A stretch of DNA of 28,966 nt from IMG/VR virus record IMGVR_UViG_3300028173_000488, positions 1 through 28,966 of that record; one strand, 5' to 3'. A program made the position numbers and the translations under genes. The notes under the pieces were generated by a model. It was not told the origin of the DNA, made no database searches, and saw nothing but the letters and a program-made list of their open reading frames with translations. Source of the DNA: a virus. Of this stretch, positions 1 to 28,966 are shown one piece after another. Each line of letters opens with the position of its first letter. Position 1 is the stretch's first letter.

Positions 1-1788
1 TGATTCAATCTTCCCGGATGTCGCGACAAAAGCCTTTTCTGTCTGCGATAATGCCTTTTTTGTAATTTGAGGGAACCGAGTATCCATCAGATTTACAAAA
101 TCCTGCACCTCTTTGTTTTGCAGTTTCAATGCAGGTATGATTTGCTTCCTTGCACTTTCCCACGCCTTGCCGAGTCTCGGCAATGAAACGGTACCACTTT
201 TCTCTATTTCCTTAAATGCTTTAACTGCCGCATCTGCAGTTTTTGTAATTTCGACATCAGTGCTTATGTTTAATAATTTCAATGCGGAATCAAGTGATTC
301 CTTTGCTTGCTCATTTGCCAGCCTTCGTGCCTTTGCAACTTCAACTTCCCCCTTTGCCACAGCGTCTAATATCACAGCATATTTGGGCAATATTGTTATT
401 AATGCAGTGTATTCTGTACTTGTCGCTTGGATTAATTTTAAATCTTCTGGAGTAAATGGCTTTTGCCCGGTTGCAATTTCTTTAATTGCTCTCTGCACTT
501 CCTTGAGCCTCTTTGTCTCTGCCTCCGTGCCTACAAAAAAATCAAATGCTTTTTTGGGAGATTTAGTTAGAAGACTAAAAAACCTTTCAATAAAGCCAAT
601 CGTAACAGGCACTTCGTCTTTAATATCTATCAGCCCATTGCTAAAGCCAGTCAGCCCTTTGATTGCACCAGTTAAAGCAGGAGTCGCAAGCAGCCCTAAG
701 CTGATCCGTAAGTCATCAACCCTGATTTTAAATTGTTGTGCTTGGAACCAATTTGTTTTAGATATTTCTGCAAAGGCTTTTGCCGTTGAACCTGTTCTAT
801 TTAATATAGTATCATAATCTTCTGTTAATTCCGATAACTGAGCCATTTGATTATTAAATGCCCTCAGTGCTTCACGCTCTGAAAATATGATATTGATGTC
901 ATCTGTTCTCACTTTCCGAAGCGTTCGCAAGGTTTTAATCATGTTATCATTTGCGATAGCACTGGCACCCAAAGTAATATTATATTTTGCCGCCGCTCTG
1001 CTTGCTTCAGCAGTCGGCTTACTCAGCGATATCATCAAAGTTCTAAGCCCCGTCACAGTCTCTTCTATATTTTCACCAGACCGAGTTGCCGCCGCGAACG
1101 TTGCACCCAAATCTTCCACACTTACATCCAATGACCTTGCCGTTGACGCTATTTTTCCAAAATTCCTTGCAACATCTGCAAGTGTGGCTCTGCCTCGTTT
1201 TTGGATTGAAAACAGCAAGTCAGACGCATCGGTAGCATCTTTAATTCTATTGCTATAAATTTGGAATGCAGTAATTAATGCACGGGTAGAAACTTCTGTT
1301 GTGGTCAGTCCAGCAGTGGCCAATGTAGCAGAAGTGTTCAGCAAGTCCATTGCCTCTTTGCCTTTGAAGGTGGCAGATATGATGTCGAATAATCCAGCCG
1401 TTAAATCCTTTGTCCCCTGTGCTGTGGCTATTCCGACTTGACGCAATGTTTTTGTCATGCCAGTAAGATTCTTATTCGCTCCATCAATAAGAGTTCCAAC
1501 CTTTGCAACACCCTTTTCAAGCTCTAAGAATTTACTAATCGAGAATCCAATAGCCGCACTTAATGCAATTATCTCAATTTTATACTTATTGATTGATGCC
1601 TTGCCAGCCCTGACGGTCTGTCCAAAACCAACAACAGCAAGCCTTGCTTTAGAGAATCCAGCGTTAATTCCTGCCGTGACTGTTTTGGAAACTATCTCTA
1701 GTTGTTTTAATTGTCCTTGAACCGCTTTTACGGCGGCCTTAGTTGCCACTTTTGCCTTAACAGTAATTTCAACTTTACGCTCTGCCAT
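1..1788 (-). CDS. Phage tail tape measure protein, N-terminal 596 residues (partial)
   Basis: Tape measure proteins set tail length and are packed inside the tail tube before being ejected into the host. The reading frame is open from the ATG at 1788 to base 1 with no stop, so the C-terminal part lies outside the window. The N-terminus is basic (MAERKVEITVKAKVATKAAV). Residues about 90-300 resemble the tape-measure core family (PhageMin_Tail): a helical, Ala/Thr-rich stretch with phrases such as DIISATFKGKEAMDLL, GLTTTEVSTRAL and GENIEETVTGLRTLM. Later residues are helical and Lys/Glu-rich. The start lies two bases after the stop of the frameshift-encoded chaperone extension, the conserved chaperone-then-tape-measure order of long-tailed phages. 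No sheath gene is seen beside it. Family call is strong; total length is unknown. Confidence 0.88.
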   Translation of the reverse strand, partial: MAERKVEITVKAKVATKAAVKAVQGQLKQLEIVSKTVTAGINAGFSKARLAVVGFGQTVRAGKASINKYKIEIIALSAAIGFSISKFLELEKGVAKVGTLIDGANKNLTGMTKTLRQVGIATAQGTKDLTAGLFDIISATFKGKEAMDLLNTSATLATAGLTTTEVSTRALITAFQIYSNRIKDATDASDLLFSIQKRGRATLADVARNFGKIASTARSLDVSVEDLGATFAAATRSGENIEETVTGLRTLMISLSKPTAEASRAAAKYNITLGASAIANDNMIKTLRTLRKVRTDDINIIFSEREALRAFNNQMAQLSELTEDYDTILNRTGSTAKAFAEISKTNWFQAQQFKIRVDDLRISLGLLATPALTGAIKGLTGFSNGLIDIKDEVPVTIGFIERFFSLLTKSPKKAFDFFVGTEAETKRLKEVQRAIKEIATGQKPFTPEDLKLIQATSTEYTALITILPKYAVILDAVAKGEVEVAKARRLANEQAKESLDSALKLLNISTDVEITKTADAAVKAFKEIEKSGTVSLPRLGKAWESARKQIIPALKLQNKEVQDFVNLMDTRFPQITKKALSQTEKAFVATSGKIES

Positions 1789-1789
1789 G

Positions 1790-2418
1790 TTATTTGTCGT
1801 TTTTACGGTTAGTATGTGAAATAATTTGAGCTTCAATCGCTCTGAACCATTTCACGTCAACATAATATTGATCGTAATAACTGCCGTCTCTTGGCAGACA
1901 CCTAAGCTTTGTATCAAGTGAAGGATTGCAAAATAGATATGTTTGTAATACGGCAGGAAGCTTTTTCCAACCAAGTTTCTCACATACTGCGTCAGAATTT
2001 GTATTGGTTAGAAATAATTCGACTGCCGTAATTATTTTTTTTCTTTGTCTTTTGCCTCCGATTCGGGTTCATTTAATTCATTGTCTTCATCTATTTTCTC
2101 AACAATTTTAATCCTTATCCAGTTGGCAAGTTTCTTCTTATTATCACTGTTAAATTTTATAGTCTTGTTGTCTTTGTCAACAACATTCCGCCAGTCCTTG
2201 AGAGCATAGTCAAATTTTAAAGACCTAACCTTTCCGCCGAGATACTTAACAAAACTCTTTTTACTTTTTGAGTCTGTTGTCGTAATAGTACTGTTGTCTT
2301 CTATCTGGTCAAATTCCCATTGAGTGAGTTTTGACAATTCGAAAACCGGATTCTTTTCACCTAAACCACAATCTACTACAAAATCATACGTTTCTTTATT
2401 ATCGAACATCTGCTTCAT
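1790..2418 (-). CDS. Tail assembly chaperone, -1 frameshift product (gpGT-like, about 209 aa)
   Basis: A -1 slip on the A run at 2035-2042 joins the 128-aa short form to an 81-codon open frame that runs from 2035 to the TAA at 1792-1790. The extension has ordinary protein composition (begins IITAVELFLTNTNSDAVCEK, contains LGWKKLPAVLQTYLF and KWFRAIEAQIISH) and has no start codon with a ribosome binding site of its own. It ends two bases before the tape measure ATG. The overlapping G/GT arrangement upstream of the tape measure is conserved across long-tailed phages, where a minority long form recruits tail tube subunits. That the slip occurs here is inferred from sequence and not shown. Confidence 0.82.
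2032..2418 (-). CDS. Tail assembly chaperone, short form (lambda gpG-like, 128 aa)
   Basis: Small acidic/basic protein between the tail tube gene and the tape measure gene, the usual place of the gpG-type chaperone that coats the tape measure during tail assembly. It starts MKQMFDNKETYDFVVDCGLG after a good ribosome binding site (AAGGAG, 6 bases before ATG) and ends in a charged tail (EAKDKEKK). The last codons are GAA AAA AAA TAA, a slippery run directly before the stop. No sequence family is recognised from the protein alone. The call rests on position, size and the frameshift signal that links it to the reading frame downstream. Confidence 0.8.
   Translation of the reverse strand: MKQMFDNKETYDFVVDCGLGEKNPVFELSKLTQWEFDQIEDNSTITTTDSKSKKSFVKYLGGKVRSLKFDYALKDWRNVVDKDNKTIKFNSDNKKKLANWIRIKIVEKIDEDNELNEPESEAKDKEKK
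2035..2041 (-). promoter_or_regulatory. Programmed -1 ribosomal frameshift slippery heptamer A AAA AAA
   Basis: In the chaperone frame the mRNA reads GAA AAA AAA TAA, giving the canonical X XXY YYZ heptamer A AAA AAA, with the zero-frame stop immediately 3'. Slipping back one base enters the frame that stays open to 1793. Both tRNALys anticodons re-pair fully after the slip. No strong stimulatory hairpin was seen just downstream. The stop placed directly after the heptamer may itself provide the pause. Confidence 0.85.
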
Positions 2419-2447
2419 AAGATCTCCTTATTGGGTTTATCCTGACC

Positions 2448-2466
2448 TGCAGGTTCCTACCCTGCA
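2448..2466 (-). repeat. Small hairpin between tail tube and chaperone genes
   Basis: A perfect 6-bp inverted repeat (TGCAGG / CCTGCA) with a 7-base loop lies in the 62-base gap after the tail tube stop. It lacks a following U run, so it is not a classic terminator. It could protect the 3' end of the abundant tail tube message or slow reading into the chaperone gene. The role is inferred. Confidence 0.4.
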
Positions 2467-2480
2467 AGCCAAGCACTTAA

Positions 2481-3368
2481 TTATGTCACTGTTATTTTGA
2501 TTGCATCATCACTCGCACTATCATCAACTTGTGCTGTAAACGGTATAGTTTCATTGACGATAGCACTGAATCCAGACAATGGCGCATCATTCTGTTCCAT
2601 GTTTATCTTTGCACACTCAAGTATAAATGTATTTGAGTTTCTGGCAAATGTGACTTTAAACGATGTCTGCGTATTTGCTAAGAACAACGCGCGTGCGGTT
2701 GTATCTGTAAAGAGCCTGGTGAAAGTCCCGGTAACAAGCAAACTCGTTGCTGGTATTTCTCGCCTTGTTAAAGACGCTCCTGTCCATAGATCAGTAATCA
2801 GGTTATTGTTTAGTGATAGCGTAAAGGCTGTTATTTCGTCATCTTGAGCACCACCAATTTCAAATGTGGCTTCAGAATGCATGTATGGATCATCACCAGA
2901 ATTAAAAGACGGTGCGCCAATAGACGCATCATTTCCACCCTTGCCCTCAATAGCAACGTTACAAACTAATCCTTCGCTACTATTGGAACTAAAGTCCATG
3001 CTGGATATTTTATCGCCGCTGGTATATAAGTCACCAACTCCCCTATCAACATGGACAACCACTGATCCTATAGTTGCCTGGCCTTTTGCAGAATAAGGAC
3101 TTGATGCATTGCCGAGCGCGGCTTGCCACCATTTTTCTGTATTGTTAGGAGTGACATAAAAGCTGATACCACCGGTAACAAGCTCTCTCATCAGCCTGCC
3201 TCCCTGCTGCTGTCTACTGTTTTGTATTACCTGCGGATAGAAATAGTCTTTCTGGTGAATAAGACTCTCAGATATAATAGGCTGGAACGTATCTACCGTC
3301 CCTCCTGAACCGAAACTCCCTTCAGTGCGAAGCCCCACATAACCAGTACTGGCCAATGTAACTGCCAT
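2481..3368 (-). CDS. Major tail tube protein (295 aa)
   Basis: Structural protein that polymerises into the inner tail tube. The N-terminus (MAVTLASTGYVGLRTEGSFG) and the early stretch SLIHQKDYFYPQVIQNSR-QQQGGR resemble phage tail tube proteins that begin with a short extended segment followed by a GR-rich loop. The rest is rich in alternating polar/hydrophobic strands (ITAFTLSLNNNLITD, ETIPFTAQVDD), as expected of the beta-sandwich tube fold. A ribosome binding site GAGGAAG precedes ATG 3368. The frameshifted chaperone and tape measure directly follow, fixing its place in the tail module. It is separated from the tail terminator gene by the accessory cassette, which is unusual. Confidence 0.78.
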   Translation of the reverse strand: MAVTLASTGYVGLRTEGSFGSGGTVDTFQPIISESLIHQKDYFYPQVIQNSRQQQGGRLMRELVTGGISFYVTPNNTEKWWQAALGNASSPYSAKGQATIGSVVVHVDRGVGDLYTSGDKISSMDFSSNSSEGLVCNVAIEGKGGNDASIGAPSFNSGDDPYMHSEATFEIGGAQDDEITAFTLSLNNNLITDLWTGASLTRREIPATSLLVTGTFTRLFTDTTARALFLANTQTSFKVTFARNSNTFILECAKINMEQNDAPLSGFSAIVNETIPFTAQVDDSASDDAIKITVT

Positions 3369-3413
3369 TATTTATACTTCCTCATAATAAACCTCCATTA
3401 TTAAATTAAAATT

Positions 3414-3761
3414 CTATTTCTTTATTGATTCCTTTATGTCGTTTTCTGCCATAACGGTTTTTATGATCTTTCTGAGTTTCTTTGTCAGTTCGTTGTCTTT
3501 GCGTAAAATTCGGCAGAATAGTCCCATTAACTTCTGCGCCGATATATCAAGTTCAAGCCATTCCCTTCTTTTAATATGCCCACCGGAATACGCTATACGC
3601 TTTAGCTCTGAATTGACAACCATTTTTATATTGCCTAGAAATTCGTTTTCTTCTTCGAGACCAGTGCACAAGATACTTACTACTTCATTTTCTCTGATTT
3701 TTATTATCAAACCAGATTCCTCTTTCTCAGTCAACATTTTATTTGGCTTTGAATCACTCAT
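3414..3761 (-). CDS. Hypothetical protein, last gene of the cassette (115 aa)
   Basis: Not recognised. A small charged protein (starts MSDSKPNKMLTEKEESG, ends NDIKESIKK) with a predicted strand-rich first half (GLIIKIRENEVVSILCTG) and a helical, Lys/Arg-rich second half. Its ATG overlaps the stop of the upstream radical SAM gene (ATGA), so the two are translationally coupled. It lies directly before the tail tube gene. It could belong to the tail module (tail genes often carry a small protein here) or to the modification cassette. The sequence does not decide. Confidence 0.7.
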   Translation of the reverse strand: MSDSKPNKMLTEKEESGLIIKIRENEVVSILCTGLEEENEFLGNIKMVVNSELKRIAYSGGHIKRREWLELDISAQKLMGLFCRILRKDNELTKKLRKIIKTVMAENDIKESIKK

Positions 3762-5131
3762 AATTTATATAACCTTTTGAATAAATGTTCTTTGTATAAT
3801 TTTCCAACACGCTCATATAGACGATCAAACGGCAGTAGCAACAGGATACTTGCCATCCACTTCGGCACTTTTAATCCAACCAATAAAGTGAATAAACGCT
3901 GCATATTCTCAAGCTTCCTTGCTGTTTTCTTATCAAATAGCAAGACAGTCTTGCCAAAAAATGCATCTGGTATTGTCGATATATCTCCGTCAAATACCCC
4001 TGACTTGATACATCTATTGCCAAGTTCCGTTGATGGATACGGCTGACAAAGCGATGCCCAACTGAGCCCGGTTTTGGATTTTTTATTGAACTCAAAAGTG
4101 TTCCACATGTCCTCAATGGTATTACAAAACGGAATACCGATCATATTTTCCATGCGAAAAGGCATTTTTAGTTCATGGAGTATATCTATAGCTTTATCTA
4201 CTTTTTCCTGTGAAAACTTTTTGCCAAGTATTTCTTTTCTGACTTTACCGTCTGCGGATTCAAGAGCAAATGTTATTGAGTTACACCCAGCCTTTTGTAA
4301 TAGTCTTATTCTATCATAATCAATATATTCTATTCTCATTTGTACGTGAAATGGAACGCCTACGTGGAAAGGCCAAAAGTCTGCTAATATTTCAAGATTC
4401 TTTTTGCTTGCACCCATTTCATCATCCTGGAAAAAGAAAAATTTGGTTTCCGGATAATCTTCTTTTATCTTTGTCGCCTCATTTATGACTCTCCATATTT
4501 CCCGTTGCCTCAGTCTTTTGCCATCGAATATCTCATTAAATTGTGAATTAAAACAGAACGTACACGCAAATGGACACCCACGGCTTGAACTAATCGACCT
4601 AATAGGATTATTTTTATTGTGTTCATATTTATATAAAATATCTCTGTCTGGATCTGGCAATTCATCTAGCTTTTGTGGTGGTAATTTAGCATTAACCAAT
4701 CCTGCCTTATTACAGCTTACATATTCTATACCCATAGAAAAAACATCCTCATTCCTCAAGTGTTCACACAATTCAGGCAGCGCATAATCACCTTCGCCCT
4801 TAATAACATAATCAATATGCGGTTGGCTCATAACATCATCCGTGCAGAATGTGGCATGGGCACCACCAAAGATTGAAATAAAACGGTAGTTTTGCTTAAG
4901 GCATTTGTTAATATCATAAAAACACTTCTGACCGCCTGTCCAAATCTGATAACAAATTATATTCGGAGTATGAGTTTTTACATATCCAATATAATCAGTG
5001 TCTTTATCGATCTGCAACAAATCGACTTCAAAGCCTTTTTGCTTTAAACCGGCAGATAGGTACCCAATTCCAAGGGGTTCGATAACAAATCGCTTTGTTA
5101 TAAATAAAATCTTATTCAACTTTTTGCTCAT
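3758..5131 (-). CDS. B12-binding-domain radical SAM protein (457 aa)
   Basis: Class B-type radical SAM enzyme. Residues about 8-130 resemble the N-terminal cobalamin-binding domain of the BchE-like group: PLGIGYLSAGLKQKGFEVDL, then IFGGAHATF and the DYVIKGEGD element. The [4Fe-4S] cluster motif CxxxCxxC is present at C186, C190 and C193 (RGCPFACTFC). A TIM-barrel-like region follows (FFFQDDEMGA, ITFALESADGKVRKEILGK). The length is normal for the family. Known members methylate or rearrange lipids, sugars or natural products using cobalamin and SAM. The substrate cannot be read here. It sits between the GT9 gene and the small gene before the tail tube. The ATG is preceded closely by AGGG. Confidence 0.88.
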   Translation of the reverse strand: MSKKLNKILFITKRFVIEPLGIGYLSAGLKQKGFEVDLLQIDKDTDYIGYVKTHTPNIICYQIWTGGQKCFYDINKCLKQNYRFISIFGGAHATFCTDDVMSQPHIDYVIKGEGDYALPELCEHLRNEDVFSMGIEYVSCNKAGLVNAKLPPQKLDELPDPDRDILYKYEHNKNNPIRSISSSRGCPFACTFCFNSQFNEIFDGKRLRQREIWRVINEATKIKEDYPETKFFFFQDDEMGASKKNLEILADFWPFHVGVPFHVQMRIEYIDYDRIRLLQKAGCNSITFALESADGKVRKEILGKKFSQEKVDKAIDILHELKMPFRMENMIGIPFCNTIEDMWNTFEFNKKSKTGLSWASLCQPYPSTELGNRCIKSGVFDGDISTIPDAFFGKTVLLFDKKTARKLENMQRLFTLLVGLKVPKWMASILLLLPFDRLYERVGKLYKEHLFKRLYKL

Positions 5132-5152
5132 TTCCCTAATTAGTTACTATTG

Positions 5153-6082
5153 TTATTCCAAATCCGAGGCTGTTTGTAATTCTATTTCTACATTATGAGA
5201 AGTATCACCATGGAACTCAACAATCTTCATTTGCCTCTTTATCAAACGCCACACCCGGTCAACATCAAGCCTCTCAATACATGTTGGCTTTGATTTACAA
5301 TGAGCATGGCACCTAATAGGCCGACACGTTGGGCACGGCTCAGACACGATATGATAAACATTATCGCCATATCCTCCGGAAGTTTTTGGTATTGTACAAC
5401 CACATAATTGAAATACTTGTGTTCCGGTAGTTGCAGCCAAAGAAGTTAATCCAGAATCAAGTCCGATGAACATATCAGCATTATTCATCAAATGCCATAT
5501 TTCAGTAAAGCTACCTTTAAATCGATGGTCATCATCAACCATCTGCATATCTTTATCACCACCAACCTGGTAGATTGTGTATCCGGCGTCTGTCAATAAT
5601 TGATTCAACGTATACCAATCTTTGAAATCCTTATCTGAATTTCTAGTTTGACAATGAATTACCGCATATTTAAAATTGATTATCTCGGGTCCTATTTTTG
5701 GATTAGGATAAAAGACCAAAGGTGTTTTCTTTACCGGCAATCCGCATCTTAATTGATAATAATTGAGCAAATGATTATGCCTCAAATAATCAAGCTGGTG
5801 CCAGATACCATCCTCCCACTTGATCTGCTGAGGAATCATAACCTTGTCATAACCGCCTTTGATCGCATGTTGTAATATCAGATCCCATTGAGTCAACCAA
5901 TTCTCGCATACTTCTATTTTATGGAAATCAGGATTATATCCAACGAGTTCCAAGTAGCACGTGTTTGTAAATAACGTGATTTCTGTATCTTCTCCATGAT
6001 GTTCTTTAATATTACGTGCGAGTGGATTATTAAGGATTACATCGCCCATGTCTTTTACAAGCACTAGCATTATCTTTTTCAT
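5153..6082 (-). CDS. GT9 (heptosyltransferase-family) glycosyltransferase (309 aa)
   Basis: GT-B glycosyltransferase of the ADP-heptose:LPS heptosyltransferase family. The N-terminus MKKIMLVLVKDMGDVILNNP carries the family GDxILxxP motif. The nucleotide-sugar region has VGGDKD near 173 and FIGLDSGLTSLAA near 205-217, where the family usually has DSGPxHLAA; here the His is replaced by Ser. A Cys cluster near the C-terminus (C250, C253, C258, C262, C268) is seen in part of the family. I chose ATG 6082 because it has a strong AAGGAG site 6 bases upstream; a longer frame to 6121 would overlap the preceding virion gene. In cells this family adds heptose or related sugars to lipopolysaccharide core. 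In this late operon a virion or surface glycan target is inferred. Confidence 0.85.
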   Translation of the reverse strand: MKKIMLVLVKDMGDVILNNPLARNIKEHHGEDTEITLFTNTCYLELVGYNPDFHKIEVCENWLTQWDLILQHAIKGGYDKVMIPQQIKWEDGIWHQLDYLRHNHLLNYYQLRCGLPVKKTPLVFYPNPKIGPEIINFKYAVIHCQTRNSDKDFKDWYTLNQLLTDAGYTIYQVGGDKDMQMVDDDHRFKGSFTEIWHLMNNADMFIGLDSGLTSLAATTGTQVFQLCGCTIPKTSGGYGDNVYHIVSEPCPTCRPIRCHAHCKSKPTCIERLDVDRVWRLIKRQMKIVEFHGDTSHNVEIELQTASDLE

Positions 6083-6093
6083 TGTTCTCCTTT

Positions 6094-7155
6094 TCAATTG
6101 TCTACATACAACATTGCCCATCCTGCAGCAATTCCAGTGCTGTTCGTATCTGAATCAGCCTCTATTGTTATATCATTCATTTCTTTGAAACCTCCCTTTG
6201 GAATTGGATACACTCTTGGCAAGGCGCTATTACCTGAAGACATAACGGATGCCTCCTCCTGTACCTGAAAAACATCCCCAACTGGCCTGACTTTTAATCT
6301 TAAGCTGCAATTTGCGTTTACCTTGCCAGACAGAGAACCGAACCATGTAATAAAATGCCCTGTTTTTCCTGCAGGAATTGTATCTGCGCAAATCATTGTG
6401 GAGTTATAACCGATAGGCAATGCCATCATGATATTTGCCGTGGTTGTTTTCTGCCGACATGTAATCTCTCCAACATTGTCCCCACCATGACATCTCGCTC
6501 TAGACATTCTCAAATAAGCACCAACAGTATCAACCCCTGTTACCCCATTAGTTATTATGTATTCACCCCCTACATCTACATAGGAAGAATTAAGAAGATG
6601 CCTCAATTTGATAACTGGCGTTCCCGTAGAGGCTTTAGTGGCGACCCTATAAGCATCATTTACTGCAATAGCAGTGCTTCCTTCAAATCTCCACACCGTG
6701 ATTATTGTTTCAGTGACAGATACTATTATCCCATGATCGGACTGAGTGTCATTTATTAAAACATCGCCAGCCGCCACTCCATCACTTGAAAAAGTGGCTC
6801 CTGTATCTTCCATGGTTGTAGTGCTTCCACCCGTTGCCGTGCCGCTTGATACTAATGTCCCGATATCATTCCCACTGCTACTAAAGACTTCTAATATTTC
6901 TGCCGCTACCGCATTATGCCCTGTATAAACCCCACCACCATTCCATATGGTTTCAAATGTACCAACTGCATTCGGTATATTAGGGTTACGTCCAAACTTA
7001 TGCACCACAGAATGTCCCGGTATATTCCCCTTCGCAACTTCTAATAAAAAATCTCGTGTCCAAAGAGGATTTCCAGGAATACCCATTTGTTTCTGCGATT
7101 GATCTCCTAAATATGCAGCAATCTTTGATATCTCTTTATTTAAATTAACAGCCAT
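6094..7155 (-). CDS. Putative virion surface/fibre or decoration protein embedded in the cassette (353 aa)
   Basis: The N-terminal third contains EVAKGNIPGHSVVHKFGRN followed by an ETIWNGGGVYTG segment, a phrase I associate with phage structural proteins of unknown exact place (head or tail appendages). The rest is beta-rich: a Gly/Ser/Thr-rich segment (about 100-170, GTATGGSTTTMEDTGA), then a C-terminal region with KTTTANIMMALPIGY and TGIAAGWAMLYVDN, a plausible surface-exposed sandwich. There is no signal peptide or membrane segment. Its ATG overlaps the end of the reductase-like gene, and the GT9 gene follows, so it is the only likely particle component inside an enzyme cassette. I infer that it may be the protein that carries the modification. 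The virion call is moderate; the acceptor role is a guess. Confidence 0.62.
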   Translation of the reverse strand: MAVNLNKEISKIAAYLGDQSQKQMGIPGNPLWTRDFLLEVAKGNIPGHSVVHKFGRNPNIPNAVGTFETIWNGGGVYTGHNAVAAEILEVFSSSGNDIGTLVSSGTATGGSTTTMEDTGATFSSDGVAAGDVLINDTQSDHGIIVSVTETIITVWRFEGSTAIAVNDAYRVATKASTGTPVIKLRHLLNSSYVDVGGEYIITNGVTGVDTVGAYLRMSRARCHGGDNVGEITCRQKTTTANIMMALPIGYNSTMICADTIPAGKTGHFITWFGSLSGKVNANCSLRLKVRPVGDVFQVQEEASVMSSGNSALPRVYPIPKGGFKEMNDITIEADSDTNSTGIAAGWAMLYVDN

Positions 7156-7882
7156 TGTTTCCCATCCGTCCTGTTATATCGTTAAACAACTTAATAGTTT
7201 CCTCGCAGTGAGCAATGTTCTTTGTGCCAAAACATATTACATCCGGATTTATTTCATTGATAATCATGTGGAAGGTGTTGGTAATTACACTTGCAACATG
7301 ACAAGGCTTCGCCATAAAAGAAAGACCATCATTAAATGGCTTTATTGCAAATACATATTTATCCTGCCTCTTTAATTCTAATGCAAAATCTTTCATTTCA
7401 GGGCTTGATTTTGGATGATACGGTATCATGAAAAACTTACATTCCGGGTGTTGTTTTAAAAACATAAACCCCATTCCTGCTGACTCAGTTGTAATGCCAA
7501 GCCGTGGGAACATTTTAGTTTCTAAAAGTTCATGATATAATTTATCACCGGTATTGTATAATTGTTTATCGTCCAGGTCGGATATCCACATTATATCTGG
7601 TATGCGCTGTAATGTTTGCAAGCTGTTTTTGACCAACATTAAATTTTCATTATATTTATAAGCTGAAACCTTAGTCATTATCTTAACGGTCGGATTCTCA
7701 CAATAATTTCCGAGTATTGCTTCACTGATTCCATATCGATGATGGCTATCGAATAGATTTATTCCAAGAGCCAATGCCCTCTCAATTAATGGGTATGCTA
7801 GTGCTGTCGGTAGGTGCTCAAATTTCCCACCGCCGAGGCATAACCGGGAAATATCTAAACCGTCAATATTTGTTGTTTTCAT
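7145..7882 (-). CDS. Aldo/keto reductase-like protein with altered catalytic tetrad (245 aa)
   Basis: AKR TIM-barrel protein, shorter than the usual 270-330 residues. The family motifs are clear: GINLFDSHHRYGISEAILG (D45, Y50), the catalytic-Lys strand IMTKVS (K71), a late strand with PYHPKS and IKPFNDG, and the cofactor-end motif FGTKNIAHCEETI. The position of the catalytic His (normally five residues after the Asp of a DxxxxH strand) reads DIMWISD, so S101 replaces His. Activity may be altered or lost. ATG 7882 overlaps the stop of the 57-aa gene (ATGA) and its own end overlaps the virion-type gene. Possible roles are sugar keto reduction or a non-catalytic scaffold. The family call is firm; the function is open. 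Confidence 0.8.
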   Translation of the reverse strand: MKTTNIDGLDISRLCLGGGKFEHLPTALAYPLIERALALGINLFDSHHRYGISEAILGNYCENPTVKIMTKVSAYKYNENLMLVKNSLQTLQRIPDIMWISDLDDKQLYNTGDKLYHELLETKMFPRLGITTESAGMGFMFLKQHPECKFFMIPYHPKSSPEMKDFALELKRQDKYVFAIKPFNDGLSFMAKPCHVASVITNTFHMIINEINPDVICFGTKNIAHCEETIKLFNDITGRMGNNGC

Positions 7883-8052
7883 ACTATTTTTTTATTATAT
7901 TGTATGCAGTAAGCTATATTATGTAATACTTGGTGATTAGACGAGCACGAATCTTTTGATTTATCTATTTTGGCATTGATCCTGTTTACCCACACTGACC
8001 TCTCATGGTTCCTTGCCGATTTTTGTATTGATTTAATTTCTTGATTTTTCAT
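7879..8052 (-). CDS. Small unknown protein coupled to radical SAM and reductase genes (57 aa)
   Basis: Short frame that exactly fills the gap between two enzyme genes. Its ATG at 8052 directly follows the TAG of the SPASM radical SAM gene, and its TGA overlaps the reductase ATG. The protein is basic (MKNQEIKSIQKSARNHER...) and carries two Cys in the C-terminal half (SCSSNHQ and AYCIQYNKK). No family is recognised. The exact fit argues that it is a real, translationally coupled gene. A peptide substrate of the neighbouring radical SAM enzyme is one possibility. A small partner protein is as likely. Confidence 0.6.
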   Translation of the reverse strand: MKNQEIKSIQKSARNHERSVWVNRINAKIDKSKDSCSSNHQVLHNIAYCIQYNKKIV

Positions 8053-9033
8053 CTAATTAATCCCCAATTCCTCACATACCTCATCGTATGTATTTTTAAA
8101 TTCTTCTCCAGATTTCCACCACGCAGCATCTATCCCAGCAGACCTCATATAATCACACTCACCACAATAAGACAATTCTTTCTTTTTGCCTTCAATAAAT
8201 GCTTTCCGGATATCCATCATCGGCTTGCCATGCCATATCTCTTTAAGTGTTTGATATTTTAAATCACCTATCACAACGGTACCTCGAACATCTTGGCAGC
8301 AAACAACGGCACGCCCATCTGCCATAATACTTAAATCAAGGAATATCCGCCAGCAAGGAACATTAATATCCCCTGCCATATATTGAGATTCTTTAATAAT
8401 CTTGCTGTCAGAATCAATCAATCCACCAATGTTCTGCACCCCGGAACCACCAACATCATCAACGCCCATATCCTGAAAAAGCTTATGATATGCATCCAGT
8501 GATTTTTTGTTGGCTTGTTGTGGCACAATAGCCGTTTGAATCTTCATGTTGACACTGCCAGCATTTCGAATCTTAACAAGATTTCTTACATTCTCAACGA
8601 CTATATCAAATTTCAACCCAACACGGATTTTTTCATAATCCTCTGCATTCCCACCATCAATACTGATTACAATTATATCAAGTCCTGATTCTAATATTTT
8701 TACAATTTTTTGCTTATCCAAGAGGCTTCCATTTGTGAAGAATACCAACTTCTTATCTGGATTAATTTCCTTAGTATATTTAATTCTTGAAACCAGCTTA
8801 TCAATATCCATCAATAACGGCTCACCATTTAGATGAAAGTGGATGTATTCCATATGATAATCCTTGCATTCAACAACCGCTTTCTGGAATATATCACTCG
8901 GCATTTCTCCTTGATAGCGTGTCATGCCACCACGCGGACACATAGTGCAACGGGCATTACACCCGGAATGGCTCTCTAAATGTATCTCCGCTGGGAAAGC
9001 CATTGCCTTTGTTAAATATTCCTTTAGATTCAA
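8053..9033 (-). CDS. Radical SAM / SPASM-domain protein (326 aa)
   Basis: Radical SAM enzyme with cluster ligands C25, C29 and C32 (GCNARCTMCPRG) and the family phrases FHLNGEPLL, FFTNGSLL and IVISIDGG. The C-terminal third resembles a reduced SPASM/twitch domain binding an auxiliary Fe-S cluster: PCWRIFLDLSIMADGRAVVCCQD, then GDLKYQTLKEIWHG and CGECD. Relatives modify peptides or act in cell-surface and sugar gene clusters. The start is the TTG at 9033, 8 bases after AGAGGA; the same frame has a stop 15 bases upstream, so it cannot extend. An internal ATG (residue 11) is the alternative. Followed directly by the 57-aa gene. Confidence 0.88.
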   Translation of the reverse strand: MNLKEYLTKAMAFPAEIHLESHSGCNARCTMCPRGGMTRYQGEMPSDIFQKAVVECKDYHMEYIHFHLNGEPLLMDIDKLVSRIKYTKEINPDKKLVFFTNGSLLDKQKIVKILESGLDIIVISIDGGNAEDYEKIRVGLKFDIVVENVRNLVKIRNAGSVNMKIQTAIVPQQANKKSLDAYHKLFQDMGVDDVGGSGVQNIGGLIDSDSKIIKESQYMAGDINVPCWRIFLDLSIMADGRAVVCCQDVRGTVVIGDLKYQTLKEIWHGKPMMDIRKAFIEGKKKELSYCGECDYMRSAGIDAAWWKSGEEFKNTYDEVCEELGIN

Positions 9034-9123
9034 TGTGTACGTCCTCTATTTTTAATGAATTGTCTATAAACGATAAGTCCATTGTTAATGTTATATCTCC
9101 GCGTCTGACTATACAAGTATGCT

Positions 9124-9720
9124 TCACTCCCAAATAATATAACCAATCAAATCTCCGCGTACCTTAACTTCAAATTTCTTGAATATATCGGTCAAAAAAG
9201 CAATGAAGTCTCCAATATTCCAATGCCATAAATGCTCCGGATTGTCATTTGCCATTCCGCTTGGTAGAATGCCACATACTACCTTGGCCACTCCCTTTTG
9301 TTCTCTCAATGCTTTTCCGGGGCATGTAAAATGTTCTAATGAATGCTGGGAAAAGGCAGCATCGAAAGGGGTTTTTACATACTTGCAAATTCCTGTTAAT
9401 TCTTCAGACAATGACTGCTCAAAATAAACATTTGATATATTATTCCTCTCTTGCAAATCTCTAGCGAGTTTTATGAAAATTCTTGATCCGTCTATGGCAG
9501 AAACCCGACAATCATTATTCAATGCGTATGACAAAGCAAATAACCCATTTCCACAACCCATATCAATAATGCTTTTACTATCTTTTAACACGGAATCGTA
9601 CATCCATTTAAATATTGTTCCGGTATCTCCATTATCAGTCAACAAATAATGATCTTTAATCCTCTGCTTATCCCATTTGTCAAAGTTATTTACAATATCC
9701 TTGTAATATCCTGATTCCAT
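9124..9720 (-). CDS. Class I SAM-dependent methyltransferase (198 aa, possibly longer)
   Basis: Rossmann-fold methyltransferase of the Methyltransf_11/25 type: motif I IIDMGCGNGLFALSYA (residues 51-66), acidic ribose-binding strand VSAIDGS (74-80), and motif IV-like FDAAFSQHSLEHF. The short C-terminus ends VRGDLIGYIIWE. Substrates range from sugars to lipids and proteins; none can be picked. ATG 9720 has only a weak CAGGCA upstream. The frame stays open for 23 more codons of good coding quality (KHKYPDGCKSVDDVSRYLDI) back to an ATT at 9789, which lies after a strong GAAGGAG at the end of the glycosyltransferase gene. So the true N-terminus may be upstream. Bases 9034-9123 between this gene and the radical SAM gene hold no convincing gene. 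Confidence 0.85.
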   Translation of the reverse strand: MESGYYKDIVNNFDKWDKQRIKDHYLLTDNGDTGTIFKWMYDSVLKDSKSIIDMGCGNGLFALSYALNNDCRVSAIDGSRIFIKLARDLQERNNISNVYFEQSLSEELTGICKYVKTPFDAAFSQHSLEHFTCPGKALREQKGVAKVVCGILPSGMANDNPEHLWHWNIGDFIAFLTDIFKKFEVKVRGDLIGYIIWE

Positions 9721-9784
9721 TGCCTGTATATCGAGATAGCGAGAAACATCATCAACACTTTTACATCCATCAGGATATTTATGT

Positions 9785-10891
9785 TTAATTAAATATCTCC
9801 TTCAACAACTGAATTGCCACATCATTCCACTGCATATCAAACATGTCTGCACGGCCAGCATCTCCCAAAGTACATCCATGAACCGGTTTACTGGCCAACG
9901 CTCTCATTTTTGCTTTCAAATCTTCTTTATCCGGAATAAGCCACTTATGATTTAACGCCTGTGGACATTTCTTTATGTATTCAACGCAGTCTATAGTTTT
10001 TTCCAGGCACTTAACAGTAAGGCCATTAACTCCGTCCTGCACAAAGTCCATATACCCGCCCTGAGCCGTTACAATTACCGGTAGTCCTCTGGACATGGCT
10101 TCTGCCACTGGCAAGCCAAGTCCCTCGCCTCTGGTCGCCAGAACGAAGCAATCACACGCATTGTATAGCCTTGGCAAGTCGTCATAATACAACTTGTCTG
10201 TATTTAATAAGATCCTTGGGTGTCTACCATGCTTTTTAATCATATCCTCTATCAAATATGACAATTGATATCGATGCATTGCTGTGAACCCACCCCTATG
10301 TGTCTTGAGAATCAGTGTCACATCTTCTTCCGGGCCAAATTCCTCACAATAGGCATCAAGTAAGATGTCAAAGCCCTTACGCTCTGTGAAGTCGCCAACA
10401 CTCAAGAATGTATACCCCTTTTTGTTTAATATGTTTGCTGGTTCCTCACAATACCGGAATGAATCTTCAATGCCGAAACCAAGACTGGCAACATTATCCA
10501 AAGTCTTTGACCAATGGGCTCTGTTGAATTCACTGAACGTAAATACCTTTTTGACACGCTCGAAATAAGGAAGCCATTCTGACGGAACTTTATCAGTTTC
10601 AAACAGACTGTAAATATATGCCTTTTTTAAATCAATATCTTGCGGAATGTCGTCTTGCCACTTCTGCATAACAACAACCGGAGCATCTTTGATAAAGGGA
10701 GTATCGGCCATTCTTTTAAGCCTGCTTGTTTTGTCTGTTGGCAAATTCACAATCTCCCTGTTCCATCCCTGTATATTCCGGAATGATACCTTGACTCCAA
10801 GTTTATCCAACGCTTCTAAGAGACCACGCGTGATCAGTTCGTATCCAGATTGCCCTTGTGCGGCTCCGTACCAGTTTAAAGCATATGTCAT
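9785..10891 (-). CDS. GT4-family glycosyltransferase B (368 aa)
   Basis: GT-B fold retaining glycosyltransferase (Glycos_transf_1). The N-terminal half begins MTYALNWYGAAQGQSGYELI, an acceptor-domain start with a Gly-rich turn. The C-terminal nucleotide-sugar domain has FLSVGDFTERKGFDILLDA and the paired-Glu motif GEGLGLPVAEAMSRGLPVIV with GGYMDFVQDGVNGLTV after it. Typical members transfer hexoses from UDP- or GDP-sugars. The start ATG 10891 follows AAAGGA by six bases and sits one base after the end of the 53-aa zinc-ribbon gene. The second GT4 gene lies just upstream of that. Two GT4 enzymes plus the GT9 enzyme suggest assembly of a glycan of at least two or three residues. Confidence 0.9.
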   Translation of the reverse strand: MTYALNWYGAAQGQSGYELITRGLLEALDKLGVKVSFRNIQGWNREIVNLPTDKTSRLKRMADTPFIKDAPVVVMQKWQDDIPQDIDLKKAYIYSLFETDKVPSEWLPYFERVKKVFTFSEFNRAHWSKTLDNVASLGFGIEDSFRYCEEPANILNKKGYTFLSVGDFTERKGFDILLDAYCEEFGPEEDVTLILKTHRGGFTAMHRYQLSYLIEDMIKKHGRHPRILLNTDKLYYDDLPRLYNACDCFVLATRGEGLGLPVAEAMSRGLPVIVTAQGGYMDFVQDGVNGLTVKCLEKTIDCVEYIKKCPQALNHKWLIPDKEDLKAKMRALASKPVHGCTLGDAGRADMFDMQWNDVAIQLLKEIFN

Positions 10892-10892
10892 A

Positions 10893-11054
10893 TTAATCCT
10901 TTTTCTTTAATTTTATTGTAGGTATTTCAAATTCAATACCATAATTCGTGCAGTTAAGTGTTATGCAAAATACAGTCTTTTCATGGCAATCTTGCTCTAA
11001 TTCAACTTTACACTCAGGACAAATAACCTTGACAAAGGCATTCATAAAAGGCAT
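10893..11054 (-). CDS. Small zinc-ribbon-like protein between two glycosyltransferase genes (53 aa)
   Basis: Frame found by reading the gap between the two GT4 genes. ATG 11054 overlaps the TGA of the upstream glycosyltransferase (TGATG), and the stop is one base before the next ATG. Cysteines are arranged as CPEC (C12, C15), C23, then C30 and C35 in VFCITLNCTNYG, consistent with a small zinc ribbon. The ending EFEIPTIKLKKKD is strand-like then basic. Tiny zinc ribbons of this build are common in phage genomes without known role. A second possible start is the Met at 11045. It may help the neighbouring enzymes or be unrelated. Confidence 0.65.
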   Translation of the reverse strand: MPFMNAFVKVICPECKVELEQDCHEKTVFCITLNCTNYGIEFEIPTIKLKKKD

Positions 11055-12265
11055 CACACCATCTCCATTACAACGTTATATTTTAAAGGATGCTCGATTT
11101 TATCTATAACCTTTTTCCACTGCATATCAATAACCCCTTGAGACAAATTCTCTTTAGCCCAATCGTAAGCTTTATCAACCATTGCGTTCCGCTTTTCTGC
11201 CTTCATAGACTTCATTTCTATAATAGCCTTGGCAATGTCCTTTGGATTCGCCAATGGCCTTTCTGTTAATTCCATTCCCGTTATATATGCCGTTGGTTTC
11301 ACCTTAATACCTCTGCCATTCCCAGCAAGCTCTCCGGTTGCTGCATTGTCAATGGTAATAACCGGCAATTTAGCCATCATAGCCTCAGCAACATTATACC
11401 CGAATCCTTCCCCGGCTACGTTTATCAGGCAATCAGCAATTCCGAACAAAAGATTGTATTCCTTTTCTGTCATCATTAATAACGGTGTACTTGCCTCGGA
11501 CATTTGTTTAAAGGTATAAACTTTATTTTGTAACCCAAACTCTGCGATTAACATATTAATATTATAACCCTGTGGATCCGCAAAGTTTGAATTTATCCAT
11601 AATCCATAGTCTTTGTCATGCCCACAATCCATTAAAATCTTGTATGCCTTCATTACATCGGCCAAGCTCTTCCTGAAATGTGTTCTTCCTGTGTAAAGGC
11701 ATAGAAATTTATCTGGTGGAATATTTAATTCCTGCCTGAGCTTCGTTCTTTCTTCTTTTGAAATTGGATGAAAAACTTTCTCGTTAATTCCGTGATATAT
11801 CCGCTCAATCCTGTTTGTCACTTCTGGAATAGTATGGATAACAGCCCGTCTTCCATACTCACAATATGTTATTATATGGTCTGCATGGCCTAAGTGAGTC
11901 GCATGGTGCTTTGGCATGCCTCCACCGTATCCAGTGCCATCAACCGCACAATATGAAACCCACTTGAACAATCCTCTTACTGGTGACTGTCCGATATAAG
12001 CAAAGTTCCATATATCACCAATTGTCAACACAATATCCGGACGATTTTCTCTGATCAGATCACCAAACATTGCAGATCCGTAATCTTCTACTGCATAAAT
12101 CACATTGAACGGCAGTTTTTTATTTCTGTTTACCTCAGAAGGACACCAAGCATTATAAAACACTCCATGCCCAGCTTTATACAACGCCATTGCCACATCA
12201 TGACCTATACGCCCTTGGCCAGTTTGCAATCTCGGGTTCTCGCCTATTACTAATATATTTGCCAT
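11054..12265 (-). CDS. GT4-family glycosyltransferase A (403 aa)
   Basis: GT-B retaining glycosyltransferase. N-terminus MANILVIGENPRLQTGQGRIG is a Rossmann start with a Gly loop. CAVDGTGYGGGMPKHH and IIYHGINEKVFHP-like text (IYHGINEKVFHP) mark the domain linker, CLYTGRTHFRKSLADVMKAY opens the sugar-nucleotide domain, and GEGFGYNVAEAMMAKLPVIT is the paired-Glu donor motif, followed by GELAGNGRGI. Length is normal. It overlaps the 72-aa gene upstream by a TAATG junction and the zinc-ribbon gene downstream by TGATG, so it is translationally coupled on both sides. Donor and acceptor cannot be told from sequence. Confidence 0.9.
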   Translation of the reverse strand: MANILVIGENPRLQTGQGRIGHDVAMALYKAGHGVFYNAWCPSEVNRNKKLPFNVIYAVEDYGSAMFGDLIRENRPDIVLTIGDIWNFAYIGQSPVRGLFKWVSYCAVDGTGYGGGMPKHHATHLGHADHIITYCEYGRRAVIHTIPEVTNRIERIYHGINEKVFHPISKEERTKLRQELNIPPDKFLCLYTGRTHFRKSLADVMKAYKILMDCGHDKDYGLWINSNFADPQGYNINMLIAEFGLQNKVYTFKQMSEASTPLLMMTEKEYNLLFGIADCLINVAGEGFGYNVAEAMMAKLPVITIDNAATGELAGNGRGIKVKPTAYITGMELTERPLANPKDIAKAIIEMKSMKAEKRNAMVDKAYDWAKENLSQGVIDMQWKKVIDKIEHPLKYNVVMEMV

Positions 12266-12483
12266 TATGTTATCATTTCCTTAATCGTATCAATTTCCTT
12301 TTTCGTTTCATTAAGCGTTTCATAAATAACCGTGGGACTCAAACCACGCTTATTGCAACGATCAGTAGTCGCCAATACTGCATCTTCAACTTCCGATTTG
12401 TTAAGAAATTTTGCAGCCAATAGGCACGTCAACATATTAATAAATTCAATTTGAACTATGCCTACTTGTGTTTCTTCATCCAT
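12265..12483 (-). CDS. Small hypothetical protein (72 aa)
   Basis: Not recognised. A mostly helical acidic protein (MDEETQVGIVQIEFINMLTCLL ... ETKKEIDTIKEMIT), with two Cys and no clear motif. It is joined by TAATG overlaps to the tail terminator gene before it and to the first glycosyltransferase after it, so it marks the border between the structural genes and the cassette. It could be a small tail protein or part of the cassette. Confidence 0.68.
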   Translation of the reverse strand: MDEETQVGIVQIEFINMLTCLLAAKFLNKSEVEDAVLATTDRCNKRGLSPTVIYETLNETKKEIDTIKEMIT

Positions 12484-12938
12484 TATGCTTTTTTCTCCAA
12501 ATTCCCTTCAATCTCAGCCGTTAAAATTGCAATCTGGAAATAATCCGGCTCCCTCGGCAATGTCTCATATGCAATCTCTGTAATAACGATAGCGCCCTTT
12601 ACAAGATATCCATCAAGTGTGTTGAATTCAATCACATCAATAACATCTTGAACTTGCTGGACAATCCCTTTGTTATTTCCGCCACCTATAATTGCTTCTT
12701 CCATATTAGGGTATACGGCAAGTATAGTAATTTGTATTTCATGATTTGGCCTAATTTGTAATGTGGTTTCAACTTCTCTGCCTGTGTTTTTAGGAGCGAT
12801 GGCAATAAAAGGCAATTTTTCTACTGGAATCTCAATCCCAACTGCTTTTGCTAAATCAACCGGCATTATCTCTATTGTGGCGGAGCCAGTAAGATCTAGC
12901 ATTAATAACGCCTTAAGCCTTTTTAATGTTTCCTTCAC
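12483..12938 (-). CDS. Putative tail terminator / tail completion protein (151 aa)
   Basis: Size, position and sequence style fit the gpU-like protein that caps the tail tube and joins it to the head. It starts MKETLKRLKALLMLDLTG, has a central IAIAPKNTGREVETTLQIRP-like strand region and a QITILAVYPN stretch, followed by VQQVQDVIDVIEFNTLDGYL and YFQIAILTAEIEG, the alternating helix/strand pattern of small terminators. It overlaps the gpG-like completion gene by four bases (ATGA). No catalytic motif is expected. The call relies on gene order (connector, completion, terminator, tube) more than on diagnostic residues. Confidence 0.62.
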   Translation of the reverse strand: MKETLKRLKALLMLDLTGSATIEIMPVDLAKAVGIEIPVEKLPFIAIAPKNTGREVETTLQIRPNHEIQITILAVYPNMEEAIIGGGNNKGIVQQVQDVIDVIEFNTLDGYLVKGAIVITEIAYETLPREPDYFQIAILTAEIEGNLEKKA

Positions 12939-13417
12939 TGATCCAATACCTCCATAACCCAGTCTGCAAATATTTCAACATTCGCATCAATGTCTTCATT
13001 GCTAAATCCGAGGTATTCACGTTGAGGTACCCGGCCTTCACCAAATTGATGCTTTGCAGCGATGTCATCCGCTCCGGACTTACGCCTGGCGCGAATACTC
13101 ATTACCGTTTTAGTAAGCGAGTGTATTGTTTCGACAGACTTCTTCAAATCCCCGGTGTCCTGCAATATCATATCTCCAGCAATGCGGCCTCCAACCGTCC
13201 GAGTGCCTTTTCTCCTTTGTGCAATAGTTGCCGGCCTTAATGGTGCCCATTTAACCCCATCAGGTGTGCTTTCCTTCCTGAAATTATCATCTGTGCTTTT
13301 TAACATAAACAACCCAGATCGCTTTAACGGCACTTGCGTATTCTCCAATTTCTTGAAGTCATCACCAAGTTTTTTGCTAAATTGCCGGATAGTGGTTGAA
13401 AAGTCTATGTCAATCAT
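12935..13417 (-). CDS. Phage virion morphogenesis / tail completion protein, Mu gpG-like (160 aa)
   Basis: Matches the virion morphogenesis (Phage_tail_S) family pattern: NFRKESTPDGVKWAPL (about 45-60), RPATIAQRRKGTR, then ILQDTGDLKKSV (84-95) and a late KHQFGEGRVPQREYLGFS (122-139). These proteins act at the head-tail joint or finish tail assembly. The gene follows the DUF1320-type connector and overlaps the terminator gene. The length is typical. No unusual features. Confidence 0.85.
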   Translation of the reverse strand: MIDIDFSTTIRQFSKKLGDDFKKLENTQVPLKRSGLFMLKSTDDNFRKESTPDGVKWAPLRPATIAQRRKGTRTVGGRIAGDMILQDTGDLKKSVETIHSLTKTVMSIRARRKSGADDIAAKHQFGEGRVPQREYLGFSNEDIDANVEIFADWVMEVLDQ

Positions 13418-13419
13418 AT

Positions 13420-13914
13420 TTATGCTCTGTCACTTGCAATCTGGTTTTCCAAGTCTTCATCAAGCACTTGGTCAAATTCACCATCTACATCAAATACTGG
13501 AGTAAAACCATTATGAGTAAAGTATCCGGAAGAAGTTGTTACCGCAGTACTCAGGCCCTGTCCGGACTCGCCTATTTTCTCAAGCCGTTCTTTTGCTTCT
13601 GCATACTCGGTATTAAGCGGATTCTCTGCAACGCTTTGCAACCGCTTTAATCTCTTGTTTTCAATCCACCATGATGCAATTGTATCACTATCTTCATCAA
13701 TTATTGGATCTACATCAGCCGTATCAAACGGCACTGTATACTTGCCTCTCAATAGACTATTTATAAGATTAAATGCAAACTTACGACCCTGTGTGATCAT
13801 TGCTTCTGAAACCAAATCTTCGCTAACAAACATATCCCTACCTTCTAACACACCACCGCTTAAATGGTAATTCCTTATATTTTCCGCACTTCCATAAGCT
13901 GTAGCTGCTGCCAT
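13420..13914 (-). CDS. Head-tail connector protein, DUF1320 / Mu gp36-like (164 aa)
   Basis: N-terminus MAAATAYGSAENIRNYHLSG precedes the family-like helical core: AMITQGRKFAFNLINSLLRGKYTVPFD followed by DPIIDEDSDTIASWWIENKRL, matching the pattern in which a helix, LRGRYxVPF and a DxxDxxAxxxL helix build the adaptor subunit. The C-terminal part (NGFTPVFDVDGEFDQVLDED) is acidic. It sits just before the gpG-like gene, as in Mu-like heads. It would form a ring below the portal. Confidence 0.8.
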   Translation of the reverse strand: MAAATAYGSAENIRNYHLSGGVLEGRDMFVSEDLVSEAMITQGRKFAFNLINSLLRGKYTVPFDTADVDPIIDEDSDTIASWWIENKRLKRLQSVAENPLNTEYAEAKERLEKIGESGQGLSTAVTTSSGYFTHNGFTPVFDVDGEFDQVLDEDLENQIASDRA

Positions 13915-13923
13915 TTATTCTCC

Positions 13924-14358
13924 CTATGAATAAGAATAAGTCATTACTTGTTTTAAAGATACACCACGCTCAAGACTGTCTCTCATTTGTCCTGTTATTT
14001 CTTTGAATGCCTCGATATCCCAGTTGTCGCAATTAGCGCAAATAGTTGGGTAAACGCCAACCCATACACCGCCACAACTTTCACAGATACAAAACAATTC
14101 ATTATTTTCTCCTCCGATAGCCTTACATGCATTAAGCCATTCTTCAACATTATTAAAATGCGGTACACTCGCACCATTTATCTGTTTAAGCGGATACTCA
14201 CCCCAACTACCACGGATATAATCGTTTTCGTTTCTTTGCTTTTCATTTTCCGGAAAAGATACTCGTAAATCCTCTAGTGAAATCACCTTTAATGGCAATG
14301 GTTCAAGAGTCTCAGCCTCTTTGGATATCTTGCGTTTACTATTTCCTTTTGATTTCAT
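13924..14358 (-). CDS. Zinc-knuckle protein 1 of a sister pair (144 aa)
   Basis: Unknown function. The N-terminal half is charged (MKSKGNSKRKISKEAE). The C-terminal half has a four-Cys site: C92, C95 (CESCGGVW), then PTICANC with C107 and C110, and ends near an amphipathic helix (EAFKEITGQMRDSLER). The C-terminal site matches that of the next gene (14368-14727), so the two are likely diverged duplicates. They lie between the capsid genes and the connector gene and have short gaps on both sides. A structural zinc-binding role at the head is inferred. Confidence 0.72.
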   Translation of the reverse strand: MKSKGNSKRKISKEAETLEPLPLKVISLEDLRVSFPENEKQRNENDYIRGSWGEYPLKQINGASVPHFNNVEEWLNACKAIGGENNELFCICESCGGVWVGVYPTICANCDNWDIEAFKEITGQMRDSLERGVSLKQVMTYSYS

Positions 14359-14367
14359 GATATTTGC

Positions 14368-14727
14368 CTATTCATATTTATAGAAAGCTGTATCAACTAT
14401 ATTGCCACATACACACTGTGTAGGTTTCAAATCGATGAACACGCCTCCACAACCGCCACATACATAAAACTCATGGCCATGATCGCCACCAAGCTCAACC
14501 AACTTCGTTTGCAATTGATTAACACTGCCTAAAGCCGGTGCATTCGCAGATTGTGGCATGGAAGGCCACATGTCCTCTACAGCCGGTTCTTGTTCTCCTG
14601 CCTCTACTTTACCATGAGAGTCTTCCGTGGATTCCTCTGCAACCATGTGAATAGGCTTTGACTCTTTTTCAAGTTCATCTTCAAACGGCTGAACTTCTTC
14701 TCCATTCTCTGGGGTTTCGTTTTCCAA
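14368..14727 (-). CDS. Zinc-knuckle protein 2 of a sister pair (119 aa)
   Basis: Acidic low-complexity N-terminus (MENETPENGEEVQPFEDELE) likely disordered, then a C-terminal zinc-knuckle: FYVCGGCGGVFID (C90, C93), and PTQCVCGN (C105, C107). The last residues DTAFYKYE parallel DIEAFKEI in the neighbouring gene. Spacing of the second Cys pair differs (CxC here, CxxC there). No family name is recognised. Confidence 0.72.
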   Translation of the reverse strand: MENETPENGEEVQPFEDELEKESKPIHMVAEESTEDSHGKVEAGEQEPAVEDMWPSMPQSANAPALGSVNQLQTKLVELGGDHGHEFYVCGGCGGVFIDLKPTQCVCGNIVDTAFYKYE

Positions 14728-14741
14728 ACTACAATCTCCTT

Positions 14742-15041
14742 TTAAATATTCCCGTCAAGTTTAACTTTACCCTTTTGGGTTCTTATGATTTTGCCAATTT
14801 CACCTTTTTGGCCTTTGTCTTTCTCGCCATAGATCATACCTGAAATTGCATCCTCATTAAAACCTTTTTCGTGCAGCTCTAAAACACGCTTTTCATGAAG
14901 GTACTCCATATGCAACCCCTGGCCACACTTCCTAACCTCCTCATTCTGGACTTTAAATCCGTAGGAACTAATGCTCTTGGTGCCTACTGAGTCTCTGCGT
15001 CTATGTAGTCTCTTTGTTTTGCTCGTTATAATATTTGCCAT
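14742..15041 (-). CDS. Basic hypothetical protein after the capsid terminator (99 aa)
   Basis: Not recognised. Highly basic with a RLHRRR patch near residues 11-16, a helical middle (EYLHEKRVLELHEKGFNEDAIS) and a Lys/Gly-rich end (KGEIGKIIRTQKGKVKLDGNI). The middle part HEKGFNEDAISGMI has the look of a small helix-turn-helix, so DNA binding is possible. Its ATG at 15041 lies only 17 bases after the hairpin-plus-U-run structure at 15058-15118, with a weak ribosome binding site, so expression may be limited compared with the capsid gene. Confidence 0.65.
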   Translation of the reverse strand: MANIITSKTKRLHRRRDSVGTKSISSYGFKVQNEEVRKCGQGLHMEYLHEKRVLELHEKGFNEDAISGMIYGEKDKGQKGEIGKIIRTQKGKVKLDGNI

Positions 15042-15057
15042 AATTTTACTTTAAATG

Positions 15058-15118
15058 AAAAAAGGCAGAGGCCCCGTACAATCATGTAGTGACCGTAAGA
15101 AACACACTGCCTTTTTTT
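15058..15118 (-). terminator. Rho-independent terminator/attenuator after the major capsid gene
   Basis: An inverted repeat AAAAAAGGCAG / CTGCCTTTTTTT spans a 38-base loop. Read in the minus (operon) direction it gives GGCAG ... CTGCC followed by a run of six U. In the plus direction the same sequence ends with seven T, so it can act both ways. It lies after the capsid gene and directly before the next ATG, so partial read-through is needed for the downstream genes unless they have another promoter. Confidence 0.7.
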
Positions 15119-15166
15119 GGATATAGATTGGTTTTTGAAACATTATCATATCTCTCTCAGATATAA

Positions 15167-15208
15167 ATTATAAAGCTTATTATAATGAACCCGTTATCTT
15201 AACCGGTT
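15167..15208 (-). repeat. Two tandem hairpins at the 3' end of the major capsid gene
   Basis: The first in mRNA order (15188-15208) is a 9-bp stem with one mismatch and a 3-base loop that includes the capsid stop codon. The second (15167-15186) is a perfect 7-bp AT-only stem (ATTATAA / TTATAAT) with a 6-base loop. Neither is followed by a U run. They could protect the capsid mRNA. The AT-rich one also contains TATAAT-like text, so a promoter cannot be excluded. Bases 15119-15166 show nothing else. Confidence 0.45.
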
Positions 15209-16152
15209 AAAACACTATGCAAGTTATAACCACAACCACTCGCAACAGTTTTTGCAACACGAATCTTACTGATTTCATAAACAGTACCAGACTTCGGATT
15301 GTCTCTCCAAGTCTTAACCGTGCCAGAACCGACACCCGCGCCGCGAACTGTAAACGTGAGGCCAAGTGTTCTTGATTCTTCACCAGGACTCGGATCAACA
15401 AAGCCAACAATCGCCCTTGAATCCCAGATCCTTGATATGCTTGGTGTCTGTCCAAGCTGTGCCGTGTTATACCTGGAAGCAGCAACCACGATCTTAAGAT
15501 TGAACATAACCGGTGGCAATTCACCATCAACAAGCAACCTCTGGCCGCCATCACCCTGAATAGTATATCGAATTAAGTTCCTCAGAGTAGAATCCTTCTT
15601 AACAACATCCTTAATCTGGTCATTAAAAAGAACCTTGTTGGCAACTGCTCCACTTTCATCAAGGATGCTCTGTTTTGCCGTATCCAAATCACCTTCAATG
15701 TTAATGGTACCGGAACCAGCGTTCCATTTTACTGCAGGAGTACTTCCCGTAAGGCCTGCCAATGATGAAACTTCATCCATAACATCAAACTCATGATCAA
15801 GGTCGATGAATGACTGAATTAGCCGCACTGCATTTGCTCTTAACCTTGTCGGAGAATCTGCATTGTTCATCTTCCTGTCTGTAAGGATTTTGTGCAGTGC
15901 CTGCTCCTGGCAAATATATGATTCTGTGGTCGGCTTGAAATCGAATGTATTTGATTCCGTACCGTCCGCACGCTTTACATTTAACCTGCTTAAACCTTCT
16001 CGGTTTTTGTATACATAATATTTATCTGATTCATTCTTGACAAAAAACTCTGGATATAGCTCTAACGCCTTAAAAGCAGGGTTTGTTAAAACTATAGACA
16101 GATTTGATAGTGGTTTGTCAACATGAATATCTGAATGTTGAGGACTTCCCAT
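15199..16152 (-). CDS. Major capsid protein (putative, HK97-fold, Mu gpT-type context) (317 aa)
   Basis: Location after the protease/scaffold and decoration genes, size, good ribosome binding site (AGGGAGA) and the strong structures after the stop all fit the major coat protein. The N-terminal part has HVDKPLSNLSIVLTNPAF and FFVKNESDKYYVYKNREGL. The middle has a long helix (RANAVRLIQSFIDLDHEFDV) and DTAKQSILDESGAVANKVLF, with LFNDQIKDVVKKDSTLRNLI after it. The C-terminal region resembles the capsid P-domain end (GYNLHSVLTG). No delta-domain cut site can be assigned by eye. The family call is by context and style, not by a diagnostic motif. Confidence 0.8.
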   Translation of the reverse strand: MGSPQHSDIHVDKPLSNLSIVLTNPAFKALELYPEFFVKNESDKYYVYKNREGLSRLNVKRADGTESNTFDFKPTTESYICQEQALHKILTDRKMNNADSPTRLRANAVRLIQSFIDLDHEFDVMDEVSSLAGLTGSTPAVKWNAGSGTINIEGDLDTAKQSILDESGAVANKVLFNDQIKDVVKKDSTLRNLIRYTIQGDGGQRLLVDGELPPVMFNLKIVVAASRYNTAQLGQTPSISRIWDSRAIVGFVDPSPGEESRTLGLTFTVRGAGVGSGTVKTWRDNPKSGTVYEISKIRVAKTVASGCGYNLHSVLTG

Positions 16153-16173
16153 TATTATCTATCTCCCTTTAAA

Positions 16174-16584
16174 TTAAGGCATTAATTCGGATAAATCTAA
16201 CCTTGCTACAACCTTGTCACCACTTGCGGTCGGCGCCTCGTTGTAGTAACCTACTAAGCCATCACCAGACGCCCAATTATCAGAACTGGTGTCATCTACG
16301 TGACCTGTTGCGCCAGCCCCAATGAATACTGGACGGCCAACAGTGCCTGCGGAATCTGCTATTACATAAGATTCCCCTGCCTGTCTAACGGTAATTCTAT
16401 CTCCACTCGCCGTTGATCCTTCTTGAGCGATACCGTGACAAACATCTGCCTGCGCACTCGGAAGTGCCACAATGTGGTCTCCGTTCTCTACTGAATTGAG
16501 AACCACCGCCATATATTGTGTTATAGCCCCATTGGTACGCACGGAGATATCGTGAATACCGGACTCATTTAAACTTTGTGACAT
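16174..16584 (-). CDS. Capsid decoration-like protein, DUF2190-type (136 aa)
   Basis: A small beta-rich, Gly/Ala-rich protein between protease/scaffold and capsid genes, the usual place for DUF2190 or gpD-like stabilising proteins. The text shows repeating short strands: ITQYMAVVLNSVENGDHIV, CHGIAQEGSTASGDRITVRQ and GRPVFIGAGATGHV. The end is TASGDKVVARLDLSELMP. It would bind the capsid surface. No membrane segment or enzyme motif. Confidence 0.68.
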   Translation of the reverse strand: MSQSLNESGIHDISVRTNGAITQYMAVVLNSVENGDHIVALPSAQADVCHGIAQEGSTASGDRITVRQAGESYVIADSAGTVGRPVFIGAGATGHVDDTSSDNWASGDGLVGYYNEAPTASGDKVVARLDLSELMP

Positions 16585-16603
16585 ATTTTATAGTTTTTCC
16601 TTT

Positions 16604-18016
16604 TTAGGACTGTTTTTCTTTTTCTTTTGCGTCAAGGACTGCGTATGCCGCATCCTCATAAGAGCATTCATTTTTCCTTGCATATTCTTTGATTTCAATG
16701 TCATCCTCGACACCATCAACCGCAAACGTTTCCGTTCCGATTGTTACCTGCTTGTCATCTTCGCTTACCTTTTTGTTTTTGTCTTTCATGTTTGGATCTT
16801 CCGAAGGTGCTATTTCTGAATATTCGACTATCTTGCCTATTTTACTAAACAACTTCATAGCATACTCAAGTGTTGAAATCTTGGTGTCAACATCACCATC
16901 CTTCTGTGTCTTGATTTTATAGTCCAGTGTTTTTTCACTGTTGTCAAGACTGTATAGCAGAGTTTTCAAATCGGATTCAAAGGCTGGTATAACCGAGCCC
17001 TTTTCCTTCATCTCTGATACGAATGTGTCTATATCCTGCTTGCGCAGAGTTTCTTTGTTCTCTACGTCCTTTTGTTTATACGTATTCAATTCTTTTTTGT
17101 TTGCCTCAAGTTCCGTGGTGATCTTACTCATGTCATCGCCGGAAGACTTTTCCAATGCGTCAAGATTTGACTTGAAAGTAGAGACAGTTAAGGAAAAAGC
17201 CTCATATTCCGCCTTTGATTTTTCGTCTGTTATATTAGATTTCAGAGCATCTAAGCTCTCGTTCATTTCTTTAAACTGCTGCTTGAGAATTTCTAATGGA
17301 TCCATAAGGTTGGTATCTCCTCTATCTGAGACTGAAAAAGTACAAATAATATCTTTGTCTTCTGGTTCGTATGTGTAATATATTGCCGTTTCATCACCGA
17401 TTAAGGTTAAATGATTATTAACATCAATTCCACTGTCTATTTCGAGTGATAATTCTATAGGCTTCATCCCGGCCACGGCTGGTATTTCATGGCCCAAGAG
17501 CGCAACCTTAACCATCACATTTTTAAACTTCTTGCCATCGATACTTATATTTCTGAATATTTCAATACTGCGCTCTGAAAACCTTTTATCCTTAATCCAT
17601 TGGGCCACCTGGTCAGGCACATCAATCAAATCAACAAAAAGGCGTTTAATACCCCCAACAGTCTTAGTGAATACATTCTTAACATCTCCGTAACTGGCTA
17701 ACCCCGCAAGCGCTTTCTGGTCTTTCCTGTGCGTGATTTTTACTTTCGGTATAAGCTTGTTTTTTAGAAGATTGAAATTGACGACAAAGTCCTCAATATC
17801 TTGTGCTGTAAATTTGTCTCGATTGTGAGTGCCTTCTTTGAATACTTCGACACCAGATATATTTTGAAATAACAATTTGTTTTGTCGTTTTTCCGCCTGT
17901 GTATTGCAAATGCCCATACGCTGATCGTTATCCGGAAACTCTCCTTTTAAGTCGAGCATACACCTCGTAATGAAATGTTCTCGCGTCTCACTTGTATTTG
18001 GTATTGGTAAAGGCAT
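16604..18016 (-). CDS. Prohead protease fused to scaffold domain, Mu gpI-like (470 aa)
   Basis: Residues 1-45 form a motif common at the start of such phage proteins: IPNTSETREHFITRCMLDL then FPDNDQRMGICNTQ. The protease region (about 50-215) has KVKITHRKDQKALAGLASYG, LFVDLIDVPDQVAQW and RFSERSIEIF, matching Mu-like prohead proteases (Mu_Pro). Residues about 235-340 are a charged coiled coil (EILKQQFKEMNESLDALKSN...) typical of scaffolds, and the acidic C-terminus (SEDDKQVTIGTETFAVDGVE) likely binds capsid subunits. Cleavage of scaffold by its own protease domain frees the head for DNA packaging. A candidate promoter lies just before the gene. Confidence 0.85.
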   Translation of the reverse strand: MPLPIPNTSETREHFITRCMLDLKGEFPDNDQRMGICNTQAEKRQNKLLFQNISGVEVFKEGTHNRDKFTAQDIEDFVVNFNLLKNKLIPKVKITHRKDQKALAGLASYGDVKNVFTKTVGGIKRLFVDLIDVPDQVAQWIKDKRFSERSIEIFRNISIDGKKFKNVMVKVALLGHEIPAVAGMKPIELSLEIDSGIDVNNHLTLIGDETAIYYTYEPEDKDIICTFSVSDRGDTNLMDPLEILKQQFKEMNESLDALKSNITDEKSKAEYEAFSLTVSTFKSNLDALEKSSGDDMSKITTELEANKKELNTYKQKDVENKETLRKQDIDTFVSEMKEKGSVIPAFESDLKTLLYSLDNSEKTLDYKIKTQKDGDVDTKISTLEYAMKLFSKIGKIVEYSEIAPSEDPNMKDKNKKVSEDDKQVTIGTETFAVDGVEDDIEIKEYARKNECSYEDAAYAVLDAKEKEKQS

Positions 18017-18055
18017 AATCTATTTTCCTTTAAATGTCTGATACGCTTCAATTAA

Positions 18056-18085
18056 AAAGTAAAGCAAACTATTCTAATTTGTCAA
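18056..18085 (-). promoter_or_regulatory. Candidate promoter before the protease/capsid genes
   Basis: The 71-base gap between the fibre-type genes and the protease gene holds a perfect -35 box TTGACA (18085-18080), followed after 18 bases by TACTTT, a weak -10. Transcription would start near 18048, about 30 bases before the protease ATG, which has AAAGGA in front. A late-gene regulator could compensate for the poor -10. Prediction only. Confidence 0.35.
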
Positions 18086-18087
18086 GC

Positions 18088-18414
18088 CTAATTTACAGAC
18101 TTCACAAATATATTTATATCTTTCTCGATCACATCACCACTCAAAGTCGTGGCTAATATTGACAAACCATAGGTGAATCCACTGTCTCCGCTGATTATCT
18201 GAACAGAGGCCGTGTCATTAACACCATCAAAGTTTTGATCACTGATTTTGCCGCTTCCCGCTACCGTTAATGCCATTGTAACATCTGTATCACCGCTTTT
18301 AACTGTATAAGTAGCACTTGCAATCGAATCACCACTGGCAAATTCCTTAGTAAAATCGTTGCCGATCCTTAATATTTCGTTTGGCTGTTTCCTGAAATTA
18401 TCTAATATGCTCAT
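18088..18414 (-). CDS. Small beta-rich structural protein (108 aa)
   Basis: Not assigned to a family with confidence. After MSILDNFRKQPNEILRIGND the protein is a run of short strands (SIASATYTVKSGDTDVTMAL, ASVQIISGDSGFTYGLS, DVIEKDINIFVKSVN), consistent with an immunoglobulin-like or adaptor fold found in phage virion proteins. Its ATG overlaps the stop of the 57-aa gene before it (ATGA). It lies at the end of the fibre group, so a fibre-to-particle adaptor is a reasonable guess. Confidence 0.6.
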   Translation of the reverse strand: MSILDNFRKQPNEILRIGNDFTKEFASGDSIASATYTVKSGDTDVTMALTVAGSGKISDQNFDGVNDTASVQIISGDSGFTYGLSILATTLSGDVIEKDINIFVKSVN

Positions 18415-18584
18415 GGCCTTGGCTCACTTGTAAATATTTTAATTCTACCTTGTGACCGGTACAGCTTGCGGATGCTCTCCGTAAATACTGTTTGAGGCGA
18501 GTGAGTTATGGAAAATATATAATCTTGCGATGTTATATACTCACTTGTTTGCCTATATTTAACACTTACCCAATCTAATATCAT
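18411..18584 (-). CDS. Small protein coupled to neighbours (57 aa)
   Basis: Frame found in the gap between the repeat protein and the 108-aa gene. ATG 18584 comes two bases after the stop of the repeat protein, and its TGA overlaps the next ATG. It reads MILDWVSVKYRQTSEYITSQ, continues with IFSITHSPQTVFTESIRKLY and ends FTSEPRP. It has no known motif. The tight junctions on both ends argue it is a gene. It may be a small virion or assembly protein. Confidence 0.6.
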   Translation of the reverse strand: MILDWVSVKYRQTSEYITSQDYIFSITHSPQTVFTESIRKLYRSQGRIKIFTSEPRP

Positions 18585-18586
18585 GC

Positions 18587-19732
18587 TTACACGTTAGTAA
18601 TTATGGTAATTGCGGTATCATCCGCACCGGTTGCACTAAATCTAAATGATATTGTATCACCATTTAAATCAGCAGCGTCTAAATCAATCTTATAAAACCC
18701 GTTACTTATTTCTGATGGAGAATTTGCAGTTGAGGCAAAAGCTCCGCCATCAATACTACGATTTGAAGAAACAGATAAACCGGTTTTTGCACTTACATGG
18801 TCAGAGGTATCTCTCATAAAAAATTGGAAATTGCTATATGCAGTATTCTTTTTTATTCCTTCCGGCAGGTTATCCGTCTTTGCTTTTATCGCAACGGTAT
18901 CTCCACTAACAATGACCAAGTCCCCGCTAATATGCCTTGACTCTGCAAGGATTGAATCTATTTCACCGTCCTTGTCTGTAGTGACCGAAGATCCCATGAA
19001 ATTATTTGTCGGCAATTTACCTTGCATTTGGTTTGTATCTACTAAAATTGCAGCTGTATCGCCACTAACAATGACCAAGTCCCCGCTAATATGCCTTGAC
19101 TCTGCAAGGATTGAATCTATTTCACCGTCCTTGTCTGTAGTGACCGAAGATCCCATGAAATTATTTGTCGGCAATTTACCTTGCATTTGGTTTGTATCTG
19201 CTAAAATTGCAGCTGTATCTCCTGAAATAAACGCCAAGGCCGTTTCGTTGCGATCTGTTGTGGCTGGTAGCTTTGCCGCATCGAGCTCTGCCAACCGTGC
19301 CTCTGTAGCAACACTTGCCAGTGCTGCGCTATCCGTGCCCCTCATATCAGTATTAGTCGACGTCGTATCAACCAGCGTCGTATTTGCACACAGATTTGTC
19401 TTTGTTATATCGCCATCGCTCTCAATTCCTAATGCATTGTAATTTGGAGCTGTTGTAGTATAGGTACCAGGAACTCCTATAACTTGTATATTAGAAGTTG
19501 AGCTTTCAGGTGAGATATGTACCATATCCCCATTTGTCTCAGCCTGAGTAATATCAAATGAATAATATCCATCCTCTAGTTCTGTTGGATTGAGATCATC
19601 AACAGCATTAGCAGCACCACCATCAATCCTCAAATTCGCAGTGATATTAAGAGCATCGCCCGTAAGAGGAGAACCATCTGTGCGATCAAATGCAAATACA
19701 ATCCATTTTTGCCCTGTTACGTTTTTCTGCAT
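18587..19732 (-). CDS. Fibre-like structural protein with duplicated ends and internal repeat (381 aa)
   Basis: Two similar beta domains flank a repeat region. The N-terminal domain (about 8-95) has DRTDGSPLTG, RIDGGAANAV and LEDGYYSFDITQAETNGD; the C-terminal domain (about 300-381) has DTSDHVSAKTG, RSIDGGAFAS and ISNGFYKIDLDAADLNGD, so they are copies of one fold. Between them lie helical, Leu/Ala/Thr-rich stretches (TDSAALASVATEARLAELDA), likely trimeric coiled coil, and two nearly identical 53-residue units. I chose ATG 19732, which has GGAG eight bases upstream and overlaps the stop of the 41-aa gene; a TTG one codon earlier is possible. It fits a head or tail fibre or an appendage spacer. 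The receptor role is unknown. Confidence 0.7.
   Translation of the reverse strand: MQKNVTGQKWIVFAFDRTDGSPLTGDALNITANLRIDGGAANAVDDLNPTELEDGYYSFDITQAETNGDMVHISPESSTSNIQVIGVPGTYTTTAPNYNALGIESDGDITKTNLCANTTLVDTTSTNTDMRGTDSAALASVATEARLAELDAAKLPATTDRNETALAFISGDTAAILADTNQMQGKLPTNNFMGSSVTTDKDGEIDSILAESRHISGDLVIVSGDTAAILVDTNQMQGKLPTNNFMGSSVTTDKDGEIDSILAESRHISGDLVIVSGDTVAIKAKTDNLPEGIKKNTAYSNFQFFMRDTSDHVSAKTGLSVSSNRSIDGGAFASTANSPSEISNGFYKIDLDAADLNGDTISFRFSATGADDTAITIITNV
18903..19220 (-). repeat. Two tandem 159-bp direct repeats inside the fibre-like gene
   Basis: Copy 1 is 18903-19061 and copy 2 is 19062-19220. They differ at only two positions that I could find (one changes Val to Ala). The period is 53 codons exactly, so the copy number can change without breaking the frame. 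The protein unit includes NQMQGKLPTNNFMGSS and SILAESRHISGDLV. The near identity suggests recent duplication or ongoing exchange between copies. Confidence 0.92.
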
Positions 19733-19857
19733 CAATCATCTCCAGCTAATAAAAAGTAATAATAAAAGATCGCTATAAAAATTGCTGAATCCCATGTCCA
19801 ATCTGTATTGTCAAACCAACTAAAGTCGGTGTTATCTGTGTATTCAAAGTCTGACAT
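19732..19857 (-). CDS. Tiny acidic-aromatic membrane-like protein (41 aa)
   Basis: Short frame with ATG 19857 after AGGTGA and with a TGATG overlap into the fibre-like gene. The first half is an odd acidic and aromatic stretch (SDFEYTDNTDFSWFDNTDW) in which DNTD occurs twice. The second half is hydrophobic (AIFIAIFYYYFLLAG) and could span a membrane or pack in the virion. No family is recognised. It may be a leader-type peptide for the following gene or a small virion part. Confidence 0.5.
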   Translation of the reverse strand: MSDFEYTDNTDFSWFDNTDWTWDSAIFIAIFYYYFLLAGDD

Positions 19858-19859
19858 AA

Positions 19860-20318
19860 TTATTCACCTACTCTACTTAATTGATCTAATATAGATAATT
19901 TTGTCTTAGAATGAAACTGAGTGAGAGGTATACCATCTCTTACTTTCCCTTTAACATCCTCTAGATACTTCTGTATGAAAGTTATTTCTTTTGTAGAAAA
20001 CTGAATAACACAGTCCCACTCTTCTGCTTTCCACCTCTCCTTTACTTTCTCTGTTATTATCAACAATCTTCTCTCTTCTTCCAATTTACATTTACTTACG
20101 TCCACCGCATTCAATAAGTACAAAAGAGAGGAGATATCATTTCTACCAAACTGTGGGCTATCTTTATCGTCTACATACTTACCCTCTTTCTCCACCCTCT
20201 CATAAATAATTCCATCGTCTTTATCTCTTAAATAAGAACTAATAAAATTCAGTTCTACTACAACGGCCTTACTTTCTCCCTCATTCTCCCCTTTTACAGC
20301 CTTGATCTTCTTTTCCAT
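19860..20318 (-). CDS. Hypothetical protein of the fibre module (152 aa)
   Basis: Not recognised. A charged, mostly helical protein (MEKKIKAVKGENEGESKAVV, then LNFISSYLRDKDD and a middle SSLLYLLNAVDVSKCKLEEE) with a final ILDQLSRVGE. Arg is almost always AGA or AGG, as in the next two upstream genes, unlike the capsid and enzyme genes. It lies just after the S74 fibre and an 81-aa gene, so a fibre-assembly or capping role is possible but not shown. Confidence 0.65.
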   Translation of the reverse strand: MEKKIKAVKGENEGESKAVVVELNFISSYLRDKDDGIIYERVEKEGKYVDDKDSPQFGRNDISSLLYLLNAVDVSKCKLEEERRLLIITEKVKERWKAEEWDCVIQFSTKEITFIQKYLEDVKGKVRDGIPLTQFHSKTKLSILDQLSRVGE

Positions 20319-20356
20319 CTCTTACTTCTCCTTTGGTTAAGGATTCTGAAATAAAT

Positions 20357-20602
20357 TCACCTTCTTACTGCTTTTAAAACCACCTTCTTAGCTTCTACAT
20401 CCATAGCCAGAATCTCTGCTTCTGCGGCTGCCTTCTCCTTTGTCTTCTGTGCTATCACATTATCACACTCGATAATCATCCTCTTTAAAGCTCCCTTAGA
20501 AGAAATACTCACCTGTGTGACTGGCTCTCCTACTTCTATCTGTACTTCATCCTCACTTTCTACTTCATTATCCTTTGTTACCCTTGTATACACCTTTGAC
20601 AT
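20357..20602 (-). CDS. Small coiled-coil-like protein of the fibre module (81 aa)
   Basis: Not recognised. The N-terminal half is acidic (DNEVESEDEVQIEVGEPVTQ) and the C-terminal half is a Lys/Ala/Glu-rich predicted helix (VIAQKTKEKAAAEAEIL). A strong ribosome binding site AGGAGA precedes the ATG. It directly follows the fibre gene and shares its codon preference, so it may be a companion of that fibre. Confidence 0.65.
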   Translation of the reverse strand: MSKVYTRVTKDNEVESEDEVQIEVGEPVTQVSISSKGALKRMIIECDNVIAQKTKEKAAAEAEILAMDVEAKKVVLKAVRR

Positions 20603-20615
20603 CTCTCTTCTCCTT

Positions 20616-22532
20616 CTATAAATTAGACCGCTCTAACTCTTCTATCCTGCTCTGCAATCCCTTAATCATCGCAGTCTGTTCTTGCATCCCTCTTACCAAA
20701 GGCATTACCATCATCTCGAAACTGACGGCTTCTCTACCATCAGGCATTCTGTCCCAACCTGCGAAAGTATCACAGTCAGCTTTATCCAAGGCTTCTCTCA
20801 CTTCTTGTGCTATAAATCCATGAATAGTATTATCAGTTGCTTCTGTTATCAATGGATTATAACTATTCCATTCTTGTGGAAATTCTGACGGGGGCCTATG
20901 CTTGTACGTCACTGTTCTTAAATTATTTATAAAATCTAATCCTAGAACATCATCTACGATATCTCTCTTCTGTCTACGGTCTGATGAGTGTGTCCAAGTA
21001 GACGCTGAATTATAGTCTGCATATATATGAGAAGTGGCATTACCTATATGTACTCTTGTATCGGCTGTCCCTACTAAAGAATCCCCTATCACAATCTGAC
21101 TCGCTGCTGCTACAGCGTCCACATCGGAATCCTTTCCAATACATATATTATTACTCCCTGTTGTCTCTGTATTTCCTGCTGCTGATCCTAAAAATACATT
21201 ACTACTTCCTGTAGTAATGGCTAGCCCTGCATTGTACCCCATAAAGGTGTTATCAGAATGAGAATTAGTTGAAACTCCATACCCTGCACTATCCCCCACC
21301 ATTGTGTTTCTTGCCCCTGTAACATTAAAATAGCCGGCTTGATAGCCAAGGGAAGTGTTATTTGCTCCCGACGTTCCACTAAATGCCGCCTTATACCCTA
21401 ATGCTGTTCCATATACTGTATTCTTATCTCCTGCGTTAGTTCCTATAAGAACACTACCCACTACCGTTACTAAATACTGACCTGCGAAAGAACCCATTAT
21501 TACACAATTAGTTAACGCCGATCCTCTTAAAGCAACGTTCGTACCTATAAGAACGTTAGCGTGGGTTGCACTAAGAACACTAGCTGCATTATATCCTAGA
21601 ACTACATTAGTAGTTCCTGTAGTAATCCCATCTCCTGCCAAAGAGCCCAGGAGAACATTGAAGCTGCCTGTCGTTATTAAGAAACCCGCATGATAACCTA
21701 GGAACACATTATCAGAGTATGAGTTAGCTGCCACACCAGTTCCAGCCTGGGCACCTACTATAGTATTATTCCCACCCGTTACATTCTCCGCACCCGCGCT
21801 CCAACCTACACAAGTATTGTGGGTTGGCGTTGTTTGATCTTTACCAGCATTCCTACCTATCAAAGTGTTATAACTTCCTGTAGCTGCAAATCCTGCATCC
21901 GCTCCCACAAATGTGCCGTCGATACCCGTAACCATCGCTGTTCCTGCTCTATACCCTACCATAACATGGCTAGTTCCAGTAGTAACAGCTGTTCCTGCAT
22001 TATCTCCAAGAGCCGTATTTAATGCTCCTCCACCTAATAAACTATCTAACGCTGTTGAACCTAATCCTACATTATTAGCTCCACCCCCCGTTGTAGCATC
22101 ACTCAAATCATCTATTGCAGATGCCCCACCGGCTGCTACCTTCCATAAAGCATTGCCAGTTCCCGTATCTTTCGTAAGAACATATTCATTAGTTCCTCCA
22201 CTAACCTGAGATAAAGCATCCATTGCTGCCTGAGCTGTTGTATTTCCCGTTCCTCCCTGTAATATAGCCAAAGGTGTCTCCAACGTCAACGCTTGCATAT
22301 GCATTGATTGAAGTATCCATCTCTTTGTTCCTGGATTAGTATCTGGAGAAATAACTGTTGGTGAGCTCTCCCCTGCCCCTGAGTCATCATCTAACCAATA
22401 AGGATAGAAGGTATTGGCAGTATTTACCAAAGCAAAATCAAGGTCATTAAGATTATCCCCATCAATCTCCGACCTATCTAACGCTCCCGACCCTCCTCCA
22501 AGTAATACTGTTGCTCCATAAGCTTTTGTCAT
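20616..22532 (-). CDS. Tail fibre/spike with beta-roll repeats and S74 self-cleaving chaperone (638 aa)
   Basis: N-terminal region (1-110) includes LDFALVNTANTFYPYWLDDD, a possible attachment region. Residues about 140-490 form many degenerate 14-16-residue repeats of the type NTxxGxxAG (for example SYNTLIGRNAGKD, SNVFLGSAAGNTET), like the left-handed beta-roll head of YadA-type trimeric adhesins. The C-terminal peptidase S74 (endosialidase-type intramolecular chaperone) domain starts at S517: SDRRQKRDI, with Lys five residues later (K522), the Ser/Lys spacing of the self-cleavage pair, then GFIAQEV and SFEMMVMPLV, and a final coiled coil (KGLQSRIEELERSNL). The domain guides trimer folding and is cut off. 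Gly codons are mainly GGA/GGG and Arg AGA/AGG, unlike the capsid gene. Confidence 0.9.
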   Translation of the reverse strand: MTKAYGATVLLGGGSGALDRSEIDGDNLNDLDFALVNTANTFYPYWLDDDSGAGESSPTVISPDTNPGTKRWILQSMHMQALTLETPLAILQGGTGNTTAQAAMDALSQVSGGTNEYVLTKDTGTGNALWKVAAGGASAIDDLSDATTGGGANNVGLGSTALDSLLGGGALNTALGDNAGTAVTTGTSHVMVGYRAGTAMVTGIDGTFVGADAGFAATGSYNTLIGRNAGKDQTTPTHNTCVGWSAGAENVTGGNNTIVGAQAGTGVAANSYSDNVFLGYHAGFLITTGSFNVLLGSLAGDGITTGTTNVVLGYNAASVLSATHANVLIGTNVALRGSALTNCVIMGSFAGQYLVTVVGSVLIGTNAGDKNTVYGTALGYKAAFSGTSGANNTSLGYQAGYFNVTGARNTMVGDSAGYGVSTNSHSDNTFMGYNAGLAITTGSSNVFLGSAAGNTETTGSNNICIGKDSDVDAVAAASQIVIGDSLVGTADTRVHIGNATSHIYADYNSASTWTHSSDRRQKRDIVDDVLGLDFINNLRTVTYKHRPPSEFPQEWNSYNPLITEATDNTIHGFIAQEVREALDKADCDTFAGWDRMPDGREAVSFEMMVMPLVRGMQEQTAMIKGLQSRIEELERSNL

Positions 22533-22544
22533 GGCTGTTCCTTT

Positions 22545-22898
22545 TTAAATATTCTGTCTCGGTTCTATTGGCTTACAAGATAATATATACCAAGATTTTT
22601 CCGGAAACCTTTTCATCGGTATCAAAATTATCCCGTCTTCTGTTTTAACTAAAATATGTTTTCTGCAAAAATAAACAATTTGCCCATTTTCATGTCCTGT
22701 TGAATTTCCTATTCGAACCCAAGACATTTTCCCGATATTTCGATTGCCTTTAAAATTCTGATACGCGACCTCATTAATAATTACGTTCCTAAGATATACC
22801 ACAATAAACGCAACAACCAAAAGCTGAAACAATGTGAACAATAGATCAAATTGTAATCCGCCTTCAACTAATTGCTTTATTGAACTGGCTATATCCAT
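22545..22898 (-). CDS. Membrane protein with MscS-like soluble domain (117 aa)
   Basis: One membrane segment (about 17-38, LLFTLFQLLVVAFIVVYL) is followed by a soluble domain with strands GQIVYFCRKHILVKTEDGIIL-like (residues 72-95), reminiscent of the GxVxxIxxxxTxLxTxDGxxxxIPN stretch of MscS channel beta-domains, here ending IPMKRF. The full channel is missing. It sits next to a lipoprotein gene and a hydrolase gene, so a holin-like or envelope role in lysis is possible. The MscS likeness is only by eye. Confidence 0.55.
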   Translation of the reverse strand: MDIASSIKQLVEGGLQFDLLFTLFQLLVVAFIVVYLRNVIINEVAYQNFKGNRNIGKMSWVRIGNSTGHENGQIVYFCRKHILVKTEDGIILIPMKRFPEKSWYILSCKPIEPRQNI

Positions 22899-22900
22899 GA

Positions 22901-23065
22901 TTATTTAACAATATTGCCATCCCTATCATATACTTTTATAATAGCGGTTGGCGTGTTCTTGCCGTTTCCCAATGACTCAATGCCCAAACTATTACATCCG
23001 CCTATAATTACAGGGAAAACAATTGCAATGCAAAAGACTATCAAAAACCATTTTTTAGGGCCCAC
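22901..23065 (-). CDS. Short phage lipoprotein (54 aa)
   Basis: GTG start at 23065 with strong AAGGAG five to six bases before. MGPKKWFLIVFCIAIVFPVI is a signal peptide (positive n-region, hydrophobic core), ending in a lipobox IGGC with lipid-modified C24; the mature chain is about 31 residues (CNSLGIESLGNGKNT ... YDRDGNIVK). The size resembles Rz1-type outer-membrane spanins, but the usual Pro-rich stretch is missing and no clear embedded Rz partner exists; the coiled-coil membrane protein at 23695 could be one. The stop is two bases before the next ATG. Confidence 0.7.
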   Translation of the reverse strand: MGPKKWFLIVFCIAIVFPVIIGGCNSLGIESLGNGKNTPTAIIKVYDRDGNIVK

Positions 23066-23081
23066 GATATCTCCTTTTTAT

Positions 23082-23714
23082 TTAAACATAAATTAGATCA
23101 CTAAAGGCACCGTTCTTATGCCCCATTATATTGTCTTTGGCAAAATCGGCTGGTGTATATTCATTAGACGGATATCCCCCTTGTTCGTCGTGTTCTTTTA
23201 ACACGCCCATTCTTTGCAAAGCTTCAGCGACTAACTCGCTACAGAAAATGCTTGATAAATCTTCTTCATTATCGCCGAATATGCCATCATAAGCAGATTT
23301 CATCAACTCTATCTTGCTTTGTTCATAGTCACGGCCTTTAATTTCTTTTCTTAAACCAATAAGGGCTTGTCTGATTGTAGATGTCATCTCAACATCAAGC
23401 AATCGTCTGAAAGCAACACGGCCTGACGGATAATCTCTTATTCTTGCGGATAGAGGCCTTATTGCAACTCCCTGCCTTTGGTTCCTGCTTTCCACGTCTT
23501 TGACTTTACTCAATGTCGTGCTTTCCCATAATAGCAACATGTCCCACTCTTCATCCTTTATCACCATACCGACATGACTCCATGGAGATCTGGAAGCAAA
23601 CTGGATACCCATGCTTATAAGTCCAGTTCCGGAAAACAAAACAATATCACCTGTCCTTAGTTCGTCCCTCATCCAGTCATACTGGACTATTTCTTTATCT
23701 TTTTCCACGGACAA
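23082..23714 (-). CDS. YiiX-like permuted NlpC/P60 (papain-fold) hydrolase (210 aa)
   Basis: Matches the permuted papain-like group (YaeF/YiiX, Peptidase_C92): the first motif TGDIVLFSGTG with SPWSHVGMVIK supplies the His (H47), and the later FCSELVAEALQ supplies the Cys (C158). Known relatives cut amide or ester bonds, some in peptidoglycan or lipids. No signal peptide or membrane segment is seen. It lies between a coiled-coil membrane protein (20-base overlap) and a lipoprotein gene. It is the best candidate for a lytic enzyme in this group, though a particle-borne role is possible. Confidence 0.8.
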   Translation of the reverse strand: MSVEKDKEIVQYDWMRDELRTGDIVLFSGTGLISMGIQFASRSPWSHVGMVIKDEEWDMLLLWESTTLSKVKDVESRNQRQGVAIRPLSARIRDYPSGRVAFRRLLDVEMTSTIRQALIGLRKEIKGRDYEQSKIELMKSAYDGIFGDNEEDLSSIFCSELVAEALQRMGVLKEHDEQGGYPSNEYTPADFAKDNIMGHKNGAFSDLIYV

Positions 23715-24255
23715 TCCCTCCTGATAGTGGCTTCAATTCTAATATCATTTCTTTTATCTCGGCCTTTGTTATTCCATTATCTTTTTTATACCAAAAAAAG
23801 AATCCAGAAAACGTCGTAATACCAACAAGCATGCAACTTATTAATGCTATAATAAAAGCTTTTTTGTCTCTGGCTTTTTCATCCAATCGTTTTGTTTCTG
23901 CAATTATCTCTTTTTTCGCCTTTTCTTCACCAACCGACTCGGCAATAATGATATCTAATTTTGTTTTTATCTCTTGCCCCTGTACTGAAATATCATTTAT
24001 ATGCCCATTTTGCTTCTTGTTATAAGCCTTCATTAATGCCATGTCGTCGTCATGTGGGCATTTATAAGCTTCTAATTTTTCAAATATTTTTTGTATTGTC
24101 TCGTGAGTGCTTCTTTCATGTTGTGTTAATCTGCTGTCGATTGCAATTGCTTTTTCATCGATTAGTTGCACGGCTTTATAAGTATCTTCAATAAGCCCAC
24201 GACTCTTTTCTTTTGTCTCTTTTTCTTTATTTTGCCAAAAACGAAGCATTACCAT
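23695..24255 (-). CDS. Coiled-coil membrane protein, putative holin/i-spanin-like (186 aa)
   Basis: A long charged helix-rich part (residues 1-130, with coiled-coil-like KIFEKLEAYKCPHDD and AKKEIIAETKRLDEKARDKK) is followed by one membrane segment (133-156, AFIIALISCMLVGITTFSGF) and a short tail. This layout is like XhlA-type hemolysin proteins or reversed spanins. There is no catalytic motif. ATG 24255 starts two bases after the portal stop; an ATG two codons later is possible. It overlaps the hydrolase gene by 20 bases. Confidence 0.65.
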   Translation of the reverse strand: MVMLRFWQNKEKETKEKSRGLIEDTYKAVQLIDEKAIAIDSRLTQHERSTHETIQKIFEKLEAYKCPHDDDMALMKAYNKKQNGHINDISVQGQEIKTKLDIIIAESVGEEKAKKEIIAETKRLDEKARDKKAFIIALISCMLVGITTFSGFFFWYKKDNGITKAEIKEMILELKPLSGGIVRGKR

Positions 24256-24257
24256 AG

Positions 24258-26768
24258 TTATACCTTCACTATTGGAGTTCCACCAAATCCAACGCCACGA
24301 ACCGCACTTTGCTTTCCCGTTGTTCTTAAATCCGCCTCTTCGTCCGCAAGGCTTGACACCGTTGGCGGCGTTTTATTAGCTTCAAATGTTGTTATCGGCA
24401 CTGTGTGAGTACGGCAATTATGGTGTGCCGGGAAAGTTGGTGCATCAGTCTTTTTAAATACCTTTCCATCAAGGCCAGCACAATAATCAGTAGTCCTCGA
24501 ATCTAAAATAGCCGACACCTGTACAAATGGAATAAAGTCCGCAATCTCCGGATCTTTATAATACATTTCCCGTCCCCTGTTCTGAGCCGTATTAACGTTG
24601 TTCCTGACGATTGTATTAAGCCTGTTTGGGGTTGTCAGATTAGCACTTATAGATCCTTTATCGATATACCTATCAAATAGATTCTCAAGATTCACTGTCG
24701 CAGTCTTGGCATCGCCAGTTGCAATAGCATCAAATAATATCATTTTTGATTGATTAAGAATATGAGTTGATTCAATGCCACTAATAGCAAAAGCAGTGTC
24801 CTCATAATATGCCATCTCTTTAGTGGTACCGAGTACCAATTCAGTCCTAGATCCATCTTCTTGGACTTTCCGGACAATTCTCTTTGTTCTCATAAATTCC
24901 AGGGCCTGTGCCGTTGGCATAGGCATCCACGGGTCAAATTCCGGAGCACTGGCATATTCAATTATATGCGCAAAGGCAACGGCCTTTGGTATTTTCTTTT
25001 TCTCCAGTTGCAAAGGGACTTCACCGTTTATTAACACCTGTGATTCTCTGAATTTATTATCAAGGTCAATCTTTACCATCCAATTCCGTAATATATTCTT
25101 GAAGTCACCAACATTTCTTAATGTCATTTTATTGATGGCCTTATTATCGTTATTCTTTAATATACTTTCTGATTGTTTTATGATTTGAGAACGCCACTTA
25201 AGAACAACATCCAATAAATCTTCTGTCAAATGCTCTTCATACGATTGTGTCTGCTTATCGAGATCAGGGAAATCAACCTTGACTTCGTAGACCGTTGGCT
25301 CTCTGGTTAGTTCAAAATCAAGATGCATGGCTTTGGCCTTCTCAATGTCTTTTGCTGTGGCACTCGGCACATTACCAGAGATCTTCCTGCCTTCTCGTTC
25401 TCGCCTTTCTTCTTCTTCTTTTTTAAGTGCATCCTGAACCTGTTTATCTGCGAGGGTTTTATCTGCCGCTTCTTTATCCTTTATTTCCTGTGGTTTGTCC
25501 GGAATATTTGTATAATCCCTCACCCACTCCTCGTTAGGATTTACAATACCAGCTTTCACAAGTATGTCTATTATTTTAGCCTTTACTTCTACGTTATCCT
25601 CGTGGATTGATTCGAATTTAAACTTCGGCTTCAAATCGTTATCAACAATTCCATAATTGAATAATATAAGCTGCTCAATTATCTGATCATCTACAACGGC
25701 ATTCTCTATATCGTCGCCCATTTCATCAAGTACCAATACAAACAATGCAAATCGTTCTCTTGACAGAGCATAGCTTCCACCTCCAGAACCACCTTGTGCC
25801 GCCATATCAGGCATTAATAACGCCCTGGCCATCATTACATCATACTTATCTATTGCCGCAATGTAGCCACCTTCCCCTTTGCGCTTTGCTTCTAATAATT
25901 CAAGCGTCACTCCCTCTGGCACCCTGAATCCTGCTTTAGACTGATAATTTTTTAGCAAATTATCGATAACATTCATAAGGTTCTTGTCTTTGGCATGTTT
26001 GTCCTCATATTTAGCCGCAAGGGTTGGCATCCCAAAGCGTTCTAAATATATATTCATAAACTTGAGAACAAAGTTTTTTGACCACCATGGCTTATATGCT
26101 TCTCTGAGATCAGACTGGCCGTATGGATTCCCAAATTCTTTATTTGCAGAATATAATATAAATTTATGTAAAGGATATGGGTTCGCATGTGTGCCTAAAT
26201 CGCCATCAATATCTTGATTTACATTATCCCGGATTATTCCGGTTACGTTTCTGAATTTATCTATTTGGAATCTATAATCGAACGGTTCTTTAGTTTTGAT
26301 ATTACGCAAACCAATCTTGCCGGCCCACCTACCAGTAGCTATAATCTCGAATATCTTTTCACTCAGAGAATAACCGTAGTCACGAGCCGTCATGATATCC
26401 GCCAGCTTGACCTTGAAAGTTTCCTTAATATTAAGAAGATTGTAATCTACAAATTCAGCCATTTCAACGCTGAGTGCATTGTCTGGATCGCCTGCCTTAA
26501 TCTCATAATCGGTGCTAAGACGTGCTTTAATCTTGGTTTGTTGTATAGATTTGATTTGTGAGTCTTTGCGCATTTCCGAATACGTGTGAAGGCCTTTTTT
26601 CTGGACTAAATCATCTGGGTTGTATTCGTCAAATCCCCAAGCCCTAAATATACGGCTTGATGCGGTGACAATCTCTTTTGTTATGTGCCTTGTGGAAGTC
26701 TCTTGGTCTTTGGGTACGGTGTTCTCTGGAATGTGTGAGTATTCACTATATGGATCTATTATATACAA
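24258..26768 (-). CDS. Portal protein (DUF935/Mu gp29-like) fused to MuF head morphogenesis domain (836 aa)
   Basis: Residues about 30-430 are a Mu gp29-type portal: RIFRAWGFDEYNPDDLV, then LADIMTARDYGYSLSEKIFE, FGNPYGQSDLREAYKPWWSK and the SYALSRERFALFVLVLDEMG helix. A Lys/Glu-rich linker follows (KTLADKQVQDALKKEEEERR). Residues about 690-800 match MuF (Mu gp30): NNVNTAQNRGREMYY, ILDSRTTDYCAGLDGKVF and PAHHNCRTHTVPIT with the paired Cys. In Mu these are two genes; here they are one frame without any internal stop. The portal is the DNA gate, and MuF binds DNA or is injected. The gene follows the terminase with an 18-base gap. Confidence 0.9.
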   Translation of the reverse strand: MYIIDPYSEYSHIPENTVPKDQETSTRHITKEIVTASSRIFRAWGFDEYNPDDLVQKKGLHTYSEMRKDSQIKSIQQTKIKARLSTDYEIKAGDPDNALSVEMAEFVDYNLLNIKETFKVKLADIMTARDYGYSLSEKIFEIIATGRWAGKIGLRNIKTKEPFDYRFQIDKFRNVTGIIRDNVNQDIDGDLGTHANPYPLHKFILYSANKEFGNPYGQSDLREAYKPWWSKNFVLKFMNIYLERFGMPTLAAKYEDKHAKDKNLMNVIDNLLKNYQSKAGFRVPEGVTLELLEAKRKGEGGYIAAIDKYDVMMARALLMPDMAAQGGSGGGSYALSRERFALFVLVLDEMGDDIENAVVDDQIIEQLILFNYGIVDNDLKPKFKFESIHEDNVEVKAKIIDILVKAGIVNPNEEWVRDYTNIPDKPQEIKDKEAADKTLADKQVQDALKKEEEERREREGRKISGNVPSATAKDIEKAKAMHLDFELTREPTVYEVKVDFPDLDKQTQSYEEHLTEDLLDVVLKWRSQIIKQSESILKNNDNKAINKMTLRNVGDFKNILRNWMVKIDLDNKFRESQVLINGEVPLQLEKKKIPKAVAFAHIIEYASAPEFDPWMPMPTAQALEFMRTKRIVRKVQEDGSRTELVLGTTKEMAYYEDTAFAISGIESTHILNQSKMILFDAIATGDAKTATVNLENLFDRYIDKGSISANLTTPNRLNTIVRNNVNTAQNRGREMYYKDPEIADFIPFVQVSAILDSRTTDYCAGLDGKVFKKTDAPTFPAHHNCRTHTVPITTFEANKTPPTVSSLADEEADLRTTGKQSAVRGVGFGGTPIVKV

Positions 26769-26786
26769 CGCTTCACCCTCAATTTG

Positions 26787-28508
26787 TTATAAACTGAATA
26801 TGTCACTGTTATCTTCTTCTGGTGTAAACTCCCTGCCATTACTTTCTATGTCATAGTCCTTACTATCAAGGATTATATAATTACCAAGTAACATCTGTGC
26901 TACCTTTGCATATACTGCTGAATGGAAATAATGATCAGGCTTAGATCCCTCAGACCAATCAAACCTTACCCTGCCATGGTTACCCCTTACCATTAAGCGC
27001 TTTGGGGCTTGCATATGAGCATAAAACTCACCTTTTTCAATATCGTGTGCTTCTTGTGGCAGAAAAACCTTGCTGCTTTTGTAGTCCTCCACCATTTCAT
27101 CAATCACCCATGTTCTATGAGCCCTGACCTGTTTTAATTCTTTATCTTCTTTGTATATTTCTTTTGGCTGTTCTTCTGTACTATAATAACAACCCCATAT
27201 CACAAAGTCACTTTTTTCACACAATTTACTTGATAGTTTTGTCTCAGGCATCATATCAACAATGCCTTGCCTCACCCTGTAAGCCTCAATCAAATGGTTT
27301 ATTTCCGCAAAGCTCCGGTCATCAGCCACAAGTAATTTGTTTATATATACTAATTCGCGTTTTTCCTCTCTTAATCTCCATATAGTCACGTGAAAATACT
27401 TGCCAACGTCAATTCCCATAACACAGCAGTCGTTATAATCGGTGTGTGTACTTGTTAAAGTATAACTTTGTTTGCAATTGTCAAGTATTTTCTTTGAAAT
27501 GCTTGCGCCTTCTGGCGAGTAAGTAAGGCCTAAATCATTGTTAAGAAAGTGCTGTTTTTCAAGTTCGCTCTTTTTTGATTTGATATATTTATCATACAGA
27601 ATTGCTGGAGTTTTCTTGGGATGGCATAGCGCCGGTATCATATATCCGGAAATGTCGCTTTCCTCCCTGGCGACATATTCTCCCATGGCGAACCGGTTCA
27701 TTACCTTTCTACAATCGGCTTTTATACAATGCAACTGTATGTCCTCGCTGATAGGCACCCACTCATCACTAACATATTCATCTTTTCTCAGGACATTACC
27801 AAAGAAGTCCAATATCTGTTGATGACCGCAATGTGGGCACTTAAGAAACCAATGCTTCTGGTCTGACAGGCTGAATTTTGCGTCTATGCCCTCATTCTCA
27901 AGAGTCGGGGTGCTGATATCTATTTTTATTGCATGGTTACTATGGTCAAGCGTGTTGTCGGCCAGTGACAAATATTCTTGGTCGCAATAATCTAATTCGT
28001 CTATGATTCGGATATCTGCAGGATGAGAAATCATCTCAGTCCTGGAATTTGAACCTACAAAGATTAGATTTGTGCCTTTCTTAAGAGTCTTCAACATCAA
28101 ATTCCCTTCGTCAGACTTTCTCTTGAATGCTTTATAGCACCCGCCATCCAGCAACGGATCAACCCTCGTTTTTACATATGAATCTCTGAGCTTTTGTTTT
28201 GGAAGAACTGTAAATGACGTGAGTTTCCGGACAGATGCCTCAAACATATAAACGAAGATCCATTCAGAGGCACCAACTTGCCGAGGCTTCTTTACAACTA
28301 TTTCTTGGCTATCGTCCTTATATAAATCTATAAGATAACCATGTTTCGTGAATTCGAGGCGATATCCTTTTGACGTGATATGCTTTTCAATTGCAAATTT
28401 AAGCCTGGGATGCTGCGTGGCATATATTTCGTTTTGCTTTGCGATCTTCGCAACATCAAACTTCAGGCTTAGACGTGCAATGTTAAATCTGTCTTCTGCT
28501 GTTTGCAT
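26787..28508 (-). CDS. Terminase large subunit, GpA-type (573 aa)
   Basis: DNA-packaging motor. The ATPase has the atypical Walker A VKKPRQVGASE (residues 72-82; no GKT, as in many terminases), Walker B IRIIDELD (D170, E171) and coupling motif DISTPT (197-202). A zinc-binding insert has CPHCG (C224, C227) and C261/C266, a feature of GpA-type terminases. The nuclease half begins at GIDVGKYFHV (D367) and ends with HSAVYAKVAQMLLG. Length is normal. ATG 28508 has no ribosome binding site and lies only eight bases after a promoter -10, so the message may be leaderless. No small terminase gene is present in the window. Confidence 0.92.
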   Translation of the reverse strand: MQTAEDRFNIARLSLKFDVAKIAKQNEIYATQHPRLKFAIEKHITSKGYRLEFTKHGYLIDLYKDDSQEIVVKKPRQVGASEWIFVYMFEASVRKLTSFTVLPKQKLRDSYVKTRVDPLLDGGCYKAFKRKSDEGNLMLKTLKKGTNLIFVGSNSRTEMISHPADIRIIDELDYCDQEYLSLADNTLDHSNHAIKIDISTPTLENEGIDAKFSLSDQKHWFLKCPHCGHQQILDFFGNVLRKDEYVSDEWVPISEDIQLHCIKADCRKVMNRFAMGEYVAREESDISGYMIPALCHPKKTPAILYDKYIKSKKSELEKQHFLNNDLGLTYSPEGASISKKILDNCKQSYTLTSTHTDYNDCCVMGIDVGKYFHVTIWRLREEKRELVYINKLLVADDRSFAEINHLIEAYRVRQGIVDMMPETKLSSKLCEKSDFVIWGCYYSTEEQPKEIYKEDKELKQVRAHRTWVIDEMVEDYKSSKVFLPQEAHDIEKGEFYAHMQAPKRLMVRGNHGRVRFDWSEGSKPDHYFHSAVYAKVAQMLLGNYIILDSKDYDIESNGREFTPEEDNSDIFSL

Positions 28509-28516
28509 ACATGGGC

Positions 28517-28525
28517 ATTATATCA
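28517..28525 (-). promoter_or_regulatory. Extended -10 promoter for the terminase/late operon
   Basis: On the minus strand TGATATAAT is a perfect extended -10 (TG, one base, TATAAT). No good -35 box lies at the right distance, as is common for extended -10 promoters. The -10 ends eight bases before the terminase ATG, so a start at the expected distance would give an RNA with almost no leader. Confidence 0.55.
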
Positions 28526-28636
28526 GTTTCTTGCAATACTTTCTTTGTTTTAATTGTCACCAGTATTTATCGGCATATATTTATCATCATGCAAAAACGC
28601 ATGGTTGCTTAACAGAAATCTTAATTATAAAAAGAT

Positions 28637-28664
28637 TTGTTCGCATAAGTTGTACGAATATATA
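28637..28664 (+). promoter_or_regulatory. Weak candidate promoter for the plus-strand regulator
   Basis: TTGTTC and TATATA are spaced by 16 bases. Transcription would begin near 28671, giving a leader of about 130 bases that contains the nested hairpin at 28731-28782. The rest of the 292-base divergent gap (28509-28800) is AT-rich, with small inverted repeats such as CATGC/GCATG (28589-28604), which could be operators. No gene was seen in the gap. Confidence 0.3.
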
Positions 28665-28730
28665 GTCTTGCAAAATTAAGAAAAACGTTAAGATTTTCGT
28701 TATGTTTTAATCGTTCAGCCAATTAACTAA

Positions 28731-28782
28731 AAGAGGGTCATAGGAGCAAACAATACCGTTTGCCTTTTGTGACCCTTTTTTT
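28731..28782 (+). terminator. Nested hairpin with U run in the leader of the plus-strand gene
   Basis: Outer stem GGGTCA (28735-28740) pairs with TGACCC (28770-28775), enclosing an inner stem GCAAAC / GTTTGC (28746-28751 with 28758-28763). Seven T follow (28776-28782). It is a strong intrinsic terminator on the plus strand, placed just before the ribosome binding site of the next gene, so it looks like an attenuator or the end of a short leader RNA. On the minus strand it ends with CTCTTTT, a weaker terminator. Confidence 0.75.
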
Positions 28783-28800
28783 ATTGGAGGAGGATTTAAT

Positions 28801-28966
28801 ATGAAGGAACCAAGCAGATTTTTTAATTTTCAGATGCCTTACAAAAGGTATGCAGAGCTGGAAGCAATAAGCAAGCAACACAATTGTTCAATAGCTGAGA
28901 TTGTGCGTCAAGCTATAACCTTGTTTTTTGATAAGCTCAATAATTCCAAGGGGAGTACCACAAAAT
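28801..28966 (+). CDS. Ribbon-helix-helix DNA-binding protein, partial (first 55 residues)
   Basis: Only the start is in the window. After a strong GGAGGAGG site the protein reads MKEPSRFFNFQMPYKRYAEL, then AISKQHNCSIAEIVRQAITL and FFDKL, matching the Arc/MetJ/CopG fold: a short strand (RFFNFQM), helix A and helix B with the SIAEIVRQAI turn. Such proteins bind operators as dimers. Divergent from the late operon, it may regulate the terminase promoter or its own. Extent beyond the window is unknown. Confidence 0.78.
   Translation, partial: MKEPSRFFNFQMPYKRYAELEAISKQHNCSIAEIVRQAITLFFDKLNNSKGSTTK

Follow-up and report, generated by a model that had tools for sequence, protein, structure and literature searches.

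A terminator-like hairpin ahead of a ribbon-helix-helix gene in a phage cassette related to satellite-like elements of anammox bacteria

Why should the gene of a small regulator carry what looks like a transcription terminator directly in front of its ribosome binding site? The question arises at the right end of the window, that is, the whole of the IMG/VR record IMGVR_UViG_3300028173_000488 (28,966 bases), where the original prediction had placed a two-level, terminator-like hairpin with seven T in the leader of a ribbon-helix-helix (RHH) gene. Sequence and RNA folding bear this out. The hairpin (28729-28782, plus strand), folded within 28725-28800, is one continuous stem of 23 pairs with a single bulged base; its 5' arm occupies 28729-28751, the loop AATACC 28752-28757, the 3' arm begins at 28758 and the T-run fills 28776-28782. 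The lower level is GGGTCA/TGACCC and the upper GCAAAC/GTTTGC, with A-U and G-U pairs linking the two. A Shine-Dalgarno sequence, GGAGGAGG, follows on the plus strand at 28786-28793, and 18 nt lie between the T-run and the RHH start codon at 28801. The fold energy of 28725-28800 is -29.0 kcal/mol against -13.3 +/- 3.1 in shuffled sequences (z -5.0), and one shuffle in 200 folded equally well. A stable stem-loop with a T-run directly after it, the sequence signature of an intrinsic terminator, is thus present here, as it is at the family loci described below. A search against Rfam gave no family at gathering score and nothing credible at E up to 10. A small frame running through the hairpin (TTG/GTG to a TGA overlapping the ATG), spotted by eye, was dropped as chance. 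The likeness drawn earlier to the layout at 15058 is fair, since a T-tailed minus-strand stem stands there about 17 nt ahead of an ATG at 15041; that hairpin (15058-15117) separates the major capsid gene from the gene after it and by its place would be an ordinary gene-end terminator.

The gene behind the hairpin (28801-28966, plus strand) encodes 55 amino acids, and on the strength of PHROG matches to Arc/CopG-type repressor families and of two predicted helices its product is classed as an RHH (Arc/CopG-like) repressor. In the structure model (pLDDT 82.5) the helices, residues 14-26 and 31-49, are well predicted and the strand is absent from the monomer. Foldseek matched the model weakly to the RHH proteins Arc, CopG and ORF56, the top match being the plasmid copy-control protein ORF56 of Sulfolobus islandicus (PDB 2k9i; E 0.08, non-significant alone); a sequence search with the protein found no solved structure. 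The window protein matched nothing in Pfam. One relative turned up when the species-genome collection was scanned: a protein of the anammox planctomycete Candidatus Scalindua rubra, 82% identical over residues 1-49, which matches Pfam RHH_3 at a borderline 21.5 bits (cut-off 21.6). Against this and a second relative, the dN/dS of the RHH coding sequence came to 0.10 and 0.07, a rough estimate from a short sequence. As far as that estimate goes, the coding sequence appears to have been under purifying selection, and most of its divergence need not date from its time in the phage.

Hairpin and gene are part of a 361-bp cassette (28604-28964, plus strand), delimited by blastn breakpoints and by direct reading of both alleles, which comprises the control region, the hairpin and the RHH gene through its last sense codon. 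Nine viral contigs were gathered via their large terminase subunit, and six of the nine are near-identical. The cassette is wholly absent from L002 and L005 and present in L004 (the same contig as L011); L003 holds its first 127 bases and ends at 28730, the foot of the stem, and L006 and L007 stop short of the insertion place. The empty allele has ATAGTACTTTG immediately after CATGCAAAAACGCATG; the filled one has the cassette between them. The RHH reading frame ends at the insertion joint, its stop codon (TAG, 28966-28968, read from L011) lying outside the cassette in the phage flank. Up to the break the window differs from L002 at 11 of 6,814 positions; the cassette was therefore gained or lost recently. 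No target duplication is visible at the joint. A palindrome there is slightly longer in the empty allele, which weakly suggests that the insertion is the newer state. We rejected a contig artefact: a second contig contains the complete cassette, and the cassette has matches in independent genomes. What had been called a divergent control region is not native to the phage: it belongs to a presence/absence cassette that matches satellite-like elements of anammox bacteria.

The cassette runs antisense to the terminase-portal gene run, and its neighbours are an 88-aa frame and the large terminase gene. By eye, the 88-aa frame (L011 5169-5460) is flanked by an inverted repeat, TTTGTTCTATTTTTTT / AAAAAAATAGAACAAA, and may itself be a small mobile piece. 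Two phage contigs end at the foot of the hairpin (L003, 28730) and at the cassette edge (window, 28966), a pattern one might see where the samples contain both alleles.

In DNA the cassette is 83.3% identical over 342 bp to S. rubra, whose control region and hairpin are likewise related to those of the window, and 83.8% identical over 340 bp to a second genome of the class (G355). What the cassette matches is the beginning of an RHH-primase operon carried by small integrated elements; it covers the part that lies between the upstream gene's end and, approximately, the primase start. A profile of the RHH family matched 31 of the 75 class genomes at E up to 0.001, many of these matches being to other RHH proteins; among 392 sampled genomes of the phylum, 13 had matches at E up to 1e-5. 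At 20 loci of the class (L083-L102) the usual order is RHH, primase/helicase, small genes, an excisionase-like HTH protein, DNA adenine methylase and integrase. The gene ahead of RHH at these loci encodes a protein of 230-400 aa; it lies on the same strand and in most elements ends about 60-200 nt before the RHH start, and neither Pfam nor PHROGs matched its representatives. G132a, the one element whose genes were scanned individually, holds an integrase, an excisionase, a primase, part of a helicase and a small terminase subunit, and no capsid protein was found among the 9 + 3 of its proteins scanned. A small-terminase-like family (fam 10) occurs at three of the 20 loci (G132a, G392a and G132d), PHROGs naming only the G132a member. 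From this gene content we read the donor loci as satellite-like integrated elements, and the phage seems to have picked up the switch of such an element. The primase of the S. rubra element was not confirmed in any viral contig, and among 50,697 records no named phage lay near the window by DNA or by RHH protein. Two short plasmid matches (E 0.6) were ignored.

The hairpin is a trait of this gene family. A T-tailed hairpin whose T-run lies 20-38 nt ahead of the start codon precedes the RHH gene in 16 of the 20 relatives as well as in the window, and two weaker relatives checked afterwards, G411 and G059, also have it, bringing the total to 18 of 22. It is missing at that place in G423, G268, G132d and the broken G425. 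Among 215 neighbouring genes of at least 100 aa at the same loci only 10 have such a hairpin, even with a hairpin before any start in the first 30 codons counted (p 9e-15 against 16/20), and none of 11 assessable, more distant RHH genes in the same genomes has one, three others being not judgeable. The 17 loci are related and perhaps form six sequence groups, so these and the following p-values overstate the case. Recurrence of the position before 18 of 22 homologous genes places the hairpin of the window beyond chance.

Stem sequences vary between subgroups, and stem length ranges from about 11 to 20 pairs across the family, with 23 in the window. The T-run follows the stem immediately in all 17 hairpins and in G411 and G059, a T-run having been required by the screen. 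In six flank-aligned comparisons, double compensatory changes numbered two between G132a and G417, two between G132a and G098 and one between G132c and G376; none was seen within the trio of the window, G010 (S. rubra) and G355, or between G392a and G116. One-sided stem changes are frequent and are the only type in the trio. Broken or gapped pairs number one in G010, four in G098 and one in G116.

How, then, could the gene be transcribed past its own terminator? A start between the T-run and the ATG, which would leave the hairpin out of the message, was rejected as unlikely: with 18 nt there is too little room, and no promoter fits. The position of -10-like sequences relative to the stem points elsewhere. 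A hexamer with five or six of six -10 matches ends 0-5 nt before the stem at 10 of the 17 loci, as against 5 of the 68 T-tailed hairpins found elsewhere in these sequences (p 1.2e-5); with a pattern that demands A2, T6 and at least four matches the figures are 9/17 and 14/68 (p 0.01). These boxes include TATAAT in G392a and G116, TATGAT in G408, TATCAT in G132c, TATTAT in G376, TATATT in G132b and TAAAAT in G132a, and at 7 of the 17 loci the abutting hexamer is the best -10 of the leader. The base frequencies of -10 boxes and the rule that transcription starts 7 nt past the box are general knowledge. By that rule the start falls inside the 5' arm at 17 of 17 loci, the hexamer having been set by hand, at a poor score, in G163, G178, G392b, G417, G098, the window, G355 and G010, and TATAAA having been chosen by hand in place of TAAAAT in G132a. 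With such a start the stem flush with the T-run falls from a mean of -19.3 to -0.3 kcal/mol.

We therefore favour, with moderate confidence, a reading in which the terminator blocks transcription from outside and the operon's own transcript escapes it. The hairpin would be an intrinsic terminator within the control region of the RHH-primase replication operon of satellite-like anammox elements, and in the phage that region and the RHH gene would form one self-contained cassette of 361 bp. A polymerase coming in from farther upstream would transcribe the complete hairpin and halt ahead of the RHH gene. The operon promoter would overlap the terminator: at about half of the loci a good -10-like box adjoins the stem, which predicts initiation within the 5' arm, and the operon's own RNA, from which the base of the stem is missing, would read through. 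G268 has its terminator at a separate place, upstream of the promoter-like TATTAT, an arrangement that fits an insulating purpose. Three features keep our confidence in this reading moderate and lend some weight to attenuation. The abutting hexamer is weak in the subgroup of the window, G010 and G355, where it reads TAAAAG or TAAAAA and ranks 20-29 of 145 positions (TAAAAG at 28728-28733 on the plus strand of the window, rank 20/145, recognised as a candidate only by its position, equivalent to that of the family's -10 boxes); good -35 partners are rare among the abutting boxes, the best being TTGCAA in G132b; and the loci are related.

Attenuation, which the original prediction had offered along with a riboregulator, is in our view possible but rather doubtful. 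Transcription would begin at an upstream promoter, for example TATAGT (28661-28666, plus strand) or TTTAAT (28706-28711), giving a leader with the whole hairpin; in the fuller form of this account, no less doubtful, most transcripts would stop at 28776-28782 and a ribosome, an RNA or a protein would let some pass. In the window subgroup the better -10 matches do lie farther upstream and would keep the hairpin intact. TATAGT, which scores best as a -10 in the cassette leader, is shared by G355 but not by G010. The stretch that starts at 28588 is more stably folded than its shuffles (z -5.9), and the layout is like that of the E. coli ampC leader. It is also like that of the pT181 and pIP501 rep mRNA leaders (PMC5703833). 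Neither a conserved alternative pairing nor an antisense promoter was identified, however, and the minimum-energy fold of the leader, a non-exhaustive view, contains no mutually exclusive antiterminator fold. Taken with the lack of an Rfam match, and with a -10 box that abuts the stem in over half of the 17 loci, this weighs somewhat against an attenuator or riboregulator.

It is improbable, though less so than the last alternative below, that the hairpin is a plain terminator of the donor's upstream gene, carried along by accident and of no role for the RHH gene, which in the phage may then be silent or expressed by leaky read-through. A same-strand gene does end shortly before RHH in most elements, so that a terminator is to be expected thereabouts, and no known same-strand gene lies upstream in the phage. 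Yet the T-run keeps its distance of 20-38 nt from the RHH start codon, and the captured piece begins where the upstream gene ends and extends to the primase start, its reading frame preserved. We consider it very improbable that the structure is a 5' hairpin serving RNA stability or RNase III cutting, with the T-run incidental: the 23-pair stem of the window and the residual hairpin that truncation would leave at the extreme 5' end would suit such a role, but a T-run directly follows every stem (in part by construction of the screen) and the stems differ in length, from about 11 to 20 pairs.

The RHH protein would probably repress its own promoter, through TTAAG-type repeats just upstream. Two clusters, neither assigned to a strand, are candidate operators. 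The left (28608-28626) is aligned in G010, G355 and G364; the right (28672-28702) is a 31-nt block, identical in the window, S. rubra and G355, in which TTAAGA repeats recur about every 12 bp. The clusters form inverted repeats, 28608-28626 with 28674-28692 (74%) and 28610-28624 with 28688-28702 (87%). Upstream of the RHH gene of G364, TTAAG repeats form a 34-nt inverted repeat (L091 4689-4816; 88%, 60 nt apart), of which the window holds weaker versions at 28608-28702; this is a candidate for a looped operator or a replication origin. The exact pattern of the TTAAGA block matched only two viral contigs, both insert-bearing.

What might the phage gain from the cassette? Since the operator-like block is identical, the phage RHH protein should recognise the control regions of the elements, and repression of the elements by the phage is plausible. 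We put forward only tentatively, as an unlikely but specific possibility, that the phage uses the satellite's repressor and operators against the satellite in its anammox host. RHH protein made by the phage would bind the identical operator block of the satellite and shut the RHH-primase operon; the built-in terminator, passed only from the cassette's own promoter, would make the cassette functional at any insertion site, in this case antisense inside the late operon; and an arms race would explain why phages otherwise 99.8% identical differ in having it. The link to a host of the anammox class is suggested by the cassette together with relatives of the phage terminase, found in 2 of 75 genomes of the class, the better at 34% identity; against named phages the terminase reached 25% at best among the best 20 of 373 matches. 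A CRISPR spacer search of 20 kb of the window against the 75 genomes gave weak, short matches in 14, and none of six examined of eight spacer-match loci showed CRISPR-like repeats, so that no spacer link to the host emerges. Elsewhere in the phage, among the structural genes at 3758-12265 on the minus strand, radical-SAM, glycosyltransferase, methyltransferase and aldo/keto-reductase-like frames were seen by eye, an unusual cargo for a phage late region.

The literature covered, in which older subscription papers are thinly represented, held no description of the terminator-RHH arrangement or of phage satellites of anammox bacteria. The window ties a phage to satellite-like elements in a group for which we found no satellite literature, and offers a specific example of a phage that may use a satellite's repressor against that satellite. 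If transcription does start inside the stem, a single gene family would be maintaining, with varied stem sequences, a compact insulated promoter that could serve as a portable expression unit.

Several known systems share parts of this arrangement. With IS10 and IS50, transcripts from outside carry a complete hairpin that hides the ribosome binding site, and those from inside lack one arm. The likeness would be an outside transcript with the whole hairpin and an inside start within it; the difference is that here the hairpin would terminate transcription and leave the ribosome binding site free. At frd-ampC one hairpin ends the upstream unit and sits between the next promoter and the ribosome binding site, and the ampC transcript holds the hairpin. 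Our locus would likewise have the terminator hairpin of an upstream unit between the promoter and the ribosome binding site of the next gene, but in many loci the start is predicted inside the 5' arm. The E. coli ampC attenuator and the overlap of the ampC promoter with frdD are on record (PMC11796351). In pT181 and pIP501, too, a terminator lies in the leader of the replication gene's message, where an antisense RNA switches the leader fold (PMC5703833); in contrast, neither an antisense RNA switch nor an alternative fold was found here. The donor elements recall the PICIs, in which DUF5906 proteins adjoin origins (PMC10111431): they have an integrase, an excisionase-like HTH protein and a DUF5906/D5-type or Prim-Pol primase, some have a small terminase subunit, and the one element scanned showed no capsid genes. 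This likeness is one of gene content, and the donor operon differs in beginning with an RHH protein. In copG-repB of pMV158 the leading gene of a replication operon encodes a small RHH protein that acts as repressor of its own promoter; the available part of the source (PMC5703833) describes no terminator between promoter and copG. In the donor elements, too, a small RHH gene heads a replication operon, but a terminator-like hairpin precedes it, and the control unit also occurs without the replication gene, inside a phage.
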